Of a stretch of DNA of 48,123 nucleotides, positions 1 through 48,123 are shown in pieces. Every line of letters begins with the position of its first letter. The stretch's first letter is position 1. The notes under the pieces are model-generated. The model did not search any database, was not told the origin of the DNA, and saw nothing but the letters and a program-made list of their open reading frames with translations. This stretch comes from Actinomycetota bacterium (GTDB lineage Bacteria; Actinomycetota; Actinomycetes; Nanopelagicales; Nanopelagicaceae). The DNA is taken from the NCBI GenBank assembly GCA_026393015.1, contig JAPLBA010000006.1, positions 1 through 48,123 of the forward strand. The letters run 5' to 3'. The position numbers were made by a program, and so were the translations under genes.

Positions 1-296
1 GTGATCGCATAACCGGAATCGCGCAGAGTTTTGGCCACGACCGCTTCGCGCATCTCGGGTAGGCCGGCGGCCGGGGTATAGCGGTGGTTTGCCACCACTC
101 TGGTAGCAGCAGCGGCTGCAGCCACGATGTAGTCGGGGGTGGGGAAGTCAGGCTCGCCCGCTCCAAAGCCGATCACTGGGCGCCCAGCAGCCTTGAGAGC
201 CTTGGCCTTGGCATCCACTGCCAAGGTGGCCGATTCCGCGATGGCCGCGATGCGGGGGCTAATCCGGGGGCTGATGGGCGATCGTGCGTTGCTCAT
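1..296 (-). CDS. aspC: PLP-dependent class I/II aminotransferase, aspartate aminotransferase-like (N-terminal 98 residues; 3' end outside window)
   Basis: Reading the minus strand from the ATG at 296-294 gives an open frame to the window edge. The product starts [12 protein letters not shown] and continues with [20 protein letters not shown] and [15 protein letters not shown]. These are the N-terminal arm and the GxGEPDFxTP substrate/PLP-side motif of type-I-fold aminotransferases; [15 protein letters not shown] is the family's YTPxxGxxxLR motif. The PLP lysine lies beyond the window. Known role: amino transfer between aspartate or a similar amino acid and 2-oxoglutarate in the cytosol. An AGAG-type ribosome site precedes the ATG. 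The gene is divergent from tRNA-Trp and secE, an arrangement common in Actinobacteria. The exact substrate cannot be fixed from this fragment. Confidence 0.85.
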
Positions 297-373
297 AGTG
301 ATCTCTTTCAGGTCGAGAAGTGGTCGTGGAAAGTGGGAATTCTGCTCCCCATAGCCTAGGGGACACCCCCGAG

Positions 374-404
374 TTAGACCTGAGGAGAGGTGTCGCCTTA
401 GACT
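374..404 (+). promoter_or_regulatory. possible promoter for tRNA-Trp / secE
   Basis: TTAGAC (374-379) and TAGACT (399-404) are separated by 19 nt. TAGACT fits the actinobacterial -10 consensus TANNNT, and transcription would start about 65 nt before the tRNA. The -35 match is weak and the spacing long, so this is only a candidate. The rest of the 297-475 spacer holds the palindrome at 414-427 and nothing else I recognise. Confidence 0.28.
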
Positions 405-413
405 TACGCTTCT

Positions 414-427
414 TGGCGAATTCGCCA
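414..427. repeat. perfect 14-bp palindrome upstream of tRNA-Trp
   Basis: TGGCGAATTCGCCA is fully self-complementary with no spacer. It lies between the candidate -10 at 399-404 and the tRNA at 476. Seen directly; its function is unknown. It could be an operator for a dimeric regulator or part of the promoter region. Confidence 0.5.
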
Positions 428-475
428 TGCTTTCGCGCGCCGTTTTGGGAGCGTAGGCACGGAGGGCAAGCTCAG

Positions 476-548
476 AGGGTAGTAGCTCAATTGGTAGAGT
501 TCCGGTCTCCAAAACCGGCGGTTGGGGGTTCAAGTCCCTCCTGCCCTG
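476..548 (+). tRNA. tRNA-Trp (anticodon CCA)
   Basis: A 73-nt cloverleaf can be folded. The acceptor arm AGGGTAG pairs with CTGCCCT through one G-T pair. The D-arm starts GCTC and ends GAGT. The anticodon stem CCGGT/ACCGG presents CTCCAAA with anticodon CCA, and the T-arm carries GGTTCAAGT. The discriminator base is G548, usual for bacterial tRNA-Trp. The 3' CCA is not encoded, since CAC follows. Its place directly before secE is the usual actinobacterial arrangement. Confidence 0.95.
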
Positions 549-608
549 CACTGATGAGTCGGCACGAATGAGTTTGCACGATCTAGCAGTTGAACGAGAG
601 GTGAGCGG

Positions 609-833
609 ATGAGTGAAGAAGCAAAGCCTGGCGCTGAGGCGACCAAGCGCGGACCGCGCCTGGGTCTCTTCTATCGCCAGGTGCTCTTTGAATTGCGCAA
701 GGTCGTATGGCCCACACGCAAGCAACTCACGACCTATACCAGCGTCGTCCTTGTCTTTGTTACGGCGATCATCTTCGTTGTATCGCTCTTCGACCTTGGT
801 CTTACCAAGCTCGTCTTCTGGGTCTTTGGTTAA
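609..833 (+). CDS. secE: preprotein translocase subunit SecE
   Basis: 74-residue SecE, the small essential subunit that clamps SecY in the membrane translocon. The N-terminal ~20 residues are charged. The amphipathic segment [20 protein letters not shown] (about 22-41) carries the diagnostic KVVWPTRKQ motif. A single membrane helix follows at about 45-70. The single-helix form is normal for Actinobacteria. The ATG at 609 follows a GAGAGGTGAG ribosome site. nusG starts 13 nt after the stop, so the two are probably cotranscribed. SecY is encoded about 25 kb downstream in the same window. Confidence 0.96.
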
Positions 834-846
834 GGGGTAAGAGAAC

Positions 847-1611
847 ATGAGTGAAGATTTCTCGTTCGAAAGCGCATTGGCGCAAGCCAACGCAGTTGAT
901 GAAGTAGAAGAGCTAGATGCGGTAGCGCCTGTCGCACCGGCGACCCTCGACAGCCTTGATAGTTCACAAAACCAGGTCGTCGGAATTCTCGACGACATTG
1001 AGGGAAGTGACTTCGAAGAGGATGAAGAGAAACTCGATGATCCAATGGAGGATTTCCGCGCGAAACTTCGCCTCGCTCCTGGTGATTGGTATGTAGTGCA
1101 CTCATACGCCGGTTACGAAAACCGCGTGCGATCAAACCTTGAAAACCGTATCCAATCTCTTGGCATGGAAGATTACATTTTCCAGATCGAAGTTCCGCAA
1201 GAAGAAGTTACTGAAATTAAGAACGGACAGCGCAAGCAAGTAAAGCGCAATGTCTTCCCTGGTTATGTTCTTGTGCGCATGGATCTCACTGATGAGTCCT
1301 GGTCCACAGTACGTAACACCCCTGGAGTTACTGGCTTCGTCGGTCATACGCACCGGCCAAGTCCGTTAACACTGGATGAGGTCGAGAAGATTCTCGCACC
1401 GCACCCAGTCAAGAAGTCCGACAAGCCGGAAATCCGAGTTGTCGACTTCGAAGTGGGCGAATCGGTCACCGTCATGGATGGTCCGTTTGCCACACTGCCT
1501 GCCTCGATTAACGAGATCATGCCCGAACAGCAAAAGCTCAAGGTCTTGGTCTCTATTTTCGGTCGGGAAACCCCGGTCGAACTTTCATTTAGCCAAGTTC
1601 AGAAACTCTGA
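847..1611 (+). CDS. nusG: transcription elongation/termination factor NusG
   Basis: 254 residues. The first ~75 residues are an acidic, low-complexity extension typical of actinobacterial NusG. The NGN domain follows (about 76-185), with [14 protein letters not shown] and the conserved [12 protein letters not shown]-terminal KOW domain (about 200-254) contains [13 protein letters not shown]. NusG binds the RNA polymerase clamp helices, modulates pausing and links polymerase to Rho or to ribosomal S10. A GGGGTAAGAG ribosome site precedes the ATG. It lies between secE and rplK, the standard place. Its partners rpoC and rpsJ are also in the window. Confidence 0.97.
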
Positions 1612-1638
1612 TCTCGGTCACACGTAAGGACCCGCAGA

Positions 1639-2070
1639 ATGCCTCCGAAGAAAAAACTCGCAGCCATCATCAAGCTGCAGATCCAAGCCGGTGCGGCTAC
1701 TCCAGCCCCGCCAGTTGGTCCTGCTCTTGGTCAGCATGGCGTGAACATCATGGAATTCGTTAAGGCGTACAACGCTGCGACGGAGAGCCAAAAGGGTCAA
1801 ATCATTCCGGTTGAAATCTCGGTCTATGAAGATCGATCTTTCACCTTCGTGACGAAGACCCCACCAGCATCGCGCTTGATCCTTAAGGCTGCTGGTGTTG
1901 AAAAGGGTTCGCCAATTCCGCACAAGCAAAAGGTTGCCAACATCACCCAAGCTCAAGTTCGCGAAATTGCGCAAACTAAAATGACAGATCTCAATGCCAA
2001 CGATATCGATGCAGCTAGCTTGATCATTGCTGGTACCGCTCGCTCAATGGGCATCACGGTTTCCGAGTAA
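1639..2070 (+). CDS. rplK: 50S ribosomal protein L11
   Basis: 143 residues, the family's usual length. The N-terminal domain has the Pro-rich [20 protein letters not shown] motif that contacts the GTPase-associated centre and forms the thiopeptide-binding site. The C-terminal rRNA-binding domain contains AGVEKGS and ends with the conserved GTARSMGI. L11 organises the 23S stalk base where EF-G, EF-Tu and RelA act. A GTAAGGA ribosome site precedes the ATG. It follows nusG by 27 nt and is separated from rplA by a structured 90-nt spacer that probably holds the L1 operator. Confidence 0.97.
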
Positions 2071-2094
2071 ATACTCGTAAACAACAACTAAAGA

Positions 2095-2133
2095 AGTTAG
2101 TGGGAGAACCTCGCTGGTTCGTTGACCACAACT
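2095..2133 (+). promoter_or_regulatory. probable ribosomal protein L1 binding site (autoregulatory mRNA operator)
   Basis: The rplK-rplA spacer folds into a two-tier stem. AGTT (2095-2098) pairs with AACT (2130-2133). GTGG (2100-2103) pairs with CCAC (2126-2129). An asymmetric internal loop GA/GTTGA leads to GAACC (2106-2110) pairing with GGTTC (2116-2120) around a TCGCT loop. GTGGGAG on one strand, opposite GTTGACCAC across an asymmetric loop, resembles the L1 site in 23S helix 77 and in known L1 leader mRNAs. L1 represses its own operon by binding such sites. The placement before rplA suggests feedback on rplA translation. Confidence 0.6.
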
Positions 2134-2160
2134 CCAACAAAAAGAAATAAAGGAGCAGAA

Positions 2161-2871
2161 ATGAAGCGCAGTAAGGCTTACAAAGCCGCGATCGCGAAGA
2201 TCGAAGTAGATCGTATTTACACCCCGCTCGAGGCTTGCCGTCTCGCACGCGAAACATCAACCACGAAGTATGACGCGACTGTAGAAGTTGCTCTCTGCCT
2301 CGGTGTTGATCCGCGTAAGGCTGATCAAATGGTGCGCAGCACCGTCAACCTTCCGCACGGCACTGGTAAGACCGCACGGGTCCTGGTCTTTGCTGGTGGC
2401 GAGCGCGCTGAAGAGGCACGTGCCGCAGGCGCCGACATCGTCGGTGCTGATGAATTGATCGATGAAGTTGCCAAGGGGCGTCTTGACTTCGACGCAGTGG
2501 TATCTACGCCAGACCTCATGGGTAAGGTCGGTCGCTTGGGTAAGGTCCTCGGACCTCGTGGCTTGATGCCAAACCCTAAAACCGGCACCGTCACCACCGA
2601 TGTGGCCAAGGCTGTCGAAGACATTAAGGGCGGAAAGATTGAATTCCGCGTTGATAAGAATGCCAACCTCCACTTCATCATCGGTAAGACTTCATTTACC
2701 GAAACCCAATTGGTAGAAAATTACGCTGCTGCCATCGAAGAAGTACTTCGCGCCAAGCCATCATCGGCAAAGGGACGCTTCATCAAGAAGGCCACCCTTT
2801 CCACCACGATGGGACCTGGAATTCAAGTGGATTCCAGCCTTGGCCGCGAGACGGTTGCTAGCAACGGATAG
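2161..2871 (+). CDS. rplA: 50S ribosomal protein L1
   Basis: 236 residues from the ATG at 2161, which follows an AAAGGAG site; an in-frame upstream ATG at 2122 lies in the L1 operator and lacks such a site. Conserved features: domain [21 protein letters not shown], the domain II block [20 protein letters not shown] (about 133-152) and the C-terminal [11 protein letters not shown]1 builds the mobile L1 stalk at the ribosomal exit side and represses its own mRNA. rplJ follows after a 223-nt gap with its own promoter, so L1 is probably the end of a nusG-rplK-rplA unit. Confidence 0.97.
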
Positions 2872-2881
2872 TGATTTCCAA

Positions 2882-2930
2882 GGTGGGCGCGCCGCCGTTT
2901 TGACGATAGCGCGCCCACCCTTTTACTCTT
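2882..2930 (+). terminator. intrinsic terminator after rplA, overlapping the rplJ promoter
   Basis: GGTGGGCGCG (2882-2891) is perfectly complementary to CGCGCCCACC (2910-2919) over 10 bp with an 18-nt loop. It is followed by CTTTTACTCTT. The GC stem plus U-rich tail fits a Rho-independent terminator 10 nt after the rplA stop. The loop is longer than usual and the T-run is interrupted, so efficiency may be moderate. The same bases hold a -35/-10 pair. Confidence 0.6.
2900..2929 (+). promoter_or_regulatory. promoter of the rplJ-rplL transcript
   Basis: TTGACG (2900-2905) and TACTCT (2924-2929) are separated by 18 nt, a good sigma-A-type promoter. The -35 lies in the loop of the inverted repeat 2882-2919 and the -10 in its T-tract. 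Predicted start is near 2936, just before the conserved L10 leader. The element therefore seems to end one transcript and begin the next. Confidence 0.62.
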
Positions 2931-2935
2931 TGCCC

Positions 2936-3044
2936 ATACCAAAGACCGCAGGTAGGAAGTTCTAAAGGTCGAAAGACCGCCCGCGTAGGTGAGCAGGTCC
3001 ATTCGTGGTCCCGGTCGCCTCGCGCGCCGGGATTTTTGATTTTT
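2936..3044 (+). promoter_or_regulatory. L10 leader RNA (ribosomal protein L10-L12 autoregulation)
   Basis: The 5' UTR of rplJ contains ACCAAAGACCGCAGGT (2938-2953) and GCCCGCGTAGGTG (2979-2991), both close to the conserved halves of the L10 leader family as I know it from Actinobacteria. A GGTC/GACC hairpin with a GAAA tetraloop lies between them (2967-2978). L10 in complex with L7/L12 binds this kink-turn structure to limit its own synthesis. An attenuator-like hairpin follows at 3009-3044. Confidence 0.75.
3009..3044 (+). terminator. attenuator terminator in the rplJ leader
   Basis: TCCCGG (3009-3014) pairs with CCGGGA (3027-3032). TTTTTGATTTTT follows directly (3033-3044). It sits between the L10-binding leader and rplJ, so ligand binding upstream could control transcription of rplJ-rplL, and possibly rpoBC read-through. 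The stem is short (6-7 bp), but the U-tract is strong. Confidence 0.6.
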
Positions 3045-3094
3045 AGCTCGAAATGCCGTGGTCAGCGGAGTTCGCACCATCGAAAGGAAGCCAT

Positions 3095-3607
3095 ATGGCA
3101 CGCCCAGACAAGGCAGCTGCAGTAGCCGAGCTTGCGGAGGATTTCCGTACCGCTCAAGCCACTGTGTTGACCGAGTACCGCGGCTTAACCGTGGCCGCGC
3201 TCAAGGAGCTTCGTCGCTCCCTCGGCGCCACCACTAAGTACGCCGTCGTCAAGAACACCTTGACGAAGATCGCTGCCCGCGAGGCTGGCGTCACTGTTCC
3301 TGATGAGCTTCTTGCCGGTCCTTCAGCGCTCGCCTTCATTAAGGGCGATCCTGTCTTAGCCGCAAAGAGCCTTCGCGACTTCGCCAAAGCCAATCCACTC
3401 TTGGTTATCAAGGGCGGCATCCTCGATGGCAAGGCGCTCTCACCGAAAGAGATCACCAAGCTTGCTGATCTCGAATCACGTGAGGTGCTCCTCGCCAAGC
3501 TCGCAGGCGCCATGAAGGCTTCAATGTCACAAGCCGCAGCGCTCTTCGTAGCACCACTTTCTAAGACCGTCCGCACCATCGAAGCGCTTAAGGCGCAAAA
3601 GTCATAG
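3095..3607 (+). CDS. rplJ: 50S ribosomal protein L10
   Basis: 170 residues from the ATG at 3095, chosen because GAAAGGAAG lies directly upstream and the product then starts [15 protein letters not shown] as in relatives. A start at 3053 would add 14 residues without a ribosome site. [17 protein letters not shown] and [13 protein letters not shown] are the conserved rRNA-binding parts. The C-terminal helix (about 135-170) is where L7/L12 dimers attach. L10 anchors the stalk that recruits translation GTPases. It is probably controlled by the leader at 2936-3044. Confidence 0.96.
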
Positions 3608-3609
3608 GG

Positions 3610-3685
3610 CTGACCCGCCCGCGTTCGGCGTAAGCCGAAGAACCCCATCACGGCCAGAATTCAGGTTCACCTGGAGTCGGGTCAG
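3610..3685 (+). other. structured rplJ-rplL spacer (possible three-way junction)
   Basis: CTGACCCG (3610-3617) is perfectly complementary to CGGGTCAG (3678-3685). Enclosed are TTCGGC/GCCGAA with a GTAA tetraloop (3624-3639) and CAGG/CCTG with a TTCA loop (3662-3673). Together they make a closed junction that ends just before the rplL ribosome site. No U-tract follows, so it is not an intrinsic terminator. It could tune L7/L12 output, which is needed in excess over L10, or be a processing site. Confidence 0.55.
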
Positions 3686-3702
3686 AACCGAAAGGAAGCA
3701 AA

Positions 3703-4098
3703 ATGGCAAAGCTCAGCACTGGAGATCTCCTGGAGAACTTCAAGGAAATGACCCTCATCGAACTCTCTGAGTTCGTTTCACTCTTCGAAGAGACCTTCGG
3801 CGTCACCGCAGCTGCACCTGTTGCAGTTGCTGCTGCCCCAGCCGCTGGTGGAGCCGGTGGCGGCGCTGCCGCTGCTGCGGAAGATCAAGATGAGTTCGAC
3901 GTCATCCTCGAAGATGCCGGCGCTCAAAAGATCGCAGTTATCAAAGAAGTACGTACCTTCACCAGCCTCGGCCTGAAGGAAGCAAAGGATCTCGTGGATG
4001 CAGCTCCTTCCACCATCCTTGAGAAGACCAACAAAGAGACCGCAGAGAAGGCAAAGGCCGCCCTTGAGGCAGCTGGCGCCAAGGCCTCAATCAAGTAA
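3703..4098 (+). CDS. rplL: 50S ribosomal protein L7/L12
   Basis: 131 residues. The N-terminal dimerisation domain (1-~35) contains [21 protein letters not shown] flexible Ala/Gly hinge (about 37-64) follows. The globular C-terminal domain (about 66-131) has [20 protein letters not shown], the surface that binds EF-G, EF-Tu and IF2. It is the multicopy stalk protein. A GAAAGGAAG site precedes the ATG. The 285-nt gap before rpoB carries hairpins and a promoter. Confidence 0.97.
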
Positions 4099-4149
4099 TT
4101 TCTTCCACCAGCACCATCAGCACCACCGCTAAGTAGTTGTCGTGATTGG

Positions 4150-4180
4150 GCGAGGGTGGTCCGGGAGACCGGACCATCGC
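4150..4180 (+). other. GNRA-capped hairpin between rplL and rpoB
   Basis: TGGTCCGG (4157-4164) and CCGGACCA (4169-4176) form a perfect 8-bp stem with a GAGA tetraloop. Four more pairs, GCGA (4150-4153) with TCGC (4177-4180), extend it below a GGG bulge. No T-run follows. In E. coli the equivalent rplL-rpoB spacer contains an attenuator and an RNase III site. A processing or partial-termination role here is inference. Confidence 0.6.
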
Positions 4181-4246
4181 GCCTGACTCGAGGAAGTAAA
4201 ACTCCATACACCACACAGTCATATATCGGGCGAAAGTGGTCGAAAC

Positions 4247-4285
4247 GGTCGCGAGTTGGTATGAGCGCGACCAAACGACTACGAT
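4247..4285 (+). promoter_or_regulatory. candidate rpoB promoter with inverted repeat around the -35
   Basis: TTGGTA (4256-4261) and TACGAT (4280-4285) are 18 nt apart; TACGAT is a good actinobacterial -10. GGTCGCG (4247-4253) and CGCGACC (4266-4272) are perfectly complementary and enclose the -35. An upstream TGGTCG (4237-4242) could compete for the right arm. The predicted start near 4292 gives a roughly 90-nt leader. It would let rpoBC be transcribed apart from rplJL. Confidence 0.5.
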
Positions 4286-4310
4286 CGCCCTTTGCGCACT
4301 CTTAACCGAA

Positions 4311-4338
4311 ACTGACTGCAGCTCGATTTGCAGGCAGT
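4311..4338 (+). other. hairpin in the rpoB 5' UTR
   Basis: ACTG-A-CTGCA (4311-4320) pairs with TGCAG-G-CAGT (4329-4338): nine pairs and one A/G mismatch around an 8-nt loop. It lies about 45 nt before the TTG start of rpoB. No U-tract follows. Role unknown. Confidence 0.45.
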
Positions 4339-4383
4339 GCTTGAGCGTGCGTTGCTCCTGTCAGGCCTTCGGAAGGATCTCTC

Positions 4384-7300
4384 TTGGCCGCCACGCGATC
4401 GAAGAACGCCACTGCCCCTCGCCGCCTATCGTTTGCAAAGATTCGGGAGCCCCTTGAGGTTCCCAATCTTCTTGCACTCCAAGTTGAAAGTGTGGATTGG
4501 TTGCTCGGTAACGAGCTCTGGCGCGAACGCGTCAAACAATCTGCAGCAGCCGGCAGCGCCGTACCTGCACAATCTGGTCTGGAAGAGATCTTTGAAGAGA
4601 TCAGTCCTATCGAGGACTTCCAGGGCACGATGAGCCTCTCATTCCGCGATCACCGCTTCGAACCACCGAAGTACTCGATCGATGAATGCAAAGAGCGCGA
4701 CATCACCTACGCCGCACCGCTCTTCCTCACGGCAGAGTTCATGAACAACACCACTGGTGAAATCAAGAGCCAGACCGTCTTCATGGGCGACTTCCCGTTG
4801 ATGACTCCACGTGGCACCTTTGTTATTAACGGCACCGAGCGCGTTGTAGTTTCGCAGCTCGTCCGTTCTCCTGGTGTCTACTTCGAACGCACGATTGATA
4901 AAGCGACCGATAAAGACATCTGGACCACCAAGATCATTCCAAGCCGTGGTGCTTGGCTCGAACTCGAAATCGATAAGAAGGACATGGTTGGTGTTCGCAT
5001 CGACCGCAAGCGCAAGCAATCCATCACTGTGCTCTTGAAGGCACTTTGTTGGGATAACGCGCGCATTCTTGAAGAGTTCGGCGAGTACGAATCTATGCGC
5101 CTCACTCTCGAGAAGGATCACACTTCAACGCAAGACGAAGCTCTTCTCGATATTTACCGCAAGCTCCGTCCGGGTGAGCCTCCTACACGTGAAGCCGCTC
5201 AAACTCTCCTTGAGAATCTCTACTTCAACCCTAAGCGTTACGACCTCGCCAAGGTGGGTCGTTACAAGATCAACAAGAAGCTCGGTCTTGATCACGACCT
5301 CAAGAAGAACACTCTCACCATTGATGATCTCGTGGCCTCGATCCACTACATCCTCAAGCTCTCGCTTGGCGTGCAGATTATGGATTCTGTCCGCGGTCAA
5401 GTGCGTGTAGAAATCGACGACATTGATCACTTCGGTAATCGTCGCCTTCGCACTGTCGGTGAATTGATTCAGAACCAAGTACGTACCGGGCTTTCACGTA
5501 TGGAGCGTGTGGTTCGCGAACGTATGACTACCCAGGACGTCGAAGCGATCACGCCACAAACGTTGATCAACATCCGTCCAGTAGTGGCGAGCATCAAGGA
5601 GTTCTTTGGAACTTCACAACTCAGCCAGTTCATGGATCAGACAAACCCACTCGCTGGGCTTACGCATAAGCGTCGCCTCTCTGCATTGGGACCTGGTGGT
5701 CTCTCTCGTGAGCGCGCAGGCTTTGAAGTTCGTGACGTTCACCCGTCGCACTACGGCCGCATGTGTCCCATCGAAACTCCAGAAGGTCCAAACATTGGTC
5801 TTATCGGATCACTCGCAACCTTCGCTCGCATCAATGCGTTTGGTTTCGTAGAGACTCCTTACCGCAAGGTCACCAAAGGCAAGGTCACCGATCAAATCGA
5901 TTACCTCACCGCCGATGATGAAGATGAGCACGTAATTGCTCAGGCAAATGCGCCGCTTAACGCTGACAGTACTTTTGCTGAGGCTCGTGTTCTCGTTCGT
6001 CGTAAGGGTGGCGAAGTTGAATACATCCCTGGCGACGATGTCGATTACATGGACGTCTCACCACGCCAAATGGTTTCAGTTGCAACCGCAATGATTCCGT
6101 TCCTTGAGCACGACGATGCAAACCGCGCCCTCATGGGCTCGAACATGCAACGTCAGTCAGTGCCCTTGCTTCGTAGCGAGGCCCCACTCGTGGGTACTGG
6201 CATGGAGTATCGCGCTGCCGTCGATGCAGGCGATGTAGTGCTCTCTGAAAAGGCAGGTGTTGTTACCGAAGTCGCTGCTGATCACGTCACCGTGATGGCC
6301 GATGATGGTTCATACCAGACCTACCGCCTTCGTAAATTTGTGCGTTCCAATCAAGGAACATGCATTAACCAGAAGGTCATCGTCTCTGAAGGCCAGCGCC
6401 TAGAAATTAGCCAGGTCATTGCGGATGGTCCTTGCACCGACTCTGGTGAAATGGCTCTCGGTAAGAACCTGCTCGTGGCATTCATGCCGTGGGAAGGCCA
6501 CAACTACGAAGACGCGATCATCCTGAGCCAACGTCTTGTGCAAGATGATGTGCTCTCTTCAATTCACATTGAAGAGCACGAAGTCGACGCGCGCGATACC
6601 AAGCTAGGGCCAGAGGAAATCACCCGCGACATTCCAAACGTCAGCGAAGAGGTGCTCGCAGATCTTGATGATCGCGGCATCATTCGCGTCGGCGCCGATG
6701 TTGTCACTGGTGACATCTTGGTCGGCAAGGTGACGCCAAAGGGCGAAACCGAATTGACTCCAGAAGAGCGCTTGCTCCGTGCCATCTTCGGTGAGAAGGC
6801 GCGCGAAGTGCGCGACACCTCACTTAAGGTGCCACACGGTGAGTCCGGCAAGGTCATCGCCGTCAAAGTCTTCGATGCTGACGACGGTTATGAATTGCCG
6901 CCTGGGGTTAACCAACTCGTGCGCGTATATGTTGCACAAAAGCGCAAGATCACTGAGGGCGACAAACTTGCTGGCCGTCACGGCAACAAGGGCGTTATCT
7001 CTAAGATCCTTCCGGTCGAAGATATGCCCTTCCTTGAAGATGGCACACCAGTAGACATTGTTCTTAACCCACTCGGCGTACCTGGACGTATGAACGTAGG
7101 TCAGGTGCTCGAAACACACCTTGGTTGGGTTGCCAAGCAAGGTTGGGAGATTGAGGGCGGTGACGAAGAATGGAAGCAAAATCTTCGCGCCATTGGTGCC
7201 GATAAAGGCGAACCAAACACCAACGTGGCAACACCGGTATTCGACGGCGCTCGCGAAGCAGAGATCACCGGATTGCTTTCGGTGGCCACTCCTAATCGCG

Positions 7301-7842
7301 ACGGTGATCGCATGGTCGGTAGCAATGGTAAAGCTCGTCTCTTCGACGGCCGCACTGGTGAGCCATACAAGCAACCCATCGCTGTGGGTTACATCTACAT
7401 CTTGAAGTTGCTCCACTTGGTCGACGACAAGATCCACGCACGTTCTACCGGTCCGTACTCCATGATCACTCAGCAACCACTCGGTGGTAAGGCTCAGTTC
7501 GGTGGACAGCGCTTCGGCGAAATGGAGGTCTGGGCCCTCGAGGCTTACGGCGCTTCATATGCGTTGCAAGAGTTGCTCACGATCAAGTCTGATGACGTCT
7601 TGGGTCGCGTGAAGGTTTACGAAGCAATCGTTAAGGGCGAAAACATTCCAGAACCAGGCATCCCTGAATCATTCAAGGTGCTTATCAAGGAAATGCAATC
7701 GCTCTGCCTAAATGTCGAAGTTCTCTCATCTGATGGTTCATCCATCGAAATGCGAGATACAGATGATGAAGTCTTCCGCGCCGCTGAAGAACTCGGTATC
7801 GACCTCTCTCGGCGTGAGCCGAGCAGTGTCGAAGAAGTCTGA
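4384..7842 (+). CDS. rpoB: DNA-directed RNA polymerase subunit beta
   Basis: 1152 residues, normal for actinobacterial RpoB. The start is a TTG at 4384, read as Met. GGAAGGA lies 8 nt upstream, and the product then aligns as [20 protein letters not shown]. The rifampicin region (about 409-445) reads [15 protein letters not shown]...[13 protein letters not shown], with the Asp, His and Ser commonly mutated in resistance all wild type, so rifampicin sensitivity is predicted. [30 protein letters not shown]-type [13 protein letters not shown] and the C-terminal [20 protein letters not shown] block that abuts beta' are present. Beta forms one pincer of the polymerase and part of the active centre. 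rpoC follows after 15 nt. Confidence 0.98.
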
Positions 7843-7857
7843 CGAGAGGATTACTAG

Positions 7858-10800
7858 ATGTTAGACGTCAATTTCTTTGATGAGCTCCGCATTGGTCTTG
7901 CTACTGCAGAGAACATTCGCGCGTGGTCCCATGGCGAGGTAAAGAAGCCTGAGACCATCAATTACCGAACTCTCAAGCCTGAGAAGGACGGTCTCTTCTG
8001 CGAGAAGATCTTCGGACCAACTCGCGATTGGGAGTGCTACTGCGGTAAGTACAAGCGCGTTCGCTTCAAAGGCATCGTCTGTGAACGATGCGGCGTTGAA
8101 GTAACGCGCGCAAAGGTACGTCGTGAGCGCATGGGTCATATCGAACTTGCTGCTCCAGTGACGCATATTTGGTACTTCAAGGGCGTGCCAAGTCGTTTGG
8201 GTTACCTTCTTGATCTCGCTCCAAAAGATCTTGAGAAGGTCATCTACTTCGCTGCTTACATGATCACCGAAGTAGACGAGGCTGGTCGCCACAACGACCT
8301 TCCAGATCTTGAAAAGCGCGTTCAAAAGGATCGCAAGAACCTAGAAGATCGTCGCGATGCAGATCTCACCACTCGTCAAACCAAACTCGAGCAAGATCTT
8401 GCTGAGTTGGAAGGCGATGGCGCTAAGGCCGATGTTCGCCGCAAGGTAAAGGAAGCTGGTGAGCGCGAGCTCAAGGCTGTCCGTGATCGTGCGCAACGCG
8501 AGCTCGATCGTCTCGACGAAGTATGGGCGCGCTTCAAGAACCTTAAGGTTCAAGATCTCGAAGGCGATGAAAACCTCTACCGTGAAATGCGCGATCGCTT
8601 TGGCATGTACTTCAAGGGCGGTATGGGTGCAGCTGCGATTCAGTCACGTCTTCGCTCGTTTGATCTTGAAGCCGAATCCGTCAAGCTTCGTGATTCGATT
8701 CGCAATGGCAAGGGACAGAAGAAGACCCGTTCCCTTAAGCGTCTCAAGGTCGTTTCCTCATTCCTTACCACCACAAATTCACCTGATGGCATGGTGCTTG
8801 ATTGCGTTCCAGTTATTCCGCCGGATCTTCGTCCGATGGTGCAACTTGACGGTGGTCGCTTTGCGACTTCAGATCTCAACGATCTTTATCGCCGCGTTAT
8901 CAACCGTAACAACCGCTTGAAGCGTCTTCTTGATCTCGGTGCTCCTGAGATCATCGTGAACAACGAGAAGCGCATGCTTCAAGAAGCAGTCGATGCACTC
9001 TTCGATAACGGTCGCCGTGGCCGCCCAGTCACTGGCCCAGGTAACCGTCCGTTGAAGTCACTCTCCGACATGCTCAAGGGTAAGCAATGCCGCTTCCGTC
9101 AGAACTTGCTCGGAAAGCGCGTCGATTACTCAGGTCGTTCGGTCATCGTCGTTGGTCCGCAACTTAAGTTGCACCAATGTGGTCTGCCAAAGCAGATGGC
9201 TCTCGAACTCTTCAAGCCATTCGTCATGAAGCGTCTTGTCGATCTCAATCATGCGCAGAACATCAAGTCTGCAAAGCGCATGGTCGAGCGCGCACGCTCC
9301 GTGGTGTGGGATGTTCTCGAAGAAGTCATTGCAGAGCACCCAGTAATGCTCAACCGCGCACCTACGCTTCACCGCCTTGGTATTCAAGCGTTCGAGCCAC
9401 AACTGGTTGAAGGTAAGGCCATTCAGATTCACCCGCTCGTATGTACTGCATTCAACGCAGACTTCGACGGCGATCAGATGGCAGTTCACCTTCCGCTCTC
9501 TGCTGAAGCGCAAGCCGAAGCCCGCATCTTGATGCTTTCAAGCAACAACATTCTTTCGCCGGCATCTGGTCGTCCTATCACTTCGCCTACGCAAGACATG
9601 GTGCTTGGCATCTACTTCCTTACCTCAAAGCATGCTGATCTCAATGGAGAGGGTCGCGCATTCTCTTCAACTTCAGAGGCTTTGATGTCCTTCGATCTTG
9701 GTTCACTGCACTTGCAGGCGCAGATCAAGATTCGCACCGCCCCAGGCACTGTGCCGCCAAAGGGTTGGGTTGCTCCAGAAGGTTACGAAGCAGGCGAAGC
9801 ATTTACTCTCGAAACCACACTTGGTCGCGTGCTCTTCAACGAGGCGCTGCCATCTGACTATCCATTCGTCGATTACGACATCACTAAGAAGCATCTTGGT
9901 GCCATCGTGAACGATCTTGCTGAGCGCTACCCCAAGGTTGTTGTTGCACAAACTTTGGATGCTCTTAAGTCAGCCGGTTTCTACTGGGCAACTCGTGCCG
10001 GTGTCACAATCAGCATCGAAGATGTTGTGACGCCACCTCGCAAGCTTGAAATTCTCGAGGCCTACGAAATTCGCGCAGAGAAGGTGCAATCTCAATACGA
10101 GAAGGGCCTCATCACTGACGATGAGCGCCGTCAAGAGCTCATCGAGATCTGGACTCAAGCCACCAGCGAAGTTGCAAAGGAGATGGAAGATAACTTCCCT
10201 CGCACTAACCCAGTCTGGATGATGGTTTATTCAGGTGCTCGTGGAAATATGATGCAGGTGCGTCAGATCGCCGGTATGCGCGGTCTGGTAGCAAACCCTA
10301 AGGGCGAAATTATTCCTCGCCCCATCAAGTCCAACTTCCGTGAAGGTCTCTCGGTACTTGAGTACTTCATCTCAACACACGGTGCTCGTAAGGGCCTTGC
10401 AGATACTGCGCTTCGTACTGCAGATTCTGGTTACCTCACCCGTCGTCTCGTTGACGTCTCACAAGATGTCATCATCCGCGAAGAAGATTGTGGAACAGAT
10501 CGATCCCTCCCTATCGCTATCGCTGAAGAGATCAATGGCAAGTTGACCAAACTCGAGCACGTTGAAACCGCGGTTTACTCACGCACTCTTGCAGAAGATG
10601 TTGTTGTCAACGGCACCACCGTGGCAACTGCTGATACTGACTTGGGTGACGTAGTAATCGATGCGTTGATTGCCGGTGGCGTGCACGAAATACGCGTTCG
10701 TTCGGTACTCACGTGCGATGCCAAAATCGGTAGCTGCGCTGCTTGTTACGGTCGCTCACTTGCTGCGGGCAAGCGCGTCGATGTCGGCGAGGCTGTTGGC

Positions 10801-11724
10801 ATCATTGCAGCGCAATCAATCGGTGAGCCCGGAACTCAGCTCACCATGCGTACCTTCCACACCGGCGGTGTTGATACCGGTGGAGATATCACGCATGGTA
10901 TGCCACGTATCGTCGAGCTCTTCGAAGCACGCACTCCTAAGGGCGTGGCTCCGATCTCTGAAGCTGCAGGTCGCATCAAGATCGAAGACACTGACAAGCT
11001 CCGCAAAATTGTCGTCGTTCCAGATGATGGCAGCGAAGAAATTGCTTACCCAGTCTCTAAGCGTCAACGTCTCATCGTCGGTGAAGGTGACCATGTCATC
11101 GTCGGCCAGAAGTTGGTCGTTGGTGCCATCGATCCCAAGCAGGTCTTGCGCATCCTTGGTCCACGCGAAGTCCAGAAGCACCTCGTACAAGAGGTGCAAG
11201 AGGTCTACCGTTCACAGGGAGTATCGATCCACGATAAGCACATCGAGGTCATCGTCCGCCAGATGCTCAAGCGCGTCACCGTCATCGAGTCGGGGGAGGC
11301 GAATCTTCTTCCAGGAGAGCTCGTCGACCGCGCTATCTTCGAGACCGAGAATCGTCGCGTTGTAGCTGCCGGTGGCACCCCAGCATCGGGTCGTCCCGAG
11401 CTCATGGGTATCACCAAGGCCTCCTTGGCCACCGAATCATGGCTCTCTGCCGCCTCCTTCCAGGAGACGACGCGAGTCCTTACCGATGCCGCCCTCGGCG
11501 CCAAGAGCGATCCGCTCCTCGGCCTCAAGGAGAACGTCATTATCGGGAAGTTGATCCCGGCTGGTACCGGTTTGCCCCGTTATCGCAACATTAAGGTCGA
11601 ACCGACCGAAGAGGCGAAGGCGGCGGTCTACTCCATGGCTACTTACGACGATTACGACTACAACGCCTTTGGATCCGGCTCAGGTGAGGCTATTCGCCTC
11701 GACGAGTTCGAATTCCGCGGGTAA
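7858..11724 (+). CDS. rpoC: DNA-directed RNA polymerase subunit beta'
   Basis: 1288 residues. The N-terminal zinc finger is CYCGKY...CERCG. The catalytic loop NADFDGD (533-539) holds the three Asp that bind the active-site Mg2+. [15 protein letters not shown] is the rim-helix region. The second zinc site uses CGTDRS and [33 protein letters not shown] is the bridge/trigger-loop segment. A coiled, charged stretch (about 150-230) forms the actinobacterial insertion region. A GAGAGGA site precedes the ATG. It is cotranscribed with rpoB and followed by a repeat-rich gap before rpsL. Confidence 0.98.
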
Positions 11725-11728
11725 GTTC

Positions 11729-11775
11729 CAGCAAGTTTCAGCAAGTTTCTCAGCAAGTTTCTCAGCAAGTTTCAG
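11729..11775 (+). repeat. four tandem copies of CAGCAAGTTT
   Basis: Perfect copies of CAGCAAGTTT start at 11729, 11739, 11751 and 11763. The offsets are 10, 12 and 12 bp because CT is inserted between the later copies, and a partial fifth copy follows at 11773. The array starts 4 nt after the rpoC stop and ends about 30 bp before the rpsL -35. The near-helical spacing of its T-tracts suggests a protein-binding array or curved DNA upstream of the promoter. Confidence 0.85.
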
Positions 11776-11786
11776 GGAGGCGAGCT

Positions 11787-11825
11787 GAGCCGACTCACCG
11801 AGTTTTGACCTCGGGAAGTCGGCTC
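11787..11825. repeat. two-tier inverted repeat spanning the rpsL -35 region
   Basis: GAGCCGACT (11787-11795) pairs with AGTCGGCTC (11817-11825). Inside, CCGAG (11798-11802) pairs with CTCGG (11810-11814), leaving TTTTGAC as the loop. This gives 14 pairs separated by a CA/GA internal loop. No T-run follows on the plus strand, so it is a poor terminator by the usual rule, though it could end rpoBC transcripts with help. Confidence 0.75.
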
Positions 11826-11834
11826 GGCTAACCT
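11805..11834 (+). promoter_or_regulatory. promoter of the str operon (rpsL-rpsG-fusA-tuf)
   Basis: TTGACC (11805-11810) and TAACCT (11829-11834) are 18 nt apart, a strong sigma-A-type match that resembles the rplM promoter at 35268. The predicted start near 11841 gives a leader of about 135 nt to the rpsL GTG. The -35 sits in the loop and right inner arm of the inverted repeat. Confidence 0.65.
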
Positions 11835-11975
11835 GCGAGGCTGTTGCTCACATATGGGGCAGCAGGGCAATCGATCGAAAGAGAGATTGCGCCTTTGCCG
11901 AAAGCGTTCGACACACCCGACCGCGGGGGTAGGCGAAGTAAGAGTGAAGAGCAGTTCCGACACGAAGGAGTGATA

Positions 11976-12353
11976 GTGCCAACTATCTCGCAGCTGGTTC
12001 GCAAGGGCCGCGCAGACAAGTCGAGTAAGACCAAGACTCCTGCGCTTAAAGGTAGCCCTCAACGACGTGGCGTGTGCACGCGCGTCTACACAACCACCCC
12101 GAAGAAGCCGAACTCGGCGCTTCGCAAAGTGGCTCGTGTGCGTCTCACCAGTGGCATGGAAGTAACGGCATATATCCTCGGTGTTGGACATAACCTTCAA
12201 GAGCACTCCATCGTCCTTGTTCGTGGTGGTCGTGTGAAGGATCTTCCCGGCGTTCGTTACAAGATCGTCCGTGGATCACTCGATACCCAAGGTGTTAAGA
12301 ACCGTAAGCAGGCGCGTAGCCGTTACGGTGCCAAGAGGGAGAAGAAGGCCTAA
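11976..12353 (+). CDS. rpsL: 30S ribosomal protein S12
   Basis: 125 residues from the GTG at 11976, supported by GAAGGAG upstream and by the family start (V/M)[11 protein letters not shown]. Earlier in-frame starts would add a non-conserved 44 residues. [16 protein letters not shown] and [17 protein letters not shown] are the decoding-centre loops; both lysines linked to streptomycin resistance are wild type. S12 monitors codon-anticodon pairing with 16S rRNA. Its TAA overlaps the rpsG ATG by one base, so translation is probably coupled. Confidence 0.97.
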
Positions 12354-12823
12354 TGCCACGTAAAGGACCCGCCGCGAAGAACCCAGTTGTTATCGATCCG
12401 GTTTACAACTCACCAGTTGTTACTGCTCTCGTCAACAAAGTTCTCCTCCATGGAAAGCGCTCTTCTGCAGAGCGCATTGTGTACACCGCACTCGAAGGTT
12501 GCCGCGAGAAGACTGGTGCCGATCCGGTAATCACTCTCAAGCGCGCACTCGACAATGTGAAGCCTGCACTCGAAGTTCGTAGTCGTCGCGTTGGTGGCGC
12601 TACCTACCAGGTTCCTGTCGAAGTAAAGCCTGCTCGTTCAAGCACACTTGCTCTTCGCTGGTTGGTGCACTTCTCACGCGAGCGTCGCGAGAAGTCCATG
12701 GCCGAGCGTCTTATGAATGAATTAATTGATGCCAGCAATGGCCTCGGTGCTTCGGTGAAGCGTCGCGAAGACACCCACAAGATGGCGGAGTCCAACAAGG
12801 CCTTCGCTCACTACCGCTGGTAA
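12353..12823 (+). CDS. rpsG: 30S ribosomal protein S7
   Basis: 156 residues, the standard length. It starts [10 protein letters not shown] and contains [33 protein letters not shown] and the C-terminal [10 protein letters not shown]7 nucleates assembly of the 30S head and lines the E-site mRNA channel. In E. coli it represses the str operon; no equivalent site could be identified here. It overlaps rpsL by 1 nt and lies 22 nt before fusA. Confidence 0.97.
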
Positions 12824-12845
12824 TTCGGAAATTAGGAGATAAATC

Positions 12846-14948
12846 GTGGCTACAGAAACCGCAATCGACCTCGCCAAGGTGCGCAACATCGGCATCATGG
12901 CTCATATCGACGCGGGCAAAACCACCACGACAGAGCGCATTCTGTTCTACACCGGTATCAACTACAAGATCGGTGAAGTTCACGAAGGCGCTGCCACTAT
13001 GGACTGGATGGAGCAAGAGCAAGAGCGTGGCATCACGATCACCTCTGCTGCTACTACTTGCATGTGGCACGACCACCTCATCAACATCATCGACACACCT
13101 GGCCACGTAGATTTCACCGTAGAAGTAGAGCGCTCACTTCGCGTACTCGATGGCGCCGTTGCAGTATTCGATGGCGTCGCTGGCGTAGAGCCACAATCTG
13201 AGACCGTATGGCGCCAAGCGGATCGCTACAAGGTCCCGCGCATCTGCTTCATCAACGAGCTTGACCGCACTGGAGCAAACTTCCAGATGTGTGTAGACAT
13301 GATCATTTCTCGCCTCAACGCGACTCCACTTGTTCTGCAACTCCCGATCGGCAACGAAGGCGACTTCATCGGAGTGATCGATTTGCTCGCCATGAACGCA
13401 CTCACCTGGCGCGGCGAAACCCAAAAGGGCGAGGATTTCACTATCGAAGAGATTCCCGCTGATCTCAAAGAGGCCGCAGATGCGGCTCGCCACTTGCTTA
13501 TTGAGACTCTCGCTGACAAAGACGACGAGATCATGGAGAAGTACCTCGACGGCAAAGAACTTTCAGAAGAAGAGCTCATCGCAGGCATTCGTCGCGCGAC
13601 TCTCGCTGACAAGCTCACCCCAGTACTGACCGGTTCTGCATTTAAGAACAAGGGTGTGCAACCCATGCTCGATGCAGTCAACCGTTACCTCCCCAGCCCA
13701 CTCGACGTAGAGTCGATCGTCGGACACAAGCAAGGAGACGAGAGCGTCGAAGTTCTCCGTCACCCAGATAACAAAGAACCGTTCTCTGCGCTTGCTTTCA
13801 AAATCATGAGAGATCCACACCTTGGAAAGCTCACCTTTATCCGTATCTACTCAGGTCTTCTTGAGACAGGTTCACAAGTTCTTAACAGCACCAAGGATCG
13901 CAAAGAGCGCATCGGCAAGATCTACCAGATGCACGCAAACAAGCGTGAGGAACGTGACACTGCGGGTGCCGGCATGATCGTTGCGGTGATGGGTCTCAAG
14001 GACACCACCACCGGTGAAACCCTCTGTGATGCTGCCAATCCAGTAGTACTTGAATCGATGACCTTCCCGAACCCAGTTATCTCGGTGGCTATCGAGCCAA
14101 AGACCAAGAGCGATCAAGAAAAGCTTGGAACTGCAATTCAAAGCCTTGCTGAAGAAGATCCCACCTTCCACGTTTACACTGACATAGAGACTGGCCAAAC
14201 CATCATCGGTGGTATGGGCGAGCTTCACCTTGAGATTCTCGTTGACCGCATGCGTCGCGAATTCAAGGTAGAAGCCAACGTTGGTAAGCCACAGGTTGCT
14301 TACCGCGAAACTCTCCGTCGCGCAGTTGAGAAGCACGATTACACCCACAAGAAGCAGACCGGTGGTTCTGGTCAATTCGCGAAGGTGCAAATCTCAGTTC
14401 ATCCGCTTCCGGCTGATAGCCCGGTCGCTTATGAATTCGACAATAAGGTCACTGGTGGACGTATCCCTCGCGAGTACATCCCATCAGTTGATGCTGGTTG
14501 CCAAGATGGTCTCAGTTCAGGACCACTTGCTGGCTACCCACTCGTCAATGTCAAGGTCACCCTTCTTGATGGTGCCTACCACGATGTTGACTCTTCTGAA
14601 CTGGCCTTCAAGATCGCTGGACTTCAAGCGTTCAAAGAGGCAGTACGCATGGCCGATCCTGCGCTCCTTGAACCCATCATGAGCGTTGAGGTCATCACCC
14701 CTGAGGACTTCATGGGCGATGTGATTGGCGATATCAACTCTCGCCGTGGACAAATTCTGTCTATGGACGAGCGGGCTGGTGCCCGAGTTGTTAAAGCCTT
14801 GGTTCCACTCTCGGAGATGTTCGGCTATGTCGGAGATCTACGTAGCCGTACCCAAGGTCGAGCAAGTTACTCAATGCAATTCGACTCGTATGCAGAAGTT
14901 CCGGCAAACGTGTCAAAGGACATCATCGCCAAAGTTCGCGGCGAGTAA
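12846..14948 (+). CDS. fusA: elongation factor G
   Basis: 700 residues from a GTG start after ATTAGGAGAT. GTPase motifs: AHIDAGKT (19-26), the [11 protein letters not shown] switch I end, and DTPGHVDF. The G4 motif reads NELD at 137-140 (GAG at 13257-13259) instead of the near-invariant NKxD, whose Lys stacks on guanine. Domains II to V follow, with [20 protein letters not shown] in domain IV and [14 protein letters not shown] in domain V. EF-G drives translocation and, with RRF, recycling. Everything else is canonical, so this looks like the housekeeping copy with one odd residue. Confidence 0.96.
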
Positions 14949-15011
14949 GTCCAGCTCTACAAACCCGGCACATCCCAACAGCAGCGTTAACCAGATCACA
15001 GGAGGGCCATC

Positions 15012-16205
15012 GTGGCAAAGGCAAAGTTCGAGCGGACAAAGCCGCACGTGAATATCGGCACCATTGGACACATCGATCACGGTAAGACCACTCTTACCGC
15101 AGCGATCTCCAAAGTGCTTCACGACAAGTTCCCAGACGTCAACCCCTTCACGCCATTCGATCAAATCGATAAGGCCCCTGAAGAGCGTCAACGCGGTATC
15201 ACGATTTCGATCGCGCATATCGAGTACCAGACAGAGAAGCGCCACTACGCGCACGTCGACTGCCCTGGTCACGCTGACTACATCAAGAACATGATCACTG
15301 GTGCCGCACAGATGGACGGTGCAATCCTCGTGGTTGCCGCCACTGACGGTCCCATGCCACAGACCAAGGAGCACGTTCTCCTTGCTCGCCAAGTAGGCGT
15401 TCCTTACATCGTTGTCGCACTCAACAAGTCCGACATGGTCGATGATGAGGAAATCCTCGAGCTTGTCGAGATGGAAGTTCGTGAACTCCTCAGCAAGTAC
15501 GAGTTCCCTGGCGATGACCTCCCGGTTGTTCGCGTTTCTGCGCTCAAGGCGCTTGAAGGCGATGCCAAGTGGTCCGAGGCTCTCTTGGGTCTCATGGATG
15601 CAGTGGATGCCTCTATCCCAGAGCCCACTCGCGAGATCGACAAGGCATTCCTTATGCCAGTTGAAGACGTATTCACCATCACTGGCCGCGGAACCGTTAT
15701 CACGGGCCGCATCGAGCGTGGCATCGTCAAGGTCAACGAAGAAGTTGAAATCGTGGGTATCCGCGAGACTTCACAGAAGACCACCGTCACTGGTGTGGAA
15801 ATGTTCCGCAAGCTCCTTGACGAAGGTAGCGTCGGTGAGAACGTCGGTCTCCTTCTCCGTGGAACCAAGCGTGAAGATGTTGAGCGCGGCATGGTTGTTG
15901 TCAAGCCTGGCTCGATCACTCCTCACACCGATTTCGAGGCCAACGTCTACATCCTTTCCAAGGATGAAGGTGGACGTCACACCCCGTTCTTCGACAACTA
16001 CCGTCCACAGTTCTACTTCCGCACCACAGACGTCACTGGCGTCGTTACGTTGCCTTCCGGCACCGAAATGGTGATGCCTGGCGATAACACTGAGATGAAT
16101 GTTGCACTCATCCAGCCAATCGCTATGGAAGAAGGACTTCGCTTCGCAATCCGCGAAGGTGGCCGCACCGTTGGTGCAGGTCGTGTCACGAAGGTTCTCA
16201 AGTAA
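15012..16205 (+). CDS. tuf: elongation factor Tu
   Basis: 397 residues from a GTG start with a strong AGGAGG site. Domain 1 has GHIDHGKT (19-26), [14 protein letters not shown] and NKSD. Domain 2 contains [13 protein letters not shown], and domain 3 ends [17 protein letters not shown]-Tu-GTP delivers aminoacyl-tRNA to the ribosomal A site. It follows fusA by 63 nt. The single copy closes the str operon; a large hairpin separates it from rpsJ. Confidence 0.98.
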
Positions 16206-16217
16206 TTCAGTAATACC

Positions 16218-16272
16218 TCTGGTTAATGCTGTTCTCGGTGGGGGAGAGATCCTCCACCGAGAAACCACCAGA
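16218..16272 (+). other. long GNRA-capped hairpin between tuf and rpsJ
   Basis: A 14-bp stem (16232-16245 with 16250-16263) has one G-T pair and a GAGA tetraloop. The left arm begins TTCTCGGTGG and the right arm ends CCACCGAGAA. Outside it, TCTGGT (16218-16223) can pair with ACCAGA (16267-16272). No T-run follows, so it is not a canonical terminator. It may end str transcripts, stabilise tuf mRNA or be a processing site. No convincing promoter for rpsJ was seen in the rest of the spacer. Confidence 0.7.
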
Positions 16273-16323
16273 AGAGTTCCAAAGTTTGTTGCAGTGGTAA
16301 CTTCTAGATAGAGAGTAGGAAAC

Positions 16324-16632
16324 ATGGCGGGACAAAAGATCCGCATCCGGCTCAAGGCATATGACCATGAGGTCATTGACTCTTCGGCGAAGAAGATCGT
16401 CGAAACAGTCGAGCGTACTGGCGCGAAAGTTGCCGGTCCCGTTCCGTTGCCTACTGAGAAGAACATCTACTGCGTCATTCGTTCGCCTCACAAGTACAAA
16501 GACAGCCGTGAGCACTTCGAAATGCGCACGCACAAACGACTCATTGACATTCTCGACCCCACGCCAAAGACCGTTGACTCACTTATGCGTCTCGATCTTC
16601 CCGCTGGTGTCGATATCGAGATCAAGCTCTAG
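16324..16632 (+). CDS. rpsJ: 30S ribosomal protein S10
   Basis: 102 residues, the family length. It starts [20 protein letters not shown] and carries [20 protein letters not shown]-type residues ([20 protein letters not shown]) that contact 16S rRNA, ending [13 protein letters not shown]10 is also NusE, the partner of NusB and NusG in antitermination and transcription-translation coupling. A GAGTAGGA site precedes the ATG. It heads the S10 block. Confidence 0.97.
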
Positions 16633-16646
16633 ATAGGACCGGAGAG

Positions 16647-17291
16647 ATGACTAAGACTATTAAGGGAGTGCTGGGCGAGAAGCTCGGCATGACTCAAGTC
16701 TTCGACGCAAGCAACCACATCGTCCCGGTTACTGTCGTCAAGGCTGGTCCTTGCGTTGTTACGCAAGTTCGTTCCGAAGAGAAGGACGGCTACAGCGCCG
16801 TTCAACTCGCCTTCGGTGCGATCGACCCACGTAAAGTAAATAAGCCAGATGCTGGCCACTTCGCTAAGGCGGGTGCGACGCCACGTCGCCACGTTGCTGA
16901 ACTTCGCACAGGTGATGCTGATTCGTACACCGTGGGTCAAGAACTCGGTCCAGATGTGTTCGAGGCAGGTCAAATTGTTGATGTCACCGGCACGAGCAAG
17001 GGCAAAGGATTCGCGGGCGTTATAAAGCGTCACGGTTTCCACGGCCTGGGCTCTTCGCACGGTGTGCACCGCGCGCACCGTATGCCTGGTTCCATCGGAG
17101 CCTGCGCCACTCCAGGTCGCGTCTTCCGCGGTCTCAAGATGGCGGGTCATATGGGTAGCGAACGCGTTACTACTGCTGGCCTCACGATTCACGCTGTTGA
17201 TCTTGAGAAGGGCTTGCTCCTTATCAAGGGCGCCGTTCCTGGTTCAAATGGCTCACTTGTCTTCGTCAAGTCCTCAGCGAAGGGAGAGTAA
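16647..17291 (+). CDS. rplC: 50S ribosomal protein L3
   Basis: 214 residues, starting [20 protein letters not shown]. The conserved internal [17 protein letters not shown] and [20 protein letters not shown] segments form the long loop that reaches the peptidyl-transferase centre, near the pleuromutilin-resistance region. L3 is an early assembly protein of the 50S subunit. A CCGGAG site lies before the ATG; rplD starts 2 nt after the stop. Confidence 0.97.
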
Positions 17292-17293
17292 TC

Positions 17294-17974
17294 ATGACTC
17301 TTTCAATCAACGTTGTTGATGCATCGGGCAAGAAGGCCGGAAGTGTTGAACTTCCAGCCGAAATCTTCGATGTTCAAGTCAACATCCCATTGATCCACCA
17401 AGTCGTTGTCGCACAACGTGCAGCTGCACGTCAGGGAACGCACAAGGCTAAGAACCGCGGTGAAGTTAGCGGTGGTGGAAAGAAGCCTTTCGCACAAAAG
17501 GGAACTGGTCGCGCTCGTCAGGGCTCTACTCGTTCACCTAACCAACGTCACGGTGGTGTTGCTCATGGTCCAGTGCCACGTAGCTACGCGCAACGCACAC
17601 CTAAGAAGATGATTGCTGGTGCACTCCGCGGCACGCTCTCTGATCGTGCTCGCAACGGTCGCATCCACGTCATCTCCGAGGTACTTGCCGGCGATCCATC
17701 TACTAAGGCCGCTCTTGCTGCCGTTGCACAATTTTCAGATCGTAAGCACCTGCTTGTTGTGCTCTCGCGCAATGAAGAGTCCGCCTGGCGTTCACTTCGT
17801 AACTCTGAGCGCGTGCACCTCTTGGTTCCAGATCAACTCAACGCATACGACGTTATCGTCAGCGATGATGTGGTCTTCTCCAAGAGTGCCCTCGAAGAGT
17901 TCGTTGCCGGTCCAGTCAGTGGCAAGAGCGCAACCGCAGTTGGTCGCGCCACGAGTGAAGAGGTGTCAGCATGA
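17294..17974 (+). CDS. rplD: 50S ribosomal protein L4
   Basis: 226 residues. The exit-tunnel loop [20 protein letters not shown] (about 65-84) is intact, as is the C-terminal globular part. L4 lines the peptide tunnel with L22 and is the classic autogenous repressor of S10 operons in gamma-proteobacteria; that is not established here. The last codons overlap rplW by 4 nt (ATGA), so translation is probably coupled. Confidence 0.96.
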
Positions 17975-18264
17975 ACGATTACCGCGACGTCCTGATCGCT
18001 CCTGTCGTATCTGAGAAGTCATACGGCATGCTTGATGAGAACAAGTACACCTTCTTGGTTGCACCTTCTGCGAATAAGACAGAAATCAAGATTGCCGTTG
18101 AAAAGATCTTCGGTGTGAAGGTCCTCAGCGTCAACACGTTGAACCGTCAAGGCAAGCGCAAGCGGACCCGAATCGGCTTTGGAAAGCGCAATGACACCAA
18201 GCGCGCCATCGTCTCGGTAGCTGCCGGCGACCGTATCGACATCTTCGGAGGTCCTGTCTCCTAA
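17971..18264 (+). CDS. rplW: 50S ribosomal protein L23
   Basis: 97 residues with the family's N-terminal [20 protein letters not shown] and [20 protein letters not shown]23 sits at the tunnel exit and is the docking site for trigger factor, SRP and SecYEG. The ATG overlaps the rplD stop (ATGA). rplB follows after 32 nt with its own ribosome site. Confidence 0.96.
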
Positions 18265-18296
18265 CGGAGCCAGGAACGAAAGAACAGGATTGACTC

Positions 18297-19130
18297 ATGG
18301 GTATTCGTAAATACAAGCCGACAACTCCGGGCCGTCGTGGCTCGAGCGTTTCGGACTTCGTTGAGATCACTCGCACCACCCCGGAGAAGTCGCTCGTCCG
18401 TCCGATCCATTCCAAGGGTGGTCGTAACTCGGCCGGTCGCATCACCGTTCGTCACCAAGGTGGCGGACATAAGCGCGCCTACCGTCTCATCGACTTCCGT
18501 CGTAATGACAAAGATGGCGTGCCAGCAAAGGTCGCTCACATTGAGTACGACCCGAACCGCACTGCGCGTATCGCACTTCTGCATTACGCAGATGGCGAGA
18601 AGCGCTACATCATTGCTCCCAACAAGCTCGGTCAAGGTGACTTTGTAGAGAGTGGTGCAAGCGCCGATATTAAGCCTGGCAACAACTTGCCGCTGCGCAA
18701 TATCCCCGTCGGTACCGTGATCCACGCTATTGAACTCCGCCCAGGTGGAGGAGCCAAGATTGCGCGCTCTGCTGGCGCATCTGTTCAGCTCGTTGCAAAA
18801 GATGGTCCATACGCACAACTCCGGATGCCATCTGGCGAAATTCGTAACGTCGATGTTCGTTGCCGCGCCACCGTTGGTGAAGTGGGTAACGCAGAACAGT
18901 CCAACATCAACTGGGGTAAGGCCGGCCGTATGCGTTGGAAGGGCAAGCGCCCATCCGTCCGCGGTGTTGCCATGAACCCTGTTGATCACCCACACGGTGG
19001 TGGCGAAGGTAAGACCTCTGGTGGACGTCACCCAGTAAGCCCATGGGGACAACCAGAAGGTCGCACTCGTCGCTCCAAGTCAAGCGACAAGATGATCGTC
19101 CGCCGTCGCAAGTCGAACAAGAAGCGCTAG
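18297..19130 (+). CDS. rplB: 50S ribosomal protein L2
   Basis: 277 residues, starting [20 protein letters not shown]. It contains [20 protein letters not shown] and the C-terminal [20 protein letters not shown], which includes the conserved His region near the peptidyl-transferase centre. L2 is needed for subunit association and peptidyl transfer. It is followed by rpsS after 7 nt, with GGAG inside that gap. Confidence 0.97.
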
Positions 19131-19137
19131 GAGAACG

Positions 19138-19419
19138 ATGCCTCGGAGTCTTAAGAAGGGTCCCTTCGTTGATGGCCATCTCACCAAAAAGGTGGATGTA
19201 CAAAACGATGCCGGGACTAAGAACGTCATCAAGACGTGGTCGCGTCGCTCCATGATCGTGCCGTCCATGATTGGGCACACGATCGCTGTTCACGATGGCC
19301 GTAAGCACGTTCCAGTTTTCGTGACCGATGCAATGGTCGGTCACAAACTTGGCGAGTTCGCACCCACGCGCACTTTCAAGGGACACGTTAAGGATGATCG
19401 GAGGGCTAAGCGTGGCTGA
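19138..19419 (+). CDS. rpsS: 30S ribosomal protein S19
   Basis: 93 residues: [39 protein letters not shown] and [20 protein letters not shown] are all conserved blocks. S19 binds S13 in the 30S head and contacts the A-site tRNA region. The 3' end overlaps the rplV GTG start by 8 nt. Confidence 0.97.
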
Positions 19420-19795
19420 CATCATGGCTCGCGCCAGCACGCGCGACGTACGCATTACTCCTATGAAGGCTCGACGTGTAGTGGACCTGGTCCGCGGCAT
19501 GAAGGCCGACGAGGCTCTTGCTGTACTCAAGTTCGCTCCGCAAGCTGCCGGTGAGACTGTTTACAAGACCGTCGCCTCTGCAGTAGCTAACGCCAAGACA
19601 CTTCATGGTATTCGCGATGCATCCGAACTTTGGATTACTGAAGCTTTCGTTGATGAAGGCGTCACGTTGAAGCGCTTCCGTCCACGTGCACAAGGACGTG
19701 CTTTCCGCATCAACAAGCGCACTTCACACATCACCGTGGTTGTCTCCGATACGAAGACACCAGTCAAGGTCCAGAAGAGAGCAGGTGCCCACTAA
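19412..19795 (+). CDS. rplV: 50S ribosomal protein L22
   Basis: 127 residues from the GTG at 19412. This start has GGAGGG (19400-19405) at 6 nt; the ATG at 19424 would be 18 nt away, and the far upstream start lies within rpsS. The product begins [20 protein letters not shown]. The beta-hairpin that lines the exit tunnel, [20 protein letters not shown] to [13 protein letters not shown], is normal, so no macrolide-type change is evident. It overlaps rpsS by 8 nt and rpsC by 1 nt. Confidence 0.94.
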
Positions 19796-20667
19796 TGGGT
19801 CAAAAAGTTAACCCGTATGGGTTCCGCCTTGGCATCACTACTGAGTTCAAGTCGCGTTGGTATGCAGACAAGCTCTATAAGGATTACGTCAAAGAAGATG
19901 TTGCTATTCGTCGCATGATGACGAAGGGTATGGAGCGCGCTGGTATCTCTCGCGTGGAAATCGAGCGCACCCGCGATCGCGTCCGCATCGACATTCACAC
20001 CGCACGCCCCGGCATTGTCATTGGTCGTCGCGGCCAAGAAGCTGACCGCATTCGTACGGATCTTGAGAAGATGACGGGCAAGCAAGTTCAGCTCAACATT
20101 CTCGAAGTAAAGAACCCAGAGATTGATGCGCAACTCGTTGCACAAGGTGTAGCCGAGCAGCTTTCGAGCCGTGTTTCTTTCCGTCGCGCAATGCGCAAGT
20201 CGATGCAGACCGCTATGAAGTCGGGCGCCAAGGGCATCCGAATCAACTGCTCTGGTCGTCTTGGTGGCGCTGAAATGAGTCGCTCTGAGTTCTATCGTGA
20301 AGGTCGCGTGCCATTGCACACCCTGCGCGCTGATATTGATTACGGCTTCTACGAAGCGGCTACCACTTTCGGTCGCATCGGTGTGAAGGTCTGGATCTAC
20401 AAGGGCGACATCATCGCAAGCCGTAGCGAGCGAGCAGCTTCTGCTCTCGCAGCTGCGCGTGCGCCTAAGCCACGTCCCGCAGCTCGTGGTGCTCGTGCAC
20501 CTCGCGGTCCAGTAACTGTCTCTCATCCAGATTCGGCTCCGGCTCCAGTGGTTGAAGCTCCGGTAGCAGTTGCAGCTCCAGTTGAAATTGCAGCTCCAGC
20601 AGTTGCCGCACCTGAGACCGCACCTGAGACCGCATCTGAGACACCAACGACCAATGGGGAGGCGTAA
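19795..20667 (+). CDS. rpsC: 30S ribosomal protein S3 with Ala/Pro/Glu-rich C-terminal tail
   Basis: 290 residues. The KH domain contains [20 protein letters not shown] (about 62-81). The C-terminal fold includes [20 protein letters not shown] and [18 protein letters not shown]. From about residue 222 a tail of roughly 68 residues follows, rich in Ala, Pro, Glu and Thr. S3 helps form the mRNA entry channel and helicase activity. Tails of this kind occur in actinobacterial S3 proteins but vary a lot. The start overlaps the rplV stop (TAATG). Confidence 0.96.
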
Positions 20668-20670
20668 CCG

Positions 20671-21084
20671 ATGCTTATTCCACGCAAGGTACGCCACCGC
20701 AAGCAACACCACCCCAGCCGGAGTGGTGCTGCCAAGGGCGGAACTGCAGTGACCTTTGGTGACTACGGCATTCAAGCCCTTGAGAACTCTTATGTAACGA
20801 ACCGCCAAATTGAGTCGGCTCGTATTGCAATGACACGCCACATCAAGCGTGGTGGAAAGGTCTGGATCAACATTTTCCCTGACCGTCCCATCACCAAGAA
20901 GCCTGCAGAAACCCGCATGGGTTCCGGTAAGGGTTCCCCTGAATGGTGGGTAGCCAACGTCAAGGTGGGCCGTGTGATGTTCGAACTTTCAGGCGTAACT
21001 GAGGAAGTGGCTCGTGAGGCAATGACTCGCGCGATTCACAAGCTTCCCATGAAGTGCCGTGTTGTACGACGCGAGGAGGCATAA
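20671..21084 (+). CDS. rplP: 50S ribosomal protein L16
   Basis: 137 residues: [40 protein letters not shown] and [20 protein letters not shown] are diagnostic. L16 shapes the A-site tRNA path on the 50S subunit and includes the Arg that is hydroxylated in some bacteria. The ATG follows GGGGAGGCG, only 3 nt after the rpsC stop. It is immediately followed by rpmC. Confidence 0.97.
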
Positions 21085-21297
21085 ATGGCAATCACCGTGA
21101 ATGAACTTCGCGGCCTTGAGGTCGATGAGTTGGCAACCAAGCTCAAGGAAGCAAAGGAAGAACTCTTCAACCTTCGCTTTCAAGCAGCAACTGGCCAACT
21201 TGAAAACCATGGCCGTCTCAATGCGGTTCGCAAAGAGATCGCTCGTATCTACACGATCATGCGAGAGCGTGAACTTGGAATTGGTGGTGCAGCATGA
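21085..21297 (+). CDS. rpmC: 50S ribosomal protein L29
   Basis: 70 residues, two antiparallel helices: [20 protein letters not shown] and the conserved [20 protein letters not shown] stretch. L29 lies beside L23 at the tunnel exit. The ATG starts directly after the rplP stop, with CGAGGAGGC as ribosome site. The end overlaps rpsQ by 4 nt (ATGA). Confidence 0.96.
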
Positions 21298-21575
21298 GTA
21301 ATTCAACCGTAGACACAAATGTCGATCGCGGCTCTCGCAAGACGCGTGAAGGCACTGTAGTCAGCGACAAGATGGATAAGACCGTCGTAGTCGTTGTAGA
21401 GGATCGCGTAAAGCACCCTCTTTACGGCAAGGTCATGCGCCGCACCAACAAGCTCAAGGCCCACGATGAGAACAACACCTGTGGTGTTGGCGATCGCGTG
21501 CTACTTATGGAAACTCGTCCGCTCTCGGCAACGAAGCGCTGGCGGGTAGTCGAAATCCTCGAAAAGGCCAAGTAA
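21294..21575 (+). CDS. rpsQ: 30S ribosomal protein S17
   Basis: 93 residues. The OB fold has [40 protein letters not shown] and [20 protein letters not shown]. It has a short extra N-terminus of about 15 residues compared with E. coli S17, usual in Actinobacteria. S17 is a primary 16S rRNA binder. It overlaps rpmC by 4 nt. Confidence 0.96.
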
Positions 21576-21595
21576 GTCCCGATAAGGAGTACGAA

Positions 21596-21964
21596 GTGAT
21601 TCAACAAGAGTCGCGACTACGCGTCGCTGACAACACAGGTGCAAAGGAACTCCTTTGCATCCGCGTGTTGGGCGGTTCGTCGCGCCGTTACGCAGGTATC
21701 GGCGATGTCATCGTATGTAGCGTCAAGGATGCAATTCCTGGCGGGCAGGTCAAGAAGGGTGACGTCGTAAAAGCCGTCGTCGTACGCACCGTCAAGGAGC
21801 GTCGTCGTCCAGATGGCTCTTACATCAAATTCGATGAGAACGCTGCCGTCATCTTGAAGGCAGACGGGGAGCCACGTGGCACCCGTATCTTCGGACCAGT
21901 TGGTCGCGAACTTCGCGACAAGCGCTATATGAAGATCATCTCGCTCGCACCGGAGGTGCTCTAA
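21596..21964 (+). CDS. rplN: 50S ribosomal protein L14
   Basis: 122 residues from a GTG start behind ATAAGGAG. It contains [37 protein letters not shown] and the C-terminal [20 protein letters not shown]14 forms intersubunit bridges and is the site for RsfS silencing. It opens the spc block with no separate promoter visible in the 20-nt spacer. Confidence 0.97.
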
Positions 21965-21966
21965 AC

Positions 21967-22287
21967 ATGGCAAAGATTAAGAAGGGCGACACCGTTCAAG
22001 TCATCACTGGCAAGGACAAGGGCGCCAAGGGCAAAGTTATTCACGTCTACAGAGAGACCGAAAAGGTGCTCGTTGAAGGCGTAAATCGAATCACGAAGCA
22101 CACCAAGATTGGTGAAGGCATCCGTGGTACGCAGACCGGTGGCATCATCACTCAAGAGGCCCCGATACACGTATCCAACGTCATGCTCGTTGATTCAGAT
22201 ACCGGCAAGGCAACGCGTGTCGGCTTCCGTCAGGATGAAGAGGGCAAGAATGTCCGAATCTCCAAGAGCACTGGTAAGGACCTCTAA
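21967..22287 (+). CDS. rplX: 50S ribosomal protein L24
   Basis: 106 residues. The N-terminal KOW motif is [34 protein letters not shown] follows, then the conserved [12 protein letters not shown]24 initiates 50S assembly and sits near the tunnel exit. It lies 2 nt after rplN, with CCGGAGG inside the end of that gene. Confidence 0.96.
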
Positions 22288-22289
22288 TC

Positions 22290-22853
22290 ATGACCACTAC
22301 TGCTCTCTCTATGCCTCGGTTGAAGGAGCGCTACCGCGCCCAAATCATGCCCGCGCTCCAAGATCAATTTGCTTACGGAAACGTGATGCAGGTTCCTGGC
22401 CTCACCAAGGTCGTGGTCAACATGGGTGTCGGCGAAGCCGCTAAAGATGCCAAGTTGATCGAAGGCGCTATTCGCGACCTTGCTGCGATCACTGGTCAAA
22501 AGCCTCAGGTCACTCGCTCGCGCAAGTCAATCGCACAGTTCAAGCTTCGCGAGAACATGCCGATTGGTGCGCACGTCACACTTCGTGGCGATCGCATGTG
22601 GGAGTTCCTTGATCGCCTCGTCTCCATCTCGCTTCCTCGTATCCGTGATTTCCGCGGTCTCTCAGCGAAGCAATTCGATGGTCACGGCAATTACACCTTT
22701 GGTCTGACGGAGCAAGTTGTATTCCCTGAAATCGATCAAGACAAAATTGATCGTCCTCGCGGAATGGACATCACCGTCGTCACCACGGCAACGACTGATG
22801 AAGAGGGGCGTGCGCTTCTGCGTCTGCTCGGCTTCCCGTTTAAGGAGATGTGA
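22290..22853 (+). CDS. rplE: 50S ribosomal protein L5
   Basis: 187 residues: [60 protein letters not shown] and the C-terminal [21 protein letters not shown]5 binds 5S rRNA and contacts the P-site tRNA and S13. It starts 2 nt after rplX. rpsZ starts 1 nt after its stop. Confidence 0.97.
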
Positions 22854-22854
22854 G

Positions 22855-23040
22855 ATGGCTAAAACATCACTCAAGGTAAAGGCTGCTCGTACCCCGAAGT
22901 TCAAGGTGCGCGGCTACACCCGTTGCCAACGTTGTGGACGTCCACGCGCCGTCTACCAAAAGTTTGGTCTATGCCGTGTGTGCTTCCGTGAGATGGCACA
23001 CGCTGGTGAACTCCCAGGTATTACAAAAGCAAGCTGGTAA
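22855..23040 (+). CDS. rpsZ: 30S ribosomal protein S14, zinc-binding type Z
   Basis: 61 residues from the ATG at 22855. The short form carries two CxxC pairs, CQRC (about 24-27) and CRVC (about 40-43), that bind zinc, plus [14 protein letters not shown] and the C-terminal GITKASW. S14 completes the 30S head. The TAAGGAG site lies inside the end of rplE. A zinc-free paralogue, often used under zinc starvation in Actinobacteria, is not in this window. Confidence 0.96.
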
Positions 23041-23106
23041 ACCCACTACGCGGCAGGTCCATTGCGAGATTCGCAGCGGATACCACCACGAGAAAGGCCG
23101 AATACC

Positions 23107-23499
23107 ATGACAATGACCGATCCAATCGCAGACATGTTGACTCGTCTTCGTAATGCGAACAGCGCTTACCACGACACGGTTGCAATGCCGACGTCGAAGA
23201 CTAAGCAAAATATCGCCGTCATCCTCCAGAAGGAGGGTTACATCGCTGGCTTCAAAGTAGACGCTGCTACTCGTACCCTCACCATCGACCTTAAGTTCGG
23301 TCCCAACCGTGAGCGTTCGATCGCTGGTCTTCGCCGCGTGAGCAAGCCCGGCCTTCGCGTTTACGCAAAGTCGACTGCTCTTCCTAAGGTGCTCGGTGGC
23401 CTGGGTGTTGCCATTATTTCCACATCGTCTGGCTTGCTGACTGATAAGCAAGCCAATAAGCAAGGTGTAGGCGGAGAAGTCCTCGCCTACGTCTGGTAG
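23107..23499 (+). CDS. rpsH: 30S ribosomal protein S8
   Basis: 130 residues from the ATG at 23107, which is 9 nt after GAAAGG and gives the actinobacterial start [20 protein letters not shown]. The next ATG at 23113 is too far from the ribosome site. The C-terminal [20 protein letters not shown] to GGEVLAYVW is canonical. S8 is a primary 16S binder and the spc repressor in E. coli. The 66-nt spacer upstream contains a small TGCGA/TCGCA hairpin (23063-23075); any S8 operator role is a guess. Confidence 0.96.
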
Positions 23500-23508
23500 G
23501 AGGAAACC

Positions 23509-24051
23509 ATGTCACGTATTGGTCGTCTCCCTATCCCAGTGCCTTCAGGCGTTGAGGTCACCATTAGCGGAGCGCATGTCACTGTGAAGGGTCCCAAGGG
23601 AACGCTTTCACATACGCTCGCTGAGCCCATTGCGATTGCCAAGCAAGACGATGGCACTCTCCTGGTGACACGTCCCAACGACGAGCGTCTTCCTAAAGCT
23701 CTACACGGTCTTTCGCGCACTCTGGTTGCCAACATGGTTCAAGGTGTCACCGAGGGCTACACCAAGTCGATGGAAATCGTCGGCGTCGGTTACCGCGTAG
23801 CCCCCAAAGGCAGCGACCTTGAGTTCGCTCTTGGTTTTAGCCATCCAGTGATTATTCCGGCACCTGAAGGAATCTCATTTGCTGTTGAATCACCCACCAA
23901 GTTTTCGGTGAGCGGTATCGACAAGCAACAGGTCGGAGAAATATCTGCCAACATCCGCAAACTTCGTAAGCCTGATCCTTACAAGGGCAAGGGCATCCGT
24001 TATCTCGGCGAGACCATTCGCCGCAAGCAAGGAAAGGCGGGTAAGAAGTAA
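23509..24051 (+). CDS. rplF: 50S ribosomal protein L6
   Basis: 180 residues, starting [20 protein letters not shown], with two similar alpha/beta domains and the conserved [20 protein letters not shown] near the end. L6 supports the factor-binding site near the sarcin-ricin loop. TAGGAGG precedes the ATG. The stop overlaps the rplR start by 1 nt (TAATG). Confidence 0.97.
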
Positions 24052-24428
24052 TGTCGATCGGCGTAAAGGTTGTTAAGGGCTCCGCACAGAATGCGCGTGC
24101 CCGACGTCACTTCCGTGTACGTAAGAACGTGAGCGGTACTTCACTGCGTCCACGTCTCGTCGTATCACGTTCGGCCCGTCACCTCATGGTCCAAGTTGTC
24201 GATGACACCATTGGCCAAACACTGGCATCTGCTTCCACCATGGAGAGTGCTCTTCGTAGCGCTACTGGCGACAAAACCTCTAAGGCTCGTGCGGTGGGTC
24301 AGCTCGTAGCTGATCGCGCAAAGGCTGCGGGCGTTGCTCAAGTTGTCTTTGATCGTGGTGGCAATCGCTACCACGGCCGTATTGCAGCTCTTGCAGAGGG
24401 CGCTCGCGAGAATGGACTGGACTTCTAA
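24051..24428 (+). CDS. rplR: 50S ribosomal protein L18
   Basis: 125 residues. It contains [20 protein letters not shown] and the C-terminal [20 protein letters not shown], the 5S rRNA-binding surface. It works with L5 and L25 in the 5S particle. TAATG junctions join it to rplF upstream and rpsE downstream. Confidence 0.97.
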
Positions 24429-25033
24429 TGACTACACGTGAAGCTGACAACGGAGCTAAGGGTCGCGGCGAACGTCGCGATCGTCGCGAACGTCGCGATG
24501 GTGGCCCACAAGCCGAGAAGAGCAATTACATCGAGCGCGTGGTCTTCATCAACCGCGTAGCCAAGGTAGTCAAGGGTGGTCGTCGCTTCTCCTTCACCGC
24601 ACTCGTCGTCGTCGGCGATGGCGATGGCATGGTGGGCGTGGGATACGGCAAGGCTAAGGAAGTTCCGCAAGCAATTGCTAAGGGCGTTGAAGAAGCGAAG
24701 CGTTCTTTCTTCAAAGTTCCACGCATTCAAGCAACCATCCCGCACCCAGTGCAGGGCGAAGCTGCTGCCGGCGTAGTACTCCTCAAGCCAGCTAGCCCAG
24801 GTACTGGAGTTATCGCAGGCGGACCAGTTCGCGCAGTACTCGAGTGCGCTGGCATTCACGATGTGCTTAGCAAGTCACTTGGCTCTAACAATGCAATCAA
24901 TATCGTGCATGCAACTGTTGCTGCACTCAAGATGCTTGAGCAACCAGAAGCAATTGCTGCTCGTCGTGGCCTTCCTTTGGAAGATGTCGCACCAGCCGCT
25001 CTTCTACGTGCTCGCGCAGGAGTAGGTGCGTAA
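24428..25033 (+). CDS. rpsE: 30S ribosomal protein S5
   Basis: 201 residues. An Arg/Asp-rich N-terminal extension (about 1-35) precedes the double-stranded-RNA-like domain with [20 protein letters not shown] and [15 protein letters not shown]. The C-terminal half has GAAAAGVVL-type [20 protein letters not shown] and [20 protein letters not shown]5 with S3 and S4 forms the mRNA entry and controls fidelity. It shares TAATG overlaps with rplR and rpmD. Confidence 0.97.
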
Positions 25034-25215
25034 TGGGACGTCTTAAAGTCACCCAACATAAGTCGAAGATCGGCGGACGGCCGGAGCATCGCGAGACGCT
25101 TCGCTCACTCGGTCTGAAGCGCATTGGCGACATTGTCGTCAAAGAAGATCGTCCTGAGATTCGTGGCATGGTTCATGCTGTACGCCATCTCGTTACCGTA
25201 GAAGAGGTGGAGTAA
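25033..25215 (+). CDS. rpmD: 50S ribosomal protein L30
   Basis: 60 residues, the usual length: [40 protein letters not shown] and [16 protein letters not shown]30 is a small non-essential protein of the 50S body. It overlaps rpsE and rplO by 1 nt each, with AGGTGG before the next start. Confidence 0.96.
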
Positions 25216-25655
25216 TGACTCTCAAAATGCATCATCTTCGTCCCGCACCCGGTGCCAAGAAGGCCAAGACTCGTAAGGGCCGTGGTGAGGCATCAAAGGG
25301 TAAGACTGCAGGCCGCGGTACCAAGGGAACCAAGGCTCGCTACCAAGTACCCGCACGCTTTGAGGGTGGCCAAATGCCGCTCCACATGCGCTTGCCTAAA
25401 CTTCGTGGCTTTACAAACCCATTCCGCGTTGAGTACCAAGTAGTCAACGTAGAGACCATCGCAATCCTCTTTCCAACAGGCGGAGCCATCACGGTTGCTG
25501 ACTTGGTGAGCAAGGGCGCGGTTCGCGAAGGCGAAAAGGTCAAGGTTCTTGGCGATGGAGAGATTGCAGTCAAAGTAAACGTGACTGCTCATAAGTTTTC
25601 TACCTCAGCTGCAGAGAAGATCACTGCTGTTGGCGGTACGGTTACTACTCTCTAA
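25215..25655 (+). CDS. rplO: 50S ribosomal protein L15
   Basis: 146 residues. The basic, Gly-rich N-terminal arm (about 1-55) includes [20 protein letters not shown] and penetrates 23S rRNA. The conserved [20 protein letters not shown] and a C-terminal beta domain follow. L15 is a late 50S assembly protein. A 54-nt spacer to secY carries a GTCACT/AGTGAC hairpin (25672-25690) without a T-run. Confidence 0.97.
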
Positions 25656-25709
25656 CCATTCTGTACTAGTAGTCACTCAGCAATAGTGACAGAGGCCTAG
25701 GAGGACGTC

Positions 25710-27005
25710 GTGCTCGCAGCGTTTGGAAAGGCGTTTAAAACGCCAGACCTTCGTCGAAAGATCCTCTTTACTTTGGGGGTCATGGCGCTCTTTCGCTTTG
25801 GCTCGATCATTCCTACCCCTGGCGTCTCCTATAAGAACGTCCAAACTTGTATCGATCAGGTCAAGGGACAGGGTTTATTCAACCTCGTAAACCTCTTTAG
25901 TGGCGGCGCACTGCTTCACCTCTCTGTCTTCGCACTCGGCATCATGCCCTACATCACAAGCAGTATCATCGTGCAGCTTTTGACGGTTGTAATTCCGCGC
26001 TTTGAAGCTTTGAAGCAAGAGGGACAATCGGGTACTGCCAAACTGACGCAGTACACGCGTTACCTCACCATTGGTCTGGGAATCTTGCAAGCAACTGGCC
26101 TCATCGCCGTAGCGCGCACGCCCGGCAACCTCTTCCGAAGTTGCAACTTGCCCATCATTCCCGATGCTTCTTGGCAAAGAATCACCACCATGGTCTTCGT
26201 GATGACTGCGGGCACTGCAGTAATTATGTGGCTTGGTGAACTGATCACTGATCGCGGCATCGGCAACGGTATGTCGATCTTGATCTTCACCTCCATTGCC
26301 GCTGGTTTCCCTGGTCAACTCTGGAGTATCAAGGTGCAAAAGGGCTGGCCAGTATTTCTTTTCGTCATGGCCGTTGGTGTCGTGATCGTGGCTGCCGTGG
26401 TCTTCGTAGAGAACGCCCAACGTCGTATTCCAGTGCAGTACGCCAAGCGCATGGTGGGGCGTCAGATGTACGGCGGAACGAGCACTTATATTCCGATTAA
26501 GGTCAACCAAGCTGGCGTTATCCCCGTCATCTTCGCTTCTTCATTGCTCTACATCCCCAACTTGCTGGTAAATCTCACCGCAAGCAAAGCGGCGTGGGCT
26601 ACCTTCATCACCAAATTCTTCGTGCGTGGCGATCACTGGTCGTACATGTTGGCTTACTTCCTCCTCATCATTTTCTTCACGTACTTCTATGTCTCGATTA
26701 CTTTCAACCCTGACGAAGTGGCCGAGAATATGAAAAAGTACGGTGGGTTCATTCCAGGCATTCGCGCTGGCCGCCCCACCTCTGAGTATTTGGCTTACAT
26801 TCTCTCGCGTATCACTGCTCCCGGAGCGCTCTACCTTGGCTTCGTCGCATTGATCCCGATCATCGCGCTCTCACTCTTTGGGGCTACACAAAACTTCCCC
26901 TTCGGTGGAACTGCGATCCTCATTGTCGTCGGTGTCGGTCTAGATACTGCCAAGCAGATTGAAAGCCAACTCCAACAGCGCTCCTACGAAGGATTCCTTC
27001 GCTAA
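25710..27005 (+). CDS. secY: preprotein translocase subunit SecY
   Basis: 431 residues from a GTG start behind CTAGGAGGA. Ten membrane segments are expected. The conserved FRFGSIIPTPGV after TM1, the plug region with GGALLHLSVFALGIMPYITS, and the late block VSITFNPDEVAENMKKYGGF and GIRAGRPTSEYLAYILSRIT are present. SecY is the protein-conducting channel; SecE is encoded at the start of the window. It overlaps adk by 1 nt, the usual spc operon end. Confidence 0.97.
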   Translation: MLAAFGKAFKTPDLRRKILFTLGVMALFRFGSIIPTPGVSYKNVQTCIDQVKGQGLFNLVNLFSGGALLHLSVFALGIMPYITSSIIVQLLTVVIPRFEALKQEGQSGTAKLTQYTRYLTIGLGILQATGLIAVARTPGNLFRSCNLPIIPDASWQRITTMVFVMTAGTAVIMWLGELITDRGIGNGMSILIFTSIAAGFPGQLWSIKVQKGWPVFLFVMAVGVVIVAAVVFVENAQRRIPVQYAKRMVGRQMYGGTSTYIPIKVNQAGVIPVIFASSLLYIPNLLVNLTASKAAWATFITKFFVRGDHWSYMLAYFLLIIFFTYFYVSITFNPDEVAENMKKYGGFIPGIRAGRPTSEYLAYILSRITAPGALYLGFVALIPIIALSLFGATQNFPFGGTAILIVVGVGLDTAKQIESQLQQRSYEGFLR

Positions 27006-27655
27006 TGCGTCTCATCCTGGTGGGTCCGCCGGGCGCTGGTAAGGGAACGCAAGCACAATTCCTCGCTGAGCACTTTGCTATTCCGCATATCTCCACGGGT
27101 GATATTTTTCGTGCCAACCTAAAGTCCGGTACTCCTCTTGGTGTTGAAGCCAAGGGTTATATGGACAAGGGTGAACTCGTTCCAGATTCGGTAACAAACG
27201 CAATGGTTGCTGATCGACTTACTCATGCAGATACTAAGAATGGTTTTTTACTCGATGGTTTTCCGCGCAATGTGGTGCAATCTGAAGTGTTGGCAGAGAT
27301 CGTGGAAAAGGCAGGCACCCCAATTGATGCCGCGCTCGAACTCACCGTCGACGAAAATGAAATCATTCGACGTCTCTCAGGTCGACGCGTCTGCCGTAAC
27401 TGTGGCCGTATTTGGCATATTGATTCTGATCCCACTCAAGCTGCTGCTATCTGTGATGGTTGCGGTGGTGAGATTTATCAACGTGACGACGACAAGGAAG
27501 AAGTGATCGCTCGTCGTCTTGAGGTCTATCGCGAGCAAACTGAACCGATCACTAATTTCTACCGCACCCGCTCCCTTTTGGTTTCCATTAGTGCCATGGG
27601 TGCTGTGGCGGAAGTGACCAGCCGTGCGATCACCGCACTGCTCGCACACCGTTAA
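27005..27655 (+). CDS. adk: adenylate kinase (long form with zinc LID)
   Basis: 216 residues. The P-loop is GPPGAGKGT (7-15); STGDIFR and LDGFPRN form the AMP site. The LID (about 122-160) has Cys130, Cys133, Cys150 and Cys153, a Cys4 structural zinc site. The enzyme interconverts ATP + AMP and 2 ADP in the cytosol. Streptomyces has the same long form, whereas mycobacterial Adk is shorter. The start overlaps the secY stop (TAATG); map follows after 2 nt. Confidence 0.97.
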   Translation: MRLILVGPPGAGKGTQAQFLAEHFAIPHISTGDIFRANLKSGTPLGVEAKGYMDKGELVPDSVTNAMVADRLTHADTKNGFLLDGFPRNVVQSEVLAEIVEKAGTPIDAALELTVDENEIIRRLSGRRVCRNCGRIWHIDSDPTQAAAICDGCGGEIYQRDDDKEEVIARRLEVYREQTEPITNFYRTRSLLVSISAMGAVAEVTSRAITALLAHR

Positions 27656-27657
27656 TC

Positions 27658-28455
27658 ATGACTATCCAGATCAAGACCCAAGAAGAAATTCAACTGATGC
27701 GCCGTGCTGGCGTTATCGTGGGGGAGACGCTCGCACTGTTGCGCGAGAGCGTCAAAGTAGGAATGCGCACTGTTGAGTTAGATGCAATTGCTGAAGAACA
27801 CATTCGCAAGTCCGGCGCTATTCCGTCTTTCAAAGGTTATTACGGTTTCCCTTGCAGCATCTGCGTCTCCATCAATGATGAAGTGGTGCATGGCATTCCA
27901 GGCGAGCGCATGATTCAAGATGGCGATGTGGTCTCCATTGATTGCGGAGCGATTCTTAACGGTTGGCATGGAGATGCTGCGTTCACCATAGGCGTGGGAA
28001 ATATGGCACCAGAGGATGTGGCGTTGATCGAAGATTGCCGCAAATCACTCTGGGCTGGCATCGGTGCTGCGCGCCTTGGCGGACATGTTTCCGATATTGG
28101 TCATGCCGTCGAGCGCTCTATCATCGCTTCGGAGAAAGCGCGCAAGGTGCGCTACGGAATTCTTGAGGAGTACACCGGCCACGGCATCGGCACAGAGATG
28201 CATCAAGACCCGCACGTGCCCAACTTTGGCAAAGCGGGCAAAGGAGCCAAGCTCGTTCTTGGATTAGCTCTTGCTGTCGAGCCGATGATCACTCGCGGCA
28301 CGCATCGCATGCGCACTCTTGAAGATGAATGGACAGTTGTTTCTACGGACGGTTCGCGCGGGGCGCATTGGGAAGAGACTTTCACCTTGCGACCCGACGG
28401 CACGCCATGGGTGCTCACTAGCCTCGATGGTGGAGAGAGCGAACTTAAGGCTTAG
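27658..28455 (+). CDS. map: methionine aminopeptidase, type I
   Basis: 265 residues. Metal ligands of the pita-bread fold are visible: Asp in VVSIDCGAILNGWHGDAAF (both Asp), His in GHGIGTEMHQDPHVPNFG, Glu in LAVEPMIT and Glu in GAHWEETFTL. CSICVSINDEVVHGIP forms the substrate pocket. It removes initiator Met from nascent proteins. The start follows adk closely. The end overlaps the convergent DUF4190-type gene by 3-4 nt, and infA is therefore displaced about 700 bp downstream. Confidence 0.97.
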   Translation: MTIQIKTQEEIQLMRRAGVIVGETLALLRESVKVGMRTVELDAIAEEHIRKSGAIPSFKGYYGFPCSICVSINDEVVHGIPGERMIQDGDVVSIDCGAILNGWHGDAAFTIGVGNMAPEDVALIEDCRKSLWAGIGAARLGGHVSDIGHAVERSIIASEKARKVRYGILEEYTGHGIGTEMHQDPHVPNFGKAGKGAKLVLGLALAVEPMITRGTHRMRTLEDEWTVVSTDGSRGAHWEETFTLRPDGTPWVLTSLDGGESELKA

Positions 28456-29036
28456 TAGCTGTAGTCGTACGTGCTGTCGTAACCCCCATTTTGGGCTGCA
28501 TACACAATCAAGGCAATCACCATAATTGCTCCCACGATGCCGACCCAACCGAGAACCACCCCAGCGATCGCCATGCCCTTGCCCTTTTGGCGTGGGTCGC
28601 GCTTAATTTGGCCGAGAGATATATAGCCAAAGATCAACGAGAGGATCGATCCCACCCCGTAGATCCAGAGGACTCCGAGAACCAGGGCGGCGATAGACAT
28701 GCCGTTGGTGCCACTGCCTACCGGCAATGGCGCGCCATATGGACCAGCGCCCATGGGAGTGACGGGGTAGCCAGCTGGGCCATAGGGAGCGGGCTGGCCG
28801 AAGGGCTGGGCGAAGGTAGCTGGTGGCTGGGTTTGCTGGGTTTGCTGGGTTTGTTGGGCCTGCTGGGCCTGGCTCGCAGATCCAGGGATAGCTTCTGGCC
28901 GGACCGTGGCGGGGTACCACTTTCCATCCCATGCCTGCCACCAACCGGGAGGCGGAGTCTGCCCGCCCTCATTGGCTGGATTCTCCGGATTCTCCGGATT
29001 GGCTGGATTCCCCGGATTCGCTGGATTTTCGCTCAT
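28452..29036 (-). CDS. DUF4190-like small membrane protein with low-complexity N-terminus
   Basis: 194 residues on the minus strand. It starts MSENPANPG after AGGA. Residues 1-25 are NPx repeats. [15 protein letters not shown] (about 28-42) resembles the short Trp motif (PGWYxDPxG-like) of actinobacterial membrane proteins. A Gln/Thr and Pro/Gly-rich stretch follows to about 108. Two membrane helices (about 113-135 and 155-180) flank [20 protein letters not shown], the typical DUF4190 loop with [13 protein letters not shown]. Function unknown. It lies tail to tail with map and divergent from infA, interrupting a normally continuous operon. Confidence 0.82.
28831..28875 (-). repeat. 9-nt tandem repeat encoding Gln-rich segment
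   Basis: Five units based on GTTTGCTGG (two exact, then GTTTGTTGG, GCCTGCTGG, GCCTGGCTC) lie in the DUF4190-like gene. On the coding strand they give QAQ and QTQ triplets. The period is a codon multiple, so unit changes keep the frame. Confidence 0.75.
28978..29031 (-). repeat. 9-nt tandem repeat encoding NPx segment
   Basis: Six consecutive 9-nt units start with GGATT (GGATTCTCC twice, then GGATTGGCT, GGATTCCCC, GGATTCGCT, GGATTTTCG). They encode the Asn-Pro-x triplets at the N-terminus of the DUF4190-like protein. This is a second, unrelated repeat in the same gene. Confidence 0.8.
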
Positions 29037-29065
29037 GGGGTAATCCTACGACTCACCCGGCCGAT

Positions 29066-29094
29066 TTTTCACTTCCAGCCCTCCCACGTAGACT
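29066..29094 (+). promoter_or_regulatory. candidate promoter of infA-rpmJ
   Basis: TTTTCA (29066-29071) and TAGACT (29089-29094) are 17 nt apart. The predicted start near 29101 gives a 49-nt leader containing a CAGGC/GCCTG hairpin (29109-29124). A promoter is needed here because the minus-strand gene cuts infA off from the spc operon. Confidence 0.45.
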
Positions 29095-29149
29095 CAACCC
29101 TTGTGCCACAGGCGTTTTTGCCTGGGGTGCCGAACGGGAAGGGGATTGG

Positions 29150-29371
29150 GTGACGAAGAAGGATGGTGCCATCGAAATTGAGGGCACAGTCTCGGAAGCG
29201 CTGCCAAATGCCATGTTCCGTGTGGAGTTAGCAAACGGCCACAAAGTTCTCGCGCACATTAGCGGGAAGATGCGTCAGCACTACATTCGCATTCTTCCAG
29301 AGGACCGAGTAGTTGTGGAATTAAGTCCGTATGACCTCACCCGAGGTCGCATCGTCTACCGATACAAGTAG
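29150..29371 (+). CDS. infA: translation initiation factor IF-1
   Basis: 73 residues from the GTG at 29150, preceded by GAAGGGGA. The product starts [20 protein letters not shown] and contains [20 protein letters not shown] and [17 protein letters not shown], a single OB (S1) domain. IF-1 binds the 30S A site during initiation. An in-frame open stretch upstream is just the antisense of the DUF4190-like gene. rpmJ follows after 18 nt. Confidence 0.97.
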
Positions 29372-29389
29372 CCGGTCGAAAGAGGAGCG

Positions 29390-29503
29390 ATGAAGGTAAA
29401 ACCAAGCGTGAAGAAGATTTGCGACAAGTGCAAAGTAATTCGCCGTCACGGTCGAGTTATGGTCATTTGCGAGAACCTTCGTCATAAGCAACGTCAGGGA
29501 TAG
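29390..29503 (+). CDS. rpmJ: 50S ribosomal protein L36 (zinc-binding)
   Basis: 37 residues, too short for most ORF scans: [20 protein letters not shown], then [17 protein letters not shown]. Cys11, Cys14, Cys27 and His32 form the zinc site of the C+ type. AGAGGAG lies just before the ATG. L36 is a small 50S protein near the base of the stalk. Its place between infA and rpsM is the normal one. Confidence 0.95.
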
Positions 29504-29674
29504 TAGTAACACCTTTATCGATCGCACCACCCGCACTACCTGCACTACCAAAAACTAGATACGCGTCACTCAACTTCGTGAAAGCGAAGACTCTCGGCCC
29601 GGAGGTCGAGACTCAACCCGGGCGGGTAGAGACGAGTGGCGGAGGACCTCCGGAATAGCAAAGGAACCCGCCCT
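29504..29674 (+). promoter_or_regulatory. rpsM leader / alpha-operon spacer with hairpins
   Basis: This 171-nt spacer has no gene. GCCCGG (29597-29602) can pair with CCGGGC (29618-29623). A CTTCG/CGAAG hairpin lies just upstream (about 29574-29588). A near-palindrome CGGAGG-A-CCTCCG (29640-29652) contains CCTCC, which could pair with a ribosome site. No clear -35/-10 pair was found. It may be an S4-responsive leader, as in other alpha operons, but this is inference. Confidence 0.35.
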
Positions 29675-30052
29675 ATGGCACGCCTCGTCGGTGTAGATCT
29701 TCCGCGTGATAAGCGCGTTGAAATCGCACTCACATATATATTCGGCATCGGCCGTACGCGCTCGCAGAAAATTCTCGGCGCTACCGGTGTCAATCCAAAC
29801 ACTCGCGTGAAGGATCTCGGTGAGCCAGAGCTTGCCAAACTCCGTGAATTCATCGAGGGCAATTACAAAATCGAAGGCGATTTGCGCCGCGAAGTTGCAG
29901 CTGACATTCGCCGCAAAGTTGAAATCGGTTGCTACCAAGGAATCCGTCACCGTCGTGGCCTTCCTGTCCGCGGACAACGCACCCACACCAACGCCCGTAC
30001 CCGTAAAGGCCCTCGCCGCGCTATCGCCGGCAAGAAGAAAGTCACGAAGTAG
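29675..30052 (+). CDS. rpsM: 30S ribosomal protein S13
   Basis: 125 residues from the ATG at 29675, with AAAGGA upstream. A GTG at 29636 would add 13 non-conserved residues. It contains [20 protein letters not shown], the helix-hairpin region [14 protein letters not shown], and the C-terminal [20 protein letters not shown] tail that touches the P-site tRNA. S13 bridges the 30S head to L5. It starts the S13-S11-S4-alpha-L17 series. Confidence 0.97.
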
Positions 30053-30057
30053 GAGAG

Positions 30058-30465
30058 ATGCCACCAAAATCAAAGCAGGCACCTGGCAAAGTCAAGGTGC
30101 GTCGCAAAGAGAAGAAGAACGTTGCTCACGGGCATGCCCACATCAAGAGCACCTTCAACAACACCATTGTTTCTATCACCGACCCAACGGGGGCAGTGAT
30201 CGCATGGGCTTCAGCTGGTCAAGTGGGCTTCAAGGGCTCTCGCAAGTCGACTCCATTTGCTGCCCAACTCGCAGCCGAAGCCGCAGCACGTCGCGCACAG
30301 GAGCACGGCATGCGCAAAGTAGATGTATTCGTCAAGGGTCCCGGTTCGGGTCGCGAGACGGCTATTCGTTCCCTTCAGGCCGCTGGGCTGGAAGTGGGTT
30401 CCATCTCCGATGTAACTCCACAACCTCACAACGGTTGCCGTCCTCCCAAGCGCCGACGCGTTTGA
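30058..30465 (+). CDS. rpsK: 30S ribosomal protein S11
   Basis: 135 residues. A basic N-terminal arm precedes [20 protein letters not shown], with [20 protein letters not shown] and the conserved C-terminal [16 protein letters not shown]11 lies on the platform near the mRNA exit and the Shine-Dalgarno helix. GTAGGAGAG is the ribosome site; the gap to rpsM is 5 nt. Confidence 0.97.
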
Positions 30466-30485
30466 TGTCGAAGAGAGATAAATAA

Positions 30486-31112
30486 ATGGCTCGTTATACA
30501 GGCGCAGATTGCAAGCGTTGCCGTCGAGAGAAGGTCAAACTCTTCCTCAAGGGCTCTAAGTGCGATGGCCCAAAGTGTCCTATTGAGTCACGCCCATACC
30601 CTCCGGGGCAACACGGACGTGGCCGTAGCAAGGATTCTGAGTACCTCCTTCAGATGCGCGAGAAGCAGAAGTGCGCACGCATCTACGGTGTTCTCGAGAA
30701 GCAATTCCGTGGCTACTACGAAGAGGCCAACCGTCGTCAAGGTAAGACAGGCGAAAACCTGCTCCGCATCCTTGAGACTCGTCTCGACAACGTGGTCTAC
30801 CGCGCTGGCTTTGCAAAGAGCCGCGACATGGCACGTCAGCTCGTCAAGCACGGTCACTTCTTAGTCAACGGTCACAAGGTAGATATTCCTTCCTTCCGTG
30901 TCACTGAAGCAGATGTTATTGACGTGCGTCCGTCATCACTTGAAATGACTCCCTTCCTAATTGCACAAGCTGAAATCGGTGAGAAGACCGTGCCAGCTTG
31001 GCTAGAAGTTGTCGGATCAAGAATGCGCATTCTCGTGCACTCGCTTCCTGCTCGTCAGATCATTGATACCCAGGTGCAAGAGCAACTTATCGTCGAGCTT
31101 TACTCGAAGTAA
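30486..31112 (+). CDS. rpsD: 30S ribosomal protein S4
   Basis: 208 residues. The N-terminal zinc motif is CKRC (9-12) with Cys26 and Cys31, so this is the C+ form. The S4 domain follows (about 98-160), with [20 protein letters not shown] and [21 protein letters not shown]4 starts 30S assembly and controls fidelity with S5. In E. coli it represses the alpha operon; the leader at 29504 is the place to look for a similar site. Confidence 0.97.
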
Positions 31113-31173
31113 TCACCACCAAATCAACACGGGCTTCATATAACGGTCGCCCCGAACAAGTGGAGGAATAACA

Positions 31174-32214
31174 GTGCTGATCGCACAACGCCCCATCCTC
31201 TCTGAAGAGGTAGTAAGCGAATCACGCTCACGGTTCATCATTGAGCCTCTTGAGCCAGGATTCGGATACACGCTCGGAAACTCTCTCCGCCGCACGCTTC
31301 TTTCATCAATTCCAGGTGCTGCAGTAACCAGCATTCGGGTTGAGGGAATCTTGCACGAGTTCACCACGATCCCTGGTGTCAAAGAAGACATCACTGATCT
31401 TGTGCTGAACATCAAGGGATTGGTTATCTCGTGCGAACACGATGAGCCCGTCGTCATGTACTTGCGCAAGCAAGGTCCTGGCGTTGTTACTGCTGCAGAT
31501 ATTGCGCCACCTGCTGGCGTTGAAGTTCATAACCCCAACCTTCACCTCGCTACGCTTAACGGCAAAGGCAAGTTGGAAATCGAGCTCACTGTTGAGCGCG
31601 GTCGTGGATATGTAACTGCAGTACAGAACAAGCAACTCGGTGCAGAAATCGGCCGCATTCCAGTCGACTCCATCTACTCACCAGTTCTTCGCGTTACCTA
31701 CAAGGTAGAAGCCACTCGCGTAGAACAACGCACTGACTTCGACCGGCTTGTGGTTGATGTTGAGTCTAAGGAGAGCATCTCTCCTCGCGACGCAATGGCA
31801 TCGGCAGGCAGGACCCTAGTTGAGCTCTTTGGCTTGGCCCGCGAACTTAACCTTGATGCTGAAGGTATTGACCTCGGTCCATCACCATCAGATGCCGCAC
31901 TTGCCGCAGATCTTGCGCTCCCGATCGAAGATCTTGAGCTCACGGTTCGTTCATACAACTGCCTCAAGCGCGAAGGTGTACACACAGTCGGCGAACTAGT
32001 CGGACGTAGCGAAGCTGATCTTCTCGACATTCGTAACTTCGGTTCGAAGTCAATCGATGAAGTGAAGGCCAAGCTCATCTCAATGGGTCTTGCACTGAAA
32101 GATAGTCCGGCCGGATTCGATCGTTCGCTGGTTGTCACATATGACGATGACGCGGATTTCGATTACGACCCCACTGAAATTCCGCCGGTCATCATCGAAG
32201 ACCAGCAGTACTAG
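31174..32214 (+). CDS. rpoA: DNA-directed RNA polymerase subunit alpha
   Basis: 346 residues from a GTG start behind GTGGAGGA. The N-terminal dimerisation domain contains [40 protein letters not shown] and the GRGYVTA segment. The C-terminal domain (about 250-320) has [20 protein letters not shown] and [19 protein letters not shown], which binds UP-element DNA and activators. An acidic tail ends the protein. Alpha dimer nucleates RNA polymerase assembly with beta and beta', encoded 20 kb upstream. Confidence 0.98.
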
Positions 32215-32226
32215 GGAGAGAGATAG

Positions 32227-32772
32227 ATGCCAACTCCAACTAAAGGTCCTCGCCTCGGTGGCGGTCCTGCTCACGAGAAGATGATTCTTGCGAATCTCGC
32301 AAGCCAACTCTTCGAGCATGGTCGCATCACTACGACTGAGACCAAAGCAAAGCGCGTGCGTCCGCTCGCCGAGAAGATGATTACCTTCGCAAAGAAGGGC
32401 GATCTCGCTTCTCGTCGTCGCGTGATGACAGTTATTCGTAGCAAGGGCGTCGTACATACTCTCTTCACCGAGATTGGTCCACGTTTTGCTGAGCGCGATG
32501 GTGGTTACACCCGTATTACGAAGATTGGTCCACGCAAGGGTGACAATGCCCCGATGGCAATCATCGAAGTACTTGTAGAAGGTACGCCTGGTAAGAAGGC
32601 TGTCGTCGGCGAAGCAACTGCCACTGCTGCTAAAGCTGCTGCTAAGAAGGCTCCGGCCAAGAAGGCTGCTGCTAAGAAGGCTCCGGCTAAGAAGGCTGAT
32701 GACGCGGCTCCTGCTAAAAAGGCTGCCGCAAAGAAGGCCCCAGCAAAGAAAGCTGCCGCAAAGAGCAAGTAG
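32227..32772 (+). CDS. rplQ: 50S ribosomal protein L17 with Lys/Ala-rich C-terminal tail
   Basis: 181 residues. The core (1-~125) starts [20 protein letters not shown] and contains [19 protein letters not shown] and [18 protein letters not shown] tail of about 55 residues follows, made of AAKKAPAKK-type repeats with one acidic break (DDAAP), like the tails of histone-like HupB proteins. Actinobacterial L17 often has such an extension; the rRNA contacts it makes are unknown. It sits 12 nt after rpoA, with a hairpin just downstream inside truA. Confidence 0.96.
32620..32769 (+). repeat. imperfect tandem repeat encoding the L17 KKAPAKKAA tail
   Basis: Units built on AAGAAGGCTCCGG and AAGAAGGCTGCTGC recur about every 15 or 30 nt. 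Two near-identical 30-nt units are followed by more diverged copies that use CCA and GCA codons, which suggests duplication followed by drift. They encode the basic tail of L17. Confidence 0.75.
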
Positions 32773-32798
32773 TTCTTCACTCGTTCTAGCGTTTAGAT

Positions 32799-33665
32799 AT
32801 GAATAACGATGAGCCCACCAGCAATGGTGGGCTCATTCGTTTACGCCTAGATATTTCTTACGATGGTGAATTTTTCAATGGCTGGGCAAAGCAAGAAAAA
32901 TTACGCACCGTTCAAGGCGAATTGGAAAGAATCTTTGGGTTCATCTTCTTTGCAGAGACACCGCTCACCTGTGCGGGTAGGACAGATTCGGGCGTACACG
33001 CGCGCGGTCAAGTCGCCCACATGGATGTCCCAGAAAATAAGTGGCGAGAGATAGAGGCGCAAGGTCTTTATCGTCTTAATCGTGCGCTGGCAGAGGATGT
33101 ACGAGTATTAGCAGTGCAGGTGGCTGATAAAGACTTTGATGCACGCTTTAGTGCCTTGGCACGCACGTACTCGTATCGCATTGCAGACGGGGCTGTCGGC
33201 CCGCTACCGCTCAATCGCAAGAGCGTTCTCTCTTGGCCGGATCGCCTTAATGATGTTGCTATGGCGCAAGCAAGTGATTTGTTATTAGGCGAGCACGATT
33301 TCACTGGTTTCTGTCGTCGCCGTGAATTTGCCACCACGATTCGAACTATCCAATCATTTACTTGGGAGCGCACGACTGAATACCTTTGTGCCACCGTCAC
33401 GGCTGACGCGTTCTGTCATTCGATGGTTCGCTCATTGATGGGTGCGTTGACCGCGGTTGGGGAAGGTCGTAAGCCGATCGAATGGCCCGCTTCGATGCTC
33501 AATGCCACCGAACGCGCAAGTGATGTGCCGGTACTTCCGCCTCATGGGCTGACGTTGGAGCATGTGCGCTACCCTTCCCAAGCGGAATTAGCCGCGCGTG
33601 CGGCTGACACTAAAAAGAGACGTCAACGCCCGGATTATCGAGAGTCGGTCCATGGGTCACATTGA
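32799..33665 (+). CDS. truA: tRNA pseudouridine synthase A (pseudouridine 38-40)
   Basis: 288 residues. The catalytic Asp is in CAGRTDSGVHARGQVAHMD. Other conserved parts are LDISYDGEFFNGWAKQ, YSYRIADG and MVRSLMGALTAVGEGR. TruA makes pseudouridine at 38-40 in the tRNA anticodon arm. The ATG at 32799 has no ribosome site; TAGCGT lies 6 nt before it, as in leaderless actinobacterial mRNAs. A 12-bp hairpin covers codons 4-13, before the conserved domain begins. No other ATG, GTG or TTG is available before LIRLRLDISYDG. The 3' end overlaps the next gene by 14 nt. Confidence 0.93.
   Translation: MNNDEPTSNGGLIRLRLDISYDGEFFNGWAKQEKLRTVQGELERIFGFIFFAETPLTCAGRTDSGVHARGQVAHMDVPENKWREIEAQGLYRLNRALAEDVRVLAVQVADKDFDARFSALARTYSYRIADGAVGPLPLNRKSVLSWPDRLNDVAMAQASDLLLGEHDFTGFCRRREFATTIRTIQSFTWERTTEYLCATVTADAFCHSMVRSLMGALTAVGEGRKPIEWPASMLNATERASDVPVLPPHGLTLEHVRYPSQAELAARAADTKKRRQRPDYRESVHGSH
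32809..32836 (+). other. 12-bp GNRA-capped hairpin inside the 5' end of truA
   Basis: ATGAGCCCACCA (32809-32820) and TGGTGGGCTCAT (32825-32836) are perfectly complementary, with a GCAA tetraloop. TCGTTT follows. It looks like a terminator or attenuator for the alpha operon placed within the first codons of truA. A weak T-run (one T, then TTT) argues for partial termination at most. Confidence 0.75.
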
Positions 33666-35253
33666 TGTCAGTGGTGTTACCTACATGCTCTCCGACGGAC
33701 GCATTCTCTTAAGTGATGTCTCTTTTCGAGTCGGCGACGGCGTCAAGGCAGCCCTTGTGGGGCCCAACGGCGCAGGGAAGACCACGCTCTTTCGCTTGAT
33801 CGCTGGCGATATCGATCCAGAACTAGGCGTCGTTGCACGCTCTGGTGGGCTTGGTGTGATGCGTCAGTTCATCGGATCCATCCGCGATGAGAGCACCGTG
33901 CGAGATCTGCTCATTTCGATTTCTCCACTGCCCATTCGCGACGGGGCACTTCGCATGGATGCCACCGAAAAGAAGATGTCAGAGTCGCATGCTGAGAGCG
34001 ATCAAATGGCGTATGCCCAAGCCATTTCAGATTGGGGCGACATTGGTGGCTACGACGCCGAAGTTACCTGGGATCTTTGTGCCATGGCTGCACTCGGTAA
34101 ACCTTTTGATGAAGTCGCTACTCGGCCGGTGAGCACGCTCTCTGGTGGTGAACAAAAACGCTTAGTACTTGAAGCCTTGCTCCGTGGTCCAGAAGAAGTA
34201 TTGCTGCTTGATGAGCCGGACAACTACTTAGATGTTCCCGGAAAGCGTTGGCTTGAAGAACAAATCAACGAGAGCCGCAAAACAATTTTCTTCATTACTC
34301 ATGATCGCGAATTGTTAGGCCGCACGGCAAAGCGCATCGTCACTCTCGAGCAAGGCAACAACGGAAGCTCGGTTTGGATTCATGGCGAAGGCTTTGGTAC
34401 CTGGCACGATGCACGTAAAGCCCGCAACGTGCGCCTCGCTGATTCCGTGGCTCGTTGGGAAGAGGAGCACCAACGTCTTGAAGACCTGGTTCGGACATTG
34501 CAGATCCAGGCATCAAATAGCCCCGCAATGGCTAGCAAGTATCACGCCATGCAAACGCGCCTGAGAAAATTTGAGGAAGCGGGTCAACCTGCGCCTCCGC
34601 CACCGGAGCAGAATGTGCGCGTGCGACTTCGCGGCGGACGCACTGGCGTGCGTGCAGTCACCATGGAGAAATTTTCACTTACTGGTTTAACGAAGCCATT
34701 CGACGGCGAAATCTTCTTCGGTGATCGGGTCGCCGTGCTGGGAGCAAACGGTTCCGGAAAGAGCCACTTCCTACGACTGCTGGGGGGAGAGGGTGTGTCA
34801 CACACAGGCACTTGTCGGCTAGGTGCTCGCGTGCAACCTGGTCTCTTTGCGCAGACCCATGCGCATCCAGAATTTGTTGGCAAGAGCTTGATCGCTCTCC
34901 TCTGGGAGCTCCACTCACTTCAACTAGGCCCGGCGATGTCGGTGCTGCGCCGGTATGAATTAGACCAACAGGGGGAGCAGCGCTTTGAATCCCTCTCAGG
35001 GGGCCAGGCCGCCCGCTTTCAAATTCTCCTGCTCGAGCTTGAAGGTTCTACCCTCCTATTGCTGGATGAACCGACGGATAACCTCGATTTGGCGAGCGCT
35101 GAGGCGCTCGAAGATGGCCTCGAGGGCTTCGAGGGGACGGTAGTCGCCGTGACCCACGATCGCTGGTTTGCCCGTTCATTTGACCGCTTCCTGGTCTTTG
35201 GTGAGGACGGGGTCGTCCGGGAGAGCCCCGAGCCAGTCTGGGAAGCGTGGTAG
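33652..35253 (+). CDS. ABC-F family ATPase (two nucleotide-binding domains, no membrane domain)
   Basis: 533 residues from the ATG at 33652; a start at 33598 would add 18 residues unlike the family. The first domain has Walker A GPNGAGKT, signature LSGGEQKR and Walker B LLLDEPDNYLD. An Arg/Glu-rich linker (about 255-330) follows. The second domain has GANGSGKS, LSGGQAAR and LLLDEPTDNLD. ABC-F proteins act on the ribosome E site (EttA-like translation factors or antibiotic-resistance factors). The place between truA and rplM suggests a housekeeping translation role. Subfamily not determined. Confidence 0.9.
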   Translation: MGHIDVSGVTYMLSDGRILLSDVSFRVGDGVKAALVGPNGAGKTTLFRLIAGDIDPELGVVARSGGLGVMRQFIGSIRDESTVRDLLISISPLPIRDGALRMDATEKKMSESHAESDQMAYAQAISDWGDIGGYDAEVTWDLCAMAALGKPFDEVATRPVSTLSGGEQKRLVLEALLRGPEEVLLLDEPDNYLDVPGKRWLEEQINESRKTIFFITHDRELLGRTAKRIVTLEQGNNGSSVWIHGEGFGTWHDARKARNVRLADSVARWEEEHQRLEDLVRTLQIQASNSPAMASKYHAMQTRLRKFEEAGQPAPPPPEQNVRVRLRGGRTGVRAVTMEKFSLTGLTKPFDGEIFFGDRVAVLGANGSGKSHFLRLLGGEGVSHTGTCRLGARVQPGLFAQTHAHPEFVGKSLIALLWELHSLQLGPAMSVLRRYELDQQGEQRFESLSGGQAARFQILLLELEGSTLLLLDEPTDNLDLASAEALEDGLEGFEGTVVAVTHDRWFARSFDRFLVFGEDGVVRESPEPVWEAW

Positions 35254-35267
35254 CCAACTCGCCCGCT

Positions 35268-35297
35268 TTGACCCGTCCGCTCTGGCGCGGGTAATCT
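35268..35297 (+). promoter_or_regulatory. promoter of rplM-rpsI
   Basis: TTGACC (35268-35273) and TAATCT (35292-35297) are 18 nt apart, a near-consensus actinobacterial housekeeping promoter that starts 14 nt after the ABC-F stop. The predicted transcript start is near 35304. CCCGC (35262-35266) and GCGGG (35287-35291) flank the -35 weakly. Confidence 0.68.
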
Positions 35298-35303
35298 TGC
35301 CCG

Positions 35304-35408
35304 TCGGTCCCCAAACGGGGCCATGGCTCCACTCTTTCGAACGGTGTCTTTGTCGGACAGGTTCGCGAGATCAGGTTCCAGTACTAGATCTGAAAGAAGA
35401 GGTTCGGC
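35304..35408 (+). promoter_or_regulatory. structured rplM leader (possible L13 autoregulation)
   Basis: About 105 nt from the predicted start to the rplM GTG. CGAAC (35338-35342) pairs with GTTCG (35361-35365), enclosing TGTC (35345-35348) with GACA (35356-35359). AGATC (35368-35372) pairs with GATCT (35387-35391). No U-tract is present, so any control would be on translation. L13 leaders are known in other phyla; identity here is inference. Confidence 0.4.
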
Positions 35409-35858
35409 GTGCGCACGTTTAGCCCGAAGCCTGGCGATATTGATCGTCAGTGGCATGTTATTGATGCAACCGATGTCATTCTCGGTCGCCTTGCCACGCA
35501 CGCTGCCGTCCTTCTTCGCGGCAAGCACAAGCCCACCGTTGCAGCACACATGGACATGGGCGACTTTGTCATTGTTATCAATGCAGAAAAGATTGCGATG
35601 AGCGGTAACAAGCTCAACCAAAAGATGGCGCATCATCACTCTGGTTTCCCAGGTGGTCTTACTTCGGTGAAGTACAGAGACCTCCTTGTTCAAAACCCAG
35701 TACGTGCACTCGAGAAGGCAATCAAGGGAATGCTCCCAAAGAGCTCACTCGGTCGTCACATGGGTTCCAAGTTGAAGGTGTACGCAGGTCCAAACCACCC
35801 ACACTCCGCACAATCTCCACAGCCGTATACCTTTAATCAAGTTTCGCAAGTGAACTGA
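35409..35858 (+). CDS. rplM: 50S ribosomal protein L13
   Basis: 149 residues from a GTG start that gives the actinobacterial N-terminus [60 protein letters not shown] and [19 protein letters not shown] are conserved. L13 is an early 50S assembly protein. AAGAAGAGG upstream is an acceptable ribosome site. rpsI follows after 9 nt, the usual pair. Confidence 0.97.
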
Positions 35859-35867
35859 GGATAAATA

Positions 35868-36353
35868 GTGACGAACGAGATCGAAATCGACGACCTAGAA
35901 GCGAACGCGCCTTCTTCATACACCACCAGCACTCCTTCTGCTGCTACGAACCGTCCAGCCCTTACCGCTCCTGGCGGCGGCACCGGTCGTCGTAAAGAAG
36001 CCGTTGCTCGCGTGCGCATCGTTCCGGGCACTGGTCGTTGGACGATCAATGGTCGCACCCTCGATAACTACTTCCCTAACAAGGTTCACCAACAACTCGT
36101 CTCCGAGCCTTTTCGTACTGTGGGTGCCGATGGCACTTACGACGTACATGCTCGCATTCATGGTGGCGGCATTTCAGGTCAAGCCGGTGCACTTCGTCTT
36201 GGAATTTCACGCGCACTCAATGAGATCGATACGGAAGCTCATCGTCCATCACTTAAGAAGGCTGGCTTCCTTACTCGTGATCCTCGTGCGATTGAGCGCA
36301 AGAAGTACGGCTTAAAGAAAGCCCGTAAGCGTTCGCAATACAGTAAGCGATAA
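35868..36353 (+). CDS. rpsI: 30S ribosomal protein S9
   Basis: 161 residues from a GTG start with TGAGGATAA upstream. The first ~40 residues are an acidic, Ser/Thr-rich extension common in Actinobacteria. The core contains [20 protein letters not shown] and [19 protein letters not shown]. The invariant tail [12 protein letters not shown], whose last Arg touches the P-site tRNA, is intact. It ends the ribosomal run and is followed by a strong terminator. Confidence 0.97.
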
Positions 36354-36364
36354 TTTAAGAACTC

Positions 36365-36406
36365 AAGAGGAGCCTCGAACCACTTCGGTTCGAGGCTCCT
36401 CTTTTT
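36365..36406 (+). terminator. strong intrinsic terminator after rpsI
   Basis: AAGAGGAGCCTCGAACC (36365-36381) is perfectly complementary to 36387-36403 over 17 bp with a 5-nt loop. TTTTT ends at 36406. It is the clearest Rho-independent terminator in the window and separates the ribosomal block from glmM. Confidence 0.95.
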
Positions 36407-36454
36407 AAGTGGCAAGAGCCCCAAAAGTGAGGGCGCTATGGAAGGATCAAAGTT

Positions 36455-37792
36455 ATGGGCAGACTCTTCGGCACCGATGGGGTTCGGGGCGTTGCGAACA
36501 AAGACCTCACCGCAGAACTGGCGCTTGATCTCTCCGTAGCTGCCGCGCATATCTTGGCTGAGAAAGGCACCTTTGCTGGCCACCGTCCGCGCGCCATCGT
36601 TGGACGAGATACTCGTGTCTCCGGTGAGTTCTTAGAAGCGGCAGTTGTCGCTGGTCTCGCATCGGCTGGCGTTGATGTGTACCGTGTCGGCGTATTGCCA
36701 ACGCCAGCAGTGGCGCACCTGGTGAATGTGACGGGCGCAGATCTCGGAGTGATGATTAGCGCATCGCATAATCCCATGCCGGACAATGGCATCAAGTTCT
36801 TTGCCAAAGGTGGAGTGAAATTAGATGACGCGCTAGAGGATGCAATTGAGGCTCGCCTTAATGAGCCGTGGGAACGACCAGTCGGAAATGCAGTTGGCCG
36901 GGTGATCGATGACAACACTGCTGCAGAGAAATATTTAGCGCACGTGATTGGTACGGTGGATCAAAAGTTTAATGGTCTCAAGATTGTGATAGATGGTGCT
37001 AATGGCGCCGCCTCTTATGTGAGCCCGCAAGCATTTCGCGCACTTGGAGCTGAAGTGATCGAAGTTGCCACATCGCCAGACGGATTTAATATAAACGAAG
37101 GTGTGGGATCAACCCATATCGATCAGCTTGCGGCGAGAGTACTCGCCGAGAAAGCAGATATGGGCTTCGCCCACGATGGCGACGCTGATCGCTGTTTAGC
37201 AGTTGATCACGCTGGGAACATTATTGATGGTGATCAGATCATGGCGATCCTGGCGCTTTCTATGAAAGAGCGCGGGCTACTTTCTAAGAACACCGTGGTG
37301 GCCACAGTGATGAGCAATTTAGGATTTATGCGTGCGATGAAAGCTGCCGGCGTGAGTGTCATCTCTGCTGATGTGGGCGATCGATATGTATTGGAAGAGA
37401 TGCGCCAGGGTGATTTTAATTTAGGTGGTGAGCAATCTGGCCACCTGATCCTTGCCGATCATGCAGAGACTGGAGATGGTGTGTTGACCGCATTACATCT
37501 CACCGCAGCAGTGAAACGCAGTGGGAGATCACTTGCCGAGTTAGCTTTGGTCTTTACTCGCTATCCGCAGGTGCTTATTAACGTAGGTGGAGTAGATCGA
37601 ACGCGGGTGGGTGAAATGAATAGCGCGGTTGCCGCTGCAGAATCAGAATTGGGTGAGAGTGGCCGAGTCTTACTACGCCCTTCTGGCACTGAACCCGTCG
37701 TGCGGGTGATGGTTGAGGCCGCTGAGGTCGAGGTGGCCGAACGAGTAGCTCTTGCGCTGGCAGATGAGGTTCGCGCTGCCCTTTCCCTCTAG
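36455..37792 (+). CDS. glmM: phosphoglucosamine mutase
   Basis: 445 residues: [14 protein letters not shown] at the start, active-site [17 protein letters not shown] with the phosphorylated Ser, metal-binding [11 protein letters not shown], sugar-binding GGEQSGH and phosphate-binding [14 protein letters not shown]. It converts glucosamine-6-P to glucosamine-1-P for UDP-GlcNAc and peptidoglycan. GGAAGGATC precedes the ATG. glmS lies 44 nt downstream, so the pair provides consecutive steps of one pathway. Confidence 0.97.
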
Positions 37793-37801
37793 GCTAGAGG
37801 G
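37785..37801. repeat. inverted repeat over the glmM stop codon
   Basis: CCCTCTA (37785-37791) and TAGAGGG (37795-37801) are perfectly complementary with a GGC spacer, and the glmM TAG (37790-37792) lies inside. A short GGGT/ACCC stem follows. There is no T-run. It may be a DNA operator or affect glmS translation. Confidence 0.5.
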
Positions 37802-37836
37802 GTGAGCACCCGGCTATCTGAAGGGAGGGAGCGTCT

Positions 37837-39687
37837 ATGTGTGGCATCGTCGGATATGTAGGCGAGCAATCAGCCCTCGATGTGGTCATCTCAGGTCTTC
37901 GCCGTTTGGAGTATCGCGGATATGACTCAGCTGGCGTTGCCTTAGTAACAGCAGATGGCCTAGCCACCGATAAGCGCGCTGGCAAACTAATTAACCTTGA
38001 AGAGTCCCTTGATCGCACGCCACTTCCGGCAGCTACTACGGGTATGGGACATACTCGCTGGGCCACTCACGGGGGGCCCACTGACCGCAATGCACACCCA
38101 CACGTGGATTGCACCGGAAAATTAGCGGTCATTCATAACGGCATCATCGAAAACTTTTCCAAGTTACGCCTCGGACTCGAAACGAATGGGCACGACTTCT
38201 CTTCAGAAACCGACACAGAATCAGTCGCACATCTCTTAGAAGATGCTTACGCCGCCGCTGGCGGAAATTTAGCGCAAGCCATGCGAGATGTGTGTAAGCA
38301 ACTTGTTGGTGCATTTACTTTGGTAGCTGTGCATTCCGATTCACCCGAATGCGTCGTTGGTGCAAGACGTAACTCGCCACTCGTTGTAGGCAGGGGCGTA
38401 GGTGAGAATTTCCTCGCCTCCGATGTATCGGCATTTATTTCTTTCACGCGCAATGCGGTGGAACTTGGGCAAGATCAAGTTGTTGAGATCACTCGTGATG
38501 GTATTTCGGTCACCACTTTCGATGGCGCCCCGGCGGAAACAAATGAATACGAAGTCACTTGGGATGCAGCTGCTGCCGAAAAGGGCGGCTTCGAACACTT
38601 CATGCTTAAGGAAATCGCGGAGCAACCGAAAGCGGTTGCAGATACATTGCTCGGACGTGTGGGGGTAGATGGGAAACTCACGCTAGATGAAATGCGTCTT
38701 TCGGACGAAGAGTTGCGCGAGGTCGACAAGATTATTGTGATCGCTTGTGGAACGGCCTACAACGCAGGCATGATCGCGAAGTACGCGATCGAGCATTGGA
38801 CGCGTATTCCAGTCGAAGTAGAGTTGGCGAGCGAGTTCCGGTATCGCGATCCCATCGTGGACCCTCAAACTCTTGTCATCGCAATCTCGCAATCTGGTGA
38901 AACGATGGATACGTTGATGGCCCTCCGCCATGCGCGTGAACAACGTGCCCGAGTGCTGGCGATCTGTAACACCAATGGCTCCACAATTCCGCGGGAATCA
39001 GATGCGGTGCTTTACACGCACGCAGGTCCAGAGATCGCGGTGGCATCTACTAAAGCATTCCTCACTCAAATCGTGGCGGCTTATCTAGTGGGTCTTTACT
39101 TGGCGCAAGTGCGCGGCAATAAGTACGGAGATGAAATTGCCGCCATTCTCACCGACTTGCGAGATATGCCAGAGAAGATTGAACGAGTATTGGAAACTAT
39201 GGAGCCAGTGCGCAAGTTAGCTTCAACATTGAAAGACAAGACTTCTGTACTCTTCCTTGGCCGCCATGTGGGTTTCCCAGTAGCACTTGAGGGGGCGCTC
39301 AAACTTAAAGAACTTGCCTACATGCATGCTGAAGGTTTTGCGGCGGGGGAACTGAAGCACGGTCCGATTGCACTCGTCGAAGCTGGCACCCCAGTTTTTG
39401 TCACCATCCCGTCGCCACGTGGACGCTCCGTAGTGCACGACAAGGTAGTAAGTAACGTGGAAGAAGTTCGTGCTCGCGGCGCGTACACAATTCTTATTGC
39501 AGAAGAAGGCGACGAATCTATCAATAGCGCAGCAGACTTCATTATCCGCATTCCAGCCTGCCCCACTCTCATGCAACCTCTGCTCGCTACCGTTCCACTT
39601 CAAGTCTTTGCCTGTGAGATGGCCACGGTAAAGGGCTTCGATGTCGACCAACCTCGAAACCTGGCCAAATCAGTCACTGTCGAGTAA
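37837..39687 (+). CDS. glmS: glutamine--fructose-6-phosphate aminotransferase (isomerising)
   Basis: 616 residues. The N-terminal glutaminase begins MCGIVGYVG, whose Cys2 is the nucleophile. GMGHTRWATHG and HNGIIENF follow. Two SIS domains (about 290-430 and 460-605) contain CGTAYNAGMIAKYAIE, SQSGETMDTLMA and ELKHGPIALVE, ending QPRNLAKSVTVE. It makes glucosamine-6-P from fructose-6-P and Gln, the first step of hexosamine synthesis. The 44-nt leader has AGGGAGGGA and is too short for a glmS ribozyme. Confidence 0.97.
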   Translation: MCGIVGYVGEQSALDVVISGLRRLEYRGYDSAGVALVTADGLATDKRAGKLINLEESLDRTPLPAATTGMGHTRWATHGGPTDRNAHPHVDCTGKLAVIHNGIIENFSKLRLGLETNGHDFSSETDTESVAHLLEDAYAAAGGNLAQAMRDVCKQLVGAFTLVAVHSDSPECVVGARRNSPLVVGRGVGENFLASDVSAFISFTRNAVELGQDQVVEITRDGISVTTFDGAPAETNEYEVTWDAAAAEKGGFEHFMLKEIAEQPKAVADTLLGRVGVDGKLTLDEMRLSDEELREVDKIIVIACGTAYNAGMIAKYAIEHWTRIPVEVELASEFRYRDPIVDPQTLVIAISQSGETMDTLMALRHAREQRARVLAICNTNGSTIPRESDAVLYTHAGPEIAVASTKAFLTQIVAAYLVGLYLAQVRGNKYGDEIAAILTDLRDMPEKIERVLETMEPVRKLASTLKDKTSVLFLGRHVGFPVALEGALKLKELAYMHAEGFAAGELKHGPIALVEAGTPVFVTIPSPRGRSVVHDKVVSNVEEVRARGAYTILIAEEGDESINSAADFIIRIPACPTLMQPLLATVPLQVFACEMATVKGFDVDQPRNLAKSVTVE

Positions 39688-39690
39688 GCC

Positions 39691-40401
39691 ATGAATGCAG
39701 ATAACAGTACCGATGCGCAATACACGGTGACGGTCGACCTACAACGCCGCCGGCAAATGTCTAATGCGCTCCGGCGCTCTTCTCTCCTGCTGGCGCTCTT
39801 TGCCTTGAACACCCTCCTCGTCACACAAGCGAAGTGGTACCGAGCGATCGACGATAAAATCGGAGATCGTGGTGCGCTGCGCCTCAAAGGAATAAATCAT
39901 CACATCGTCCTCTGGTTAGACAATTTAGGATTGCGTGGACTCAGCGCCACCGTGCTACTCATTGCAGCGCTCGCTATTTCAATTCGATTTAAGTCCTGGC
40001 GTCCACTCAATCTGGCGCTACTTTCTTTGATTGCCTTGAATCTTGTCGTAGGTGCTCTCAAGATCATTATTGGGAGAAGTAAGCCACTTGATGGGGTCGA
40101 TAATTTTGATGTGAGTGGGGTCGGTTCATATCCCAGCGGTCACGCGGCAAATGCCATACTCACGTGGGGCGTGCTTGCCTATCTCATTTACCGATACACC
40201 CACAGAGCGATTCATAGAGCGACCTTTCTCGCAGTAGCCGTTTCGGTTGTTACCGGAGTGGTGGCAGTGATTTCGCTCTTCCGAAATACGCACTGGCTCA
40301 GTGATCTGATTGGTGGGATCCTGATCGGTGCTGCTCTTTTGGTACTCGTGATGGCGGTTGATCGCTTTGTACCTTCTGCAAAACAACCGGTTCAGCCATG
40401 A
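39691..40401 (+). CDS. PAP2-superfamily membrane phosphatase (variant motifs)
   Basis: 236 residues with about five or six membrane segments. The PAP2 motifs are recognisable but altered. Motif 1 is KIIIGRSKP (124-132), where the usual KxxxxxxRP Arg is Lys. Motif 2 is YPSGHA (147-152), intact. Motif 3 is [11 protein letters not shown] (195-205), where the Arg six residues before the His is Ser. The His and Asp are present. The family dephosphorylates lipid phosphates such as undecaprenyl pyrophosphate. It is 3 nt after glmS and overlaps acpS by 4 nt. Substrate unknown. Confidence 0.85.
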
Positions 40402-40745
40402 CCATTCGCGGTATTGGCATTGATGTAGTCGATCTAGTTCGCTTCGAGGAGGCGCTAGATCGCACACCAGGTCTGCGGACTCGCCTCTTCACAGAAAATG
40501 AACGAGGTTTGCCTCATGCTTCTTTAGCGGCACGTTTCGCAGCCAAAGAGGCGTTAGCTAAAGCGCTCGGTGTGCCTGCAGGTTTGCAATGGCAAGACGC
40601 TGAAGTGCAGAAAGATAGCTCCGGGCGCCCGTTCTTTGCAGTGAGCGGCAGCGTGGCTGCAGCCGTGGGGGAGTCGAAGATTCATCTCACCCTTTCTCAC
40701 GATGGCGGGATCGCTTCCGCATTTGTACTTCTTGAAGAGGGCTAA
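40398..40745 (+). CDS. acpS: holo-[acyl-carrier-protein] synthase
   Basis: 115 residues. [16 protein letters not shown] carries the Mg-binding Asp; [13 protein letters not shown] carries the catalytic Glu and the Lys that binds Co[19 protein letters not shown] closes the fold. It moves 4'-phosphopantetheine from CoA to acyl carrier protein for fatty acid synthesis. The ATG overlaps the preceding stop by 4 nt. A 13-bp tandem duplication covers its stop codon and the start of the next gene. Confidence 0.96.
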
Positions 40746-40759
40746 TGAAGAGGGCTAAT
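40734..40759 (+). repeat. 13-bp tandem duplication at the acpS/nnr junction
   Basis: GAAGAGGGCTAAT occurs twice in direct succession (40734-40746, 40747-40759). Each copy creates a TAATG stop-start junction. The first ATG (40745) opens only a nine-codon frame, MKRANEAGV, that ends at a TAG. The second ATG (40758) begins nnr. Confidence 0.9.
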
Positions 40760-42119
40760 GAAGCGGGCGTATAGTGCGGCTGATATCCGCCGAGTAGAAG
40801 TGGAGTACTTATCGCGGAACGTGCCGCTCATGGAGCGAGCAGCTCATGCGATCGCCCATCATGCACTAGAGTTGTTGATGGAAAACCACGGCGTTTATGG
40901 TCGACGAGTTCTTCTTCTCGTGGGAAGTGGTGACAATGGCGGAGATGCACTCTTTGCCGGTGGTGTCATGCTTTCGCGAGGTGTGCAAGTTGAGGCACTG
41001 GCATTAGCTTCGAGCTTTCATGAAGCTGGAGGTCAGGAATTTGTACGTCGAGGTGGCCGCTGGGTCAATGAACTTAATCACTCCTACGATCTGGTAATCG
41101 ATGGATTTCTTGGCCTAGGTGCGCGCGCCGGAATCTCAATTGAAGTATTGAGCGCGCTGACTGAGATCCAAGAAGTACCCATGTTGGCCGTTGATCTACC
41201 AAGTGGGATGAACGCTGATGGAGAAGGTGTAGATCAACCCATACTCGTTCCCACAAACACCGTAGCGATTGGAAGTTGGAAGATTGCACACTTGCTCTCC
41301 GAAAGTGGTCTTGGGGTCTCTGAGTTAGTAGATATTGGCGTCAATTATGAAAGTGAAATCCCCGCTCTCGTTTCATTTGAAGATTCAGAGGTGCGCGAAC
41401 TTCTTCCCACGGAGATCGAAAGCAATCATAAGTATCGTCGAGGAGTCTTGGGAGTGATCGCGGGTTCTGAAACTTTTCCAGGTGCTGGCATTCTTTCGAT
41501 CAGGGCAGCTCTTGCTTTAGGGATCGGAATGATTCGGGCTGAGAGTGGTGAATTCTTTTCAGAGGTTCCTGAAGTGGTCACTGCCCCGGGCAAGATCGAT
41601 GCGCTCATTGTGGGGCCAGGATTGATCTCACTGACCCAAACCCAAGAGCGGGCAATTCTTGAGCACCTCGCGAAAGGTGGAATTACCCTTCTCGATGCTG
41701 GAGCGCTCCCATTTCTGGAGAAGATCCCGGCCGGGGTGCGCCAACAGATTCTCATCACGCCACACCATGGGGAATTCGCGGCACACTTTGCTACTTTTGC
41801 GGTAACGCTTCACGCTAATCCGCTGGAATGTGCGCGAAGATTTGTAGACGCATACGGATGTCATTTGTTGTTGAAAGGGCCACGTACATTGATTGTCTCA
41901 CCGGGTGAAATTCCGGTAGTGAACATGCGTGGAAGTGTGGCACTCGCCACCGCGGGTTCCGGTGATGTACTTGCCGGCATCATCGGCAATCTCATGGCAC
42001 GCACGGGCGCTATCCGGAATAGTGCAATAGCAGGTGCATTTATCCATGGGAAAGCAGGGGAGAGTCTCACGGCGGGCGCCAGTGAACTCATCGAGATACT
42101 TCCTTTCGCGCTAAGGTAA
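40758..42119 (+). CDS. nnr: bifunctional NAD(P)H-hydrate epimerase / ADP-dependent dehydratase
   Basis: 453 residues. The N-terminal YjeF_N epimerase domain (about 1-205) has GSGDNGGDALFAGGVML and AVDLPSGMNADGEG. The C-terminal ribokinase-like dehydratase (about 220-450) has GVIAGSETFPGAGILSIRAA, LITPHHGEFA and the catalytic ATAGSGDVLAGIIG. It repairs hydrated NADH and NADPH. The start at 40758 is the second of two duplicated ATGs. No strong ribosome site beyond AGAGGG is seen, so coupling to acpS is likely. alr follows after 5 nt. Confidence 0.94.
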   Translation: MKRAYSAADIRRVEVEYLSRNVPLMERAAHAIAHHALELLMENHGVYGRRVLLLVGSGDNGGDALFAGGVMLSRGVQVEALALASSFHEAGGQEFVRRGGRWVNELNHSYDLVIDGFLGLGARAGISIEVLSALTEIQEVPMLAVDLPSGMNADGEGVDQPILVPTNTVAIGSWKIAHLLSESGLGVSELVDIGVNYESEIPALVSFEDSEVRELLPTEIESNHKYRRGVLGVIAGSETFPGAGILSIRAALALGIGMIRAESGEFFSEVPEVVTAPGKIDALIVGPGLISLTQTQERAILEHLAKGGITLLDAGALPFLEKIPAGVRQQILITPHHGEFAAHFATFAVTLHANPLECARRFVDAYGCHLLLKGPRTLIVSPGEIPVVNMRGSVALATAGSGDVLAGIIGNLMARTGAIRNSAIAGAFIHGKAGESLTAGASELIEILPFALR

Positions 42120-42124
42120 GAGAC

Positions 42125-43246
42125 ATGCGTGCAGTAGCCCGCGTCAACCTGGACGCAATCTCCTCAAACATCCGAGTGCTCCGCGAGCGCGTGGATGTTC
42201 CGCTGATGGCGGTAGTAAAAGCAGATGCATATGGGCACGGTTTAGTTCCGGTGGCGCGTGCAGCAGTTGATGCCGGTGCCCAATGGATTGGTACGGCACT
42301 ACTGGCTGAGGGGCTAGAGCTTCGCAGGCAAGGTGTGACCACATCTCATGTGATTTCCTGGCTTTCGCCACCAGGTGATGATTTCGCGGCAGCAATCGAG
42401 GAGAATGTAGATCTCTCGGCGAGTTCTATTGAATTACTTGAAGAGATTAATGCGGCGGCGACTCTCCTTGGCAAGCGCGCACGAGTTCACCTTGAGGTAG
42501 ACACTGGGATGACGCGTGCCGGCGCTCTTGGCCAATGGGATCAACTGGTGCAACGTGGCGCTGAGTTAATGAAGAGTGGAAATATCGAGGTAGTAGGAGT
42601 CTGGTCGCACTTTGCCCGTGCTGATGAACCCGGGCACCCAGCAAATGCTGCCCAGAAAAATTCTTTCGATCATGCGTTAGAAGTTGTCAGCGCTGCTGGA
42701 ATCGAGCCCCAAGTGCGTCATCTTGCAAACTCTGCAGCAACATTGATGGATCCCTCGTCACACTATGACTTAGTGCGCACCGGAATCGTCATGTACGGCC
42801 TTTCTCCAGATGTCACCACGTTAGGCAGCGCCACAAAGTACGATCTCACTCCCGCAATGACGTTGGTGGCGAGTTTGATGCTCGTGAAAGAAGTACCGAG
42901 TGGGGTTGCAGTCTCTTACGGTGGAACTGCCATCACGAAACATGCCACCAAAGTGGGAGTAGTTCCTATGGGCTATGCAGATGGCGTTCCACGTCATGGT
43001 TCCAACGCGCTCAAAGTAAATGTCGGCGATTACGAAGCGCCAGTTCTAGGCCGGATCTGTATGGATCAGTTTGTAATTGACCTAGGTCCCGATTCCACCG
43101 CCAAAGCCGGCGATGAAGTGGTGCTCTTTGGCGAGGGCGGCCCGACTGTGGATGCGTGGGCAAGTGCAAGCGGTACGGTGAATTATGAAATAGTGACACG
43201 CCTAGGTCCGCGCGTTGCACGAGAATATTTTGGAGTGGGTGCATGA
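42125..43246 (+). CDS. alr: alanine racemase
   Basis: 373 residues. The N-terminal barrel has MAVVKADAYGHGLVPVARAA with the PLP-binding Lys. HLEVDTGMTRAG and MYGLSP follow. The C-terminal domain has VSYGGTAIT and GRICMDQFVIDLG with the region of the second catalytic Tyr. It makes D-alanine for peptidoglycan. It is 5 nt downstream of nnr and overlaps the hydrolase gene by 4 nt (ATGA). The order nnr-alr-hydrolase is usual in Actinobacteria. Confidence 0.97.
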   Translation: MRAVARVNLDAISSNIRVLRERVDVPLMAVVKADAYGHGLVPVARAAVDAGAQWIGTALLAEGLELRRQGVTTSHVISWLSPPGDDFAAAIEENVDLSASSIELLEEINAAATLLGKRARVHLEVDTGMTRAGALGQWDQLVQRGAELMKSGNIEVVGVWSHFARADEPGHPANAAQKNSFDHALEVVSAAGIEPQVRHLANSAATLMDPSSHYDLVRTGIVMYGLSPDVTTLGSATKYDLTPAMTLVASLMLVKEVPSGVAVSYGGTAITKHATKVGVVPMGYADGVPRHGSNALKVNVGDYEAPVLGRICMDQFVIDLGPDSTAKAGDEVVLFGEGGPTVDAWASASGTVNYEIVTRLGPRVAREYFGVGA

Positions 43247-44301
43247 GTCGTATCGCAAAAGTAGGAAAGGCGGGCGCCACCATTGGAGCCACCATGGGCG
43301 TGCTCGCTGCCGGTGCGGCAGTGGGATTGGCAGCCGAAAGATACATGGTGGGCCGCTCCCTGAAGAAAGCCGATCCACGCATTGACGGACCATGGCGCGG
43401 CGAAAGTTACGAAGTTAATGAAGAAGTTGTGGTGGCCCCAGATGGCGTTCGACTGATCACCGAAACCATGGGGGATCCGCTCGCAAAAAAGGTAGTGATC
43501 TTTGCTCACGGATACGCCTTGGATCGCCGCTCCTGGTGGTACCAGTGGCGTGATCTGCCAGCCCACCTTGGGCCGGAGACTCGCTTAGTGCGATATGACC
43601 AGCGCGGACATGGTGAGAGTGAGTATGAGCCAGTCGATTCAATTAATGCACTTGGCGAAGACTTACATTCAGTGTTGATGCAGTATGCAGCCGACGAGGT
43701 TTATTTAGTCGGGCACTCTATGGGCGGGATGTCGATTTTGGCACTTGCTCGCAAGTATCCGGAGCTTTTTGGCAAAGTAATAAAAGGCGTTGTTATTATT
43801 TCGAGTACTTCGGGGGAGAGTGCGCAATCCCGTCTCGGTACTCCCATCCTCGATTTGCCAATCGTGAGTAATTACGCGCCGCAGATTCTTGACTTCCTGG
43901 CAGACCGAAGCGAACTCGTCGAGCGCGGTATGCGCGCCGGAAAAGATATTGCCTTCGTAATGACAAAGCGCTACTCATTTGATAGTCAGGTCGACCCGCG
44001 GTTAGTAGAGTTCGTTTCGGAGATGATCCGGGATACGAGCATCGAAGTGATCGCGGATTTCTTCCCGCTCTTTCAGGAGTTTGATGCTTTTGAGGCGCTA
44101 CATATTCTCAAGAAAATACCTGTCGAATTCTTCTGTGGTCTTTCAGATCGACTCACGCCTCCTGAGCACACCTCCACAATGGGGGAGCAGATCCCCGGAG
44201 CGCCCGTGCACTTATTGCCAAAGACTGGCCATCTCCTCATGCTGGAAAGGCCTGATCAAATCAGTGACGCAATCGTGCGACTCGTGCGTGGCGAGGCGTA
44301 A
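43243..44301 (+). CDS. alpha/beta hydrolase with N-terminal membrane segment
   Basis: 352 residues. A Gly/Ala-rich hydrophobic helix (about 11-30) probably anchors the protein. The fold has the oxyanion FAHGYALDRRSWWYQ, DQRGHGESE and the nucleophile elbow GHSMGG. The acid is in GLSDRLTPPEHT and the His in KTGHLLMLERP, so the catalytic triad looks complete. Members next to alr are common in Actinobacteria, but the substrate is unknown. It overlaps alr by 4 nt. The tsaE-tsaB-tsaD genes that often follow are absent here; a liv operon follows instead. Confidence 0.9.
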   Translation: MSRIAKVGKAGATIGATMGVLAAGAAVGLAAERYMVGRSLKKADPRIDGPWRGESYEVNEEVVVAPDGVRLITETMGDPLAKKVVIFAHGYALDRRSWWYQWRDLPAHLGPETRLVRYDQRGHGESEYEPVDSINALGEDLHSVLMQYAADEVYLVGHSMGGMSILALARKYPELFGKVIKGVVIISSTSGESAQSRLGTPILDLPIVSNYAPQILDFLADRSELVERGMRAGKDIAFVMTKRYSFDSQVDPRLVEFVSEMIRDTSIEVIADFFPLFQEFDAFEALHILKKIPVEFFCGLSDRLTPPEHTSTMGEQIPGAPVHLLPKTGHLLMLERPDQISDAIVRLVRGEA

Positions 44302-44324
44302 TACCTTCCGGTAGCCTCAGGCGG

Positions 44325-45101
44325 GTGACTTCACCGATTCTGGCTCTCGAAGGTGTCAACGTGACCTTCGGCGGGCTTCGGGCGTTAAGCGATGTTCACC
44401 TTGAGGTCTTTCCAGGGCAAGTGGTGGGTTTGATCGGTCCCAACGGAGCTGGCAAAACCACCCTTTTCAATGTCATGAGTGGTTTTGTTACTCCCGAGTC
44501 GGGTTCCATGGCGTGGGAGGGCGAACTAATTCGATTCCCTAAGCCGGATCAACTTATCAAGCGCGGTATGGCACGCACCCTTCAAGGCGTGGGCCTCTTC
44601 TCTGATCTCACCTGCGTCGAGAATGTGATGGTTGCTCTTACGCACAAGTCACGTACCGGAATGTTGAGTGCAATCTTTGGCACCTATGATCGAGACGAAG
44701 CGAAGTTGCGAATACGAGCGATGGAAGCCCTCGAATTTTGTGGCGCGGCAGATTTAGCAAACTCAAAACCGAGCGATCTTGCATTTCCACTTCTCAAGCG
44801 CGTGAGTTTGGCGCGCGCCCTGGTGGCTGAGCCGAAGCTGCTGCTACTTGATGAGCCTGCTGGTGGTTTAGGTGCCGAAGATCTGAGATGGCTTGCAGAG
44901 ATTATCAAATCGCTCTCATGCGCTGTGCTACTTGTCGAACATCATATGGACCTTGTGATGTCGGTAAGTGAAAAAATCTACGTACTTGATTTTGGACAAG
45001 TGATCGCAAGCGGAGCTCCCGAGCAAGTGCGTCAGGATCCGGGAGTAATTGCGGCTTATCTTGGTGCTGCAGCATTAGGGGGCAACAATGCTGCGCATTG
45101 A
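44325..45101 (+). CDS. livG: branched-chain amino acid ABC transporter ATP-binding protein LivG, degenerate signature
   Basis: 258 residues from a GTG start. Walker A is GPNGAGKT, the Q-loop region is ARTLQGVGLFSDLT, Walker B is LLLLDEPAGGL and the switch His is in LLVEHHMDL. The ABC signature, normally LSYGQ or LPYGQ in LivG, is LAFPL (152-156), so its Ser and Gly are missing. It should energise import through LivHM as a heterodimer with LivF. The ribosome site is poor; TAGCCT (44312-44317) lies 7 nt before the GTG, so a leaderless transcript is possible. It overlaps livF by 14 nt. Confidence 0.92.
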   Translation: MTSPILALEGVNVTFGGLRALSDVHLEVFPGQVVGLIGPNGAGKTTLFNVMSGFVTPESGSMAWEGELIRFPKPDQLIKRGMARTLQGVGLFSDLTCVENVMVALTHKSRTGMLSAIFGTYDRDEAKLRIRAMEALEFCGAADLANSKPSDLAFPLLKRVSLARALVAEPKLLLLDEPAGGLGAEDLRWLAEIIKSLSCAVLLVEHHMDLVMSVSEKIYVLDFGQVIASGAPEQVRQDPGVIAAYLGAAALGGNNAAH

Positions 45102-45795
45102 TTCGCTCACGACCGATCACGGACAGGTTCGCGCCGTTGATCATGTTTCCTTTGACGTGGAGGTGGGAAGTTGCACCGCCGTCATTGGTGCCAACGGTGC
45201 CGGTAAGTCATCACTTCTTCGCACACTTTCGGGGTTGGTGAAATCATCTTCGGGTAGCGCTCACTGGGGTGATGTGGATTTATTGAAACTCCCGACATCG
45301 GAGGTGGTGCGCCATGGTGTCGCCCATGTTCCCGAGGGACGATCAGTCATCGCGGAACTTTCGGTTGAAGAAAACCTCAACTTAGGTGCGCTCTGGCGCG
45401 GCAAAGATCCCGACGTGACAGTAACGAAGAGTGAAGTGCTCGATCTCTTTCCACGTTTAGGTGAACGGCTTAAACAGGGCGCAGATTCACTCTCCGGTGG
45501 AGAACGCCAAATGCTCGCGATTGGCCGTGCGTTGATGGCCCGCCCTAAGTTGCTTCTCCTTGATGAACCTTCGCTTGGTTTAGCGCCGATCGTTATCGAA
45601 CAAATTTTTCACACCATTGACACCATGCGTAAAGCTACTGGGCTCACGGTCGTGCTCGTCGAACAGAATGCAGTGAGCGCGCTCGCTATTGCTAATCACG
45701 CGATTGTGCTAGCGCTCGGAAAGATTGTCGCTAGCGGAGAAGCGAAAGCCATTGCCTCAGATGAATCTCTTCGACACGCCTACTTGGGATATTGA
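45088..45795 (+). CDS. livF: branched-chain amino acid ABC transporter ATP-binding protein LivF
   Basis: 235 residues. Walker A GANGAGKS, the family motif HVPEGRSVIAELSVEENL, intact signature LSGGERQ, Walker B LLLLDEPSLGL and switch His region VVLVEQNA (the LivF family has Gln-Asn here) are all present. It pairs with LivG at the cytoplasmic face of LivHM. It overlaps livG by 14 nt, and its TGA overlaps the livH ATG (TGATG). Confidence 0.94.
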   Translation: MLRIDSLTTDHGQVRAVDHVSFDVEVGSCTAVIGANGAGKSSLLRTLSGLVKSSSGSAHWGDVDLLKLPTSEVVRHGVAHVPEGRSVIAELSVEENLNLGALWRGKDPDVTVTKSEVLDLFPRLGERLKQGADSLSGGERQMLAIGRALMARPKLLLLDEPSLGLAPIVIEQIFHTIDTMRKATGLTVVLVEQNAVSALAIANHAIVLALGKIVASGEAKAIASDESLRHAYLGY

Positions 45796-46691
45796 TGAGC
45801 ACTCTTCTCAGCACGTTGATCACGGGATTAAGTCTTGGTGCCATTTATTCGTTGATGGCTATTGCGTTGATCTTGGTATGGCGAAGCACTCGCGTAGTGA
45901 ACTTTGCGCAAGCCGGTCAAGCGGTCCTCTCCACCTATATCGGACTCGAAATTCATCGCATGACTGGCTCGTATTGGTTGGCGATTGTTCTCTCCATTAT
46001 TTTCGGTGGAGTTCTCGGCGGACTTATTGACCTGGCGTTAGTAAGACCGCTTTTGCGCCGTGCTGGATCCGGGCCAGAAGCGGCTGTGGCGCCGGTCATC
46101 GCAACTCTTGGACTCCTTGCAGTACTTCAAGGAGTAGTGGGAATGTTTTGGGGTGGCGAATTAATCAAATTTCCGTCTGCCTTTTCGACGGCAGGGCTTT
46201 CGATCGGTGGAAGCAAGATTCCGTTTTCAGCCTTTGATCTCTTCACAGTCGGCGCATCCCTTGCTGTGATGCTCGCCTTCTCATTTATTTTTCAGCGGAC
46301 AGGTTTAGGCCTTTCCATGAGAGCAGCCGCGTTCTCGCCCGAGGTTGCCCAACTTGCGGGCGTGCGTACTGGCAGGGTGCGCACTATTGGTTGGAGTTTT
46401 GCTGGGGCTGCAGGCGGTTTGGCTGGCGTCCTCATTACTCCCACGACCTTCTTAGCTCCCAACTCTCTTGACCTACTTTTGGTCTTCGGTTTTACCGCTG
46501 CTGTTGTTGGTGGATTAGAGAGCATGATTGGTGGAGCGCTCGGTGGATTGGCATTGGGCTTCGGTCTTGCGCTTGTTCTCCAATATGCCGGATCCAGTTA
46601 CACCTTTATGACTGCATTTGTTGTGCTACTCGCAGTGCTCTTGCTCAGGCCACAGGGTCTGATTGGAAAGCGCGGTGGTCGACGTGTCTAA
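45795..46691 (+). CDS. livH: branched-chain amino acid ABC transporter permease LivH
   Basis: 298 residues from the ATG at 45795; a TTG one codon earlier is possible. It is a hydrophobic protein of about eight membrane helices. LSLGAIYSLMAIALILVWRS and VVNFAQAGQAVLSTYIG are typical N-terminal features. LSMRAAAFSPEVAQLAGVRT is the EAA-like loop that docks onto the ATPases. It forms the channel with LivM. It is coupled to livF by TGATG and overlaps livM by a few codons. Confidence 0.93.
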   Translation: MSTLLSTLITGLSLGAIYSLMAIALILVWRSTRVVNFAQAGQAVLSTYIGLEIHRMTGSYWLAIVLSIIFGGVLGGLIDLALVRPLLRRAGSGPEAAVAPVIATLGLLAVLQGVVGMFWGGELIKFPSAFSTAGLSIGGSKIPFSAFDLFTVGASLAVMLAFSFIFQRTGLGLSMRAAAFSPEVAQLAGVRTGRVRTIGWSFAGAAGGLAGVLITPTTFLAPNSLDLLLVFGFTAAVVGGLESMIGGALGGLALGFGLALVLQYAGSSYTFMTAFVVLLAVLLLRPQGLIGKRGGRRV

Positions 46692-47721
46692 CTTATCCAC
46701 CACATTCTTTTCACGTATTCCCCGTCCGTTACGCGCGCTACTCGGGATTGCCATCGCGGCTTTCGCATGGGTACTCATGGGCGATCGCATTTCTGAATTC
46801 CGTGTTACTCAAGGATCAATGGTTGCTGCATATGCACTTGCAATCATCTCGATTGTGATGCTCACTGGGTATTCGGGACAAGTCTCTCTCGGTCATGGCT
46901 CATTTCTTGCGGTTGGCGCTTATGCCTGCGCGCTCTTCTTAGTTAATTTGCACTGGCCGCTCTGGCTTTCGTTCTTCGCTTCAGTACTCGCAGCGGCAGG
47001 CGTTGGTGCAATTGTGGGCATCGCGGCGGCTCGCCTCTCTGGTCCTTACCTTGCAGGAACAACTCTCGCTTTTGCAGTAGGCGTGCCTTCTATCTCCGGC
47101 TTAGTAAGCATCTTGGGAGGCGAGCAAGGAATCTCTTGGGATGCTGCTGAGCAATATGCGCCACCCTCTCGTTATGGCGATCCGTATGTCTTTTTGAATA
47201 AGTGGGTCTATTGGATTTGTGGCGCTGCGCTCGCTATCGGTATCGCCCTTGCTATCAACATCACCAAGAGTCGCTATGGTCGTATTTGGCGCGCAGTCCG
47301 AGCAGATGAAAGTGCGGCTGCTCTCGCCGGAATCAATGTGGCCCGAAGCAAGATTTTGGCGTTTGCCGTCTCTGCAGGCTTTGCGGGTTTTGCTGGCGCA
47401 ATCTTAAGTGTGACGCTTTCGAGTGTGGCACCTTCAACATTTGGCTTATCTCTCTCCTTTTTAATACTCACCGGGGCGGTGATCGGTGGAGTGAGATCGA
47501 TCTATGGAGCGATTATTGGGGCGCTCGCTTTGGTGATCTTGCCGACGCTCTCCGACATGATTGCGAGCAACGCCTCGGAGTCGATTCATACAAATCTTCC
47601 GGGGGTTATCACAGGAGTCTTACTCGTACTCACCGTCCTCTTTAATCCTGGGGGGACGGCAGCTGCCTTCAACCATCTGGCACATGGCTTGCGTTTCAAG
47701 GGGCGCCGCTCCTCGCATTAG
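46675..47721 (+). CDS. livM: branched-chain amino acid ABC transporter permease LivM
   Basis: About 348 residues. The start is uncertain: GTG at 46675 is 4 nt after GGAAAG, GTG at 46684 is 13 nt after it, and a TTG at 46663 is also in frame. About ten membrane helices are expected. LTGYSGQVSLGHGSFLAVGA is the family hallmark, and the loop WRAVRADESAAALAGINVAR docks to the ATPases. A hydrophilic C-terminus ends it. It overlaps livH by about 17 nt. No clear terminator follows in the 187-nt gap before livK. Confidence 0.9.
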   Translation: MVDVSNLSTTFFSRIPRPLRALLGIAIAAFAWVLMGDRISEFRVTQGSMVAAYALAIISIVMLTGYSGQVSLGHGSFLAVGAYACALFLVNLHWPLWLSFFASVLAAAGVGAIVGIAAARLSGPYLAGTTLAFAVGVPSISGLVSILGGEQGISWDAAEQYAPPSRYGDPYVFLNKWVYWICGAALAIGIALAINITKSRYGRIWRAVRADESAAALAGINVARSKILAFAVSAGFAGFAGAILSVTLSSVAPSTFGLSLSFLILTGAVIGGVRSIYGAIIGALALVILPTLSDMIASNASESIHTNLPGVITGVLLVLTVLFNPGGTAAAFNHLAHGLRFKGRRSSH

Positions 47722-47908
47722 CCAATAAAGTGCCGAACTGACTCAACGGAACCTTAGCAATTCCGACATTGCTCTCATTTCGCTGGGAAAAAAGCCACAT
47801 ATCTATCGCATTGGTGCCCAGGCGGTTATACGCTCATCTCAACATCTACCGGACTGTGTCGAGCGCCCTGGCTCGCCTCAGCTACCACCGGTCCCTGAAA
47901 GGAACCCC
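47722..47908 (+). other. livM-livK spacer, no clear elements
   Basis: 187 nt without a gene. TATACGCT (47827-47834) could serve as a -10 but has no acceptable -35 at 16-19 nt. No stem followed by a T-run was found. The right end has GAAAGGA, the livK ribosome site. Confidence 0.4.
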
Positions 47909-48123
47909 ATGTCACGCATCACGCGCACACCTCGGCTTATTGCTGCGGTCGCGGCGGTTGCAGTTGTCGGCCTTGCGCTCGCAACTCTGCCGGCGCAAGC
48001 AACGTTGCGCAATGAAGTTGGCGTCACGGATTCGTCGGTCACCTTTGGAATTACCGTTCCAATGAGTGGAATCGCGGCTCCTGGCTACAACAAAGTTGCT
48101 CCAGCTGCTCAAGGCTATCTCGA
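47909..48123 (+). CDS. livK: branched-chain amino acid ABC transporter substrate-binding protein, N-terminal part
   Basis: The frame starts at the ATG at 47909 after GAAAGGA and runs off the window (71 complete codons). The N-terminus MSRITRTPRLIAAVAAVAVV followed by a hydrophobic core and LPAQA is a Sec signal peptide with an AxA cleavage site. No lipobox Cys is present. The mature part VTDSSVTFGITVPMSG and KVAPAAQGYL matches the start of type-I periplasmic binding proteins. It should capture the substrate for LivGFHM. The order ATPases-permeases-binding protein is the reverse of many liv operons. Confidence 0.88.
   Translation, partial: MSRITRTPRLIAAVAAVAVVGLALATLPAQATLRNEVGVTDSSVTFGITVPMSGIAAPGYNKVAPAAQGYL

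Follow-up and report, generated by a model that had tools for sequence, protein, structure and literature searches.

Overlap of a terminator with the next promoter is known from Salmonella, in which, as described in PMC7055797, contiguous ribosomal and RNA polymerase operons are joined in this way (Brandis, Cao and Hughes 2019) and interruption of tufB–secE reduced fitness. In vitro, bacterial RNA polymerase has been shown to undergo recycling termination with facilitated reinitiation (PMC11347151), a possible mechanism for a terminator that feeds polymerase to an adjacent promoter. In Streptomyces coelicolor, an rplJL promoter is on record (Blanco et al., cited in PMC2904383), and in C. glutamicum, mapped ends at predicted terminators lie mostly within stems (PMC3890552), so that classical terminator rules should not be assumed.

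The junction described here, between rplA and rplJ, lies in a 48,123-nt stretch of DNA, which we refer to as the window. As in the Salmonella overlaps described, the putative terminator of one operon overlaps the promoter of the next in a ribosomal/RNA polymerase cluster, albeit in another phylum and at other junctions, with the Salmonella geometry compared by description only. Set against that description, the family to which the window belongs places the hexamers within the loop, the tail or the stem of the putative terminator, in an overlap that depends on context and has been rebuilt with unrelated sequences. Terminator–promoter overlap between ribosomal operons being already known from Salmonella, we rate as new the unusually intimate, recurrently evolved version seen here. 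A literature search covering few subscription journals found no report of such an element at actinobacterial rplA–rplJ or rpoC–rpsL, which is weak evidence on this point. The features of the junction are:

2161–2871, + strand: rplA, encoding ribosomal protein L1, at the end of the upstream operon (Pfam Ribosomal_L1, E = 1.4e-67; reading frame)
2882–2892, + strand: 5′ arm of the hairpin, GGTGGGCGCGC (sequence, fold, repeat count)
2893–2908, + strand: 16-nt hairpin loop with the –35 inside (sequence, fold)
2900–2905, + strand: –35 hexamer TTGACG, part of TTTTGACG (TTG core in the same place in nearly all relatives)
2909–2919, + strand: 3′ arm of the hairpin, GCGCGCCCACC, within the promoter spacer (sequence, fold, repeat count)
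2920–2932, + strand: T-rich tail CTTTTACTCTTTG, a weak U-tract (sequence)
2924–2929, + strand: –10 hexamer TACTCT, inside the T-rich tail (conserved in relatives)
2936, + strand: predicted rplJL transcript start, within a few nt (from the –10 spacing and the site just before the L10-leader core)
2938–3047, + strand: L10-leader-like 5′ UTR of rplJL with the core ACCAAAGACCGCAGG (RF00557 below threshold; core conserved)
3010–3014 and 3027–3031, + strand: attenuator-like stem ending the leader, CCCGG/CCGGG, then TTTTT (sequence)
3095–3607, + strand: rplJ (ribosomal protein L10; Pfam Ribosomal_L10)

The rplA gene ends with a TAG stop codon at 2871, and the hairpin starts 10 nt on. A sequence-only reading had described a perfect inverted repeat of 10 bp at this distance; the repeat (2882–2919) is indeed perfect and so placed, but extends over 11 bp. 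The same reading rightly put the –35 TTGACG in the loop and the –10 TACTCT in the T-rich tail, separated by a spacer of exactly 18 nt (2906–2923). Folding of the hairpin RNA gave –27.4 kcal/mol, with z-scores of –4.4 and –5.4 for two stretches and no shuffled sequence as stable. The 48-kb window has three perfect repeats that reach 11 bp or more with a loop of 3–30 nt, whereas ten Markov-simulated sequences of equal length yielded two between them. Pattern searches of the 1.81-Mb genome for TTTTGAC-N18/19-TANNNT returned only two matches, namely the rplJ and rpsL promoters, both with a hairpin. A generic promoter and terminator scan of the window called neither the rplJ promoter, because TTGACG/TACTCT agrees with the consensus at 8 of 12 positions (cut-off 9), nor its hairpin, because the loop limit of the scan is 8 nt. 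Terminator finders with short loop limits and consensus promoter scans miss such elements.

Judged by hexamers, spacing and conservation, the rplJ site is predicted to be a sigma-70/SigA-type promoter, and the 11-bp stem 10 nt past rplA provides the stable GC-rich RNA hairpin near the operon 3′ end that characterizes a candidate intrinsic terminator. The likeness to an intrinsic terminator lies in the perfect GC-rich stem just past the stop codon and, as far as the weak U-tract goes, in the T-rich DNA that follows; the differences are a loop that, at 16 nt, is longer than usual and a tail (5 T among the first 8 nt after the stem) that is short and interrupted because it must double as the –10 element. 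At the sequence level, the putative terminator of one operon and the predicted promoter of the co-directional next share the DNA at 2882–2932, an arrangement conserved in relatives and at rpsL.

Downstream, the 5′ UTR of rplJL looks like an L10 leader in its position, its core motif and its attenuator-like stem; with the Rfam model L10_leader (RF00557), however, 2921–3047 scores 20.4 bits where the gathering score is 44, which leaves the leader outside the Rfam membership. Nearly all relatives across the class have the core CCAAAGACYGC(N)GG, and its distance from the –10 is 9–11 nt in most of the family, reaching ~50 nt in genera g2, g12, g13 and g15. This fixed geometry provides independent support for the rplJ promoter. 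A dedicated rplJL promoter followed by an L10 leader, with motif spacing conserved class-wide, is shared with S. coelicolor rplJL and the Rfam L10_leader family; most sampled Streptomyces loci differ in having no strong promoter-overlapping hairpin. As a side observation, the RF00557 model seems to under-cover actinobacteria, given a class-wide core and a score of 20.4 bits against 44 in the window.

For comparison, 117 rplJ promoters at rplA–rplJ junctions from 16 genera of the family were sampled, along with loci from other families of the class; sampling by order gave this same family. At the 117 family loci a nearly invariant TTG-16..19-TANNNT promoter was found, whose spacer is nearly always 18 nt and which usually lies 9–11 nt before the L10-leader core. 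Each fold covered the promoter together with 40 nt upstream of the –35 and 9 nt downstream of the –10, and shuffles that keep both hexamers fixed served as reference, so that a hexamer by itself does not favour pairing with it. Fewer than 50 nt separate the end of rplA from the –35 at 73 loci in 13 genera; there, the hairpin overlaps the promoter, the median z is –4.79, and 68 of 73 loci fall below –3. At 20 loci with rplA ending at least 50 nt away the median is –1.3, and many of these have a separate upstream stem with a T-run; at 24 loci with no rplA directly upstream it is –0.96 (2/24 below –3). This context effect, at a 50-nt cut picked after looking at the data, has a Mann–Whitney p of 2e-12 regardless of relatedness, with same-genus genomes not being independent. 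Most loci hold little coding sequence, and relatedness was handled by genus-stratified permutation, which within the four genera having both states gave p = 0.0002. Class-wide, the direction is the same but weaker: with rplA less than 70 nt away, the median z is –2.2 and 6 of 14 loci lie below –3, against 0/14 with rplA at least 70 nt away and 4/30 in other contexts.

Proximity of any gene does not suffice. In genus g16, no hairpin was found at L118, L139–L141 and L143–L145 though another co-directional ORF ends 1–10 nt before the –35; therefore, a close upstream gene alone does not require one. We conjecture that the g16 genes just upstream of rplJ may be weakly transcribed. The opposite exception also occurs: in some genomes of g4 and g8 (L015, L026, L021), the dyad is retained despite a gene inserted between rplA and rplJ. 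Separately, we noticed that the ORF upstream of rplJ at g16 loci L118, L131, L139–L141 and L143–L145, in which rplJ is separated from rplA and no hairpin is present, has a C-terminus like GSTILVRRAPK.

The fusion takes several forms. The layout of the window, with the –35 in the loop and the –10 past the stem, is a minority form, found in g1, g14 and some g16, with other letters in L105, L137 and L138, and also outside the sampled genera of the family (L222–L224), where the loop again contains the –35 and the spacer the 3′ arm while the arm sequences differ. In the commonest form, the 5′ arm lies in the spacer and the 3′ arm includes the –10, e.g. TTGACG GGGGTAGGCC aacc GGCC TACCCT. An extended version draws the –35 into the 5′ arm as well, as in TTTGCCAGGGGTAGGCC...GGCTTACCCTTGGCA (L006, L032, L033; TTGCCA pairing with TTGGCA) and TTGACCAGCTTGGGCC...GGCTTAGGCTGGTCA (L093; TTGACC pairing with GGTCA). 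Genus g7 has long versions that span the entire promoter and have a small hairpin nested inside, around the –35 (L092, L115, L133). Finally, where room exists upstream, a separate U-tract terminator is used instead of the fusion, and an ordinary terminator then precedes the promoter (e.g. L016, L035, L146).

Between lineages the arm sequences are unrelated, with complementarity kept. In 38 distinct sequences of the commonest form, 89.7% of cells pair, compared with 34–62% when the arms are slid by 1–3 columns. Covariation among them amounts to 27 double-change cells, against 7.0 (s.d. 2.0) after shuffling of the 3′ letters, with 0 of 500 shuffles as high. The register of the 5′ arm relative to the –35 also varies (offset 23 in g9, 25 elsewhere, i.e. 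two positions closer to the –35 in g9), while the 3′ arm stays on the –10. What is conserved is thus the complementarity, whereas the 5′ arm changes both in sequence and in position. The alignment across related genomes that the sequence-only reading had proposed as a check bore it out: in 16 genera the –35 and –10 stay constant, and the arms of the hairpin show both variation and covariation. Among the four genomes of the window's own genus, the arms show one G–C to G–U change and no compensatory change, so that the covariation evidence rests on the family, not the genus.

Related designs had also been suggested for rpsL and rpoB, together with an architecture shared by RNA polymerase and ribosomal operons. 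The elements in question are:

11783–11834, + strand: rpoC–rpsL fused element with the stem AGCTGAGCCGACT / AGTCGGCTCGGCT, a second instance of the layout
11805–11810 and 11829–11834, + strand: rpsL –35 TTGACC in the loop and –10 TAACCT at the stem end, spacer 18 (sequence)
4228–4290, + strand: weaker third instance at rpoB, GGGCGA...TCGCCC and GGTCGCG...CGCGACC nested around TTGGTA-18-TACGAT (fold z –4.9)

For rpsL, the suggestion found strong backing, including the same context dependence. Where rpoC ends 22–80 nt before the –35 (g1, g9, g12), a hairpin covers the promoter in 7/7 genomes (z –2.3 to –7.6); of 23 genomes whose rpoC lies 480 nt or more away or was not found upstream, none has the hairpin (z –1.8 to +1.1), and the distant rpoC genes end in a canonical terminator of stem and T-run (U-tract). 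At rpoB, the design is present in the window and one other genus, g14, which has nested dyads around TTGGNA-18-TANNNT with inner arms different from those of the window; equivalent nested dyads with other letters occur at L005 and L018, and in most other genera rplL is followed by a standard terminator. The architecture recurs at rpsL and rpoB as proposed but is not general; it appears where the upstream operon ends close by. Upstream of the rpoB dyad, the window also holds a separate strong hairpin after rplL (4146–4182; z –5.2), without a T-run.

Starting from the established anatomy, fixed promoter, conserved covarying complementarity, dependence on a close upstream operon and replication at rpsL, we favour, with a probability of about 0.78, the reading that 2882–2932 is an inter-operon terminator of rplKA embedded in the rplJL promoter. 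RNA polymerase finishing rplK–rplA would transcribe 2882–2919, and the rplKA RNA would form the GC-rich hairpin of 11 bp with a short run rich in U behind it, at which polymerase would halt or the 3′ end of the rplKA mRNA would be fixed. In duplex form, the same DNA would serve as the sigma-A promoter of rplJ–rplL, with the –35 in the loop and the –10 in the tail, and rplJL transcription would start near 2936, ~7 nt after the –10, opening directly into the L10 autoregulatory leader. Incomplete termination would then interfere with rplJ initiation, or recycled polymerase would feed it. The close-operon dependence, the use of ordinary terminators where there is room and the unconserved arm sequence argue for an RNA-level function serving the upstream operon, rather than an rplJ operator.

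As relatives have rebuilt it many times with different sequences, the fused layout itself seems to be under selection. A bolder extension, tentative and in our judgement rather doubtful, is that polymerase does not leave the DNA after its release at the hairpin but starts again from the promoter on which it stands, linking L1/L11 to L10/L12 synthesis, and that streamlined actinobacteria repeatedly re-evolve this arrangement with new arms at rplJ and rpsL. More generally, compact genomes can set two strong ribosomal operons back to back within 4–40 nt, with one DNA stretch constrained twice: as duplex by the promoter hexamers and as RNA by the hairpin. The 5′ arm covaries with the –10, and the –35 with bases past the –10, which makes a natural record of this double constraint, and the natural variants (fused, separated, absent) are suited to testing whether the overlap insulates, interferes or couples the operons.

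The strongest rival concerns how the rplKA mRNA comes to end at the hairpin. As the U-tract of the window is weak and interrupted, classical intrinsic termination may be inefficient here, and a protective 3′ stem or a factor-assisted stop is therefore conceivable: Rho or another process would terminate downstream, and the hairpin would block 3′ exonucleases. Tails are likewise weak in many relatives, in which T makes up 37% of the 8 nt after the stem against a background of 26%, at least four of these 8 nt are T in only 37% of relatives, and several lack a U-tract, e.g. TACCCTCGCC; furthermore, mapped ends in C. glutamicum fall mostly in the first stem arm and rarely in the T-tail (PMC3890552). 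Trimming, however, needs no hairpin inside a promoter and would leave read-through into rplJ in place, and the stems that genomes with room have at these junctions carry long U-tracts, a sign of intrinsic termination. We thus consider a purely protective stem unlikely.

Considerably less probable is a conditional element, i.e. an attenuator/antiterminator switch or an RNase III site tuning the rplKA/rplJL read-through ratio. Such control is common among ribosomal operons, and rplJ has an L10-leader-like attenuator downstream, but no alternative pairing partner was identified for the hairpin, the arms change freely in sequence, and genomes whose terminators are simple and separate manage without it. 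Slightly more improbable still is that the dyad is a DNA operator for a dimeric repressor or activator of rplJ. Its location across spacer and –10 is the usual one for an operator; yet between genera only complementarity is conserved, and the same conserved promoter occurs without the dyad when no strong operon lies upstream. With the arm sequence unconserved, we rejected this reading. Mere chance, by which a GC-rich repeat and a promoter might come to overlap when the genome is compact, would not be excluded by a single genus but is refuted at family level by the rarity of such repeats and by 13 genera, two loci and covariation far over controls, and we give it next to no credence.

Elsewhere in the window, an unrelated promoter-like site after an ABC-transporter gene (35267–35297) showed no hairpin (z –0.2). 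A strong stem, TTCTCGGTGGGGGA...TCCTCCACCGAGAA, without a T-run lies at 16232–16263 between the ORF at 15012–16205 and an ORF at 16324. The genome uses the standard form of terminator too, as is exemplified by a textbook intrinsic terminator at 36365–36403, a 17-bp stem followed by TTTTT.
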